DNA of 46,285 bases from Roseomonas sp. Its GTDB lineage: Bacteria; Pseudomonadota; Alphaproteobacteria; Acetobacterales; Acetobacteraceae. The translations under genes were made by a program, and so were the position numbers. The stretch lies in NCBI GenBank assembly GCA_020249865.1, contig JADCEV010000024.1, positions 1 through 46,285 on the forward strand, written 5' to 3'. Under the pieces are notes generated by a model. The model was not told the origin of the DNA. It did not search any database and worked only from the letters and a program-made list of their open reading frames with translations. Position 1 is the stretch's first letter; each line of letters starts with the position of its first letter. Shown one piece after another: positions 1 through 46,285 of the stretch.

Positions 1-242
<242 letters not shown>

Positions 243-272
243 TTATTCAGGTTCTGATTGGAAAAGCGAAGA

Positions 273-563
273 TCAGGCAGCGAGAATGCCCATGACGTCG
301 GATTCCTTCATGATCAGGAGCTCCTCGCCATTCAGCTTCACTTCAGTGCCGGACCACTTGCCGAACAGGATGCGATCGCCAGCCTTGACGTCGAGCGGAC
401 GAAGATCGCCCTTTTCGTTCAAGGTGCCGGCGCCCACGGCGACGACTTCGCCTTCCTGGGGCTTTTCCTTCGCGGTGTCGGGGATGATGATACCACCGGC
501 GGTCTTTTCTTCCGCATTAACGCGGCGAACCAGAACGCGGTCATGCAGGGGACGAAATTTCAT
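273..563 (-). CDS. groES: Co-chaperonin GroES
   Basis: 96-residue protein, the usual GroES length, beginning [14 protein letters not shown] and containing the mobile-loop region [19 protein letters not shown] and the C-terminal signature region around [15 protein letters not shown]. GroES caps the GroEL ring during ATP-driven folding in the cytosol. The open frame extends 28 codons further upstream, but ATG at 563 is chosen because it follows a strong AGGAGAGG ribosome binding site, gives the family N-terminus, and leaves a normal leader after the CIRCE operator at 641-667. It is the first gene of the groESL operon. Control by HrcA is inferred from the operator; hrcA itself is not in the window. 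Confidence 0.98.
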
Positions 564-640
564 AAGGTCCTCTCCTGAGCCTCGGGTTGATGACGGCTCG
601 CTCTGGGAAGCCTGACCGGTCACCGAGGGTGCCCCGGCCG

Positions 641-667
641 TTAGCACTCCCCCCAGAGGAGTGCCAG
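641..667. promoter_or_regulatory. CIRCE operator (HrcA binding site)
   Basis: The inverted repeat reads TTAGCACTC, nine bases, GAGTGCCAG. The left arm matches the CIRCE consensus (TTAGCACTC-N9-GAGTGCTAA) at all nine positions and the right arm at seven. It lies between the promoter and groES, overlapping the predicted transcription start. CIRCE is bound by the repressor HrcA, which is released on heat shock. Confidence 0.93.
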
Positions 668-668
668 T

Positions 669-697
669 GATCTAGGCTGGGCGGTGCGGCGCGTCAA
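669..697 (-). promoter_or_regulatory. Sigma-70-type promoter of groESL
   Basis: Read on the minus strand there is a TTGACG -35 box (692-697), a 17-base spacer, and a TAGATC -10 box (669-674). The predicted transcription start, near 662, falls inside the CIRCE operator at 641-667, the usual arrangement for HrcA-repressed promoters. Boxes and spacing are seen directly; activity is inferred. Confidence 0.7.
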
Positions 698-704
698 GCG
701 GTTG

Positions 705-731
705 GCAGCACTCAAAGCATGCTAGTGCTAA
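705..731. promoter_or_regulatory. Second, CIRCE-like inverted repeat upstream of the groESL promoter
   Basis: The sequence reads GCAGCACTC, nine bases, TAGTGCTAA. Seven of nine left-arm and eight of nine right-arm positions match the CIRCE consensus, and the spacer is exactly nine. It lies just upstream of the -35 box. It could be a second HrcA site on groESL or an operator for an unseen divergent transcript; no binding can be shown from sequence alone. Confidence 0.65.
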
Positions 732-771
732 TATGTTGATATCAAATATTTTTCTTGCAAAACCCCGGAGT

Positions 772-830
772 CGTCATGGCAAGCTTCCACCCTGTCCCGG
801 CGGGACGCCGGGGCAGGATGGCTTGTGACG
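772..830. repeat. Large imperfect palindrome (REP-like hairpin)
   Basis: The inner arms CCTGTCCCGGC (791-801) and GCCGGGGCAGG (807-817) pair over 11 bases with one G-T wobble and a five-base loop. The outer arms CGTCA...CAAGC (772-784) and GCTTGTGACG (821-830) extend the structure. It lies between the groESL promoter and the usg gene, with no coding frame of its own. It resembles a repetitive extragenic palindrome, but other copies in the genome cannot be checked here. There is no T-run, so it is not a classical terminator. Confidence 0.6.
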
Positions 831-846
831 GCATAGGAAAAGGAAG

Positions 847-1128
847 ATGAGCCTTAAGCTTCAGGGGTTGGAAAGCGTGGTGCGTATCCCGGATTGGCGG
901 CTGACCACGGCCGAATTACTCTATCATCTGCCCGATCACCCGCATGTGCTGCAAAGCTTCATTTGGCAGAAGCTGGATCGCGCGCCGGATTTTCCGGAAT
1001 TGGACCGGTTCCTGGCCTTTTGGCAGCGCGAGATTGACGGGCCGCTCCATTCGGTGCGGGTCGCCTCGGCCGCGCTGACGCGGCCGGCGGAACTGCGGTA
1101 TGCCAATGGGGTGTTTACGCTGCACTGA
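847..1128 (+). CDS. usg: Usg-family small protein
   Basis: 93-residue protein that I recognise as the alphaproteobacterial Usg family. It has the conserved segments DWRLTTAELLYHLPDHPHVLQ, FIWQKLDRAPDFPEL, and FWQREIDGPLHSVRVA, ending in a short conserved VFTLH tail. The name is historical: database entries call it a probable subunit of phosphoribosylanthranilate isomerase, but I know of no solid functional proof. There is no signal peptide or membrane segment, so it is likely cytosolic. An AGGAAG ribosome binding site precedes the ATG. The following PPC-domain gene is on the same strand 43 bases downstream and may be co-transcribed. The family call is firm; the function is unknown. Confidence 0.85.
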   Translation: MSLKLQGLESVVRIPDWRLTTAELLYHLPDHPHVLQSFIWQKLDRAPDFPELDRFLAFWQREIDGPLHSVRVASAALTRPAELRYANGVFTLH

Positions 1129-1171
1129 AACCCCTCAACACTGGGTGGCGAGTGACAAGGGGGGAAAGGCC

Positions 1172-2011
1172 ATGCGCCACATCCAGCAGCCTGGCCCGCC
1201 GGGGGCTCAGCGCATCATCGCCCATCCGGTGCGCGCCCAGGCGGTGGATGCGGAATTGCCGCGCGGGGCGAGCCTGCTGAGCGCGTTGCATGATTTGGCC
1301 CGCGCGCATGGGGCAGAGGGCGGGTGCCTGACACTTTCAGGCGGTGCTTTAGGGCCGTTTGCTTATGTGATCCCCGCGCTGGCGCCTGACCCATCCCACG
1401 CCGCCTATTATAGCGCCACCTTCCGCCCGGCGGGCGCCACGCGGCTTGATGTGGCTTCCATCACGGTGGGTTTTCGCGATGGCGCGCCCTTCTTTCATTG
1501 CCATGGCTTCTGGACCGAAGCCGATGGCCGCGCCGGTGGTGGCCATATGCTGCCGGAGGAAACCACCATCGCCGCGCCAATCCGCGCGCAAGGCGTGCTG
1601 ATTTCAGGCGCTCGGTTTGAAGCGCGTCAGGATGCGGAAACCGGCTTCAAGCTGTTCACGCCTGTTGTCACCTCGCCGCCAAGTGCCACCAGCGCCAATG
1701 GCATTGCGATCCGGCTATGCCCCAATCAGGACATTACCGCAGCCCTTGAAGTGGCGGCGGCAGGTGCTGGCTTTGCTGCAGCGCGGCTGCATGGCGGTGT
1801 AGGCAGCATCATTGGCGCGCGTTATGCCAATGCGCCGCCAGTGGATAATTTCGCGACCGAAATGCTGATCCGCAATGGCGTGATCCGCCCCGGCGCCACG
1901 CGGCTTGATGTGGCAATGGTGGATTTGACTGGGCATTTGAGCGCGGGGGTGCTGACGCCCGGCGATAATCCTGTGCTGATGACGCTGGAGGCGGTGCTGG
2001 TGCCGGACTGA
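1172..2011 (+). CDS. Tandem PPC/DUF296-domain protein
   Basis: 279-residue protein with two PPC (plants and prokaryotes conserved, DUF296) domains. The first, around residues 25-160, has the family pattern: an aromatic/His patch FFHCHGFW followed by DGRAGGGHMLPEE, where the histidines and GGH are the usual conserved residues. The second half is a diverged copy with LHGGVGSIIGARY and a final TLEAVLVP strand. PPC proteins form trimers; some bind DNA or a metal, but bacterial roles are mostly unknown. The frame is open upstream to 1100, overlapping usg; ATG at 1172 is chosen because GGGGAAAGG lies just before it and MRHIQQPGP is a plausible N-terminus. Cytosolic; function not predictable. Confidence 0.75.
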   Translation: MRHIQQPGPPGAQRIIAHPVRAQAVDAELPRGASLLSALHDLARAHGAEGGCLTLSGGALGPFAYVIPALAPDPSHAAYYSATFRPAGATRLDVASITVGFRDGAPFFHCHGFWTEADGRAGGGHMLPEETTIAAPIRAQGVLISGARFEARQDAETGFKLFTPVVTSPPSATSANGIAIRLCPNQDITAALEVAAAGAGFAAARLHGGVGSIIGARYANAPPVDNFATEMLIRNGVIRPGATRLDVAMVDLTGHLSAGVLTPGDNPVLMTLEAVLVPD

Positions 2012-2065
2012 TCGACGCTTTCTTGTCGTAGGCGCCTGATGCTCATACGGCGAAAGGAGAGTGGC

Positions 2066-2449
2066 GTGGAGGACGACCTATCAACCCAGCCAGAGTACTG
2101 CGTGCAGCAACAACTTGAGGCCTATAACGCGCGCGATATTGACGCCTTTATGCGCTGGTGGGCTGAGGATTGCTGCTATTTTGGCTTCCCGGACCAGCTT
2201 CTGGCCAAGGGAGTTGCAGAGATCCGGGAGCGGCATCTGATACGTTTTCGTGAACCGAACTTGCATGGGCGGTTGGTCACGCGGTTATCCGTGGGCAACC
2301 TTGTCATTGATCAGGAGGTTGTGACGCGAAGCTTCCCGGAAGGCCCTGGCGAGGTTGACGTGATTGCGATCTATGAGGTCGAAGGCGGGAAGATTTCCAA
2401 GGCTTGGTTCAAGATGGGAAAGCCTCGGCTACACAATTCCTCACCGTGA
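2066..2449 (+). CDS. NTF2-like (SnoaL-type) fold protein
   Basis: About 127 residues with the shape of an NTF2-like/SnoaL domain: an N-terminal helix QQLEAYNARDIDAFMRWWAEDC, a middle segment GVAEIRERHLIRF, and C-terminal beta strands ending EVDVIAIYEVEGGKISKAWFKMG. The family includes steroid isomerases, polyketide cyclases and many proteins of unknown role, so no reaction can be named. GTG at 2066 is preferred over ATG at 2039 because AGGAGA lies five bases upstream of it. The gene follows the PPC gene on the same strand and ends 17 bases before the convergent gene at 2467. Cytosolic, no signal peptide. Confidence 0.7.
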   Translation: MEDDLSTQPEYCVQQQLEAYNARDIDAFMRWWAEDCCYFGFPDQLLAKGVAEIRERHLIRFREPNLHGRLVTRLSVGNLVIDQEVVTRSFPEGPGEVDVIAIYEVEGGKISKAWFKMGKPRLHNSSP

Positions 2450-2466
2450 GCGGAATTGACGCGATA

Positions 2467-2700
2467 CTAAAGATACTTGCCGCGTTCCAGAATCTCGAGC
2501 GTATATTCCTTGTAGGTAATGCCGAGTTCCTCAGCGCGCGCGAGGCGCCTTAAGGCAATCTCCCGCGGCGGGGTTTTCCAGGTGCGTTTATGCGCGCGGC
2601 GCCAATGCCAGGCGCGCCAGGATGCGTTGACATCTTCCTCCTCATCCAGCGGCGGGCCGCCATTATGGCGCGGCGCTGGGGGCAGCATGTCAGATGCCAC
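2467..2700 (-). CDS. Small conserved protein with HNGGPPLDEEE motif
   Basis: 77-residue protein in two parts: a Pro/Gly-rich N-terminus RHNGGPPLDEEED and a basic helical C-terminus WRAWHWRRAHKRTWKTPPREIALRRLARAEELGITYKEYTLEILERGKYL. I recognise this layout as a recurrent alphaproteobacterial small protein without assigned function. The HNGGPPL segment also turns up at the ends of other, unrelated alphaproteobacterial proteins. The high charge and helix content of the C-terminus would suit a nucleic-acid or protein contact, but that is a guess. Its ATG overlaps the stop of the upstream glutathione transferase gene by 11 bases, so translation is probably coupled. An ordinary shadow frame is unlikely given the recognisable motif. 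Confidence 0.75.
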   Translation of the reverse strand: MASDMLPPAPRHNGGPPLDEEEDVNASWRAWHWRRAHKRTWKTPPREIALRRLARAEELGITYKEYTLEILERGKYL

Positions 2701-3304
2701 TCACGGGCGGCATGGTGGCGGCGAAGGAAGCGCGGTCTGACGCGCGGTCAAACCAGGTGGCAAGGCCCGGCAGACCCTCACGCCAAGCCCACACGCGATG
2801 GCGCCTTTCGCAATAGCCAAGCACGGCGAGCAGCGCGAGGAAGCCGGCATCGGGCGCAGCATAAACGCCACGCGCGACATCATCCTGCAGCGCGGCGGCG
2901 ATGCGCGCGGCGCGGGCTTCTTCCAGCGCAATCACGCCCGGCGATCTTTCATGCACCGGGCGGCGCAATTCCCGGTTCCAGACTGCGATGCCATCCAACA
3001 TGCCAAGCACACGGCCATAGGCCGCAAGCCGCTTCCAGCCATCCGCACCATCACCCAGCAAACGCTTCTCTGGCGCCACCAGACCATCCAGCACCATCAG
3101 AATGGGCGTGGTTTCCGTGACCGTGGTGCCATCCGCCAGCACCAACGATGGCACGCGCCCGACCGGGTTATGCGGCAGCAGGCTGGAAGCCGGATCGCGC
3201 AAGGTGGTTTCGGTAAAGGCAATGCGGCCTTCAAGGCCAAGTTCCAGCACCGCCATGCGGGCAATGCGGGCATAGGGCGAACCGGCGGAATGGAAAAGCT
3301 GCAT
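2690..3304 (-). CDS. Glutathione S-transferase family protein
   Basis: 204 residues, typical GST length. The N-terminal thioredoxin-like domain starts MQLFHSAGSPYARIARM, where the SPYAR segment is the usual active-site region. It continues to NPVGRVPSLVLADGTTVTET, containing the cis-proline (VPSL) and the Glu-Thr pair that holds the glutathione glutamyl group. The C-terminal all-helical domain follows from about residue 85. The enzyme would conjugate or reduce electrophiles with glutathione in the cytosol; the substrate cannot be told. It overlaps the downstream small HNGGPPL gene by 11 bases, forming a two-gene unit. The upstream aminotransferase ends 115 bases away on the same strand and may or may not share a transcript. 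Confidence 0.88.
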   Translation of the reverse strand: MQLFHSAGSPYARIARMAVLELGLEGRIAFTETTLRDPASSLLPHNPVGRVPSLVLADGTTVTETTPILMVLDGLVAPEKRLLGDGADGWKRLAAYGRVLGMLDGIAVWNRELRRPVHERSPGVIALEEARAARIAAALQDDVARGVYAAPDAGFLALLAVLGYCERRHRVWAWREGLPGLATWFDRASDRASFAATMPPVSGI

Positions 3305-3419
3305 CGCGAAAACCTAACCCGCCACGCCGCATCTGACGAGGCCCGGCATTATACCCGCAACGCGCCTCTGGGCGGCCAAAGAACCAAAATATCCATCTCA
3401 CGCTGCGTCGTTTGAAACA

Positions 3420-4577
3420 TCAGGCCAGCCGCCCCGGCACAGCGGCAATCACCGCTTCCTCGGCATTGGCGAAAGCGAGCCGCAAATGGCGTTCCTGGCC
3501 GGGGCCGAAAAAGCTGCCGGGCAGGCCAAGCAGGCCGCGATCAACCGCCAAAGCCTCGGCCATGGCTTCCGCATGCGGCGCATCATCAGGCAGGCGCAAA
3601 TAGGCGAAGTAGGTGCCCAGTGCATCAATGCGCCAGGCATTCGCCGGCGCCATGGCGGCGCGAAACGCCTCGGCCCGCGCGGCCATGATGGCGCGATTGC
3701 CCGCGCGCCAATCACGCAGCGCCTCCACCCCCCAAGCCAGCGCAATTTGTGGCGCGCGTGGTGGGCAGATCTGCACCGTATCAATCGCCTTCGCCAATTC
3801 GCGCTGAAACCCCGCACCAGCCGCAATGGCGCCAACGCGATGCCCCGGCACGCAATAGGCTTTCGAAAATGAATAGAGATGCACAACATGATCCTGCCAT
3901 GTCGCATCCTGGAACAGCCCATGCGGCGCGCCAGCGGCTTCCGGGATGAAATCGCGATAGGTTTCATCCAGCACCAGCCAGGCACCGTGATCGCGGCAGA
4001 GCTTGGCGAATTGCGCGACGAGTTCTGGTGAGTATGTCGCGCCGGTCGGGTTGTTCGGTGTCACCAAAACAATCGCGCGCACGCCTTGCATCAAGGTTGC
4101 CGCCAAGGCCGGATCGGGCAGAAAGCCATCCTCCGCCCGGCAGGGCAAAACGCGGCAGGGAATGCCAAGCGCCTCCAAAGCCATGCGGTGGTTGAAATAC
4201 CAGGGCGCGGGCAGCATCACCGCATCTCCCGCACCTGCAAGCGTTATCATGGCCAGCGTAAAGGCCAGATTGCCACCTGCGGTGATGGCGATATCGCCCG
4301 CGCCAATCGGTGCTGCATAGGCGCGCGCCATATCGGCGGCCAAGGCTTCCCGCAAGGCGCCTTCGCCTTCAATCGGGCCATAGCCGGCGGATTTCGCATC
4401 CCCCGCAGCGGCAGCGAGGCGCGCCAGCAAATCCGCATGCGGCGGATAGCCCGGCACGGCCTGAGTCATATCCAGGACCGGACCGGCGCCGCCCTGATAG
4501 CGGGCGGCCCAGCGGCGCACGGCGGGAATGGGCGGGGCGCCAGTGGCGCGGATGCGGGGGGAAAGCGGCAAATCCAT
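3420..4577 (-). CDS. PLP-dependent aminotransferase (class I/II fold)
   Basis: 385 residues with the full fold-type I aminotransferase pattern: AGGNLAFTLAM in the cofactor phosphate-binding region, NNPTG at 175-179, the pyridine-nitrogen aspartate D204 in LVLDETY, the Schiff-base lysine K239 in YSFSKAYCVPGHRVG, and a C-terminal arginine in RHLRLAFAN for the substrate carboxylate. It would move an amino group between an amino acid and a 2-oxo acid. Aspartate/aromatic-type aminotransferases are the closest resemblance, but the substrate is not determined by these motifs. No signal peptide, so cytosolic. A 115-base gap to the GST and a 54-base gap to the upstream secreted-protein gene leave operon membership open. 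Confidence 0.87.
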   Translation of the reverse strand: MDLPLSPRIRATGAPPIPAVRRWAARYQGGAGPVLDMTQAVPGYPPHADLLARLAAAAGDAKSAGYGPIEGEGALREALAADMARAYAAPIGAGDIAITAGGNLAFTLAMITLAGAGDAVMLPAPWYFNHRMALEALGIPCRVLPCRAEDGFLPDPALAATLMQGVRAIVLVTPNNPTGATYSPELVAQFAKLCRDHGAWLVLDETYRDFIPEAAGAPHGLFQDATWQDHVVHLYSFSKAYCVPGHRVGAIAAGAGFQRELAKAIDTVQICPPRAPQIALAWGVEALRDWRAGNRAIMAARAEAFRAAMAPANAWRIDALGTYFAYLRLPDDAPHAEAMAEALAVDRGLLGLPGSFFGPGQERHLRLAFANAEEAVIAAVPGRLA

Positions 4578-4631
4578 CAGCGCAAGGAACCATCACTGCG
4601 TGGCCGCGTCCATGGGGGGATTGCGCTGGTC

Positions 4632-4886
4632 CTATTCCCCGCGCTGCGCTTCCTTGATCGCCCGGCGCAGCTTGGCGATGCCGCTGCGCGTTTGGCCTTC
4701 GGCACAAAGCTGCCGGCCTTCATCCGCCAATACCCGCAAATGCGCCGGCGCCTCAGGGCCCAGGGCGGCAAAGCGCCCGGCAAGCTCAGCGCAATATTCG
4801 GGTGAATCGGAAATCAGCCGTGGCGCGGCCTGCTCCGCCAGGGCAGGCAAGGAAGCCAACAGCAGAAGGGCGAAAACCCAAGGCAT
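4632..4886 (-). CDS. Small secreted protein, unknown function
   Basis: 84 residues starting MPWVFALLLLASLPALAEQ, a clear Sec signal peptide with cleavage expected after ALA near residue 17. The mature part of about 67 residues has two cysteines (EYCAEL and RQLCAEG) and a basic C-terminal helix GIAKLRRAIKEAQ. I do not recognise the family. The frame can be extended to a GTG at 4931, but that would put 15 residues before the signal peptide, so ATG at 4886 is chosen. It follows the histidine kinase gene by 57 bases on the same strand and could be the last gene of the HtrA-regulator-kinase group, which would fit a periplasmic role. Confidence 0.65.
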   Translation of the reverse strand: MPWVFALLLLASLPALAEQAAPRLISDSPEYCAELAGRFAALGPEAPAHLRVLADEGRQLCAEGQTRSGIAKLRRAIKEAQRGE

Positions 4887-4943
4887 GCGCGTTTCATAGG
4901 CAGTTCCGCCCTGCCGGGTGATGGCAGCCACATGAAGCCCGCT

Positions 4944-6359
4944 TCATGCGCGGGAACTGAGCGTGAGCCGCGCTTCCAGCCCGGGCCTTGCAGCGCCGGG
5001 TTGCCCATCACCCAGACGCAAATCCCCGCCATGCAGCGCGGCCACGGCCTTGACCAGGGAAAGCCCAAGCCCGGAACCCGGCAGGGCGCGGGATGGATCA
5101 GCGCGGAAAAACCGTTCACCCGCCCGGGCGCGATCCTCGGCCGCCAGGCCCGGCCCTTCATCGCGCACGCTGATTTCGCGCTTGCCGCGCGCGGGGGCGC
5201 TGGCACTCAGGCGGATCGTGCCGCCTTCGGGGGTGAATTTCACCGCATTATCCAGAAGATTGGCAATGGCCTGCAGCACCATATCGCGATCACCCACCAT
5301 GGTGAGCCTTTCGGGCCAGGCTGTTTCCAGATGCTGGCCGCGTTCTTCGGCAAGCGCGCCATAGACCTCCGCCGCATCGGTCAGCACCGTCGCCAAATCA
5401 AAGGGCGCGAAGGCGGCGCGGCGCGCGCCGGCCTCAGCCTCCGCAATGCGGAGCAGCGCCTGAAAAACGCGGCTGATGCCATCCAGATCAGCAACGGTGG
5501 TTTCCATCGCGGCACGCAGGCTTTCCTCATCCGGTGCGCTCAGCAGCGCGTTTTCAAGCCGCATGCGCGCGCGCGCAATGGGGGTGCGCAAATCATGCGC
5601 GATGGAATCGGAAACACCCTTGATGCCGACCATGAGCTGATCAATCCGATCCAGCATGGCGTTCATGCTTTCACCCAATTGGTCGAATTCATCGCGCTGC
5701 GTGGAAAGCGGCACGCGGCGGGAAAGATCACCAGCGGCAATGGCACCAGCGGTGGCGGCAGCCGCGCGCAGCCGATCCGCCAGCGCGCGCCGCAGCGCCG
5801 CAGCGCCGGCGATGGCAAAGGCAACCGCCACCGCAAAGGACCAGAGCAAGGCTTCCGAAAGCAGGGTACGGAGCTTTTCACGATCAGCCGCATCGCGCCC
5901 GACCAGAACCCGATACCCCCCAGCCAGCGGCACATGATACATGCGCGCCGGCACCGCGACGCCATCGCGGCGTACCGTATCGGCCGACCAGGAGCCTGCG
6001 ATTTCCGCCGCCGGCGGCCAGCGATCGAGGTTGCCGGCAAGGCGAGCCCCGCTCTCATCCATCAGCAAATAGATGGCGTGGTCATCAATATCCACGGCCA
6101 ATCTTTCGCCAATCGCTTCCTTCACCGCTGCCGCACCGCCGCCGCGCCAGGCTTCCTGCAAGCCAATCGCATCGGCGCGGATCGCATCATCAATCTGGCG
6201 CGAAAGCGTGCCCGCCGTGCCCCACCAGAGCATGAGCGCAAAACCGAGTATCGCCGCCAGGAACAGCACGGCGAATAGCGCGGCAAAGCGAAAGCCGGCA
6301 CTTTTCAGATAGGCGCCAATATCGCGCCAGCCGCCCATATCCTCAGCCGGCGCGGCCAT
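4944..6359 (-). CDS. Sensor histidine kinase (HAMP, HisKA, HATPase)
   Basis: 471 residues: a membrane segment at about 26-46, a periplasmic sensor region of roughly 120 residues, a second membrane segment near 168-190, HAMP to about 243, and the phosphoacceptor H255 in DSIAHDLRTP. The ATPase domain has the N box NLLDNAVKF (367-375), DEGPG (400-404) and GSGLGLS (428-434). It autophosphorylates and passes phosphate to the response regulator encoded just upstream; the two genes are six bases apart. The sensor region has no domain I recognise, so the signal is unknown. The position behind an HtrA-type protease gene suggests envelope stress, which is an inference from context only. Confidence 0.94.
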   Translation of the reverse strand: MAAPAEDMGGWRDIGAYLKSAGFRFAALFAVLFLAAILGFALMLWWGTAGTLSRQIDDAIRADAIGLQEAWRGGGAAAVKEAIGERLAVDIDDHAIYLLMDESGARLAGNLDRWPPAAEIAGSWSADTVRRDGVAVPARMYHVPLAGGYRVLVGRDAADREKLRTLLSEALLWSFAVAVAFAIAGAAALRRALADRLRAAAATAGAIAAGDLSRRVPLSTQRDEFDQLGESMNAMLDRIDQLMVGIKGVSDSIAHDLRTPIARARMRLENALLSAPDEESLRAAMETTVADLDGISRVFQALLRIAEAEAGARRAAFAPFDLATVLTDAAEVYGALAEERGQHLETAWPERLTMVGDRDMVLQAIANLLDNAVKFTPEGGTIRLSASAPARGKREISVRDEGPGLAAEDRARAGERFFRADPSRALPGSGLGLSLVKAVAALHGGDLRLGDGQPGAARPGLEARLTLSSRA

Positions 6360-6365
6360 GCAATC

Positions 6366-7046
6366 TCAGGCGTCGGCGCGGATCATATAGCCCGCATTGC
6401 GTACGGTATGGATCAGCGGCACATCAAAGCCGCGATCCACCTTCTGCCGGAGGCGGGAGACATGCACGTCAATCACATTGGTCTGCGGATCAAAGTGATA
6501 ATCCCAAACCTTCTCAAGCAGCATGGTACGCGTGACCACCTGACCCGCATGGCGCATCAGATGTTCAAGCAGGCGAAATTCGCGCGGCTGCACTTCAATC
6601 CGCTTGCCGCCACGCGTCACGGTGCGAGACAGCAGATCAACTTCAAGATCGGCCACGGTCAATTTGGTCGCCGGCACTTCCATTGCAGGCCGGCGCGCCA
6701 GCGCTTCAATGCGGGCCAGCAATTCCGCGAAGGCGAAGGGCTTCACCAGATAATCATCGCCCCCGGCCTTGAGGCCTTTGACGCGTTCATCGACAGCGCC
6801 AAGCGCGGTCAGAAACAGCACAGGTGTCTTATTGCCTTGGCTCCGCAACGTTTCCACAATGCGCAGGCCATCCACGCCGCCCGGCAGCATGCGGTCCAGG
6901 ATCAGCAGGTCAAAAGGTTCCGACGCGGCCATGAAAAGCCCATCGCGCCCATTGGCGACATGCTCGACAATATGCCCAGCCTCTTGCAGGCCCTTTTTCA
7001 CAAAGCGGGCGACTTCGGCATCATCCTCGACAAGCAGGATTTGCAT
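6366..7046 (-). CDS. OmpR/PhoB-family response regulator
   Basis: 226 residues. The receiver domain has the acidic triplet E7-D8-D9, phosphoacceptor D51 in LLILDRMLPG, T80 and K102 in YLVKPF. The C-terminal winged helix (about 130-226) has the family signature REFRLLEHLMRHAGQVVTR and ends YMIRADA. It is the partner of the kinase six bases downstream and would bind DNA as a phosphorylated dimer. The HtrA gene lies 82 bases upstream on the same strand, so htrA, regulator and kinase may be one transcript, possibly self-regulated. Targets cannot be read from the sequence. No specific paralogue (OmpR, CpxR, QseB) can be named with confidence. Confidence 0.95.
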   Translation of the reverse strand: MQILLVEDDAEVARFVKKGLQEAGHIVEHVANGRDGLFMAASEPFDLLILDRMLPGGVDGLRIVETLRSQGNKTPVLFLTALGAVDERVKGLKAGGDDYLVKPFAFAELLARIEALARRPAMEVPATKLTVADLEVDLLSRTVTRGGKRIEVQPREFRLLEHLMRHAGQVVTRTMLLEKVWDYHFDPQTNVIDVHVSRLRQKVDRGFDVPLIHTVRNAGYMIRADA

Positions 7047-7128
7047 GGCAGGCTAACTCCAGAAACAGCAGCGACTCCCCAGCAGGCCAAGGCTACGCCG
7101 CTTCCTTGAAATACTCAAAATGGCGCGT

Positions 7129-8187
7129 TCAACCAGGCGCTGGCCGGCGCCCGACCTGGACGGTGATTTCCACGATGCGCCCTTCCCGCAGCAGGGAAAG
7201 CCGCACATTCTGCCCGGGCGGAATGGCGGAAATGCCGCGCACCAGATCGCGGTTATTGCTGATGCGCGCCCCATCCACCGCGGTGATGACATCCCCCTGG
7301 CGCAGCCCTGAACGGGCGGCGGGGCTCCCACGTTCCACCCCCAGCACCTGCGCGCCGCCACGGGGCGGGCGGCCAGGTGCGGCTTCCACATCGCCCACGG
7401 AAACGCCAAGCCAGCCGCGTTCAACCCGCCCACCGCGCAGCAATTGTTCGATCACCGGGCGCGCCAGATCGGATGGCACGGCAAAGCCGATCCCGGCCGA
7501 GGCGCCGCTTGGGGAGAAGATCAGGGTTGTGATGCCAATCACCTCACCGGCCATGTTGAACAGCGGCCCGCCGGAATTGCCAGGATTGATCGGCGCATCG
7601 GTCTGAATGAAATCATCAAAGGGGCCAAGCCGAATATCGCGCCCAATGGCCGAGATGATGCCGGAGGTGACCGACCCGCCAAGCCCGAAGGGATTGCCCG
7701 CCGCCAAGACCCATTGCCCAACGCGCATCTGGCGCGAATGGCCGAGGGAGACGGCAGATAAGGGTCTTTGCGCTTCGATCTTGAGCAAGGCGATGTCGGT
7801 CAATTCATCAATGCCGATGATGGTCGCCGGGTATTCCGACCCGTCATGCAACCCGACCAGCACATTCGCGGCTTCGCCAAGCACATGCGCGTTGGTCACG
7901 ATAATGCCCGAGGGTTCGATGATGAAGCCGGACCCGGCGCCCTGGATGATCGGCCCCCTGCGGCGGGAAGGGTCGCGCTGGTTGCGCTCCCGCGGCTGGT
8001 TGCGCCATTCGGGCGGCACGCCATCGCGCGTCGTCACCTGAATGCTCACCACCGCCGGGATCACGCTTTGCGCGAGATCGGCAAAATCCGGCAGGCCGCG
8101 CTGCGCAATGGCGGGACCGCAAGCGCCAAGGGCGGCGGGCAGGAAAAGCGCGGCGCGGCGCGTGAGTTTGGGCGGAAGAGCTTCCAT
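7129..8187 (-). CDS. HtrA/DegP-type serine protease with one PDZ domain
   Basis: 352 residues, trypsin-like domain followed by a single PDZ domain. The catalytic triad is visible: H101 (VTNAHVLG), D131 (LTDIALLK) and S205 (NPGNSGGPLF). The PDZ domain spans about 255-350 (RGWLGVSV, GSPAARSGLRQGDVITAVDG). The N-terminus has two arginines, a hydrophobic stretch and LGAC, so C23 may be lipidated; cleavage after AIAQ is the alternative. One PDZ and short length are DegS-like rather than DegP-like. The role would be degrading or sensing misfolded periplasmic proteins. It is followed by a two-component system on the same strand. The acidic/basic insert RNQPRERNQRDPSRRRG (62-78) before the protease core is unusual. 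Confidence 0.92.
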   Translation of the reverse strand: MEALPPKLTRRAALFLPAALGACGPAIAQRGLPDFADLAQSVIPAVVSIQVTTRDGVPPEWRNQPRERNQRDPSRRRGPIIQGAGSGFIIEPSGIIVTNAHVLGEAANVLVGLHDGSEYPATIIGIDELTDIALLKIEAQRPLSAVSLGHSRQMRVGQWVLAAGNPFGLGGSVTSGIISAIGRDIRLGPFDDFIQTDAPINPGNSGGPLFNMAGEVIGITTLIFSPSGASAGIGFAVPSDLARPVIEQLLRGGRVERGWLGVSVGDVEAAPGRPPRGGAQVLGVERGSPAARSGLRQGDVITAVDGARISNNRDLVRGISAIPPGQNVRLSLLREGRIVEITVQVGRRPAPG

Positions 8188-8221
8188 GATGGCTTATAAA
8201 TGCAGCGCTTCGGCGCGCGCT

Positions 8222-10684
8222 TCAACCTTGCGGTGAAGCCGGGTTCTCCGGCCAGGCGTGTTTCGGGTAGCGCCCGCGCATTTCCTTGCGCACTTCCGCC
8301 CAGCTTCCCGCCCAAAACGCCGCCAGATCGCCAGTGATGGCAATGGGCCGCCCGGCGGGTGAGAGCAGCGCCACCTGCAAAGCCACGCGCCCGCCGGCGA
8401 GCAAGGGCAAGCCAGGCAGGCCAAACAAATGCTGGGCGCGGGCTTCAAGCGTTGGCACATCGCGCGCGTAATCAATCGCGGCACTCCGCCCACCAGGTAG
8501 CGCCAGCCGTGCCGGCAAGGCCTGGTCCAGCGCGCGGCGCGCTTCCCGGGGCAAAAGGCCAAGTAGGATCTGGGCAAGATCAAGCCCCGCCAATTCCTGC
8601 AAACGTGTGAGGCCCGAAAGCTGCGGCGCCAACCATCCAGGCGCTGAGGCGATCAGCGCCTCATCGGTCATATCAGGCCAGGAATCGCCTTCCACCTGCC
8701 GCATCCAGCCAATCCGCGCGCGGGTTTGCCGCGCCGCATCGTTCCAGGGCAGATCGCGCAAGCCGCGCTGCGCTACGGCTTCCGCAAGGGCTGCCGCCAT
8801 CGCCGGCGGGTCCGCTTGCGGCAGCGGCGATTCTTCCAAGACCAGGGGGCCGAAGCGGAGCCGCCGCCGCGCCAGCACCGCGCCGCTGCGTGCATCAAAC
8901 GCCGCACCCTCCTCTCGCCGCAGCCTTTCGGGAAAGCGGGCTTCCAGCACGGCGCGTTCAATGGGCGCTGCCATGCGGATGCGTGCCTCGGTTCCTGCGA
9001 TTTCGAGGTCCGCTACTGCAAGCAACGGCATCTTGGCCAAGGGATCAATGCCGGTGATGCGCGCGCCTTGCCCGGAAGCGAGGCGAAAGGCACCATCCAT
9101 GGAACCTCGCTTGGCCGCGATGCGGTCCGGGAAACCCGCCGCGAGCAAGGCGCCGGCATCGCCTTCGGCGGCCACACCATTGCCAATGCCAAGCCGGCGC
9201 CGATGCAGGCTGGCAGCGCGGCGAATACGCTGCACCGCGCCACGATCCGCCGCCGCGTGATCGCCCCCGGCCAGCAGATCAAGCCGGAGCCCGATATCCG
9301 CCGGCGCTTCCCGCCCGCGCAAGGGATCGCGTTCTTCCAGCAATGCGGCGAGTTCGGCGGCGAGGGCCTTTTCCGCACTGCCTTCCGCCGCCAGCATCAT
9401 GCGCGCGAGCCTTGGGTGCGTGCCCATCCGCGCCATGCGCCGGCCGGTTTCCGTAATGCGGCCAGATTCATCGAGCGCATCCAGATCGCGCAGCAGCCCG
9501 CGCGCGGCGGCCATTGTCCCGCCGGGCGGTGCATCCAGAAAGGCGAGCGCGCCCGGTTCCGCGCCCCAGGCGGCGCAATCCAAGGCAAGGCCGGAAAGCT
9601 CCGCTTCCAGAATCTCAGGCCGATCCGCCTGCGGCAGGCCGCGATGCAAAGCCTCTGTCCAAAGCCGGATCGCCACCCCCGGCGCCGTGCGCCCCGCACG
9701 GCCCGCGCGTTGCTCCGCTGCTGCCTTACCGATCCGCAAGGTCACCAGCCGCGACAGGCCGCTTGCGGCATCAAGGCGCGGCGCGCGGCGATAGCCGCCA
9801 TCCACCACAATGCGCACGCCAGGCACGGTCAGCGATGTCTCGGCGATGGAGGTCGCCAGCACAACCTTGCGCTGCCCATCCGGCGCCGGGTTCAGCGCCA
9901 AATCCTGTTCGGCCGGCGGCAACTCGCCATGCAAGGGCAGCACCAGCGCATTGAGCCCACCCAGCCTTTCGGCGGTGCGGCGAATCTCGCCCCAGCCCGG
10001 CAGGAAGGCGAGCACATCACCGGGGTGGGAGGCCACCGCTTCACGGATTGCACTGGCCATGGCTTCGGGCAGGTCGCGCGGGTCGCGCAAATCCCGCGCA
10101 CGGTGGCGGATTTCGACAGGATAAGCGCGGCCCAGGCTTTCGATCACCGGCGCGGGCGTGCCGCGTTCCGCCATCAGCCCGGCGAAGCTCGCGCCATCCA
10201 GGGTGGCGGACATGGCCAGCAGGCGCAGTTCGGGGCGGAGTGCGCGTTGCAGATCAAGCGCAAGCGCCAGCGCCAAATCAGTATCCAGATTGCGTTCATG
10301 CGCCTCGTCGAAAAGAATCGCAGCGATGCCTTCAAGGCCGGGATCGCTTTGCAGCCGGCGCACCAGCAGGCCTTCCGTGACCACCTCAACCCGCGTGCGG
10401 TCGGAAAATTGCCGATCGAGCCGCGTGGCAAGGCCGATGGTGCCGCCCGGTTGGTCTTCCCCGATCAGGGAGGCCATGCGGCGCGCGGCAGCGCGGGCAG
10501 CGACACGGCGCGGTTCCAGCACCAGGATGCGCCCTTCGGCGGCCCAGGCTTCTTCCATCAGCGCCAAGGGCACAATCGTGGTCTTGCCCGCGCCGGGGGG
10601 TGCGATCAGCACGGCGTTGGAAGAAGCACTCAGCGCAGCGCGCAGCGCCGGCAGCGCTTCAGAGACAGGCAATTCAGGAAGCAT
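8222..10684 (-). CDS. hrpB: ATP-dependent RNA helicase HrpB
   Basis: 820 residues from the chosen start, matching HrpB of other proteobacteria. Walker A is APPGAGKTT (28-36, GAGKT at 31-35), the DEAH box is at 126-129 (FDEAHERNLDTD), motif III is SAT in LAMSATLDG, and motif VI is QRAGRAGR. The HrpB-specific C-terminal region follows, with the segments DLPWNDAARQTRARIGWMR and YPKHAWPENP at the end. The frame is open to 10738, but ATG at 10684 gives the family N-terminus MLPELPVSEALPALRAAL. DEAH helicase of uncertain cellular role. The HtrA gene begins 34 bases downstream, close enough for readthrough. Base composition is like its neighbours. Confidence 0.95.
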   Translation of the reverse strand: MLPELPVSEALPALRAALSASSNAVLIAPPGAGKTTIVPLALMEEAWAAEGRILVLEPRRVAARAAARRMASLIGEDQPGGTIGLATRLDRQFSDRTRVEVVTEGLLVRRLQSDPGLEGIAAILFDEAHERNLDTDLALALALDLQRALRPELRLLAMSATLDGASFAGLMAERGTPAPVIESLGRAYPVEIRHRARDLRDPRDLPEAMASAIREAVASHPGDVLAFLPGWGEIRRTAERLGGLNALVLPLHGELPPAEQDLALNPAPDGQRKVVLATSIAETSLTVPGVRIVVDGGYRRAPRLDAASGLSRLVTLRIGKAAAEQRAGRAGRTAPGVAIRLWTEALHRGLPQADRPEILEAELSGLALDCAAWGAEPGALAFLDAPPGGTMAAARGLLRDLDALDESGRITETGRRMARMGTHPRLARMMLAAEGSAEKALAAELAALLEERDPLRGREAPADIGLRLDLLAGGDHAAADRGAVQRIRRAASLHRRRLGIGNGVAAEGDAGALLAAGFPDRIAAKRGSMDGAFRLASGQGARITGIDPLAKMPLLAVADLEIAGTEARIRMAAPIERAVLEARFPERLRREEGAAFDARSGAVLARRRLRFGPLVLEESPLPQADPPAMAAALAEAVAQRGLRDLPWNDAARQTRARIGWMRQVEGDSWPDMTDEALIASAPGWLAPQLSGLTRLQELAGLDLAQILLGLLPREARRALDQALPARLALPGGRSAAIDYARDVPTLEARAQHLFGLPGLPLLAGGRVALQVALLSPAGRPIAITGDLAAFWAGSWAEVRKEMRGRYPKHAWPENPASPQG

Positions 10685-10761
10685 GGGCGGGGCGATACAA
10701 AAGGGATCGTCCCCATGTGACGCGCCGGCCTCGCGCAATCAAGCGGCGGGGGGTTTTGGCC

Positions 10762-11106
10762 TCAGCGTGGTCCCGGCCCTGGGCGCGGCGGCATCGGACC
10801 AGGGCCAGGGCCCGGACCCGGCGTGAAAGGTGGCGGGTTCACCCAAACCCCGCCAATCGGTGGCGCATAGCCCGGCTGCTGGACGATATTCGGATCAGGC
10901 GGGCAATTCGGGCGATTGATGCCGCAATCCCAGGCGAAGCGGTCCGGCCGCCCGGTCATGCTGCCGCCGGGGATGAAGCGGCAGACGCATTGCTTGCCCG
11001 CCATGCAAGCCAATTGCCCTTCGCGCGCTTCAACGCATTGCGGCGGTTCCTGCGCCGCAAGGGGCCAGGAGAGCAGCAGAAAGGCAGCGAGGAGGATTTT
11101 GCGCAT
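10762..11106 (-). CDS. Secreted protein with Cys-rich core and Pro-Gly tail
   Basis: 114 residues: signal peptide MRKILLAAFLLLSWPLAAQ, then a compact region with six cysteines (QCVEA, LACMAG, QCVCRF, WDCGINRPNC), then an unstructured tail rich in Pro and Gly ending PGPGPMPPRPGPGPR. I do not recognise the family. Export plus six cysteines suggests a disulfide-bonded periplasmic or secreted protein. The divergent neighbour is a DsbD/ScsB-type disulfide reductase gene 100 bases away, which may be functionally relevant or coincidental. The signal peptide and cysteine pattern support a real gene rather than a chance frame in GC-rich DNA. Confidence 0.7.
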   Translation of the reverse strand: MRKILLAAFLLLSWPLAAQEPPQCVEAREGQLACMAGKQCVCRFIPGGSMTGRPDRFAWDCGINRPNCPPDPNIVQQPGYAPPIGGVWVNPPPFTPGPGPGPGPMPPRPGPGPR

Positions 11107-11191
11107 GGTGCAGCCTTACCGGTAAAGATTAATGAATGGCTAACAAGCCGAGCCTATTCCCATTTGCGGGCTTGCACCAAGCCCCTTTCCC

Positions 11192-11206
11192 GCCCCTTTA
11201 TGGGGC
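11192..11206 (+). promoter_or_regulatory. Hairpin covering the ribosome binding site of the disulfide reductase gene
   Basis: GCCCC-TTTAT-GGGGC forms a five-base-pair stem ending exactly at the base before the ATG at 11207. The only Shine-Dalgarno-like run (GGGG, 11202-11205) is in the 3' arm, so folding would hide it. The structure is seen; any regulatory effect is inference. Confidence 0.4.
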
Positions 11207-13246
11207 ATGCGATTCATCGCCGCCCTTGTCGCTTTGCTATTCCTGCCCTGGTTGCCGGCGCGGGCGCTGGAAAGTGTTGCGCAGGAATCGCCGCGGGCGC
11301 GCGTCACGCTGGTTGCGGACCATTTGGCCATCGCACCTGGGCAAGCGTTTCAGCTTGGGCTCCGCATCCGGCTCGCGCCGCGCTGGCATAGCTATTGGCG
11401 CCATGCCGGGGATGCCGGCGCGCCCACGGAAATCGCGCTGACCCTGCCCGAGGGCAGTGCGGCCAGCCCCATCGCCTGGCCCACCCCGCAGGCAATCCCC
11501 TTCGGCCCGCTGATGAGCTTTGGCTACTACGGCGAAGTCGTGCTGCCCATGCGCATCACCCCGCCCGCCAGCCTGCGTGCTGGTGAGGTTTTCAGCATCG
11601 CGGCCGAGGCGACCTGGCTGGTCTGCGATGATGTCTGCATCCCTGAAGAAGGTAGTTTTCGCCTGGACCTGCCGGTGGCGGCTGAGGCGCAGGCGAACCC
11701 CGATCTGGCGCCGCTTTTCGCCGCCGCTGCGGCGGCTCTGCCAAGGCCCTCCCCCTGGCAGGCCAGCGTCAGCATCCAGGGCGATGCGCTGCGGCTCAGG
11801 CTGACCGGCCCAGGGCTTGGGCGGGAAAGCCTGAAGGAAGCGCTGTTCATCCCAGGCCAAAGCGGGGTTTTGGATCACCCCGCGCCGCAAAAGCTGACCC
11901 AGGGGCCGGATTGGCTGGAATTGACGCTGAAACGCGCCGAACGCCCGGAAAACCACGCGCAACTTGAAGGCGTATTCCTGGTGACCGATCAGGGCGGCAG
12001 GCGGCTTGGTTATGAGATCACAGCGCCGCTGTTGCCGGGCGCAGCCTTCCTGCCCTTATGGCAGGCGCTGATTTTTGCGCTGCTGGGCGGGGTTATCCTG
12101 AACCTGATGCCCTGCGTCTTCCCGGTACTCGCCATGAAGGCCATGGCCCTGGCGCGGCTGGGCGGCGCGGCGCACGGGGCGGTGCGGCTGGAAGCCGCGG
12201 CCTATACCGCCGGCGCGGTGGTGAGCTTCACGGCGCTTGCCGGACTTTTGCTGGTGCTGCGCGGAGCGGGCATGGCGCTGGGCTGGGGGTTTCAATTCAC
12301 CTCGCCGGTTTTTGTGCTGGCGATTGCCTGGCTGATGCTGGCGGTCGGGCTGAATCTTTCGGGCGTTTTCGCGCTTGGCGGGCCGATTGGCGCGGGTGGG
12401 CATATCGCGGCGCGCGGCGGGTTTTTGGGCAGTTTCGCGACCGGCGCTTTGGCGGTGCTGGTGGCAAGCCCCTGCACGGCGCCCTTCATGGCGGCGGCGA
12501 TTGGTGCCGCCTTGGTCATGCCGGCGCCGGCGACCCTTGCGGTATTCGCCGCGCTTGGCTTGGGGCTGGCGGCACCCACGCTGATCCTGGCCCTGGCGCC
12601 GGGCCTGGCCAGCAAACTGCCCCGGCCCGGCCCCTGGATGGAAAGGCTGAAGCACATCATGGCCTGGCCCATGTATGGCGCGGCGCTTTGGCTGGTGTGG
12701 GTGCTTTGGGCGCAAAGCGGCTCGCTTGGCGTGGCGTTGGCGCTGGCGGGCGGGCTTGGGCTTGGCCTTGCCGCCTGGGTCCTGGGCCGGGCGCAGCGAG
12801 ATGGCCGGCGCGGCACTCAGCTTGGCGCGGTGCTTGGCGCGCTTGCCCTGGTTTTGGCGCTGCCCTTTGGCCTGACGGCCGCACCACCTCCGCCCGCCGC
12901 CACCGAGACCGCCGAAAGCTGGAGCCCCGCGCGGGTTGAGGCGCTGCGGGCTGAGGGCAAGGGCGTATTGCTGAATGTCACCGCCGCCTGGTGCATCACC
13001 TGCCAGGTGAATGAACGCATCGCCCTTCGTCGGGATGCGGTGCAGGCAGCCATGGCGGCGCGTGGCATTGTCTATCTGAAGGCGGATTGGACCCGCGGCG
13101 ATCCCGCCATTGCGGCGCTACTCCGCGCCCATGGGCGGGAAGGCGTGCCGCTTTACCTGTTTTGGCCGCCGGGCGGGGGAGAGGCCGTGATCCTGCCCGA
13201 AGTGCTGACCGAGGCCATGGTGCTGCGCCAAATTGGCGCTCTCTAA
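11207..13246 (+). CDS. DsbD/ScsB-type protein-disulfide reductase
   Basis: 679 residues in three parts. A signal peptide (to about 20) leads into a periplasmic N-terminal domain with the pair C140/C144 (VCDDVCIPEEG). A membrane core of about eight helices (285-555) carries C303 (LMPCVFPV) and C423 (ASPCTAPF). The C-terminal thioredoxin-like domain has C596-ITC-C599 (AAWCITCQ). This is the DsbD/ScsB design, moving electrons from cytosolic thioredoxin to periplasmic partners. The long N-terminal domain with HSYWRHAGDAG is ScsB-like rather than classic DsbD, so I give no gene symbol. No other scs gene is adjacent. The divergent neighbour encodes a Cys-rich secreted protein. Its ribosome binding site lies in a small hairpin. 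Confidence 0.9.
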   Translation: MRFIAALVALLFLPWLPARALESVAQESPRARVTLVADHLAIAPGQAFQLGLRIRLAPRWHSYWRHAGDAGAPTEIALTLPEGSAASPIAWPTPQAIPFGPLMSFGYYGEVVLPMRITPPASLRAGEVFSIAAEATWLVCDDVCIPEEGSFRLDLPVAAEAQANPDLAPLFAAAAAALPRPSPWQASVSIQGDALRLRLTGPGLGRESLKEALFIPGQSGVLDHPAPQKLTQGPDWLELTLKRAERPENHAQLEGVFLVTDQGGRRLGYEITAPLLPGAAFLPLWQALIFALLGGVILNLMPCVFPVLAMKAMALARLGGAAHGAVRLEAAAYTAGAVVSFTALAGLLLVLRGAGMALGWGFQFTSPVFVLAIAWLMLAVGLNLSGVFALGGPIGAGGHIAARGGFLGSFATGALAVLVASPCTAPFMAAAIGAALVMPAPATLAVFAALGLGLAAPTLILALAPGLASKLPRPGPWMERLKHIMAWPMYGAALWLVWVLWAQSGSLGVALALAGGLGLGLAAWVLGRAQRDGRRGTQLGAVLGALALVLALPFGLTAAPPPPAATETAESWSPARVEALRAEGKGVLLNVTAAWCITCQVNERIALRRDAVQAAMAARGIVYLKADWTRGDPAIAALLRAHGREGVPLYLFWPPGGGEAVILPEVLTEAMVLRQIGAL

Positions 13247-13259
13247 GCTTAACGCTTGA

Positions 13260-13274
13260 CGCCCCCCGGGGGCG
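13260..13274. repeat. GC-only inverted repeat after the disulfide reductase gene
   Basis: CGCCCCC and GGGGGCG flank a single C, 14 bases after the stop at 13246. It may contribute to transcription termination, but there is no T-run and a hairpin with a one-base loop would have to open at the tip. The rest of 13247-13412 holds nothing I can assign. Confidence 0.3.
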
Positions 13275-13412
13275 GCGGGGTATCTGATCATTATCGGCAT
13301 AAAGACCGAAAGCGGCGCGCATGCGCTGGCGCAGTTTGAGGCTGGCTTGGCTTTGTTGACGCGTTTCCGCGTGAGGCCGGGGATTTGGCCTTACGCCCCA
13401 AAGGGTCTTGCC

Positions 13413-14603
13413 ATGCCGCTTGCCGAAACCTCTGCCGATCCCAGGGCGATGCCGGATTTTCTGCGGCTGGTGGGCGCTGATCTTTGGACCAAGCGACTCG
13501 CGGATTTGGGGCGCCGTGCCCAAACGGGCGCCTTTCAGGGACGCGCCATGCAGCATCGCCACGCCTTGGAATTTGCACTGGCACGCGCCGCGCACGGTAC
13601 GGCGCAGGGCAGCGCGGAACGCCGCGCGTTGGGCTTTGCCGCGGAAGCGGTACGCCTGGCCAATGGCCTGCCGGAAGCGCGGCGAGACAAGCTGCGCGCT
13701 GCCATCACCCAAGGGCTGTCCGGTGAGGCAACGCTGATTCCCCTATTTCATCTGCTGCGCTCAGCCGCGCTTTATCGCGCGCAGGGTTTTGAGGTGCGCT
13801 TTTCCGGCCTTGCGGAAGATAGCGCGCATGATCTGACCATCAGCCGTGGCGGCGCTGTCGCGGAAGTGGTGTGTGAAACCATCTCCGCCGAGGAAGGCCG
13901 GCCGGTGCAACGCGGGCATTGGTATGCGCTGATGGATAGCGTCAATCCCGAATTGCAAACCTGGCTTGCCGCGCATCCCGGCCGCTATGTGCTGCGCATG
14001 ACGCTGCCCGATGGGCTTTCCGGCCCTGACAAGGCAGCCGAATTGCAGCGGCGCATCATGGCGATGCTGGCGGCTGAGAAGCGCCAGGATAGCAGCGCGG
14101 ATGCGGTGCTGAAGCTTGACCCGCTGGTGCTGGCGGGCGCGCAGGCCGATCCGCTTCCCGGCAGGCTGCGTCAGCAATTCGGACCAGAGGCACATCTGGC
14201 CGTGACCGGCGACCCCGCCGGTGGATCGGTCTTCGTGCTGGCGGCGCGCGCCGGTCAGGAAAACAGTATTTCGGACGCGGTCGCCACGCGCATGGCGGGT
14301 GCTGCGGGTGCGCGGCTATCGGGCGCAAAGCCCGGCATTGTTTCAGTGTTTATCGAGGATATGGATCGCGCCGAATGGCGCGGCTTGCGCGATGATCTGG
14401 CCCTTGAAGGCGCGGTGCGCCGCTTTTTGGCCGGTCACGCCGCGCGGCGCGTGGTGGCGGCTGCCTGTTCCTCGCGCGCGGAGCTTTTCGGGCTGGCGCC
14501 GCCTGATGCAGTGACGGGTGGGGAGCTGCGTTTCCGCAACCCATCCCACCCGGCGGCCAAATCCGCTGCTCTGGCGCCCGCCATTCTTTCGACGAGCGCC
14601 TGA
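13413..14603 (+). CDS. Conserved-looking protein of unknown function with nuclease-like core
   Basis: 396 residues from the ATG at 13413; the frame is open to a TTG at 13347, but AAGGG lies upstream of the ATG. I do not recognise the family. Residues 100-165 look like a restriction-endonuclease-type core: helix EATLIPLFHLLRSAALYRAQ, strand FEVRFSGL, D140 (AHDLTI), then strand AVAEVVCET with E151 and E155. In the PD-(D/E)XK pattern D140 and E151 would be metal ligands, but the usual lysine two residues after E151 is a valine. There is no signal peptide or membrane segment. It converges on the antiporter gene with 12 bases between. Fold assignment is a weak inference. Confidence 0.6.
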   Translation: MPLAETSADPRAMPDFLRLVGADLWTKRLADLGRRAQTGAFQGRAMQHRHALEFALARAAHGTAQGSAERRALGFAAEAVRLANGLPEARRDKLRAAITQGLSGEATLIPLFHLLRSAALYRAQGFEVRFSGLAEDSAHDLTISRGGAVAEVVCETISAEEGRPVQRGHWYALMDSVNPELQTWLAAHPGRYVLRMTLPDGLSGPDKAAELQRRIMAMLAAEKRQDSSADAVLKLDPLVLAGAQADPLPGRLRQQFGPEAHLAVTGDPAGGSVFVLAARAGQENSISDAVATRMAGAAGARLSGAKPGIVSVFIEDMDRAEWRGLRDDLALEGAVRRFLAGHAARRVVAAACSSRAELFGLAPPDAVTGGELRFRNPSHPAAKSAALAPAILSTSA

Positions 14604-14615
14604 GCCAGAGGGGCG

Positions 14616-16319
14616 TCAATTCGCCAAGACCATGGCGAAATAACCAAACACCGTCAGCAAGACGCCGGAGACCGCATAGGCCACCGGGAAGCCGATCCAG
14701 GGCACATTTGACCCGATTTCCACCGCGGCTTCGCGGCATGGGCCGGAATGGCTGCGCGCACCGGCCACACCACCCATCAGCACCGCCGGGTTGAACTTGA
14801 AGACGTAAAGGCCAAGCACCCAGACCAGAATGGGCGGCAGGCTGCAGGCGATGAAGCCCAGTACGAAAATCTTGAGCGCCAGCATCCCCGTCAGCTGCGC
14901 CAGCAGCGAATTGCCCGCATTGATGCCGACAATCGCGACAAACACCACAAGGCCAAGGTCTTCCAGGATATTGCGCGCCGCCGCCGGCGTATTGCCGAAG
15001 AACCGCAGACGCGAGGTGAGCGAGGATACAATCACCCCTGAGACCAGCAGCCCGCCCGCATTGCCAAGCCCGATATTCGATCCAAAGGCCGGGAACTCAA
15101 TCGCGCCAATCAGGAAGCCGAGGATCATGCCGAGTGAGAGCGTCAGCAAATCCGTCCCCGTAGAGGGACGAATGACGCGGCCAAAAGCCTCCCCGATTTT
15201 CTCGACCGCGCTTTTGAGGCCGACAATCGTCACCACATCCAGGCGTTGCAGCGTGGTATTCGTGCCGAGCGGAATCGGCACGCCGGAACGTTCAATTGCC
15301 AGCACCTGTACTTCATTGGCCCCTGGCAGGGCGCGCCATTCCTCGCGCGTTTTCTTCAAGGTGTCGCGGTTGGTGACCAGGATTTCGGCACGATCAAGCG
15401 GCAGATCAAGCGCGGTGCGATCCGCAACCTCTGGCCCGATCAGCCCCATCTTATCCGTGAGGCCCGTGAGCGTGCCGCCAAGCGCGATGATATCGCCAAG
15501 CGCCAGTGGCAAATCTTCCCGCGCGCCAAGGGCCGTGCCATCGCGCACGATATTGACGAAGCGGTATTCCGGATTTTCGCGCAGCATATCGGCCATGGTG
15601 CGGCCAACCCAGCCGGGATTTTCCAGCCGATAGGCGCGCAGGCTGCCCATGGTCCAGCCGGAAAGCGCTGGCGCATCGCCACTCGCGACGCCATGTTCCT
15701 TTTCATAGGCACGCGCCGCTGCACGCGCATCAATGCCCCACCAGGTCGGCAAATACTTGGTGATCAGGATGATGCCGACCGTGCCCCAAAGATAGGTGAT
15801 GCCATAGGAAAGCGCGATCATGGCGCTGACATCGCCCGCGCTGGTGCCTGCCGGCAGGGTAATGGCGCCAGATGTCACGGCCTGTTCAGCGGAACCAATG
15901 GCCGCCGACATGGTTTGTGACCCGGCCAGGATGCCGCCCGCCGTGCCGGGCGGCAATTCCAGAAACCGCACACCAAGCACGACAATGGTCAGGCCACATA
16001 GGCAGGAAACAATGGCGAGTGCGGTGAATTTGATGCCATCGCCACCAAGGCTGTTCACGAAGGAAGGCCCAACGCGCAGCCCAACCCCATACATGAACAG
16101 ATAATAGAACAGGCTTTTGGTGAAGTTATCGAGTGCGAGCTTCTCGCCATAGACCGAAGCCCAGACCGAAAGCCCGCTGCCCACGATGATGGCGGAAGCC
16201 ACCATGCCAAGCCCATAGCCCGCCACGCTCTGCCGACCGAGCCAAACAGCCAGACCTACTGTCAGGAACAACAGAATGAAGGGGTTGGTCGCCAGAAAAT
16301 GGAAGAATTCCTGCAACAT
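14616..16319 (-). CDS. AspT-family (AAEx) amino-acid:anion antiporter
   Basis: 567 residues, near the length of aspartate:alanine exchanger AspT (about 540). Two related membrane halves (about 5-190 and 395-565) flank a cytosolic part holding two TrkA-C/RCK-C-like domains (about 225-380). This is the AspT/YidE/YbjL duplication architecture. Each half carries the family's small-residue motif: GTAGGILAGSQTMSAAIGSA and GGVAGARSHSGPCREAA. Such carriers swap an amino acid for its decarboxylation product. The gene starts 12 bases after the stop of a PLP decarboxylase, so both are surely co-transcribed, and the exchanged pair is probably that enzyme's substrate and product. Whether that is aspartate/alanine, ornithine/putrescine or another pair cannot be read here. 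Confidence 0.85.
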   Translation of the reverse strand: MLQEFFHFLATNPFILLFLTVGLAVWLGRQSVAGYGLGMVASAIIVGSGLSVWASVYGEKLALDNFTKSLFYYLFMYGVGLRVGPSFVNSLGGDGIKFTALAIVSCLCGLTIVVLGVRFLELPPGTAGGILAGSQTMSAAIGSAEQAVTSGAITLPAGTSAGDVSAMIALSYGITYLWGTVGIILITKYLPTWWGIDARAAARAYEKEHGVASGDAPALSGWTMGSLRAYRLENPGWVGRTMADMLRENPEYRFVNIVRDGTALGAREDLPLALGDIIALGGTLTGLTDKMGLIGPEVADRTALDLPLDRAEILVTNRDTLKKTREEWRALPGANEVQVLAIERSGVPIPLGTNTTLQRLDVVTIVGLKSAVEKIGEAFGRVIRPSTGTDLLTLSLGMILGFLIGAIEFPAFGSNIGLGNAGGLLVSGVIVSSLTSRLRFFGNTPAAARNILEDLGLVVFVAIVGINAGNSLLAQLTGMLALKIFVLGFIACSLPPILVWVLGLYVFKFNPAVLMGGVAGARSHSGPCREAAVEIGSNVPWIGFPVAYAVSGVLLTVFGYFAMVLAN

Positions 16320-16331
16320 TTGGCCCTCTCC

Positions 16332-19043
16332 TCAGCGCCGCTTTGCGGCGCCAACGGCATCCGCACGCAAAAGCTTCAGCCCGCGTTCACGTTCATAGCC
16401 GTGGATTTCCTTGACATCGAGCTTGCGCATGAAATCGATCGTTTCCTGCGTCAGTACCTGGCCCGGCACCATGATCGGGAAACCAGGCGGATAGGGAATG
16501 ACGAAATTGGCCGAAATCATCTCAGGCCCTTCCTTCAGGCGCTTGTCGCATTCCGCGCCGAACAGGGGGACATATTCGCATTGCTCGGCGTGATAGGCAC
16601 CGAAGAAGGCGCTCCGCATATCGCCTTCGGGCGTTGTTTCCCCGGCATCGGTCCGGAAGGCCGCATGGAAACGGCTGAAATTCGGCAAATCCGGCACATC
16701 GGTCATCAATGACTTCACGCGCGCATCAAAGGCGCTGCGCGCCTCAGGCCCGCCCACGGACAGGCGCTTTTCAATCTCCTGACTGATTTCGACCAGCACG
16801 CGGATCAGATGCGCCGCGTCGCTCCGCGTATTGTTGATGTTCGATTGCAGCAGCACCGAATTGCGTGAGGTCTTGTTCAACTGGATATTGTACTTGTCAG
16901 CCAATAGCCCCTTGAATTGCGTGCCATCATAGCCGGCCGTGCCGCAGACAAGCGTCATGCGGGTCGGGTCCAGATAGAATTCATCTTCCCTCATGGCATG
17001 GACGATATTCGCCCAGGTAATGCCGGGTTTGAGGTAATCCACAAAGCCCGATTGGCGATATTCCGCCGGGATCATCTCATCCGCGCCAAGGATGCGGAAG
17101 TATTTGGAGATCAGCGGATGGCGATTGACCATGCCGCGGATCTTGAGCGCGATTTCAATCGCGTTCATCACCAGCCCATAGCCTTCAAGCTCCATCTGCC
17201 GGCGCGCGACATCAAGGCTTGCGATCAGCTGCTGATTGGGGCTGGTGGATGCATGGGTGAAGACCGCTTCGTGGAATTGCGCTTCAACCGTGTGGAAATC
17301 CACATCCTTCACTAGCAGCATGGAGCCCTGGCGGATGGATGACATGGATTTATGCGTGGAATTCGTCTGATAAACGCGCAGCCTGATCTGGCGCGGGTCA
17401 GGGATCAGCCGCGTTGACAGCAGGGTTTCATCGGATGGCGCATCGCCCAGCGCGGCCTTTTGCTGTTCATAGGCCGCAACCGATGCCGGATCATGCATCC
17501 AGGCTTCGATTTCCGCCGCCGCGCCCATCGCCGTTCGGGGGCGGAGCAGCGGCGAGAAGCGCGCAAAGCCGGACCAGGCTTCGTCCCATAGGAAGATCAG
17601 GTCAGGCTTGATGGCAAGGCATTCTTCCATCACCCGGCGCACATTATACATATGGCCATCAAAGGTGCAGTTCGTCAGATCGAGCATTTTCAGCCGATCC
17701 AGCCGCCCTTCCGCCTTCAGTGCCAGCATGGCGCGCTTGATGGTGGAAAGCGGTACCGCGCCATACATGGAATATTGCGTAAGCGGATAGGCTTCCACGT
17801 AAAAGGGCTGCGCGCCGGTCAGCACCACGCCGTAATGGTGTGATTTATGGCAGTTGCGATCAACAATGATCACATCGCCTGGTGCGGTCAGCGCCTGCAC
17901 CGCCATCTTGTTGGAGGTGGAAGTGCCGTTGGTGACGAAGAAAACATGATCAGCACCAAAGGCGCGCGCGGCCATTTCCTGCGCGCGTTTGATATTGCCG
18001 GTGGGTTCCAGCAGGCTATCAAGGCCGCCCGTGGTGGCGCTGCTTTCGGCCAGGAACAGGTTGATGCCGTAAAATTCGCCCATGTCGCGGATCCAATCGG
18101 ACCGGAAGACGGATTTCCCGCGCGCAATCGGCAGCGCATGGAAAGTCCCGATCGGGCGCATGGCGTATTTCTTCAGATTGTCGAAGAAGGGCGTTTCATA
18201 GCGTTCCTGCACGCCTTCCAGAATGGCGAGATGCTGTTCCAGCAATTCCTCAACGCCATAGAAGATGCGCCGGATGCTGCCCGTGGCGGGATCGCCGGCC
18301 AGGGTTTCCACGTCCTGATCGGACATCAGATAGATATCCAATTCGGGCCTGAGGCGCTTCAGCCCCGCGGCCAGCTTCAAGGCAGATTCTTCAGGGGAAC
18401 TCGGTTCCGGCAGCGATGCGGTGAGTGAGCGCAGCACGGAAGCATCATGGCGCGACCGATACGGGAAGCCTTCCACCAGGATCACGGCCGCGAAGGCCGG
18501 ATTGGCGGCGGCGGCACAAAACGCATCTTCGAAGGAACCGACAAACACCGCTTCATAGACAAAGCGATCTTCCTTGCGGCGGAGCTTGCGCAATTCATCC
18601 GCCAAGGCGGGCCAGCGCGCCGCTGGCTGGTTGGACACCACCAATACCTCAAAATACGGGCGGTGATGCCCGTGATCGGCCATGGTCGGCGGCAAGACAT
18701 CCGCAACCGCATCGGCCGGCCCTTCATCATGCACATCCCATTCGCCGGGGCGTTCCCGATAGGCGCGCGTCAGCAGGGCGCCGGAAATGCGCCGCAGCAA
18801 GGCAACCGCGCCCGCCGCATCATCGCGCGCCACGCGTTCCTGCAGGCCAGCGAGCAGGCTATGGCTTGGATAGGCGAAGAATTCCTCGGTCGGCAGCAGC
18901 CGGGCCAGCTTTTCCTCAACCGCCTTGCGGTCGGCCTTGCCGCTGGCCCAGGCCTCGGCACTATGGGTCAGATCACGCCAGGCATCATTCCGGCCGGCAT
19001 GGATCATGATGAAACGGTCGATCTGGACGGGTTCGGTGGTCAT
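16332..19043 (-). CDS. Orn/Lys/Arg decarboxylase-family PLP enzyme, long form
   Basis: 903 residues against about 710-755 for the biodegradative Lys/Arg/Orn decarboxylases it resembles. The PLP core is clear: TNGTSTSNKM (371-380), stacking H399 in DRNCHKSHH, D487 in LWDEAW, and Schiff-base K565 in TNSTHKSM, followed by FTHASTSPNQQLIASLD. A family-type C-terminal domain ends near YPPGFPIMVPGQ. The first 290 residues are longer than the usual wing domain, with a receiver-like alternation at 130-265. About 50 extra residues (500-550) lie between D487 and K565. AAGGAAG precedes the ATG. Together with the AspT-type antiporter 12 bases downstream it forms a decarboxylation/antiport unit. The substrate is not determinable; no partner antizyme or regulator is adjacent. 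Confidence 0.88.
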   Translation of the reverse strand: MTTEPVQIDRFIMIHAGRNDAWRDLTHSAEAWASGKADRKAVEEKLARLLPTEEFFAYPSHSLLAGLQERVARDDAAGAVALLRRISGALLTRAYRERPGEWDVHDEGPADAVADVLPPTMADHGHHRPYFEVLVVSNQPAARWPALADELRKLRRKEDRFVYEAVFVGSFEDAFCAAAANPAFAAVILVEGFPYRSRHDASVLRSLTASLPEPSSPEESALKLAAGLKRLRPELDIYLMSDQDVETLAGDPATGSIRRIFYGVEELLEQHLAILEGVQERYETPFFDNLKKYAMRPIGTFHALPIARGKSVFRSDWIRDMGEFYGINLFLAESSATTGGLDSLLEPTGNIKRAQEMAARAFGADHVFFVTNGTSTSNKMAVQALTAPGDVIIVDRNCHKSHHYGVVLTGAQPFYVEAYPLTQYSMYGAVPLSTIKRAMLALKAEGRLDRLKMLDLTNCTFDGHMYNVRRVMEECLAIKPDLIFLWDEAWSGFARFSPLLRPRTAMGAAAEIEAWMHDPASVAAYEQQKAALGDAPSDETLLSTRLIPDPRQIRLRVYQTNSTHKSMSSIRQGSMLLVKDVDFHTVEAQFHEAVFTHASTSPNQQLIASLDVARRQMELEGYGLVMNAIEIALKIRGMVNRHPLISKYFRILGADEMIPAEYRQSGFVDYLKPGITWANIVHAMREDEFYLDPTRMTLVCGTAGYDGTQFKGLLADKYNIQLNKTSRNSVLLQSNINNTRSDAAHLIRVLVEISQEIEKRLSVGGPEARSAFDARVKSLMTDVPDLPNFSRFHAAFRTDAGETTPEGDMRSAFFGAYHAEQCEYVPLFGAECDKRLKEGPEMISANFVIPYPPGFPIMVPGQVLTQETIDFMRKLDVKEIHGYERERGLKLLRADAVGAAKRR

Positions 19044-19335
19044 AGCGCTTCCTTTCTTGATTGTTTGCCAAGCCTATAAACACCAGCCTATCGGATTATT
19101 GATTTACTGCAAATTTTCATCACGCCTGATGACTAAGCCTCAGTCAGGATGTGGCGCATGGATGCGGCCTGCCCCTCAGGGCGCATGCCACTTATTGCGT
19201 TACAAAAATTTTTCAATCGAAACAGATGTCTGGCAGCATGGTGGGGGCTTGCAGCCGACCATGATCAGGAATGGACGCCAATTCATGTGACGCGCCATTG
19301 TGTAAACTTCGATTTACGCGCGGGTGGCTCATCCA

Positions 19336-19357
19336 GGGGGCGCGGAAGCGCGCCCCC
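19336..19357. repeat. GC hairpin with GAAG tetraloop
   Basis: GGGGGCGCG (19336-19344), loop GAAG, CGCGCCCCC (19349-19357): a perfect nine-base-pair stem. It sits four bases from the next hairpin, between the decarboxylase leader and the end of the crotonase gene. No T-run follows on either strand. Confidence 0.6.
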
Positions 19358-19360
19358 AGA

Positions 19361-19394
19361 GCACATCCGCCGCGCGGTTACGCGGCGGATGTGC
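19361..19394. terminator. Perfect 14-bp hairpin downstream of the crotonase gene
   Basis: GCACATCCGCCGCG (19361-19374) and CGCGGCGGATGTGC (19381-19394) pair perfectly around a six-base loop CGGTTA. It begins 26 bases after the stop of the minus-strand crotonase gene at 19421. Position fits a terminator or 3'-end stabiliser, but there is no U-tract on the minus strand, so intrinsic termination is uncertain. Confidence 0.5.
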
Positions 19395-19420
19395 CTTGTA
19401 TCAATGCTCCTGGGCGGCTT

Positions 19421-20203
19421 TCACCGCCCGGTGAATTGCGGCGCCCGCTTGTTCAAAAAGGCGCTGACCCCTTCCTGGAAATCGGCGCTGGTGAAGCACA
19501 TGGTCACCAGATCATCGCCCTCAACCTCGCTCGTTGCCTTGCGCAGCCGGCGGATCGCTTCCTTGGTGGCGCGCAGCGTGAGCGGTGCCAAGCCGGAAAT
19601 GGTGGTTGCCAATTCCATCGCGCGATTGGTGACATCGTCCGGGGTTTCCAGCATTTCGGAAATCAGGCCGATATGCTTTGCCTCCTCAGCGGAAAACAGC
19701 CGTGCGGTCATGATCATTTCCGTCACCGCAGCGGGGCCGACCAGCGCATAGAAGCGCGCGAAATTATGCATGTTGAGGATATTGCCGAGCGTCTTCGCAA
19801 TCGGCAGGCCGAAGCGGGCACCCTTATCGGCAATGCGGATATCGCAGCAGCCGGCAATGCCAAGCCCGCCGCCGGTGCAGGCGCCGGTGATGGCGGCAAT
19901 CACGGGCTTGGTGCAGCGTTCCAGCGCGCCCAGCACCTTGTCAATGCGCGCTTCGTAATTCAGCGCATCCTCGGCGGTGCGGAATTCACGGAATTGCGAA
20001 ATATCGGTGCCAGAGGCGAAAGCCTTGCCGCCCGCGCCCATGATCACCCAGACGCGGATCGCGGGGTCGGCGCTGATCTCATCGGCCAATTCCGCCAGCC
20101 GCGCATACATGGCGAAGGTCATGGCATTGCGCGCTTGCGGGCGGTTGAAAGTGGTCCAGGCAATGCCGCCTTCGCGGATTTCGTGCAGCAGGTCTTCGCT
20201 CAT
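19421..20203 (-). CDS. Crotonase-fold (enoyl-CoA hydratase/isomerase family) protein
   Basis: 260 residues with the crotonase pattern: N20-RPQARNAM, oxyanion-hole segment AFASGTDISQF (61-71), GACTGGGLGIAGCCDIRIAD (107-126), and C-terminal ATKEAIRRL. ATG at 20203 follows a GAGGAAC ribosome binding site and gives the family start; the frame open to 20905 runs through the divergent gene. In enoyl-CoA hydratase the two catalytic glutamates occupy the positions taken here by G115 and I135, so ordinary hydratase chemistry is doubtful. It may be an isomerase, hydrolase, decarboxylase or an inactive CoA binder. It is divergent from a CaiB/BaiF CoA-transferase gene, 123 bases away, suggesting a shared acyl-CoA pathway. 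Confidence 0.87.
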   Translation of the reverse strand: MSEDLLHEIREGGIAWTTFNRPQARNAMTFAMYARLAELADEISADPAIRVWVIMGAGGKAFASGTDISQFREFRTAEDALNYEARIDKVLGALERCTKPVIAAITGACTGGGLGIAGCCDIRIADKGARFGLPIAKTLGNILNMHNFARFYALVGPAAVTEMIMTARLFSAEEAKHIGLISEMLETPDDVTNRAMELATTISGLAPLTLRATKEAIRRLRKATSEVEGDDLVTMCFTSADFQEGVSAFLNKRAPQFTGR

Positions 20204-20326
20204 GGTCAGGTTCCTCGGAATTGCGATGCGCATGGGTAGCGTGCGGTGCTGGCGCGTCAACCCGCGCCCTTGCCGCGACCGGGCCGGAATGCCAACAAGG
20301 CGCCGAATTCTGTCGGAGACCCTGCC

Positions 20327-21499
20327 ATGATGCCGCTTTCCCGCTTCACCGTGCTTGACCTCACGCGCGTCCGTTCTGGCCCCACCTGTGTGCGCCAGCT
20401 CGCGGATTGGGGGGCGAATGTCATCAAGGTGGAAGCCACCGATGAGGTGGATACCGGCAAGGGCCTGGGCGGAGAGCGTCATGGGCCGGATTTCCAGAAC
20501 ACGCATCGCAACAAGCGCGGCATTACGCTGAATTTGAAGGCGCCCGAGGGGCTGGCCGCCTTCCGCCGCCTGGTCGCCAAGGCTGATGTGGTGGTGGAAA
20601 ATTACCGCCCGGATGTGAAGGAACGTTTGGGGATTGATTTCGCCGCGCTCTCGGCGGTGAACCCGCGCATTGTGCTGGGCTCGATTTCCGGCTTCGGTCA
20701 GGATGGACCCTATGCCAAGCGGCCGGGTTTTGATCAGATTGCCCAGGGCATGGGCGGCATCATGAGTGTGACTGGCCTGCCCGGCCAGGGACCGGTGCGG
20801 GCGGGCATTCCGGTGGCGGACCTGACGGCGGGGCTTTACACCGCAATTGGCATTCTCGTGGCGCTTTTGGAACGTGAAACCACGGGCAAGGGCCGTTGGG
20901 TGCATACCAGCCTGCTAGAAGCCATGATCGCCATGATGGATTTCCAGGCGACGCGCTGGACCATGGCGAGCGATATCCCCGGTCAGGCCGGCAATGACCA
21001 CCCGACCACGACGCCAACCGGCCTGTTCCGCACCAAGGATGGGCTGATGAACCTGGCCGGCGGTGGGCAGCAAATGTGGGATCGGATTGTGACGACGCTT
21101 GGCATTACCGAAGAAGCCAAGGACCCGGCCTTTGCCACCGACAAGTCGCGCCATGCCAATCGCGACAAGACCAATGCGCTGCTGCAATCACGCCTTTCCG
21201 AAAAAACCACCGCCGAATGGGTGGAAGCCCTGAACAAGGCCGGCGTGCCGAGTGGGCCAGTCTATTCCATGGATCAGGTTTTCGCCGATACGCAGGTGAA
21301 GCACCTTGGCATGGCGATGCCGGTCGCGCATCCCGCGCTTGGGGAAATCGCGCTGGTGCGCGCGCCGATGCAAATTGCCGGTGTGACTTGCGCGCGCAAT
21401 CCAACGCCGGAACGTGGTGAGCATACTGACCAGGTTCTGCGCGAGTTCGGATTCACGGCGGATGAAATCGCTGCCTTGCGTGCCGCGAAGGCGATCTGA
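20327..21499 (+). CDS. CaiB/BaiF (class III) CoA-transferase
   Basis: 390 residues beginning MMPLSRFTVLDLTRVRSGP, the usual class III start. Seen features: the CoA-binding region DWGANVIKVEATDEVDTGK, the segment NKRGITLNLKAPEG, ISGFGQDGPYAKRPGFDQIAQ, and the catalytic aspartate D165 in GIPVADLTAGLYTA. A C-terminal region includes GVPSGPVYSMDQVFAD. These enzymes move CoA between carboxylic acids through an aspartyl-CoA anhydride. The acid pair cannot be read from the sequence. The frame extends upstream to 20246, but ATG at 20327 follows CGGAGA and gives the expected N-terminus. It faces the crotonase-fold gene and probably works with it. Confidence 0.9.
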   Translation: MMPLSRFTVLDLTRVRSGPTCVRQLADWGANVIKVEATDEVDTGKGLGGERHGPDFQNTHRNKRGITLNLKAPEGLAAFRRLVAKADVVVENYRPDVKERLGIDFAALSAVNPRIVLGSISGFGQDGPYAKRPGFDQIAQGMGGIMSVTGLPGQGPVRAGIPVADLTAGLYTAIGILVALLERETTGKGRWVHTSLLEAMIAMMDFQATRWTMASDIPGQAGNDHPTTTPTGLFRTKDGLMNLAGGGQQMWDRIVTTLGITEEAKDPAFATDKSRHANRDKTNALLQSRLSEKTTAEWVEALNKAGVPSGPVYSMDQVFADTQVKHLGMAMPVAHPALGEIALVRAPMQIAGVTCARNPTPERGEHTDQVLREFGFTADEIAALRAAKAI

Positions 21500-21522
21500 G
21501 CGCCTAGGCACGGCTTGACCGC

Positions 21523-21552
21523 CAAGCCCCCCGCGCCCATTCCGGGGGCTTG
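21523..21552. promoter_or_regulatory. Hairpin enclosing the start codon of the MFS gene
   Basis: CAAGCCCCC (21523-21531) and GGGGGCTTG (21544-21552) form a nine-base-pair stem with a 12-base loop. It lies 23 bases after the CoA-transferase stop. The 3' arm contains both the Shine-Dalgarno-like GGGGG and the TTG used as start. It could act as a terminator for the upstream gene or restrict MFS translation; which is unknown. Confidence 0.5.
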
Positions 21553-22719
21553 AAGACCGATCTTTCCATCCTGCCGCTGCTTGCCCTGGCCGCTTTCGCA
21601 ACCGGGGGAGGCATACGCATGCTCGATCCCTTGCTGCCTTTGCTCGCTTCGGATTTTGGCGTGACGGTGGCCGGCGCCGCGCCGGTGCTGGCTGGGTTTT
21701 CCATTGCTTATGGCGCGGGGCAGTTGGTGATTGGGCCGCTCGGTGATCGCTACGGGAAGCTCCGCGTCGCCTGGTTTGCGCTGTTGCTTTACGGTTTTGG
21801 CTTGGCCGCCTGCACGCTGGCTTGGGATCTTTCGGCCATGGTGGCGCTGCGCACGCTGACAGGGTTGCTGGCGGGGGCGGTGATTCCCCTGGCGCTGGCC
21901 TGGATTGGTGATGCGGTGCCCTATGCCGAGAGGCAGGCGACCATCGGGCGGTTTTTGACCGGCATGGTGATGGCGCAATTGCTGGTGGGGCCGCTTTCCG
22001 GCGTGCTTGCGGAATTCTTTGGCTGGCGGGCTTCCTTTCTGGTGCTGGCGCTGCTGGCGCTGGTGGTCTCCGTCCTGCTGGGGCGGCGGTTGGGGGCAGA
22101 GCTTTGGCAGGCACCGGCATCTGAGGCCGGGCGGGGCTTTCGCGGCAGTTTCCGGCCCTATCTGACGCTGCTGTCGCGCGCGCCGGGGCAGCGGCTGATG
22201 GTGGCGGCCTTCATTGATGGCGCGGTGCTGTTTGGTGGTGCTTTTCCGCTCACGGGGTCCTTGTTGATCGAACGTTTCGGGTATTCACCGGCCATGGCGG
22301 GCTTGGTCGTGGCGGGCTTCGGGCTTGGCGCCTTCACCTATACGCGGCTTGCGAAACACCTGGTGGCGCGCTTTGGCGAAAAACGCCTGCTGACTTTGGG
22401 CGGCGTGATGCTCGCGCTGGGCTTGATGGGAACGGCCTATGCGCCGAATGGGCTGGTCGTGGCGGCGATGCAATTCTGGCTCGGCCTTGCCTTCTACATG
22501 CTGCATGGCGTTTTGCAGGCGCGCGCAACAGAAGCGCTGCCGGAAGCGCGCGGCACCGCCGTTGCCGCCTTCGCCATGGCGCTTTTTTTCGGCCAGAGCA
22601 TCGGCGCCCTGGTCTTTGGTTCGATCCTGCATATGGCAGGCTATGCGGCGGTGTTTATTGTCGCCGCCATCGCAACACTCGGTCTGATGGTCTGGAGCCG
22701 ACGCTTGCTCACCGCCTGA
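21550..22719 (+). CDS. Major facilitator superfamily transporter
   Basis: 389 residues, about 12 membrane helices, the normal DHA1-type MFS size. The loop between helices 2 and 3 has the MFS signature GPLGDRYGKLR, and helix 5 has the proline/glycine-rich VGPLSGVLAEFFGWRASF. A matching half-motif, FTYTRLAKHLVARFGEKRLL, lies after helix 8. It is a proton-coupled carrier in the inner membrane, probably an exporter; the substrate is unknown. TTG at 21550 is used because the next in-frame ATG (21619) would cut helix 1. The start codon lies in a hairpin. It follows the CoA-transferase gene by 50 bases and converges on lrgB with a three-base gap. Confidence 0.85.
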   Translation: MKTDLSILPLLALAAFATGGGIRMLDPLLPLLASDFGVTVAGAAPVLAGFSIAYGAGQLVIGPLGDRYGKLRVAWFALLLYGFGLAACTLAWDLSAMVALRTLTGLLAGAVIPLALAWIGDAVPYAERQATIGRFLTGMVMAQLLVGPLSGVLAEFFGWRASFLVLALLALVVSVLLGRRLGAELWQAPASEAGRGFRGSFRPYLTLLSRAPGQRLMVAAFIDGAVLFGGAFPLTGSLLIERFGYSPAMAGLVVAGFGLGAFTYTRLAKHLVARFGEKRLLTLGGVMLALGLMGTAYAPNGLVVAAMQFWLGLAFYMLHGVLQARATEALPEARGTAVAAFAMALFFGQSIGALVFGSILHMAGYAAVFIVAAIATLGLMVWSRRLLTA

Positions 22720-22722
22720 AAT

Positions 22723-23442
22723 TCACCCGAAGAATAGTCGCCACAACAAGGGCAGCAACAACGCGGTGGCGAGTGCATTCAAGCCCATCGCCAAACCGCT
22801 GAAGGCGCCGGCCACTTCATTCACCGAAATCGCCCGCGCCGTGCCAATGCCATGCGCTGCCGTGCCAATCGCAAGCCCGCGCGCGCGCCAATCCGTGACC
22901 CCGAGCAGCGTGAGCAAGGCCGGCCCAAGTGCGGCACCGACAATGCCGCTGCAAATGACAATAGCGGCAGTGAGTGAGGGCAAGCCGCCAATCCGTTCCG
23001 CCACCCCCATCGCCACCGGCGTGGTGACGGAACGCGGCGCGAGTGATGCCGTGACCTCTGGCGCGGCGGAAAACGCCAGCGCCAGCGCCACCCCAGCAGC
23101 AGCGGCGAAAACACCCCCCACAACCACGGAAGCAATCGCCGCGGGCGCTGAGCGCTTCACCTGCCGCCATTGCCGCGCGAGTGGCACCGCAAGCGCCACC
23201 GTCGCAGGCCCCAACAGGAAATGGACGAATTGCGCCCCTTCAAAATAGGCGCGGTAATCAATGCGCGCGAGCAACAGGCCCCCCGCCAGCAGCGCCACCG
23301 CGAAAAGCACGGGATTCGCCATGGGGTGAAACCGCGCCGCACGCGCCAGGCGCTGCGCCGCCAGCCAGGCGAGCAAGGTGGCGGTCAGCGCGGCCAGTGG
23401 CTCCCGCGCCAGATAGACCCAAATCTCGGCGAGGTTGGTCAC
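22723..23442 (-). CDS. lrgB: LrgB/CidB-family membrane protein
   Basis: 239 residues and about six to seven membrane helices with the LrgB hallmarks: FLLGPATVALAVPLARQW, the RSVTTPVAMGVAERIGG motif (a strong family signature), and GTAAHGIGTARAISVNEVAGAFSGLAMGLNAL. In Firmicutes, Lrg/Cid proteins influence murein hydrolase activity and cell death; plant and some bacterial homologues transport glycolate or pyruvate. Either could apply here. The start overlaps the lrgA stop by four bases, so the pair is translationally coupled. It ends three bases from the convergent MFS gene, leaving no room for a terminator between them. Confidence 0.92.
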   Translation of the reverse strand: MTNLAEIWVYLAREPLAALTATLLAWLAAQRLARAARFHPMANPVLFAVALLAGGLLLARIDYRAYFEGAQFVHFLLGPATVALAVPLARQWRQVKRSAPAAIASVVVGGVFAAAAGVALALAFSAAPEVTASLAPRSVTTPVAMGVAERIGGLPSLTAAIVICSGIVGAALGPALLTLLGVTDWRARGLAIGTAAHGIGTARAISVNEVAGAFSGLAMGLNALATALLLPLLWRLFFG

Positions 23443-23786
23443 GGGTCAAGCCGCCGGAGCAGTGCCTGCGCCAGCAAACCCGTGACGCCAATCGCTGCCA
23501 AGGTGCCGGCCAGGATCGCGAGCGATAGCGGCGCCCAATCCTTCGCCAGCACAGGCAGATACAGCACCACGCCAACGCCTGCCGGCACGAACAACAGACC
23601 AAGATTGGCCAAAAGCCCATCAGCGCTTTGGGCAAGGTCACGCGGTGCCTCCCCGCCACGCAGCAGCAGCGCCACAAACAGCAAGGCCATGCCGATCACC
23701 GGGCCGGGGACAGGCAGGGATAGCGAGCGCGCCAGCACCTCCCCGATCAATTGGCAGCAAAGCAGTATGGTCAGGCCAGCGATCAT
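23439..23786 (-). CDS. lrgA: LrgA/CidA-family holin-like membrane protein
   Basis: 115 residues with four membrane helices. It carries the family segments LPVPGPVIGMALLFVALL and LLANLGLLFVPAGVGVVLYLPVL. It is the small partner of LrgB and the two genes overlap by ATGA. Family members have been proposed as holin-like proteins or as part of a small-acid transporter with LrgB. The ATG at 23786 lies 20 bases after a terminator for the upstream binding-protein gene, so the pair probably has its own weak promoter or depends on readthrough; I saw no LytSR-type or LysR-type regulator beside it. Confidence 0.9.
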   Translation of the reverse strand: MIAGLTILLCCQLIGEVLARSLSLPVPGPVIGMALLFVALLLRGGEAPRDLAQSADGLLANLGLLFVPAGVGVVLYLPVLAKDWAPLSLAILAGTLAAIGVTGLLAQALLRRLDP

Positions 23787-23806
23787 GGGCGGGGACCTTC
23801 AATAGA

Positions 23807-23833
23807 AAAGGGGCAGTCCAGGACTGCCCCTTT
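23807..23833 (-). terminator. Rho-independent terminator after the ABC binding-protein gene
   Basis: AAAGGGGCAGTCC (23807-23819) pairs with GGACTGCCCCTTT (23821-23833), a 13-base-pair stem whose tip opens into a small loop. Read on the minus strand it ends in TTTT followed by C. It lies 32 bases after the stop of the gene ending at 23866. Structure and U-tract are seen directly. Confidence 0.85.
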
Positions 23834-23865
23834 CCCTTAGCACGGATGCTGGCCGCGCGTGTGTT

Positions 23866-25485
23866 TCAGCGCAGATCCACCGTCGTCAGATCCTGGAACC
23901 AGGATTGGGCCGAGGTGAAGCCTGTCACGCGCCGGCTCATGGCGCGGGGATTCAAATCATGCACAATCCAAAGCCAGGGGGGATTATCCACCAGCCGCGC
24001 ATGCGCGGTGGCAAGTAGCTGGTTGATCTTCGCCGGGTCGCGTTCGCGTTCCAATTCGGCGAAGGCAGCGTCAAACTGCTCATCCCGCCAATGGCCATTA
24101 TTCGAACCGCGCGGCGCGAAGTTGGAAGAAAGGAACCAGCGCGCAAAGGCCGAGGCATCGGATGAATAAAGGCTGATATTCACCGCATCCGCGCCAAGCC
24201 AGGCCGGCTGATCCGGTGGGAAGCGCAGCGCCGCCAGCAGGGTGTTCCATTCCACCACATCAAAATTCACCCGCACGCCGCAATTCTGCTGCAGCGATTG
24301 CTGGAGGAATTCATTCATCGGCAGCGGCAGCATCTGGCCTGAGCCGGAATTGGAAATCCCGACCTTGAGCGTGAGCGGACGCTGCGCGTTATAGCCCGCT
24401 TCCGCGAGCAGCGCGCGGCCCCGTGCAGGGTCCAGCCGATAGCGATTTTGCGGATTGCCGAAGGTTGGGTCATTCGCCTTCACGAAGCCCACGGAAGGTT
24501 CCGCCGTGCCATTGAGCAATTGCACCATGCCGTCACGGTCAATGCAGTAATTCAGCGCCTGACGCACGCGCACATCAGCCACCGGGCTATTGGCGCGGCC
24601 TGAGGCAAAGACCCAGGGCCAGACATGCGGGTAGGAATTCGTCACGATATTGAAGCCCGCCTGACGGAGCGACCCAATGGCATCGGGTGGCGGCACTTCA
24701 ATCCAATCCACCTGGCCGGAACGCAGCGCGGCAAGGCGCGTATTCGCTTCCGGCATGGGCAGCAGGATAATGCGATCAAGCTTCGCGCGGCGCGCCGCAT
24801 CCCAGTAATTATCGTTGCGCGAAAGTTCTGCCGATTGGCGTGGCACGAAGCGGGTCAGCCGGAAGGGGCCAGTGCCCGCCGGCGGCAAAGCCGCGACCCG
24901 CGCCCAATCACGCCCTGCCTGTTCGAAGGAATTGGGGGAGGTGATCAGCACATAAACCGCCAGGAAGGGCCAATAGGAAACCGGCCGTGTGGTGGTGGTC
25001 TCGAAGGTGAAGTCGTCCACCTTGCGGTAGGATTCCAGCACGGGAATGCGCCCGCGCGTGATCGCGCTGCCCGTCGCATCGAATTGCGGACTGTCATTCT
25101 TGAAGAAGCGGTCGAAATTCCACAGCACTGCATCCGCATTGAAGGGCGTGCCGTCATGGAAGGTCACGCCACGGCGCAAATGAAAGCGCCAGATGCGCGG
25201 ATCATTGGCATCCTGTTCGAAGCGTTCCGCGAGGCCCGGCTTGATCCCCGCCGGCTGATCGGCGCGCGACAAATCCCACAGTACGAGGGATTCGAAGACC
25301 GGATAGCCAAGGAAGCGCATGCCTTCAAAACCATTATTCGGCATGCCGGTGGTGGTCGGCACATCGGTCGCGGTCATGGCGATGCGCAAGGTTTTGGGCT
25401 GTTGCTGCGCATCCGCGCTGCTCATGCCCATGGCCATCAGGGCAGCGGTCAGCGCCGCGCCCCAAAGGCGGTTTTTCCAGTTCAT
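23866..25485 (-). CDS. ABC transporter substrate-binding protein, family 5 (peptide/nickel type)
   Basis: 539 residues with signal peptide MNWKNRLWGAALTAALMAMG to about ADA at 26. The SBP_bac_5 pattern is present: PGLAERFEQDANDPRIWRFHLRRGVTFHDGTPFNADAVLWNFDR near 85-130, and GPFRLTRFVPRQSAELSRNDNYWD further on. Such periplasmic proteins deliver peptides, nickel, opines or sugars to an ABC importer. No permease or ATPase gene of this type lies beside it, so it is an orphan here and must share a transporter encoded elsewhere. A strong terminator follows. An 81-base gap separates it from the Bug receptor gene upstream on the same strand. Confidence 0.92.
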   Translation of the reverse strand: MNWKNRLWGAALTAALMAMGMSSADAQQQPKTLRIAMTATDVPTTTGMPNNGFEGMRFLGYPVFESLVLWDLSRADQPAGIKPGLAERFEQDANDPRIWRFHLRRGVTFHDGTPFNADAVLWNFDRFFKNDSPQFDATGSAITRGRIPVLESYRKVDDFTFETTTTRPVSYWPFLAVYVLITSPNSFEQAGRDWARVAALPPAGTGPFRLTRFVPRQSAELSRNDNYWDAARRAKLDRIILLPMPEANTRLAALRSGQVDWIEVPPPDAIGSLRQAGFNIVTNSYPHVWPWVFASGRANSPVADVRVRQALNYCIDRDGMVQLLNGTAEPSVGFVKANDPTFGNPQNRYRLDPARGRALLAEAGYNAQRPLTLKVGISNSGSGQMLPLPMNEFLQQSLQQNCGVRVNFDVVEWNTLLAALRFPPDQPAWLGADAVNISLYSSDASAFARWFLSSNFAPRGSNNGHWRDEQFDAAFAELERERDPAKINQLLATAHARLVDNPPWLWIVHDLNPRAMSRRVTGFTSAQSWFQDLTTVDLR

Positions 25486-25566
25486 GTTTTATCTCCCGTC
25501 CGTGGCAGCGCGGGGGCGCTGGCCTGAAGTGAACCTAGCAAGCTTTGGGCCGGGGCCAAGCCCCGA

Positions 25567-26535
25567 TTATTCAACCTTGATGTTCTGGCTGCGGATCAGG
25601 TCGCCCCACATGACCAATTCTTCGGCAAGGGTGCGCGCCAAAACCTCAGGCCCGCCTATTTGCAACACCACGCCCTGTTCGCCCATGCGCGCGATCAGGT
25701 CGGGGTCCCGCGTTGCCACCGCCAAGGCTTGCGCGGCGCGCGTCACGATGGGCGCGGGCAGGCCGGCGGGGCCAAACAGCCCCTGCCAGAAAACGCCATC
25801 AAAGCCCGGCAGCGCATCCGCGACGGGGGGCAAATCCGGCAGTAGCGCGACCCGTTCCTTGGAGGAGATGGCGAGTGCCCGTGTCGCACCTTCGCGCACC
25901 GCCGGCAGCGCTTCCTGAACCGCGCTGAACATGGCCTGTACGCGATTCTGCCGAAGATCAATCAAGGCTGCTGCGCCACCGCGATAGGGCACATGCACCA
26001 CATCAATCCCGGCGCGCGCACGGAACAGTTCAAGACAAAGATGATTGACCGCGCCGGTGCCCGACGAACTGAAATTCACGCGGCCCGGATTCGCCTTGGC
26101 ATAGGCAATCAGCTCCGCCGTGCTGCGCACCGGCAGCGATGGATGCACATGCAGGATGAAGGCGGTGCGAAACACCATGCCGATGGGCGTGAGTGCCGCC
26201 ACCGGATCGCGCGGTTGCAGATTGGGTTGCAGCGCAGGGTTGATCGCAAGGGTGGAGGTGCCCATCAGCAGCGTATAGCCATCCGGCCGCGCCTGTGCGG
26301 CGGCGTTATTGGCAACCGCAGTCGCGGCACCGGGGCGGTTATCCACAACCAATGTTTGGCCCAATTCACGGCTCATGCGATCCACAACGCCTCGCGCGGC
26401 GAAATCCGTGACACCACCTGGCGGATAGCCGAGCAACACGGAAACGCTGCGATTGGGCCAGGCTTCCTGCGCGTGAGACAGCCTGGGCAGGGCCGGCATG
26501 GCCAGGGTTGCGGCAAGCAGGGCACGTCTTTGCAT
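25567..26535 (-). CDS. Bug-family (tripartite tricarboxylate transporter) receptor
   Basis: 322 residues: a signal peptide with MQRRALLAATLAMPALPRLSHAQ, then the Bug start WPNRSVSVLLGYPPGGVTD, VVDNRPGAATAVANNAAAQARPDGYTLLMG, and the later VNFSSSGTGAVNHL and VPYRGGAAALIDL segments typical of the family. These periplasmic proteins bind carboxylates, amides and similar small molecules for TctAB-type transporters or act in sensing. No tctA or tctB is nearby. ATG at 26535 is chosen over 26553 because GGGAGGAA lies seven bases upstream. The neighbouring DAO oxidase gene is upstream on the same strand, 73 bases away. The ligand is unknown. Confidence 0.9.
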   Translation of the reverse strand: MQRRALLAATLAMPALPRLSHAQEAWPNRSVSVLLGYPPGGVTDFAARGVVDRMSRELGQTLVVDNRPGAATAVANNAAAQARPDGYTLLMGTSTLAINPALQPNLQPRDPVAALTPIGMVFRTAFILHVHPSLPVRSTAELIAYAKANPGRVNFSSSGTGAVNHLCLELFRARAGIDVVHVPYRGGAAALIDLRQNRVQAMFSAVQEALPAVREGATRALAISSKERVALLPDLPPVADALPGFDGVFWQGLFGPAGLPAPIVTRAAQALAVATRDPDLIARMGEQGVVLQIGGPEVLARTLAEELVMWGDLIRSQNIKVE

Positions 26536-26608
26536 TGGGTTCCTCCCGATCATGGCGCGCAGGCTGCGTCAGGCGGCAACGGGGATCAAGCCCCAGCGGG
26601 GGTTGGCC

Positions 26609-27901
26609 TCAGGCTTCCAAGCCTGCAAGGCGGCGTTCACGAAAAGCAATGAGTTCAAAGCCGATCGAACGAAAGGGCTCTGGCGCCACCCAATTGGCCA
26701 GCCCCCAAGTGGCGCGCACCTGATCCTGCGTGCATTGGCCAAGAGCCAATTCGGCGAGGCGTTTGCCGAGAATACTGCCCTTCACAATGCCAGAACCATT
26801 GCAACCGGCTGAGGCATAAAGCCCTTCTTCCACCTGCCCCCACCAGGGTGCACCATTCATGGTAAGCGCCGTGGTGCCGCCCCAGACCTGATCAAAACCG
26901 ATATGAGCAAGCCCTGGATAGCGCCGATGAAAGCAGGATAGCAGCGTTTCGCGCACACGCGGCGCGGGTACTGGCCGTTCATGCGCATACATGGACCGCA
27001 CCAAAAGCCGATCCGGTCCAACACGCCGCACGGTGGTGCCCAAACGATGCGAAGGCAGCAAGCCCCAAACCGGCATGCTGCCAAGCTGCAGCGCATCCTT
27101 GGCGTTCAAGGCTTCAGTTATTGCCGCGTAAGTGTAGATGGTCACGAGCCTGTCACGTAGCCGGCCAAAATGCCGGATGGCAGCATTGGTCGCCATGACA
27201 ACCGATGGCGCCGTGATGCGCGCGGCTGGTGTTTCCAGATGCCAATTGCCTTGACGCTGCATGGAAAGCAGTGGCGTGTTTTCATGCAGTGCGACATTGG
27301 CGGGCAGAGTATCAGCCAGACCACGGATCAGCGCAGCAGGGTCAAGCAGATAGCCATCCTCGGTATAGAGCGCCATTTGGTAATAGCTGGTGCCGATGCG
27401 TTCTTGCAGCGCGCTGCGATCCCAAAGCTGGTGCGGCAAACCAGCCGCTTTCACGGCCGCTTCCAAAGCCCTGACCTGCTTTGTCCCCAGATCGGTGGCG
27501 GCGGCCTTGATGCGGCCAGAGGCTTGCAGGCCGCAATCAATGCCGTGCGCTTCGATGGGCGCCATCAGCCAGGCCCAGCCTTCTTCCGTGAAACGGTTCA
27601 GCGCTTCGGCACGCTTACGGTCGGCATCGCTGGGGCCTGAGGGAAGATCACGCGGGCTCGCGAAACCCGAATTGCGCCCAGATGAGCCTTCACCGACCTC
27701 GGTCGCTTCAATGACGATAATGCGGGCTTGGGGCTGGAGTTGCGCGAGGCGCCGCGCGGCAGCAAGGCCGGTATAGCCAGCGCCCACAACAACGTAATCG
27801 GCAGTGATATCCCCCTTCGCCGGGGCGGATGCTGCGCGCGGCGGCAGCAGGGCATTGAACCCGCAGCGGTCAGTGTAAAGCGGGAAAGTCGGGTGCTTCA
27901 T
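26609..27901 (-). CDS. DAO-type FAD-dependent amine/amino-acid oxidase
   Basis: 430 residues. The Rossmann FAD motif is VVVGAGYTGLAAARRL (37-52) with the ribose-binding IEATEVGEG (65-72), followed by SSGRNSGFASP. The C-terminal part has DQVWGGTTALTMNGAPWWGQVEEGLYASAGCNGSGI, the usual second flavin-contacting region. The general layout is PuuB-like (gamma-glutamylputrescine oxidase family). It would oxidise a secondary or primary amine with release of H2O2. ATG at 27901 follows AGAAGG. The gene is divergent from the phn operon, whose PHO box starts 129 bases away, so an aminophosphonate or its N-methyl form is one possible substrate, but betaine, polyamine or amino-acid substrates are equally compatible with the motifs. 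Confidence 0.85.
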   Translation of the reverse strand: MKHPTFPLYTDRCGFNALLPPRAASAPAKGDITADYVVVGAGYTGLAAARRLAQLQPQARIIVIEATEVGEGSSGRNSGFASPRDLPSGPSDADRKRAEALNRFTEEGWAWLMAPIEAHGIDCGLQASGRIKAAATDLGTKQVRALEAAVKAAGLPHQLWDRSALQERIGTSYYQMALYTEDGYLLDPAALIRGLADTLPANVALHENTPLLSMQRQGNWHLETPAARITAPSVVMATNAAIRHFGRLRDRLVTIYTYAAITEALNAKDALQLGSMPVWGLLPSHRLGTTVRRVGPDRLLVRSMYAHERPVPAPRVRETLLSCFHRRYPGLAHIGFDQVWGGTTALTMNGAPWWGQVEEGLYASAGCNGSGIVKGSILGKRLAELALGQCTQDQVRATWGLANWVAPEPFRSIGFELIAFRERRLAGLEA

Positions 27902-28029
27902 CGCCTTCTGTCTATGGAACCTGTCATCAAAGTGCAATCATGTCGCGGGTTTCGGCGCGCTACTTCGGATTGGGGTGAAGGTCACAGGTGAGCCTCCGAA
28001 CTCCCCAAGGACTCCGATCCTTCACACGA

Positions 28030-28047
28030 CTGTCATTCACCTGTCAC
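28030..28047 (+). promoter_or_regulatory. PHO box upstream of phnC (PhoB site)
   Basis: Two direct repeats, CTGTCAT (28030-28036) and CTGTCAC (28041-28047), stand exactly 11 bases apart, matching the PhoB-box design. In pho promoters this box replaces the -35 element, with a -10 about ten bases downstream, placing the transcript start near 28065-28070. This indicates induction at low phosphate; PhoB itself is not in the window. Confidence 0.85.
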
Positions 28048-28087
28048 ACAGCATTGCTAGGCCACGGTCATGAAAACCGGGGTCTCC

Positions 28088-28885
28088 ATGCTGGAAATCG
28101 AACGACTGACGCGGCGCTTTGGCAGCAAAACAGCGGTGGATGGCGTCAGCCTGTCCATCCCCGCCGGGCAGATGCTGGGCGTGATCGGGCGTTCTGGTGC
28201 GGGCAAATCCACGCTGCTGCGCATGATCAATCGCCTGACGGAGCCAAGCGAAGGCCGCATCATTTTCGATGGCCAGGATGTGACGCTGCTGAAGGGCCGG
28301 GCGCTGCGCGATTGGCGCATGCGTTCCGCCATGATTTTCCAGCAATTCAATCTGGTGCAGAGGCTTGATGTGCTGACCAATGTGCTGGTCGGAAGGCTCA
28401 ATCAGCGCCCCATGCTCACTTCCATGTTCAAGATGTTCACCGCCGAAGAACGCGCCATGGCGCTGACCGCGCTGGATCGGTTTGATCTGGGCGAGGCCGC
28501 GCTGCAACGCGCCGATACACTTTCTGGCGGGCAGCAGCAGCGTGTGGCGATTGCGCGCGCGCTGATGCAGAATCCGCGTCTGATCCTGGCCGATGAGCCG
28601 ATTGCCTCACTCGACCCGCGCAATTCGAAGATTGTGATGGATGCGCTGCGCGATGTTAACCGCGATGGCATTACGGTGCTGGTCAATCTGCATGACCTGA
28701 CGACGGCGCGCGATTACTGCGACCGCATTGTCGCCTTGAATGCCGGGCGTGTGGTGTTTGACGGCCCACCCGCGGAACTCACTGCCGCGCGCATTCGCGA
28801 GGTTTATGGCGTGACCGAGGAAGAATTCGCCGAAGAAGCCGCTGAGGCCGTGGGCGCGACACCGCGCAACCTGGTCGCTGCCTGA
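28088..28885 (+). CDS. phnC: Phosphonate ABC transporter ATP-binding protein
   Basis: 265 residues with a complete ABC ATPase: Walker [11 protein letters not shown]-loop IFQQFN, signature LSGGQQQR, Walker B LILADEP, and switch His in NLHDL. Family-specific PhnC segments include [14 protein letters not shown] and [18 protein letters not shown]. It powers import of phosphonates, and in some bacteria phosphate or phosphite. The frame also has an ATG at 28070, but that lies at or next to the transcript start predicted from the PHO box, and [12 protein letters not shown] is the usual PhnC N-terminus, so 28088 is preferred. It is the first gene of phnC-phnD-phnE-phnE; phnD follows after 26 bases. 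Confidence 0.93.
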
Positions 28886-28911
28886 TTTTCCCCCAAACAG
28901 GAGATCAAATC

Positions 28912-29910
28912 ATGATCACCCGCCGTTCCCTTGCCGGGCTTGCCGCTGGCGCTGCCCTGCTGCCAAGCCTTGCCAATGCACAGACCTGGACCCCGCGCCG
29001 CACGGAAACCTTCACCGAAGGCTTCCCCGCGCCGGGCCGCCGCCCTTGGGCCGAACAAGTGCCGCAGCTGCGCGTTGGCCTGATGGGCGGTGAGAATGAA
29101 GCCGATCGCCTGGGCCGCTTTGGCGCCTATCGCGAATTGCTGGAACGCACCTTTAGCGTGCCGGTGCGGCTGTTCCCGGCGTCTGACTATGCTGGCGTTT
29201 TGCAGGCATTTGCGGCGAAGCAAATTGAAATCGCAGGTCTTGGCGCTTCGGCCTATGCTGGCGCCTGGCTTGATACCAATGGCGGGGTGGAACCGCTTTT
29301 CGTGGCCGAGGAAGCGGATGGTTCCATCCATTATCTTTCGGTCATGGTGGTGCGCGCCGATAGCGGCATCACGAATCTGGAACAGATGCGCGGCAAGGCG
29401 CTGGCCTGGGCGGATGCGAATTCCGCGTCCGGCTACCTCATTCCGCGCTTTTCGCTGCGCCGCGCCGGCATTGGCGTGGAACCGGGGCAGTATTTTTCGC
29501 GCACCGGGTTTGGTGGTGGGCATGAACAGGCCGTGGTTGCGGTGCTGCAGCGCCAATATGATGCGGCCGTTACCTGGACCTCTGGCCAGGGTGATGAAGC
29601 GCAGGGCTTCAGCCGCGGCAATCTGACCGCCATGGTGCAAAAGGGTCTGCTGAACATGCGCGATCTGCGCATCATCTGGCGGTCTGAACCCATCCTGAAC
29701 GGCCCGATGGGCACGCGCACCGATCTTCCCGCTGCCTTCAAGGAAGATATCAAGCGCTTCCATTTGGCGCTGCCCAAGACGCATCCGGATATCTACAAGC
29801 AGATCGAACGCGGCGGCGGCACTGGCTATCGTGAAGTGCGCCATCAGGATTTCGAATTTTTCGTTGAACTCCGGCGTGAGGAAGCCGCGGCGCGTCGTCG
29901 CCGTTCCTGA
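28912..29910 (+). CDS. phnD: Phosphonate ABC transporter substrate-binding protein
   Basis: 332 residues with an N-terminal export signal MITRRSLAGLAAGAALLPSLANAQ (two arginines, possibly Tat). The mature part has PhnD features: LRVGLMGGENEADRLGRFGAYRELLERTF, the ligand-pocket region FPASDYAGVLQAFAAKQIEIAGLGASAY, and DANSASGYLIPRF, where the Ser-Ala-Ser segment would cradle the phosphonate group. It captures phosphonate in the periplasm for PhnC and the two PhnE permeases. An AGGAGA ribosome binding site lies upstream. A basic tail, REEAAARRRRS, is unusual. Compared with E. coli PhnD it carries an extra N-terminal stretch (about 25-50) before the first strand. The preferred ligand is unknown. 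Confidence 0.9.
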   Translation: MITRRSLAGLAAGAALLPSLANAQTWTPRRTETFTEGFPAPGRRPWAEQVPQLRVGLMGGENEADRLGRFGAYRELLERTFSVPVRLFPASDYAGVLQAFAAKQIEIAGLGASAYAGAWLDTNGGVEPLFVAEEADGSIHYLSVMVVRADSGITNLEQMRGKALAWADANSASGYLIPRFSLRRAGIGVEPGQYFSRTGFGGGHEQAVVAVLQRQYDAAVTWTSGQGDEAQGFSRGNLTAMVQKGLLNMRDLRIIWRSEPILNGPMGTRTDLPAAFKEDIKRFHLALPKTHPDIYKQIERGGGTGYREVRHQDFEFFVELRREEAAARRRRS

Positions 29911-29912
29911 GC

Positions 29913-30815
29913 ATGCAGGAAGCCTATGCCACCAGCCTTCCCGCGGTCATCCGCGGGGAGGAAGCCTTTCAGGCAGCGCGTCGCCAGAAGCGTAATGCCG
30001 CGCTTTTGGGCGCTGCGGTGATATTGGTGTGCCTGGTTGTTGCGGCTTGGATCAGTGAGGCGCATCCGGCGACATTATGGGCGGGTCTGCCGCGCATTTT
30101 TGAATATTTCATCCGAATCCTGCCGGATTTGCGCTGGGCTATGCTGTTTGCAAATGCGGAGACGGAAGGTTCCATCGCCTTCTGGTTTTATCGCCTGCCG
30201 GAATGGGCTTTGTTGATTGTGGAGACCGCCAATATGGCGGCACTTGCCACACTGCTTGGTTCGGCGGTTTCGTTGCTTCTCGCTTTTCCCGCGGCGCGCA
30301 ACATCGCGCCTTCAGGTCTTGTCTATAATCTCACGCGCCGCTTTCTGGAGGCGCTGCGTACCATTCCCGAAATTGTCTATGCGCTGATTTTCGTTTGGGC
30401 CTTTGGCGTTGGCGCGGTGGCGGGCATTCTCGCGATCGCACTCCATAGTGCGGGCGCCAATGGCAAGTTGTTTGCCGAGGCGATTGAGAATGCCGTCATG
30501 AAGCCCTGGGATGGTGTGACAGCAGCTGGGGGAAGTTGGTTTGCCGCCTGTCGCTTCGCCATTCTGCCGCAGGTACTGCCCAATTTCGTGTCCTATCTGC
30601 TGCTGCGGTTTGAAATCAACATACGCTCCGCCAGCGTGATCGGCTTTGTCGGCGCCGGCGGCATTGGTGAAGAGCTCTATAAGGTGATCTCCTTCAATTA
30701 TCATGAGGAAATCAGCGCCATCATCCTGCTGATCATCCTGACCGTCGCCAGTGTTGACCTGTTATCCGAAAGGCTGCGCCACGCCGCGATTGGCCGGCTG
30801 GAGGCCGCCCGATGA
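29913..30815 (+). CDS. phnE: Phosphonate ABC transporter permease 1
   Basis: 300 residues, about six membrane helices, with the binding-protein-dependent permease region FAEAIENAVMKPWDGVTAAGGSWFAACRFAILPQVLPNF (EAA-type loop contacting PhnC) and the PhnE-typical RSASVIGFVGAGGIGEELYK. It starts two bases after phnD and its last four bases overlap the second permease gene, so the genes are translationally coupled. Two PhnE copies in tandem are common in phn operons, the two presumably forming a heterodimeric channel in the inner membrane. The long N-terminal cytosolic part (about 33 residues before helix 1) is intact. Confidence 0.93.
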   Translation: MQEAYATSLPAVIRGEEAFQAARRQKRNAALLGAAVILVCLVVAAWISEAHPATLWAGLPRIFEYFIRILPDLRWAMLFANAETEGSIAFWFYRLPEWALLIVETANMAALATLLGSAVSLLLAFPAARNIAPSGLVYNLTRRFLEALRTIPEIVYALIFVWAFGVGAVAGILAIALHSAGANGKLFAEAIENAVMKPWDGVTAAGGSWFAACRFAILPQVLPNFVSYLLLRFEINIRSASVIGFVGAGGIGEELYKVISFNYHEEISAIILLIILTVASVDLLSERLRHAAIGRLEAAR

Positions 30816-31639
30816 GTGAGAGCGCCACATCCGCCTGGCGCACACGCATGCCGGCCGCCTTCGGGCCGGGGCCCTTTCGGCGGGGGCTGCGCTTTCTTGG
30901 CATTGCGCTGTTCCTGGTTTGGTTCGTGGGCACGCTTTGGTATTTTGATTTTTCGCCCGCGCGGCTTTGGAATGGCTTGGGCGGGCTTGGCAAGATCATT
31001 GTGCTGATGATCCCACCCTCCCCCGGGGAGCTTTGGGTCGAAATCATGAAGGGCATGGCGGAAAGTGTCGCCATGGCGTTCCTCGGCACTTTTCTGGCCG
31101 CACTTGTCGCCATTCCGCTTGGTTTCATGGGCGCGCGCAATGTGGTGACGGTGACGCTGCTGCGCTTTTCCTTCCGGCGCGTCCTGGATGGCGTGCGCGG
31201 CGTGGATCAATTAATCTGGGCACTTGCCTTTGTGCGCGCGGTCGGGCTTGGGCCTTTGGCTGGGGTGCTCGCGATTTTCATCTCGGATATCGGGATCTTG
31301 TCGAAGGTTTATGCGGAAGCCATCGAAAACGCCGAAAAGCGTCAGGCAGAGGGTGTTACGGCCGCTGGTGGTGGGCGCCTGCTTGGTATTCGCTTTGGGT
31401 TGCTGCCGCAGGTGGCCCCCGTCATGCTTGCGCAGGCGCTGTATTTCTTTGAGAGCAATACGCGTTCCGCTTCCATCCTTGGCGTGGTGGGCGCAGGCGG
31501 AATTGGGTTGCAGATCGCCGAGCGCATTCGCGTGCGCCATTGGGATGAGGTGGCCTTCATCATTATCCTGATGATCATAACTGTCGCTGCGATTGATTGG
31601 ATTTCCGGGCGCATCCGCCGCCGCCTGATCAGCGCCTGA
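30812..31639 (+). CDS. phnE: Phosphonate ABC transporter permease 2
   Basis: 275 residues, paralogue of the preceding permease. It has the same EAA-type loop, YAEAIENAEKRQAEGVTAAGGG, and the segment TRSASILGVVGAGGIGLQIAERI. It completes the importer with PhnC and PhnD in the inner membrane. Start overlaps phnE1 by four bases. No C-P lyase (phnGHIJKLM), phosphonatase or phosphite dehydrogenase gene follows; the next gene is an unrelated DHA2 transporter 78 bases on. Catabolic enzymes must therefore be elsewhere, or the divergent flavin oxidase contributes. Confidence 0.92.
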   Translation: MSESATSAWRTRMPAAFGPGPFRRGLRFLGIALFLVWFVGTLWYFDFSPARLWNGLGGLGKIIVLMIPPSPGELWVEIMKGMAESVAMAFLGTFLAALVAIPLGFMGARNVVTVTLLRFSFRRVLDGVRGVDQLIWALAFVRAVGLGPLAGVLAIFISDIGILSKVYAEAIENAEKRQAEGVTAAGGGRLLGIRFGLLPQVAPVMLAQALYFFESNTRSASILGVVGAGGIGLQIAERIRVRHWDEVAFIIILMIITVAAIDWISGRIRRRLISA

Positions 31640-31717
31640 CCTGCCTGGCCCGAATTCCCGGGTGACGGCGACGCCCAATCCGGCCTAGGCTTCCCTTGTG
31701 GGGAAACCGGGACGGGC

Positions 31718-33238
31718 ATGAGCGAGACCACCGCGCAAGGCGGCATATTCAGTATCAGCGGGCGCCAATGGCTGATCCTGCTGATGGTGCAATTGGCCAA
31801 TCTGCTCTTTGGCATGACCATCACGCTGGCGAACCTGGTGCTGCCAGATATGCGGGGCGCGCTTTCGGCGACACAGGATGAAATATCTTGGGTCATTACG
31901 CTCAATCTGGTGGCGACCGCGGTCGCAACGCCAGTGACAGGGTGGCTAGCCAGCCGGCTTGGCTGGCGCAATCTGATGTTCGGCACGGTGCTGGGCTTCA
32001 CCATTTGTTCCTTGCTGTGCGGCATGGCGACCAGCCTTGATATGCTGATCCTGGCGCGGATTGGTCAGGGTGCGTTTGGCGCGCCAATCATGCCCATGGG
32101 GCAGGCGATATTGCTGGCGTCCTTCCCCAAGCATTTGCAACCGACCGCGATTGTGATCTGGGGTGTCGGCGCAGTGTTTGGCCCCGTGCTTGGACCCATT
32201 TTGGGCGCCATGGCGACCGAGGCCTGGAATTGGCGCGCGGCGTTTTTCATGATTGTGCCACCGGGTATCGCGACGCTGATCTGCATCTGGTTCGCCCTTT
32301 CGGATCGCACCGAACGCCAGCCCGTTTCCTTCGATTGGACCGGCTTTCTGGCGCTTTCGGTTGCCATCATCTGCATCCAGTTGATCCTGGATCGCGGCCA
32401 AAGGCTTGATTGGTTCGAAGCGCCGGAAATGATCGCCTGCGCCGTGCTTGGCGCCATCAGCTTCTATATCTTCATCGCCCATTGCCTGACGGCACAGGCA
32501 CCCTTCCTCAATCCCCGACTTTTGCTGGACCGCAACTTTGCCATCGGCACGGCGATTGCCTTTGTCATGGGGATGCTGGCCTTCACCAGCCTGACGCTAT
32601 TCCCGACCATGCTGCATGATTTGCGCGGCTATCCGGATAATGCGGTGAGTATCCTGATCGCAGCGCGCGGCATGGGGAATTGGGTGGCGTTTCTGGTGGT
32701 GGTGCAGCTCACGCGTTGGGCGCCACGCTTTACCATTGGGCTTGGGCTTTTGCTGCAGGCGGCATCAGGTTTCTGGATGGCACAATTCGACATCAATGTC
32801 ACGGAAAGCCAGATCTTCTGGTCGCATCTGCTGCAAGGTTTCGGCCAATCCATCGCCTTCACGCCCATGACCGTCATGGCGTTTTCCACCTTGCCCGCGC
32901 ATCAGGTGACGGAAGGTTCCGCCATTTTCACGCTGATGCGCAATTTCGGATCAAGCCTGTTCATTTCCATCGCGGTGATGATGCTGATCAGATCGAGTAG
33001 CGAAAACTATGCGCGGCTTGGCGAATTCGTGACCCCCTACAACAAGCTCCTGACGCTGCCGAATTTCCCGGCAAGCTGGGATCTGGAAAGCGCATCCGGC
33101 CTGTTTCGCCTGGCGGGTGAAATCCAGCGCCAGGCAGCGATGATCGGCTATGTGAATGCCTTCTACCTGATGGCGTTGACCGCGGCACTCAGCGTGCCGC
33201 TTGCCTTTTTCATGCAGCGGGCCAAGCGGATGGGTTAG
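31718..33238 (+). CDS. DHA2-family (EmrB-like) MFS drug exporter
   Basis: 506 residues and about 14 membrane helices, the DHA2 size. Characteristic segments are ANLVLPDMRGALSATQDEISWVITLNLVATAVATPVTGWLASRLGWR (helices 1-2 and loop 2-3) and GVGAVFGPVLGPILGAMATEAWNWRAAFFMIVPPG (helix 5 motif C). In EmrAB-TolC pumps such proteins export hydrophobic compounds with a membrane-fusion partner. No emrA-like gene is adjacent, so any partner lies elsewhere. It starts 78 bases after phnE2, on the same strand. Its stop overlaps the convergent DUF169 gene by four bases. The substrate is not known. Confidence 0.9.
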   Translation: MSETTAQGGIFSISGRQWLILLMVQLANLLFGMTITLANLVLPDMRGALSATQDEISWVITLNLVATAVATPVTGWLASRLGWRNLMFGTVLGFTICSLLCGMATSLDMLILARIGQGAFGAPIMPMGQAILLASFPKHLQPTAIVIWGVGAVFGPVLGPILGAMATEAWNWRAAFFMIVPPGIATLICIWFALSDRTERQPVSFDWTGFLALSVAIICIQLILDRGQRLDWFEAPEMIACAVLGAISFYIFIAHCLTAQAPFLNPRLLLDRNFAIGTAIAFVMGMLAFTSLTLFPTMLHDLRGYPDNAVSILIAARGMGNWVAFLVVVQLTRWAPRFTIGLGLLLQAASGFWMAQFDINVTESQIFWSHLLQGFGQSIAFTPMTVMAFSTLPAHQVTEGSAIFTLMRNFGSSLFISIAVMMLIRSSSENYARLGEFVTPYNKLLTLPNFPASWDLESASGLFRLAGEIQRQAAMIGYVNAFYLMALTAALSVPLAFFMQRAKRMG

Positions 33239-34047
33239 GTTTTGCCCGCATAGGATTTCGCCATGCCATCGGCGGGATCAGCCTGCGGACCATAGGGCAT
33301 GATGGGATAACGCAGCCCCGCTTTGGAAAGCCCAAGCAAGCCTTCCACCGCGCGCGCCAAATCCTCAGGCGGGCAGGCCATCAGCATTTCATCATCGGCA
33401 ACCCCGCCATAGCGGCGTTCGGCATAGCAGGGGATGGAAAGACAGACGGTGCGGTCACGCAAAGCGCGGCCCCAGGAATCGGCGCAGGCGCTTTCCCCGG
33501 TGATGGAAAAATCATAGCGCTTGTAATTCTTCCATTGCAACCCGTTGATGAACAGGATCATTTGCGCGGGATTGGCGTAAAACAGGCAGATATCCGGCGG
33601 ATCAAGCCGCGCGGACCGCAAGGGCGATACCACGAGGCCCTTATAGCGCGCCGGCACGCGCGGCATTTGCGCCTGATGCAGCCGGCCCGCTTCGCGGTTT
33701 TCAAACCAGACGCCTTCGAATTTGCGGCCGGAGAGATAGAGTTCCGAGGGTTCATTCAACCCGATCACCCCGCCGCAATTGCTGAAGCCCGGCACGTTTT
33801 CTTCTGTGATGCCCATGGTGAAGCCCGCGATGCGCGCTTGCGTGACCAATTGGCAGGTGGAGAATTTCTTGCCCTCGGTCGGGCGGCGAAGCCCGGGGAT
33901 TTTCGTCATTTCTTCGGCATCATCAAACAGCTTCATGCCGAAGGGGAAGGTGCGAATACGCAGCAATTCGGTCAATTGCCGCGCCAATTCGGCAATCGCC
34001 TTGGCATCAAGCGGTGGTGTTTCGGCAGTTGGCAGGGCGTCGGGCAT
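33235..34047 (-). CDS. DUF169-family protein
   Basis: 270 residues. I recognise the DUF169 layout: LRIRTFPFGMKLFDDAEEM near the N-terminus, CQLVTQAR, NCGGVIGLNEP, and the C-terminal GESACADSWGRALRDRTVCLSIPCYAERRYG. Several conserved cysteines (in STCQ, SNCGG, SACAD, TVCL, IPCY) suggest metal or cluster binding, but no cofactor has been fixed for the family that I know of. No signal peptide, so cytosolic. It converges on the DHA2 transporter gene with a four-base overlap and lies 22 bases downstream of pdeM on the same strand, so it may be co-transcribed with, or only follow, the repair genes. Function unknown. Confidence 0.82.
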   Translation of the reverse strand: MPDALPTAETPPLDAKAIAELARQLTELLRIRTFPFGMKLFDDAEEMTKIPGLRRPTEGKKFSTCQLVTQARIAGFTMGITEENVPGFSNCGGVIGLNEPSELYLSGRKFEGVWFENREAGRLHQAQMPRVPARYKGLVVSPLRSARLDPPDICLFYANPAQMILFINGLQWKNYKRYDFSITGESACADSWGRALRDRTVCLSIPCYAERRYGGVADDEMLMACPPEDLARAVEGLLGLSKAGLRYPIMPYGPQADPADGMAKSYAGKT

Positions 34048-34068
34048 GGCTGGTTCCTCCAGCCCCCA

Positions 34069-34779
34069 TCATGCGCCCTGTTGCGGCACGGCGCTATGCC
34101 CTTGTCTGGGGGCTAAGGGAAAGGAATAGAGCCGCTCCTCCCCCAGCAAAAAGGCGCGCCCGCCGTGCGGGAAAAGCCTGGCAATGGCGGGATCGGTCAC
34201 GCAAAGCCCGCCCGTGAAGGCGCCAAAGGCCGGCATCACCACGCGGCGCGGATTGGCGACAAAACAGGGGCGGGAAATGCCGCCCGCGCGCGTTGGCGCC
34301 GTTGCCTTGGGGTGGAAATGCCCAGCGATTTCCGGCGGCGCCTGGCGGGAGAAGGGGCTTGGGATATGGCGAAACGTGATCGGGCCCTGGCGCCATTCGG
34401 CAAAAGCCTCACCGGGCAGATCGCAAGGCGGCGCGGGGTCGTGATTGCCAAGCACCCAGATGGGCTCTAGCCCATCCAGCAGTTTAAGCAGCGCGGCACG
34501 ATCCGTGGGTGTAAGGCGCGCCGCGCCATCGGCGTCATGGAAACTATCGCCCAGAAACACCAGGCGCTTCGGGCCATAGCGCCGGATCAGCAGTGCCAGC
34601 CGTGCGAGGGTTTCACGCGTATCATAGGGCGGCAGGAAATAGCCGGCGCGGGCAAAAGCACTCGCCTTTTCCAGATGCAGATCCGCGACACAAAGAAGCT
34701 TCTGCGCCGGCCAATGCAAAACGCCAGCGGGGTCGAGCATGACACGCTCCGCCCCCAGATGCAGCGGTGCGGCGTTCAT
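34069..34779 (-). CDS. pdeM: Ligase-associated DNA damage response endonuclease PdeM
   Basis: 236 residues of calcineurin-like phosphoesterase. Metal motifs in order: D33-L-H35 (VADLHLEK), GDSFHD, GNHDP and GHFHP. The family, found beside ATP-dependent ligases and Lhr-like helicases, is annotated as an endonuclease/phosphoesterase of the ligase-associated repair cluster. The start overlaps the helicase stop by four bases, so both are expressed together. The matching exonuclease and ligase genes are at 37357 and 39243 on the opposite strand. The biochemical substrate in the cell is not established. Confidence 0.92.
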   Translation of the reverse strand: MNAAPLHLGAERVMLDPAGVLHWPAQKLLCVADLHLEKASAFARAGYFLPPYDTRETLARLALLIRRYGPKRLVFLGDSFHDADGAARLTPTDRAALLKLLDGLEPIWVLGNHDPAPPCDLPGEAFAEWRQGPITFRHIPSPFSRQAPPEIAGHFHPKATAPTRAGGISRPCFVANPRRVVMPAFGAFTGGLCVTDPAIARLFPHGGRAFLLGEERLYSFPLAPRQGHSAVPQQGA

Positions 34780-37307
34780 GAGGCGCGCCTTGGTACAGAA
34801 CGGATAAAGCGCGACCGCCGCGCCTCACGCGGTTTGGGCCGTGCGGAGGCGCCGCGCGTGATGATGCCATCCGTCACATCGGCAAGCGTCTCGCCAAATT
34901 CCTCCGCGCCATCGGTCGCTTCACTGACCAAGGCGGCGGCTTCGGCAAGCAAGGCATCCTCAGCACCGCCCGCCACCCATTCGCGGCCTTCTTCGATCAA
35001 GGCCGGCACCGAGAGGGGCGAGACACGTAAAAGCGCCCGATGCGTGATGCGCCCCTGTATCCGCGCAAGAAGGGCTGCGATGCGCGCAACATCCGTCAGG
35101 CCCCGCGCAGCTTCTTCGCGTGTGGCGCGCAAAAGGATATGATCCGGTTCATGCCGGCGCAGCACATCATAAATCAAATCCGCATTCATCGTCATTTGCC
35201 GGCCGGATTTCTCCGCCCCCGGATGGTGTTTTTCGAGCAAGCCCGCAATGGTCGCAATATTGCGGAAACTCCGCCGCAGCATGGAAGATTCCGCGAGCCA
35301 TTCCTCCATCTCATCACCCAATATGTCTTCGGCGAATAGTCGTTCAACGCCGGTTGGTTCAAAGGCGGACCAGATCGCCAGCACATAATCCGTGCCCACA
35401 TAGCCAAGCGGCCCCATGCCCAGGCGTTCCATGCGCTTGGTCACCAAAAGTCCAAGCGTTTGATGTGCCAGGCGCCCTTCAAAACCATAGGCCACCAGAA
35501 ACCAGCGCCCGCCGCGCGGGAAGGTTTCGACCAAAAGCCCATCGGATGGTGGCAATTCACTCCGCAGGCATTGCAGCTTCAGCCATTCCTGAACGGGTTC
35601 GGGCAAATGCGCCCAGCGCGCGGGATCATGCAAAATCGCACGCACGCGCGCGGCAAGCCAGGTGGTGAGCGGCATGCGGCTGCCGGCATAAACCGGCACG
35701 CGCGGTTCATCGCCGCCGCCGGGGCTGACAATCACCGCCGCCGGGTCAAGCCTTTCATAACGCACCACCTGGCCGGCAAACAGAAAGCAATCACCGGCCG
35801 CAAGGGTGGAGACGAACCATTCCTCCACCTCACCCAAGGTGCCGCCGCCGCGCATCCGGACCTTGATCATCGGGGTTTCGACGATGGTGCCAAGGTTTAG
35901 GCGAAATTGCCGTGCGACGCGCGCATCACGGATATGCAGCCGGCCTTCGGAATCGCGAAACAGGCGGCGGAAACGCTCATAGGCCGCCAGCGCATAGCCG
36001 CCATCTTCGACAAAGCGCACCACATCATCGAAATCGCGCCGCGTCAGCGCGGCATAAGGCGCGGCGCGAATTACCTCGGCGTAGAGTTCATCCGGGTGAA
36101 ACGGCGCGTGGCAGGCCATGGCCAGCACATGTTGCGCGAGCACATCAAGCCCGCCGGGGCGCGGAGGGTCGCCATCCAATTCGCCAGCCGCCGCGGCTTC
36201 CATGGCGGCGACGCATTCAATCACCTCAAACCGATTGGCGGGCACCAGCACGGCGCGCGATGGTTCATCCATGCGGTGATTGGCGCGGCCCACGCGCTGC
36301 AACAACCGCGCGACACCCTTGGGCGCGCCGATCTGGATCACCTGATCCACATCCCCCCAATCAATGCCGAGATCGAGTGAAGCGGTGGCGACCACCGCGC
36401 GCAGCTTGCCCGCCGCCATGGCCGCTTCCACCTTGCGACGCTGGTCAATTTCAAGGCTGCCGTGATGCAAGGCGATGGGCAGTGCGGCTTCATTAAGACG
36501 CCAAAGAGCAGCGAAGCAAAGCTCTGCCTGCGCGCGGGTATTGACGAAAACAATGGTGACGCGTGCCGCTTCAATGCGCTGATAGACCTCTGGCATCGAA
36601 GCCAGGCCCATATGCCCGCCCCAGGGCAGATGGCCTTCGGGCAATTGCAGATCAAAGACCGGCGCCGCGCCGCCTTCCGCCGTGATCAGACGCACCGATC
36701 CCGCTTGTGCATCCGGCGCCAACCAGGCGCGCAAGGCTTCCGGTACGGCCACGGTCGCGGAAAGCCCGATGCGTTTGGCGCCGGGCGCCAGCACGGCAAG
36801 GCGAGACAGACACAGCGCCAATTGATCACCGCGCTTGGTGCCGGCCAGCGCATGGATTTCATCAATGATGATGCCGCCAAGCCCGGCGAAGAACTCGGCG
36901 GCGTCGGGCTGAGACAGCAGCAGCGTCAGGCTTTCCGGCGTGGTCAGCAGGATATGCGGCGGTGCCACGCGTTGCCGCGCGCGGCGATTGGCCGGCGTAT
37001 CGCCGGTGCGGGTTTCCACGCGAATGGGCAGCGCCATATCGCCAATCGGTGCCATCAGATTGCGCGCGATATCCACCGCGAGTGCCTTCAGCGGCGAGAT
37101 ATACAGCGTGTGCAAGCCTTCTCGCGGGGCGCTCAGGTCCAGAAGTGTGGGCAAAAACCCCGCCAAAGTCTTGCCGCCGCCGGTCGGCGCCACCAGCAGC
37201 GCGTGCTCCCCGCCCGCAACCGCATCCAGAACGGCAAGCTGATGCGGGCGCGGCTGCCAGCCACGCGCCGCAAACCAGCCGGCAAAAGGTTCTGGTAATG
37301 TTCGCAT
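34776..37307 (-). CDS. Ligase-associated DEXH-box helicase (Lhr-like)
   Basis: 843 residues. Walker A PTGGGKT at 41-47, DEIH at 149-152, SAT in IGLSATVAVP, and motif VI LLQRVGRANHRMD. The region after the RecA domains matches the Lhr-type winged-helix core (HVLAMACHAPFHPDELYAEV). It lacks the long C-terminal extension of E. coli Lhr (1538 aa), as usual for the ligase-associated short form. It is a 3'-5' DNA helicase-type ATPase and is expressed with PdeM through a four-base overlap. The divergent exonuclease gene begins 49 bases away, so both promoters share that gap. Confidence 0.94.
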   Translation of the reverse strand: MRTLPEPFAGWFAARGWQPRPHQLAVLDAVAGGEHALLVAPTGGGKTLAGFLPTLLDLSAPREGLHTLYISPLKALAVDIARNLMAPIGDMALPIRVETRTGDTPANRRARQRVAPPHILLTTPESLTLLLSQPDAAEFFAGLGGIIIDEIHALAGTKRGDQLALCLSRLAVLAPGAKRIGLSATVAVPEALRAWLAPDAQAGSVRLITAEGGAAPVFDLQLPEGHLPWGGHMGLASMPEVYQRIEAARVTIVFVNTRAQAELCFAALWRLNEAALPIALHHGSLEIDQRRKVEAAMAAGKLRAVVATASLDLGIDWGDVDQVIQIGAPKGVARLLQRVGRANHRMDEPSRAVLVPANRFEVIECVAAMEAAAAGELDGDPPRPGGLDVLAQHVLAMACHAPFHPDELYAEVIRAAPYAALTRRDFDDVVRFVEDGGYALAAYERFRRLFRDSEGRLHIRDARVARQFRLNLGTIVETPMIKVRMRGGGTLGEVEEWFVSTLAAGDCFLFAGQVVRYERLDPAAVIVSPGGGDEPRVPVYAGSRMPLTTWLAARVRAILHDPARWAHLPEPVQEWLKLQCLRSELPPSDGLLVETFPRGGRWFLVAYGFEGRLAHQTLGLLVTKRMERLGMGPLGYVGTDYVLAIWSAFEPTGVERLFAEDILGDEMEEWLAESSMLRRSFRNIATIAGLLEKHHPGAEKSGRQMTMNADLIYDVLRRHEPDHILLRATREEAARGLTDVARIAALLARIQGRITHRALLRVSPLSVPALIEEGREWVAGGAEDALLAEAAALVSEATDGAEEFGETLADVTDGIITRGASARPKPREARRSRFIRSVPRRAS

Positions 37308-37356
37308 TCAGCGCTATCTATGGCGCGACACGCCGCCGACGCAAGACCGGAACCGC

Positions 37357-38394
37357 ATGGCCTTCACCACCGCCCCCCATCCTGAGACCTGGCTGAAAGT
37401 GACCCCGGCCGGGTTGATCTGCGAACCGGGTGGGTTTTTCATTGACCCGCTGCGTGCCGTGGACCGCGCCGTGATCAGCCATGGCCATTCGGACCATGCG
37501 CGCCCGGGCCATGCGGCAGTGCTGGCAACGCCGGAGACTTTGGCGATCATGACCGCGCGGCTGGGTGAAGGCCGCGCTGGCGCCACGCAGCAGGCGCTGC
37601 GCTATGGGGAGGTGATCACCATCAATGGCGTGAAGCTTTGGCTGCGCCCGGCGGGGCATGTGCTGGGTTCGGCGCAGATTGCGCTGGAATGGCAGGGCAG
37701 CCGCGTGGTGGTTTCCGGCGATTACAAGCGCCGCGCCGATCCAAGCTGCACGGCTTTTGAGGTTGAGCGCTGCGATGTCTTCATCACGGAAGCGACCTTC
37801 GCGTTGCCCGTATTCCGCCACCCAGATGCGATGGGAGAGATTGCGCGGCTATTGCGCTCGGCAGCGCTATTCCCAGAACGCACCCATGTGATTGGCTGCT
37901 ATGCGCTTGGCAAATGCCAGCGTCTGATCCGCATGCTGCGCGAAGCCGGCTATGATCGCCCGATCCATTTGCATGGCGCGCATCAGGGGCTTTGCGCTGT
38001 CTATGAGGAATTGGGCGTGGCGCTCGGCCCGCTGCTGCCAGCAACCGTGGCGCGCAAGGATGCGCTGAAGGGCGCCATTGTGCTGGCGCCGCCTTCCGCC
38101 ATTGCTGATCGCTGGGCAAGGCGGCTTGCGGAACCTGTGGTCGCCAATGCCTCTGGTTGGATGGGGGTGCGCCAGCGCGCGCGCCAGGGTGGCGTGGAAT
38201 TGCCGCTGGTGATTTCCGATCACGCGGATTGGGATGAGCTGCTGGCAACTTGCGAGCAGACCGGCGCGCAGGAGGTGTGGGTAACGCATGGGCGCGAAGA
38301 TGCGCTGATCCATGCGCTGGGGTTGCAGGGCATCAGGGGCCGGGCCTTGAACCTGATTGGGCGCGGTGAGGAAGATGAGGAGGCAGCCGCGTGA
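37357..38394 (+). CDS. Ligase-associated MBL-fold exonuclease
   Basis: 345 residues of metallo-beta-lactamase fold. The metal motif HxHxDH is H42-G-H44-S-D46-H47 (VISHGHSDHARPGH). Further family segments are LRPAGHVLGSAQIALEW, VVSGDYKRRADPSC, and a C-terminal VISDHADWDELL and WVTHGRED. The Ser-Asp-His pattern relates it to Artemis/SNM1-type and CPSF-like nucleases. In the ligase-associated set it is the exonuclease, probably trimming ends for the ligase encoded at 39243. It is divergent from the helicase gene, and a GTP-independent role is not visible. The ligase, usually directly downstream, is separated here by an antisense gene. Confidence 0.92.
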   Translation: MAFTTAPHPETWLKVTPAGLICEPGGFFIDPLRAVDRAVISHGHSDHARPGHAAVLATPETLAIMTARLGEGRAGATQQALRYGEVITINGVKLWLRPAGHVLGSAQIALEWQGSRVVVSGDYKRRADPSCTAFEVERCDVFITEATFALPVFRHPDAMGEIARLLRSAALFPERTHVIGCYALGKCQRLIRMLREAGYDRPIHLHGAHQGLCAVYEELGVALGPLLPATVARKDALKGAIVLAPPSAIADRWARRLAEPVVANASGWMGVRQRARQGGVELPLVISDHADWDELLATCEQTGAQEVWVTHGREDALIHALGLQGIRGRALNLIGRGEEDEEAAA

Positions 38395-38403
38395 ACAGGA
38401 CGA

Positions 38404-39183
38404 TCACTGTGGTTCTTTCAAACGTTTCGCCAATTTGGGGCGTGCGAGCCAGCGGCGTAGCCCACCCCCACCTAGAATCATCTTTGTGCAGGTGGTGCGG
38501 ATATGCCAGGGCAGGGTGAGGAGCTTGTCGTAATGCGCTTCAAGCCGCTGCTGCGCCTGATGAAAGCTGGCATCCACCTTCCCCGCACTCAAATGCCGCA
38601 GGTGAAAATCAATCACCCAGGCGCTGCGCCCGGCGCAACGCGCTTGCAGGCAGAGATCCGCACCATAAAGGTGAAAGCCGGAACCCGCTGCCGAAACACT
38701 GACCAACGCATCGCGGCGGATGATGATGAAATTCTCATCCAGGCTGACCACGCGCGCGGGAAAGGCGCCGCGGCGCTGGTCTTCGCCATGCGGATCGGAA
38801 ATGCGGATCACAAGGCTGCCATCCGCCATAGCCCCAGCATTGCCGGCCAGTGCCCAATCCGCATCAAGCGCATCAAGCGCCGCAAGGTTGGTGCAGAGGG
38901 TTGCGATATCATCTGTCAGCAGGCGGATATCCTGATGGCAAAGGATCACATAAGTGCCGCGTGCCAGGCTCAAGAAACGCCTGATGCCCTGGAAGGCATC
39001 CCATTGATGGCCTTTGGCATTGTCGAGGTAAAGAAACTCGGCCTTGTCGGGCGTGAAGCCGCGCGCCGCAAAACTTTCCAGCATGGCCGCATATTCCGCA
39101 TGGCGCGTGACCAGCGTGCAAATGCTGAAAAGCGGCCCCTCAGAGGCTTGGCCGGCATCCATCGGTTGCTGCGCTTGGATCAT
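38404..39183 (-). CDS. Glycosyltransferase-like (GT-A type) protein
   Basis: 259 residues. The N-terminal half resembles a family 2/GT-A glycosyltransferase: FSICTLVTRHAEYAAMLESFAARGF, AEFLYLDNAKGHQWDAFQGIRRFLSLARGTYVILCHQDIRL, where HQD could be the metal-binding D-x-D-like site. Later GFHLYGADLCLQARCAGRSAWVIDF resembles the conserved segment of acceptor-side residues. No membrane segments and no signal peptide. The sugar donor and acceptor are unknown. It lies antisense between two repair genes, ten bases after the exonuclease stop and 60 before the ligase ATG, and its start faces the ligase promoter region. Weakly similar families are possible, so the label is a fold-level call. Confidence 0.72.
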   Translation of the reverse strand: MIQAQQPMDAGQASEGPLFSICTLVTRHAEYAAMLESFAARGFTPDKAEFLYLDNAKGHQWDAFQGIRRFLSLARGTYVILCHQDIRLLTDDIATLCTNLAALDALDADWALAGNAGAMADGSLVIRISDPHGEDQRRGAFPARVVSLDENFIIIRRDALVSVSAAGSGFHLYGADLCLQARCAGRSAWVIDFHLRHLSAGKVDASFHQAQQRLEAHYDKLLTLPWHIRTTCTKMILGGGGLRRWLARPKLAKRLKEPQ

Positions 39184-39242
39184 GTGGCCAGAATCAGCTC
39201 TGCAACCGAATTGCGCAAGATAGGCTTGCGCGGGGCAGCACC

Positions 39243-40844
39243 ATGAGCCTGCCCGCCTTCGCTGAATTGCTGGAAAGGCTGGTCTTTTCCCCTGGCCGCA
39301 ACGCCAAGCTGGCGCTGCTTGGCCAATGGTTTGCCGGGCAGCCGGACCCGGAACGCGGCCTTGGCCTTGCCGCGATTACCGAAAGCCTCAAGCTCGCCAC
39401 CGCCAAACCAGCCATGCTGCGAGAGATCACCATGGCGCGGGTGGACCCCGAGCTGTTCCGGCTTTCCTATGATTATGTCGGCGATCTCGCGGAAACCATT
39501 GCGCTGATCTGGCCGAAGCGCGCCGGCGTGAATGCGCCGCCGCCCGCGCTTTCCGATATCATCGGCGCGCTGGAAACCGCGCCAAAGTCTGAGGTGCCGG
39601 CGCTGATCGCGGGCTGGCTGGATACACTCGATGCCAGCGGGCGCTTGGCGTTGATCAAGCTGCTGACGGGCGGGTTGCGGGTTGGGGTTTCGGCGCGCCT
39701 GGCGCGCGTGGCGCTGGCCGAATGGTCCGGCACAACGGTGGAAGCGATTGAGGAAGCTTGGCACGCCATCCCCGCGCCCTATGAAACGCTCTTCGCCTGG
39801 CTGGAAGGCCGCGCACCGCAGCCTGACCCGCGTGCTGCCCCCATCTTCCGGCCCCTGATGCTGGCGCATCCCTTGGAAGACGCTGATCTCGCCGCACTTG
39901 ATCCGGCTGCCTATTGCGCGGAATGGAAATGGGATGGCATTCGCGTGCAAGTCACTTCGGGGCCGGGAGGGGCAAGACTCTGGAGCCGGGGTGCTGAGGA
40001 TATCTCCGCAAGTTTTCCCGAAATCATTGCAGGCTTGGATTTCCACGCCGTTTTGGATGGCGAATTGCTGGTGCTGCGGGATGGCGAAGTCGCACCTTTC
40101 GCCGATTTGCAACAAAGGCTGAACCGCAAAAGCGTCACCGCCAAGATGCAGCGCGATTACCCGGTGGCGATCCGGCTTTACGATATGTTGTTTGAGGGCA
40201 CTGAGGATTTGCGCCCCCTGCCGTTTGCGGCGCGGCGTGCGCGGCTGGAAGCCTGGCATCAGCGCCAGCAACCGCAGCGCATGGATCTTTCCGCACTCAT
40301 TCCCTTCAGCCAGATCAGCAATTTGCAAGGCTTGCGCGATGGCGCGCGGGATGCGGCGATTGAAGGGCTCATGCTGAAGCGCGCCGATGGCCCCTATTTG
40401 CCTGGGCGCGTGAAGGGGCAATGGTGGAAATGGAAACGCGCGCCGCTCACGCTTGATACGGTGCTGATGTATGCGCAGCGCGGCCATGGCAAGCGCAGCA
40501 GCTTCTATTCGGATTACACTTTCGGCGTCTGGCGGGAAGACGGCGAATTGGTGCCGATCGGCAAGGCCTATTCCGGCTATACGGATGAGGAATTGGCCTG
40601 GCTTGATCGCTGGATCAGGAACCACACGGTGGATCGCTTCGGCCCGGTGCGGGAAGTGGAAAAGGAATTGGTGTTGGAGGTGGCTTTCGATGCCGCGCAG
40701 CGCAGCAGCCGGCATAAATCAGGCGTGGCGCTGCGCTTTCCCCGCATTGCGCGCATCAGGCGCGACAAGCCGGCCGAGGAAGCGGATCGGCTGGAGGCTG
40801 TGCTCGCGCTGATCTCGGATGGCGCTTCGGCTATTCGATCTTGA
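39243..40844 (+). CDS. ATP-dependent DNA ligase (repair-cluster type)
   Basis: 533 residues. An N-terminal DNA-binding helical domain (1-195) is followed by the nucleotidyltransferase domain with motif I K229 (EWKWDGIR) as the AMP-accepting lysine, motif III VLDGELLVL, motif IV EGLMLKRADGPY, and motif V QWWKWKR. A C-terminal OB fold ends near ALRFPRIARIRRDKP. This is the ligase of the ligase-associated DNA damage response group, sealing nicks in duplex DNA using ATP; NAD-dependent LigA is presumably elsewhere. Its final 14 bases overlap the convergent Bug receptor gene. The cluster is split by an antisense glycosyltransferase-like gene. Confidence 0.95.
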   Translation: MSLPAFAELLERLVFSPGRNAKLALLGQWFAGQPDPERGLGLAAITESLKLATAKPAMLREITMARVDPELFRLSYDYVGDLAETIALIWPKRAGVNAPPPALSDIIGALETAPKSEVPALIAGWLDTLDASGRLALIKLLTGGLRVGVSARLARVALAEWSGTTVEAIEEAWHAIPAPYETLFAWLEGRAPQPDPRAAPIFRPLMLAHPLEDADLAALDPAAYCAEWKWDGIRVQVTSGPGGARLWSRGAEDISASFPEIIAGLDFHAVLDGELLVLRDGEVAPFADLQQRLNRKSVTAKMQRDYPVAIRLYDMLFEGTEDLRPLPFAARRARLEAWHQRQQPQRMDLSALIPFSQISNLQGLRDGARDAAIEGLMLKRADGPYLPGRVKGQWWKWKRAPLTLDTVLMYAQRGHGKRSSFYSDYTFGVWREDGELVPIGKAYSGYTDEELAWLDRWIRNHTVDRFGPVREVEKELVLEVAFDAAQRSSRHKSGVALRFPRIARIRRDKPAEEADRLEAVLALISDGASAIRS

Positions 40845-41790
40845 GGCCGGTTTCGCGGATCAATTGCCGCACCAAATCGCGATCCTTTCTGATGCGTTCG
40901 GCAAAAGCATCGGCGCTTTCCGCCACCACATCATTGCCGGAAGCGGCCAGCCTTTGGCGCGTGGGATGATCCGTTGTGGCGTGGCGCAGGGCAGCTTCCA
41001 GCCGGGCGCGGATCGGCGCCGGCGTTGCAGAAGGCGCGAATAGCCCGTTCCAGCTTGTCAGATCAAAACCGGGAAAGCCGCTTTCGGCCAGGGTCGGCAA
41101 ATGGGCCAGGGTGCCGCGACGCTCGCCACTCGTCAGCGCAATGCCGCGGGCGCGGTCGTTCTGTATCACTGGGACGAAGCTATTGGCCGTGCCGATGGCG
41201 CCATCAATATTGCCGGCGGCGACATCGCGCGCAGATTCAGCGCCTCCGCGATAGGCGACATGTTCCATCTTGATGCCAGCGCGCAGCTCCAAAAGCGCGC
41301 CAGCCAAATGGCCGATGGTGCCAATGCCCGGCGTGCCATAGGTGAAGCCGGGCCGCGCCTTCACGGATGCGATGAATTCCGCGACATTGCGCGCGGGATA
41401 ATCGCGCTTCGTCACGAGCACATAGGGCAGCGCTACCGCTTGGCCGATTGGCACAAAGGCGGTCTCATAATCAAAGGGCAGGCCGCGATGGATCAACGGC
41501 GCCACCGCAAAGGCGAAGCTTTCGAAGAACAGCGTATAACCATCAGCCGGCGCATTCGCGACAATGCCCGCACCAATCGTGCCGCCTCCGCCGCTGCGAT
41601 TTTCCACAATGATGTTCTGGCCGAGGAATTCCGACATGCGCGGGATCAGCAGCCGCATCACCGTATCTGATTGCCCGCCCGGCGCGTAGGGCACCACGAC
41701 GCGAATGGGCCGCGCCGGGAAATCCTGCGCGCGGGCCAAACGCGGTGCGGCGAGAAAACCAGCGGCAAGCAATAGGGAACGGCGCTGCAT
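40831..41790 (-). CDS. Bug-family receptor coupled to amidase
   Basis: 319 residues from the chosen start. Signal peptide MQRRSLLLAAGFLAAPRLARAQ, then the family start FPARPIRVVVPYAPGGQSDTVMR, IVENRSGGGGTIGAGIVANAPADGYTLFF, and GTPGIGTIGHLAGALLEL. The first in-frame ATG (41796) overlaps the amidase stop but lies one base from the GAGGGGG ribosome binding site, while the ATG at 41790 is seven bases from it, so 41790 is preferred. It is a periplasmic small-carboxylate or amide binder; no TctAB permease is nearby. The tight linkage to the amidase suggests that it binds that enzyme's substrate or product. Confidence 0.9.
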   Translation of the reverse strand: MQRRSLLLAAGFLAAPRLARAQDFPARPIRVVVPYAPGGQSDTVMRLLIPRMSEFLGQNIIVENRSGGGGTIGAGIVANAPADGYTLFFESFAFAVAPLIHRGLPFDYETAFVPIGQAVALPYVLVTKRDYPARNVAEFIASVKARPGFTYGTPGIGTIGHLAGALLELRAGIKMEHVAYRGGAESARDVAAGNIDGAIGTANSFVPVIQNDRARGIALTSGERRGTLAHLPTLAESGFPGFDLTSWNGLFAPSATPAPIRARLEAALRHATTDHPTRQRLAASGNDVVAESADAFAERIRKDRDLVRQLIRETGLKIE

Positions 41791-41792
41791 GA

Positions 41793-43253
41793 TCATACCC
41801 CCTCAGCCGGTGGCACGGTTCCGGGCCTTGGCGTGATCGGCAAAAGCTTGTCCAGACCGGTCATCTTTTCGAACAAGGCCGCCACCTGCAAGGCGCGCGC
41901 ATCCTGCCGCGGGGGGGCCACAATATGCAGCCCAACCGGCCTGCCAAATTGATCAAAGCCGCACGGCACCGCCACAGCGGGGCAGCCCGCGAGTGTCGCA
42001 AAGGCATTGATCAGCGATCCGCCCATATAGTTCTCCAATTTCTTACCGCCGATGCTCTCAGGCGCGCGTAGCATCACATCAAAGGCGGGCGTGGCCGCGC
42101 CCGGCGTGATCAGCACATCATAACGCTTGAACAAATCACGCATGCTGATGAAGAAGCGCCGGCGTTCATGTTCCGCCCAAGCCAGGCGCGATGCGGTTTC
42201 CTTCAGGCCGCGCTCGGTCTGCCAGATGATATCGGGTTTGATCTTGTCCCGATGCTCTTGCAGCATTTTTTCGCGGTCCACCACGAAATGCTGGCTGCGT
42301 AGCACCAGAAACGCCTCATTCAAATCGCCAAGTTCGGGATGCGCTTCTTCCACCACGGCGCCAAGGGCTTCAAAGCGGCGGACTTCGCGCGCGCAAATTG
42401 CCTCCATCTCTCGGTCCATTGCGAGCGCGCCGCCGAAACGCGCGGTGAAGGCGATGCGCTTGGGTGCCTCAGCCTCGGCTGCCGCAACCGCCGCCGCGTA
42501 CGGGCGTGCTGGTGCTTCCCAGGTCAGCGGATCGGCCAAATCCCAACCCGCCATGGCGTCCAGGAACAGCGCGAGGTCAGGGATATTGCGCGCCATTGGC
42601 CCATTCACCGAAAGCGGCGAATAGAGATCATCGGCCGTCCCCCGGCTCACGCGCCCCGGCGAGGGCCTGAGCCCCACCACGGAACAATAGGTGGCAGGGC
42701 GGCGCAGAGACCCGCCATGATCTGACCCATGCGCCAACCACACCTGGCCCGTCGCCAGCGCAACCGCGCCACCCCCGGTAGAACCGCCGCAGGTGAGCGC
42801 GGTATTCCAAGGATTGCGCGTGCGGCCAAACACCTCATTGAAGGTGGAACCACCCGCGCCGAATTCGGGCGTATTGGATTTGGCAATGACAATACCGCCC
42901 TTGCGTTCGATGCGCTCCACCAGCGGATGGCTTTCGCGCGGCACATAATCAGCGAAGATCGGGCTGCCATAGGTGGTGCGCACACCGGCCACTTCCGCGA
43001 GATCCTTGATGGCAACGGGAATGCCGCCCAGCCAGCCGGCTTCACCTTCCGCTTCGCGGCGTTTGCCGGCCATCAGTGCGCGGGCATGGTCGCGCGCGCG
43101 GTCAAGGCAGAGTGTTGGCAGCGCATTCACCGCGCCATCCACCGCGGCAATGCGCGCCTCGGCCGCGTCAATCAGGTCAAGCGGCGTGATATCGCCCGCT
43201 TTCAGCCTGGCGGCGGCTTCCGTGGCACTCAGGCGAATCAATTCATCAGACAT
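41793..43253 (-). CDS. Amidase-signature family hydrolase
   Basis: 486 residues with the Ser-cisSer-Lys triad visible: K83 (PVAIKDL), S158 (CGGSTGGGAVALATG) and S182 (DHGGSLRRPATYC). The glycine-serine-rich signature has Thr in place of the second Ser of the usual GGSSGG, which is a tolerated variation. It hydrolyses an amide (or ester) to the acid; substrate unknown, and GatA identity is unlikely because no gatB or gatC is beside it. No signal peptide, so cytosolic. Its stop is two bases before the start of the Bug receptor gene, forming a two-gene unit. The PaiB-like gene is divergent, 59 bases away. Confidence 0.92.
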   Translation of the reverse strand: MSDELIRLSATEAAARLKAGDITPLDLIDAAEARIAAVDGAVNALPTLCLDRARDHARALMAGKRREAEGEAGWLGGIPVAIKDLAEVAGVRTTYGSPIFADYVPRESHPLVERIERKGGIVIAKSNTPEFGAGGSTFNEVFGRTRNPWNTALTCGGSTGGGAVALATGQVWLAHGSDHGGSLRRPATYCSVVGLRPSPGRVSRGTADDLYSPLSVNGPMARNIPDLALFLDAMAGWDLADPLTWEAPARPYAAAVAAAEAEAPKRIAFTARFGGALAMDREMEAICAREVRRFEALGAVVEEAHPELGDLNEAFLVLRSQHFVVDREKMLQEHRDKIKPDIIWQTERGLKETASRLAWAEHERRRFFISMRDLFKRYDVLITPGAATPAFDVMLRAPESIGGKKLENYMGGSLINAFATLAGCPAVAVPCGFDQFGRPVGLHIVAPPRQDARALQVAALFEKMTGLDKLLPITPRPGTVPPAEGV

Positions 43254-43312
43254 ACGACTTTTCCCCTTAGCCGAGACAGGCTAACAGCAATCCAGGTTTG
43301 GAGAAGGCCCAG

Positions 43313-43948
43313 ATGTATAATCCGCCTCTGTTTCGCGAAGATCGCCCTGAAATCCTGCACACCATCCTGCGTGAGGCGCGGCTGGCGATTTTGGTGAGCG
43401 CGGGGGCGGATGGCGTGCCGGAAGCGACCCATTTGCCGTTGCAATTCGTGGCCGATGAAGGGCCGCACGGCACGCTTTACGGGCATCTGGCCAAGGCCAA
43501 TCCGCATTGGCGCGGGCTGGCCGCCGCTGGCCGCGCACGTGCGATTTTCATGGGGCCAGAGGCTTATGTCTCGCCATCCTTCTACGCCTCCAAGAAGGAA
43601 CATGGGAAGGTCGTGCCGACCTGGAATTACGTGGCTGTGCATGCCATCGGCACGGTTGAGGTGTTTGAGGATGCCACGCGGCTGCATGCGCTGGTGGACC
43701 GGCTGACCAATCACCATGAAGCGCCACGCGCCACGCCTTGGGCGGTGGATGATGCGCCGGGGGATTTCATTGCCTCACAGCTCAAGGGCATTGTCGGGCT
43801 GCGCATGGAAATCGCAACGCTGATCGGCAAGCGCAAGCTCAGCCAGAACCGGCCGGAACAGGACCGGCATGGCGTGATGGAAGGCCTGGGCAATAGCGCG
43901 GATGCGCGGGATCGCGATGTGGCGGCGCTGATGCAACGGGGCGATTGA
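43313..43948 (+). CDS. PaiB-family FMN-binding protein
   Basis: 211 residues starting MYNPPLFREDRPEILHTILREARLAILV, the typical PaiB N-terminus. Further family segments are HLPLQF, GTLYGHLAKANPHWR, ARAIFMGPEAYVSPSFYASK, VVPTWNYVAVHAIG and a C-terminal IVGLRMEIATLIGKRKLSQNR. PaiB proteins have a split-barrel flavin-binding fold and are annotated as negative transcriptional regulators of sporulation or protease genes in Bacillus; in proteobacteria the role is unclear and may be enzymatic. ATG at 43313 is chosen because GGAGAAGG lies about six bases upstream; the TTG at 43298 is inside that site. It converges on a lipoprotein gene with eight bases between. Confidence 0.88.
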   Translation: MYNPPLFREDRPEILHTILREARLAILVSAGADGVPEATHLPLQFVADEGPHGTLYGHLAKANPHWRGLAAAGRARAIFMGPEAYVSPSFYASKKEHGKVVPTWNYVAVHAIGTVEVFEDATRLHALVDRLTNHHEAPRATPWAVDDAPGDFIASQLKGIVGLRMEIATLIGKRKLSQNRPEQDRHGVMEGLGNSADARDRDVAALMQRGD

Positions 43949-43956
43949 CGCCCGCG

Positions 43957-44724
43957 CTACATCACCGCCTCAGGACCAAATCTTGGAATAAAGACGCGCC
44001 CGTCTGAGCGCAGGCCGGGGCTTGGCTGAAGCCCCGCCGCGGCGCGCGTGACTTCCGCGATCAACCGCGCCACTTCGCCTTCCAATTCAAACAACCGCCC
44101 CGAATCCCCGGGGCGAAAGGCTGCGGTGGCGCGCACGCGCAATTCCTGCCCGGCAACGCCCGTTGAACACGCCACATGCAGCGTGCCCTGACCTTGCAGA
44201 ACAACCCGCCCCGTCACGCAGCGCTGCGAAGGCGCATCGGGAATCCACACCAGGCGCATGCGCGCCACATCGCCGGGCGCATTGGCGCGGACGCTGGCCT
44301 TGCTGGCATTGAAGCCCGCCGCCACCGCAGCCGAGGCAAAGCCATCCGGCACTTCCATCCCGTGATCATTCACCGCCACCGTCGCCCAGCTTCCATGGCC
44401 GGGCAGGGTATAGCGAACATACATCTGGCTGAGGCCATTGCGCGCAATCGCCCCCTCATCCGGCGGGCCGACAGCGCGCACCCAGGGCCCGACACGCAAG
44501 GGCAGGCGCGCCGCTACCGCCTGGGTTCTTTCGGATGGCTGGGCAGGGGCTATCGCGACGCCACCGGGTCCGGGCGGTCCGGGCAGGTCATTCGGGTAAA
44601 GCTGGGTTATCTGCACATCCGGAACAGGCGCTTGCGTCACCGGTTGCGCTTCAGGCGGCAGTGGCTGTTCCGCACAGCCCAGCGCCGCCATGGCGAATAG
44701 CAGGGCAAAGGCGGCGCGGCGCAT
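43957..44724 (-). CDS. Putative lipoprotein, unknown function
   Basis: 255 residues with a lipoprotein signal MRRAAFALLFAMAALGCAEQ (lipobox ALGC, C17). A Pro/Gln-rich stretch follows (QPLPPEAQPVTQAPVPD, PGPPGPGGVAIAPAQP), then a folded part with VRYTLPGHGSWATVAVNDHG, VWIPDAPSQRCVTGRVVLQG and two cysteines. I do not recognise the family. It should be anchored to the inner or outer membrane facing the periplasm. It is the last gene of dsbB-coq7-lipoprotein, with its ATG sharing one base with the coq7 stop (TAATG). The link to DsbB suggests the two cysteines might form a disulfide, but that is speculation. Confidence 0.75.
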   Translation of the reverse strand: MRRAAFALLFAMAALGCAEQPLPPEAQPVTQAPVPDVQITQLYPNDLPGPPGPGGVAIAPAQPSERTQAVAARLPLRVGPWVRAVGPPDEGAIARNGLSQMYVRYTLPGHGSWATVAVNDHGMEVPDGFASAAVAAGFNASKASVRANAPGDVARMRLVWIPDAPSQRCVTGRVVLQGQGTLHVACSTGVAGQELRVRATAAFRPGDSGRLFELEGEVARLIAEVTRAAAGLQPSPGLRSDGRVFIPRFGPEAVM

Positions 44725-45278
44725 TACACGCGCTCACTGATCTTGATGGCAATCTTGCAGCCAGTCTTGATCGCCGCACTCAGCAGCCGATAGGCGGGCG
44801 CCTGTTCCGCTTCGTGTTCAAGGCCGGTGTCGCGATGTTCCAATTCCTCGGCACGGAAGCGGGCGATATCGGCGCGCAGTTCCGCCTCATCATCTCCAAG
44901 CGTGTCCTCCTGGGCGCGGTAATGCTCATCAATCGCTTCTTCCACCGCGACGGTGCAGGCCATGGCGCCGCGATGGCCAAGAAGCGCGGTCGCTGCCCCA
45001 AGCGCGAAGCCCGCAACATGCCAAAAGGGCAGCAGGGCCGTCGGGCGCACGCGGCGTTCGCCAATCAGGCGCGAAAACGTGTCCAGATGGACCTGTTCCT
45101 GCGCCTTCATATGTTCGATCAGCGGGCCGTATTTGGTGCGGCCCAATACGGCCAATTGGCCCTCATAAATGCGTTTCGCGCCGTATTCGCCGGCATGATC
45201 CACACGGATGGTGCGTTCCACCACCTCACGCGCCGTGGGGTCGCCAGGCAGGCGGTATTCGGCGGTCTTGCGTGTCAT
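44724..45278 (-). CDS. coq7: Demethoxyubiquinone hydroxylase Coq7
   Basis: 184 residues, the usual Coq7 size. The di-iron ligands are visible as E (DHAGEYGAKRIYEGQ), E-x-x-H in KAQEQVHLDTF, E in VAVEEAIDEHY, and E-x-x-H in AEELEHRDTG. It hydroxylates demethoxyubiquinone, a late step in ubiquinone synthesis, as a peripheral membrane di-iron protein using O2. Many alphaproteobacteria use Coq7 where gammaproteobacteria use UbiF. The ATG overlaps the dsbB stop by four bases, so translation is coupled. The C-terminal extension KTGCKIAIKISERV is family-like. Confidence 0.95.
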   Translation of the reverse strand: MTRKTAEYRLPGDPTAREVVERTIRVDHAGEYGAKRIYEGQLAVLGRTKYGPLIEHMKAQEQVHLDTFSRLIGERRVRPTALLPFWHVAGFALGAATALLGHRGAMACTVAVEEAIDEHYRAQEDTLGDDEAELRADIARFRAEELEHRDTGLEHEAEQAPAYRLLSAAIKTGCKIAIKISERV

Positions 45279-45751
45279 GCTCTTGCTCCTTGCCGGGCGA
45301 GGCCTAGGGAAAGCGCCCCAAGGCCCAAACCATACACCATATTCATTGCCGCCATCGAAATGGGAAGGCCAGGGATCAGAAAAGCCGGCGCATCGCAGGG
45401 CTTGTTCGGGATGGGGGCGAGGCTTTTCAGCATATCCTCAATGCTCATTGCCCCACCTGCCGTTGCGGCCTTGCAGCCCGCCAAGGGAGAGGGCCAGAAG
45501 CCTTGCTCCACCCCGAGATGAAACCCGCCCAAAGCACCGGAAGTGAGCGCGGCCAAGCCGGCGAGGCTGAGCAGCACCCCAGCGAAAGGCGGCAGCGCCA
45601 ACGCCAGGGCCGCGAAGCCCGCCGCCGCCCAATAGGGCCAGCGTTGCCATAGGCAAAGCTCGCAGGGTGCCAGCCCCAGCCAAGTCTCGCTGGCCTGCGC
45701 CAAAAGCGGGGCGGCGGCGGCCAGGGCCAGGATGATCAAAGCGCGCTTCAT
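45275..45751 (-). CDS. dsbB: Disulfide bond formation protein B
   Basis: 158 residues from ATG 45751 with four membrane helices. The first periplasmic pair is C30/C33 in APCELCLWQRWPYW, the strong DsbB signature; the second is C93 (LAGCKA) and C119 (NKPCDAP). DsbB reoxidises DsbA and passes electrons to ubiquinone in the inner membrane. The frame is open to 45796, but those residues (MGPVASGAVARNLSP) are not expected in the family. The stop overlaps the start of coq7, which makes ubiquinone, giving a plausible functional link. No dsbA gene is in the window. The Shine-Dalgarno before ATG 45751 is weak. Confidence 0.92.
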   Translation of the reverse strand: MKRALIILALAAAAPLLAQASETWLGLAPCELCLWQRWPYWAAAGFAALALALPPFAGVLLSLAGLAALTSGALGGFHLGVEQGFWPSPLAGCKAATAGGAMSIEDMLKSLAPIPNKPCDAPAFLIPGLPISMAAMNMVYGLGLGALSLGLARQGARA

Positions 45752-45840
45752 GGGGGAGAGATTGCGCGCCACGGCGCCGCTTGCAACTGGACCCATCAGG
45801 CGCTGGGCTTTAGGCTGCCCCCAGGTAAGGGAGATCAGTG

Positions 45841-46285
45841 ATGCGCAAGCTTTGGGGCCGGACCAGTTCCAGCAATGTGATGAAGGTGCTGTGGCTGATG
45901 GAAGAGCTCGGCCTTTCCTATGAAAGGATTGATGCCGGCGGCGCCTTTGGCCGCACCAAGGAACCGGAATACCGCGCCATGAACCCGATGGGGCTGGTGC
46001 CGACCTTGCAGGAAGAAGATGGCTGGGCGCTGTGGGAGAGCAACACGATCTGCCGTTATTTGTGCAATACTGAGGCGCCGGATAGCCCGATCTACCCGCG
46101 CGATGCGCGCCAAAGGGCGGCAGTGGAAACCTGGATGGATTGGACGCTTGGGCATCTGACGGCGCCGATGGTGACGATCTTCTTCACCCATGTGCGCCTG
46201 CCGGAACCGGAACGCGATGGGAAGGAAGAGGCCAAGGCGCGGGATGAAGCGGGCCGGCTTTGGACCATTGTGGACAGGAAGCTTG
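45841..46285 (+). CDS. Glutathione S-transferase, N-terminal part (cut by window edge)
   Basis: 148 codons are visible before the window ends. The thioredoxin-like domain starts MRKLWGRTSSSNVMKVLWLMEELGL; the TSSSNVMKV segment supplies the active-site serine typical of the GstA/theta-like type. It continues to RAMNPMGLVPTLQEEDGWALWESNTICRYL, where VPTL holds the cis-proline and ES the glutathione-binding pair. The helical domain begins near residue 90. Unrelated in sequence detail to the GST at 2690, which uses a different active-site segment. AAGGGAG lies upstream of the ATG. Divergent from dsbB, with 89 bases between. The end of the gene is not visible. Confidence 0.93.
   Translation, partial: MRKLWGRTSSSNVMKVLWLMEELGLSYERIDAGGAFGRTKEPEYRAMNPMGLVPTLQEEDGWALWESNTICRYLCNTEAPDSPIYPRDARQRAAVETWMDWTLGHLTAPMVTIFFTHVRLPEPERDGKEEAKARDEAGRLWTIVDRKL

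What the first reader, a model, noticed from the sequence alone, without database searches (positions are those of the whole stretch)
14616..19043. Decarboxylase plus AspT-type antiporter: candidate new amino-acid decarboxylation/antiport system
The known AspT partner is a different, aminotransferase-like aspartate 4-decarboxylase, and known Orn/Lys/Arg decarboxylases usually pair with APC-type antiporters (PotE, CadB, AdiC). Here an Orn/Lys/Arg-family enzyme is joined to an AspT-family exchanger 12 bases apart. This unfamiliar pairing implies either a new substrate for the enzyme or a new exchange pair for the carrier, with the same logic of proton consumption and charge-moving antiport.
Basis: partly seen in the sequence, partly recalled or inferred. 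Interest (0 to 1): 0.7.

Follow-up and report, generated by a model that had tools for sequence, protein, structure and literature searches.

The report
Unusual amino-acid decarboxylase and antiporter pair
Two neighbouring bacterial genes, an enzyme that probably strips carbon dioxide from an amino acid and a membrane exchanger that probably swaps that amino acid for the product, form a conserved acid-resistance-like pair whose substrate is unknown and is more likely an acidic amino acid such as glutamate than lysine, ornithine or arginine.

Summary
In detail: a 903-aa Orn/Lys/Arg-fold decarboxylase (DC, 19043..16332, minus) and a 567-aa AspT-family carrier (16319..14616), 12 bp apart, on a contig of a Roseomonas-like genome. 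The pairing is conserved: in 250 genomes of the order, 26 of 26 DC places have an AspT directly downstream, against 0 of 41 other OKR-like places; of 80 named DC loci, 72 have AspT adjacent on the same strand.
DC groups with Rv2531c, whose activity is unknown, not with Lys/Arg/Orn decarboxylases. All 110 aligned DC-type sequences keep the catalytic residues but have Gln for the PGE glutamate (recalled as the distal-amine ligand) and two extra arginines: a diamino-acid substrate is unlikely.
The genome has no AsdA over cut-off, GAD-family enzyme or PanD. The only two clade-A-like carriers found without DC lie in glutamate decarboxylase (GadB) islands.
Best reading: an AspT-coupled, proton-consuming module for an acidic amino acid, probably glutamate. 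Substrate untested. New variant of a known kind.

The parts
16332..19043 (-). Rv2531c-type, Orn/Lys/Arg-fold PLP-dependent decarboxylase (DC), 903 aa; predicted PLP lysine K565, with H399 and D487; subfamily-specific R308, K310, R571, Q862
14616..16319 (-). AspT-family antiporter of clade A, 567 aa; R82 aligns with R76 of Tetragenococcus halophilus AspT
16320..16331 (-). 12-bp spacer with a Shine-Dalgarno-like GGAGAGG; suggests translational coupling
19044..19420 (-). intergenic region upstream of DC; presumed promoter region; no Rfam match and no sigma-70-like consensus site found

Best explanation
A two-gene precursor/product module. The carrier imports an amino acid; DC removes its alpha-carboxylate with PLP, consuming one cytoplasmic proton and releasing CO2; the carrier exchanges the product for new substrate. 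With a monoanionic substrate and a neutral product the exchange moves net charge, as in AspD/AspT or GadB/GadC, so the cycle would raise internal pH and help make proton motive force. The substrate is most likely an acidic amino acid: L-glutamate to GABA first, L-aspartate to beta-alanine second. Shown: gene anatomy, families, conserved pairing, residue pattern, genomic context. Inferred: substrate, exchange stoichiometry, acid-resistance role.
For: Pairing: 26 of 26 DC places (24 of 250 genomes) have AspT directly downstream on the same strand, 15-146 bp between aligned places (the aligned DC stops before its stop codon; 12 bp between the genes in the window); 0 of 41 other OKR-like places have AspT within 5 kb. 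Of 80 named loci, 72 are adjacent on the same strand. DC is found beside AspTs of several clades, so the association outlasts change of carrier. Dedicated carrier: AspT-A is a clade of 50, all DC-adjacent; AsdA occurs in 0 of 46 AspT-A loci against 21 of 34 others; 17 of 24 DC genomes have no AsdA over cut-off. Substrate: all 110 aligned DC-type sequences, window included, carry Q862, R308, K310, R571 where four E. coli enzymes have E, G, V/T/E/T and S, with K565, H399, D487 kept; Rv2531c has the equivalents of Q862, R308 and R571, not K310. GadB link: of 19 AspT places at 60% identity or more, the 2 without DC (63%) lie near GadB: 239 bp to its longest ORF (466 bp between aligned places), and about 1.8 kb, both on the opposite strand; these islands share a MarC gene and a small gene of no Pfam family with several DC islands. 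A third genome has GadB about 110 bp upstream of another AspT. The own genome has no GAD-family enzyme, PanD, or AsdA over cut-off. Acid context: HdeA/B chaperone and carbonic anhydrase by one Rhizobium locus.
Against: No activity is known for any close relative; the review passage read says the Rv2531c study did not clarify its activity. The E-to-Q and Arg changes are shared by paralogues without AspT, so they speak against a diamine substrate for the whole subfamily but do not single out the AspT-linked substrate. Their place in the pocket rests on sequence motifs and recalled structural roles: the monomer model is weak there (pLDDT under 50 at 284-348, 563-573, 851-854). DC-linked carriers of two other clades score over the aspartate-alanine antiporter cut-off (559 and 637 against 546.95), which fits aspartate too; so does a GadB-linked one (639). 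The GadB link of AspT-A rests on two genomes of one genus, where GadB has another AspT directly downstream. Of 80 loci, 7 have no AspT beside DC and 1 has it on the opposite strand; in G184 (DC 55-56%) the AspT is also on the opposite strand, some 0.6-0.9 kb away. HdeA/B was matched only at the locus the query came from, among L004-L088. DC and GadB genomes overlap in 1 (about 1.2 expected by chance), so no anti-correlation.
Confidence: 0.55

Rival explanations
1. DC is an L-aspartate alpha-decarboxylase making beta-alanine, and AspT-A exchanges aspartate for beta-alanine, a small change from AspT's aspartate/alanine exchange.
For: AspT is known for aspartate uptake (PMC9508256 passages). In rhizobia DC often sits near aspT-aspD genes. 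DC-linked carriers of other clades pass the aspartate-alanine antiporter cut-off. Own genome has no PanD. The altered pocket fits any acidic substrate.
Against: GadB, not AsdA, is near the two AspT-A-like carriers without DC (PanD was not looked for there). In 4 of the 7 DC genomes with AsdA, an AsdA has its own adjacent AspT. DC is patchy (8 of 22 same-genus genomes), odd for a sole beta-alanine source.
Confidence: 0.2
2. DC is a conventional basic-amino-acid decarboxylase (Lys, Orn, Arg) and the AspT-family carrier has changed to a basic amino acid/amine pair.
For: Fold and catalytic residues are those of Orn/Lys/Arg decarboxylases.
Against: Glu of the PGE motif replaced by Gln in 110 of 110, two Arg gained; NCBIfam Lys/Arg/Orn models far below cut-off (171 of 968, 161 of 1167, 141 of 1310 bits); T. 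halophilus AspT does not take lysine as substrate (passage).
Confidence: 0.08
3. The pair is metabolic rather than an acid-resistance cycle: DC makes a product that the carrier exports or exchanges for another purpose, from a substrate not considered here (a neutral or modified amino acid).
For: Non-AspT paralogues sit in CN-hydrolase/'biotin carboxylase'/C45-type clusters that look biosynthetic. None of the seven neighbours of the pair scanned in the window is an acid-stress gene.
Against: In the AspT-linked clade the constant neighbour is an antiporter; island genes shared with GadB loci.
Confidence: 0.17

Closest known systems
Rv2531c (PDB 9n0n, 9n0o, 9n0p), Mycobacterium tuberculosis probable amino acid decarboxylase
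   Same: Full-length match (901 bits with a profile of 22 sequences; TM 0.87 to the target chain); same Gln and two Arg at the changed positions
   Different: No substrate known; its genomic neighbours were not examined here; K310 not kept
AspD/AspT: aspartate 4-decarboxylase and aspartate:alanine antiporter
   Same: Same carrier family and fold (8xw5, 9oqy); decarboxylase-antiporter logic (passages)
   Different: AspD is an aminotransferase-like beta-decarboxylase (recalled); window AspT scores 372.6 of 546.95 on TIGR03802 and is about 31-33% identical to rhizobial AsdA-linked AspTs; no AsdA over cut-off in own genome
CadA/CadB, AdiA/AdiC, SpeF/PotE
   Same: Orn/Lys/Arg-fold decarboxylase with dedicated antiporter for proton consumption (passage)
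   Different: APC-type antiporters (recalled); E. coli enzymes keep PGE/SGE and lack R308 and R571; 0 of 41 other OKR-like places near AspT
GadB/GadC glutamate acid resistance
   Same: Proposed chemistry; GadB lies beside AspT-family carriers in three genomes
   Different: DC is from another PLP group; GadC is an APC carrier (recalled)

Membership tests
Orn/Lys/Arg decarboxylases (PLP fold type I, OKR_DC_1) | OKR_DC_1 domain and PLP-site residues (Lys, His, Asp) | tested here: met
   PF01276 236 bits; K565, H399, D487 in 110 of 110 DC-type sequences and in 4 of 4 E. coli enzymes
Orn/Lys/Arg decarboxylases acting on basic amino acids | Glu of the C-terminal PGE motif (role recalled) | tested here: not met
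   Gln in 110 of 110 DC-type sequences, Glu in 4 of 4 E. coli enzymes
Named LdcC/LdcI, AdiA, SpeF models | NCBIfam cut-off | tested here: not met
   171.4 of 968; 161.4 of 1056; 161.2 of 1167; 141.4 of 1310 bits
Rv2531c-type decarboxylases | full-length similarity and fold | tested here: met
AspT transporter family | duplicated Asp-Al_Ex domains, central TrkA_C, AspT fold | tested here: met
   all 5 Foldseek matches with E 0.001 or better are AspT structures
Aspartate-alanine antiporter equivalog (TIGR03802) | score over 546.95 bits | tested here: not met
   372.6 bits; AsdA-linked ones score 688 and 713, DC-linked ones of other clades 559 and 637
AspD-AspT system | AsdA partner gene | tested here: not met
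   no AsdA over cut-off in own genome
Decarboxylase/antiporter acid-resistance systems | conserved decarboxylase-antiporter gene pair | tested here: met
Decarboxylase/antiporter acid-resistance systems | decarboxylation, electrogenic exchange, acid survival | not testable with these tools
   needs bench work

The most novel reading that the evidence does not exclude
An Orn/Lys/Arg-fold enzyme that evolved into a glutamate (or aspartate) alpha-decarboxylase by reversing the charge of its substrate pocket, coupled to a dedicated AspT-family Glu/GABA (or Asp/beta-alanine) antiporter: a third AspT-coupled proton-motive decarboxylation module beside AspD-AspT and GadB-AspT, which would also suggest an acidic, or at least non-basic, substrate for the unassigned Rv2531c family.
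Probability: 0.4. Interest if true: 0.75.

Novelty: new variant of a known kind. Interest (0 to 1): 0.6.

Why it matters
It would add a decarboxylase family to the acidic-amino-acid acid-tolerance systems, found here in Roseomonas relatives, other genera of the same GTDB family, and rhizobia; it would show that AspT-family carriers are modular partners of at least three unrelated decarboxylases; and it gives a concrete, testable substrate prediction for the Rv2531c-type enzymes, whose structure is solved but whose activity is unknown.

Tried and rejected
Rejected: chance adjacency. Rejected: that the carrier belongs to an AsdA elsewhere in the genome (none over cut-off; AsdA over cut-off in 7 of 24 DC genomes). 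Rejected: that AspT pairing is a habit of all OKR-like enzymes (0 of 41) or of all Rv2531c-type enzymes (0 of 12 regions of paralogues at about 42-53% identity, several cut short by contig ends). Led nowhere: Rfam (0 matches); sigma-70 scan (0 sites; terminators 5 against 4.6 in shuffles); conserved upstream DNA in eight sequences, window included (only a short AT-rich core and the ribosome site); AspT plasmid search (14 records at E 1e-60, all under 60% identity); active-site view from the DC model (mean pLDDT 69.7, low at the loops); literature on the PGE glutamate (0 papers), so its role is recalled; AspT structure papers (0). A DC-versus-GadB exclusion was looked for and not found. A first AspT gap list and tree carried some wrong ORF starts; one search replaces them. 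In one search two comparison clades were picked too small (D 4 of 22, other DC-linked 6 of 8); only its clade-A columns are used.

Full report
What is there. The window is the whole contig C72 of a 3.65-Mb, 154-contig genome; its nearest named relatives are Roseomonas MAGs at 96-98% identity in the decarboxylase. On the minus strand an ORF of 903 codons (19043..16332, DC) is followed after 12 bases by an ORF of 567 codons (16319..14616, AspT). The spacer reads as a ribosome site directly after the stop codon. DC matches OKR_DC_1. AspT has two Asp-Al_Ex stretches and a TrkA_C domain. An AlphaFold2 model of AspT (mean pLDDT 80.6) matches only AspT structures at E 0.001 or better (5 of 5).

What the enzyme is. 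The best solved relative over its full length is Rv2531c (733 bits with one sequence; 901 bits with a 22-sequence profile; Foldseek rank 1, TM 0.87 to the target). LdcI, AdiA and ornithine decarboxylases match mainly in the PLP domain. NCBIfam models for LdcC, LdcI, AdiA and SpeF score far below cut-off. A review passage says the Rv2531c study did not clarify the activity (PMC12910592, passages only).

Pocket pattern. In 110 DC-type sequences (window included, some of them near copies) against 4 E. coli enzymes, K565, H399 and D487 are invariant in all; Q862 replaces the Glu of the PGE/SGE motif, R308 replaces a Gly of the PGHxGG loop, and R571 replaces a Ser six residues after the PLP lysine, in 110 of 110. 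Rv2531c has the same Q and both R. That the Glu contacts the distal amine of the substrate is recalled from structures of Orn/Lys/Arg decarboxylases; two paper searches for it gave nothing. The DC model is too weak at these loops to place them, so that R308 and R571 line the pocket is inference. The change argues against a diamino acid and is compatible with a side-chain carboxylate. It is shared with paralogues that have no AspT.

Pairing. In 250 genomes of the order, DC at 56% identity or more occurs at 26 places in 24 genomes; all 26 have an AspT directly downstream on the same strand. Of these, 17 have an AspT of the window's clade (75% or more identity) and 9 an AspT of 30-33% identity. 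Of 41 other OKR-like places in the same sample, 0 have an AspT within 5 kb. In 385 genomes of the class, DC at 56% or more occurs in 3 (own, G361, G184) and AspT at 60% or more in 2 (own, G361), both beside DC; in G184 the AspT is on the opposite strand. Of 80 named DC loci (chosen by DC only, best 80 of 204 found): AspT-A downstream 46, other AspT downstream 23 (16 of them with one upstream too), upstream only 3, opposite strand 1, none 7. The counts are not independent: many genomes are close relatives and some appear in both samples. In a tree of 92 DC-type and 4 E. coli proteins the AspT-linked ones group together (5 label changes against 18.5 in shuffles, 0 of 500 as low); ten paralogues without AspT form one group with support 80 and sit, where seen, in clusters with a CN-hydrolase, a protein annotated 'biotin carboxylase' and a C45/AAT-type protein.

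Carrier clades. In a tree of 181 AspT-family proteins, E. coli YbjL and YidE included, the window's clade A holds 50 sequences, all DC-adjacent. Other DC-adjacent carriers fall in clade B (downstream of DC in rhizobia, second carrier after A in several Roseomonas relatives), in a clade of eight loci of the same GTDB family, and in a clade shared with AsdA (28 sequences: AsdA and DC 10, DC 15, AsdA 3). AsdA is in 0 of 46 AspT-A loci and 21 of 34 others (loci are at most 14.7 kb). Only 7 of 24 DC genomes have AsdA over cut-off, and in 4 of those 7 an AsdA has its own adjacent AspT. So the AspT-A carrier is not AsdA's partner. On TIGR03802 AspT-A scores 372-378, DC-linked carriers of other clades 559 and 637, a GadB-linked one 639, AsdA-linked ones 688 and 713, cut-off 546.95: clade A has diverged most, while the other DC-linked carriers would be named aspartate-alanine antiporters. 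AspT-A keeps R82, aligned with R76 of T. halophilus AspT (numbering counted by me, consistent with G62 and P79 of PMC9508256), but rhizobial AsdA-linked carriers have Gly there, so this is not diagnostic.

The GadB link. Of the 19 AspT places at 60% or more identity, 2 have no DC (G566, G414; 63%). Both lie in an island with a glutamate decarboxylase (TIGR01788, 518-519 bits, cut-off 380), on the opposite strand at 239 bp from its longest ORF (466 bp between aligned places) and at about 1.8 kb, and GadB there is followed by another AspT. These islands share a MarC gene and a small gene without Pfam match with DC islands of Roseomonas relatives and a few others. A third genome, G447, has GadB about 110 bp upstream of an AspT and also a separate DC-AspT pair. 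In all, 3 of 13 GadB genomes in the order sample have GadB beside an AspT. This is why glutamate is my first candidate. DC and GadB genomes overlap once, about as chance predicts, so there is no exclusion to lean on.

Own genome. It has no GAD-family enzyme, no PanD, no AsdA over cut-off, one OKR-like place at E 0.001 with DC as query and a second AspT on contig C45, 32% identical, with no decarboxylase seen in the 4.7 kb held.

Mechanism and limits. Decarboxylation plus exchange of a monoanion for a neutral amino compound consumes a proton and moves charge, as described for AspD-AspT (PMC9508256 passages) and, with basic amino acids and dedicated antiporters, for E. coli (PMC8503589 passages). 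The acid-resistance role rests on analogy, on one locus with HdeA/B chaperone and carbonic anhydrase, and on occurrence in what look like acetic acid bacteria (PQQ-gene-like neighbours in L149 recognised from memory; Pfam shows only a beta-lactamase-fold domain for the PqqB-like one). The pair is patchy, in 8 of 22 same-genus genomes, and slightly lower in GC (0.60-0.61) than eight neighbours (0.62-0.69), consistent with gain and loss.

Novelty. Searches of the held library for AspT with lysine, ornithine, arginine or glutamate decarboxylase, for Rv2531c, and for aspartate-alanine antiporter with decarboxylase returned no listing that describes this pair; one search listed 12 of 176 papers. 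Most subscription papers and all bioRxiv preprints are not held, so this is limited.

Noticed in passing
L160:6607-9831; L147:5444-8566; L148:9070-12336: Glutamate decarboxylase (GadB, TIGR01788 over cut-off) directly upstream of an AspT-family carrier in three genomes: an apparent GadB-AspT pair.
   Followed up: partly
L087, L133, L139, L140, L142: Paralogous DC (about 47-50% identity) in a recurring cluster with a CN-hydrolase, a protein annotated 'biotin carboxylase' in L087 (no Pfam match in L142) and, in several, a C45/AAT-type protein; looks like an unknown biosynthetic pathway.
   Followed up: partly
L020, L025, L028, L030, L031, L032, L034, L131: Rhizobial islands with AsdA, two AspTs and DC together, some with porin, DUF2092, cax or DUF2950/DUF3300 genes.
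   Followed up: partly
L168:5625-8402: AspT-family carrier next to an asparaginase (PF00710).
   Followed up: partly
L003:1489-3183: Second AspT of the window's genome (contig C45), at the base of clade B, after an rsmI-like gene, without a decarboxylase beside it in the 4.7 kb held.
   Followed up: partly
window 13347-14603 (+): 418-aa ORF convergent with AspT, no Pfam or NCBIfam match; a counterpart of about 403 aa in 5 of the 80 related loci.
   Followed up: no
L149, L151, L152, L154, L155: A gene of about 366 aa with a lipoprotein-like start directly upstream of DC in five loci of the same GTDB family; no Pfam match for the one scanned.
   Followed up: partly
window 22723-23786 (-): LrgA-family gene followed by an LrgB-family gene.
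   Followed up: partly
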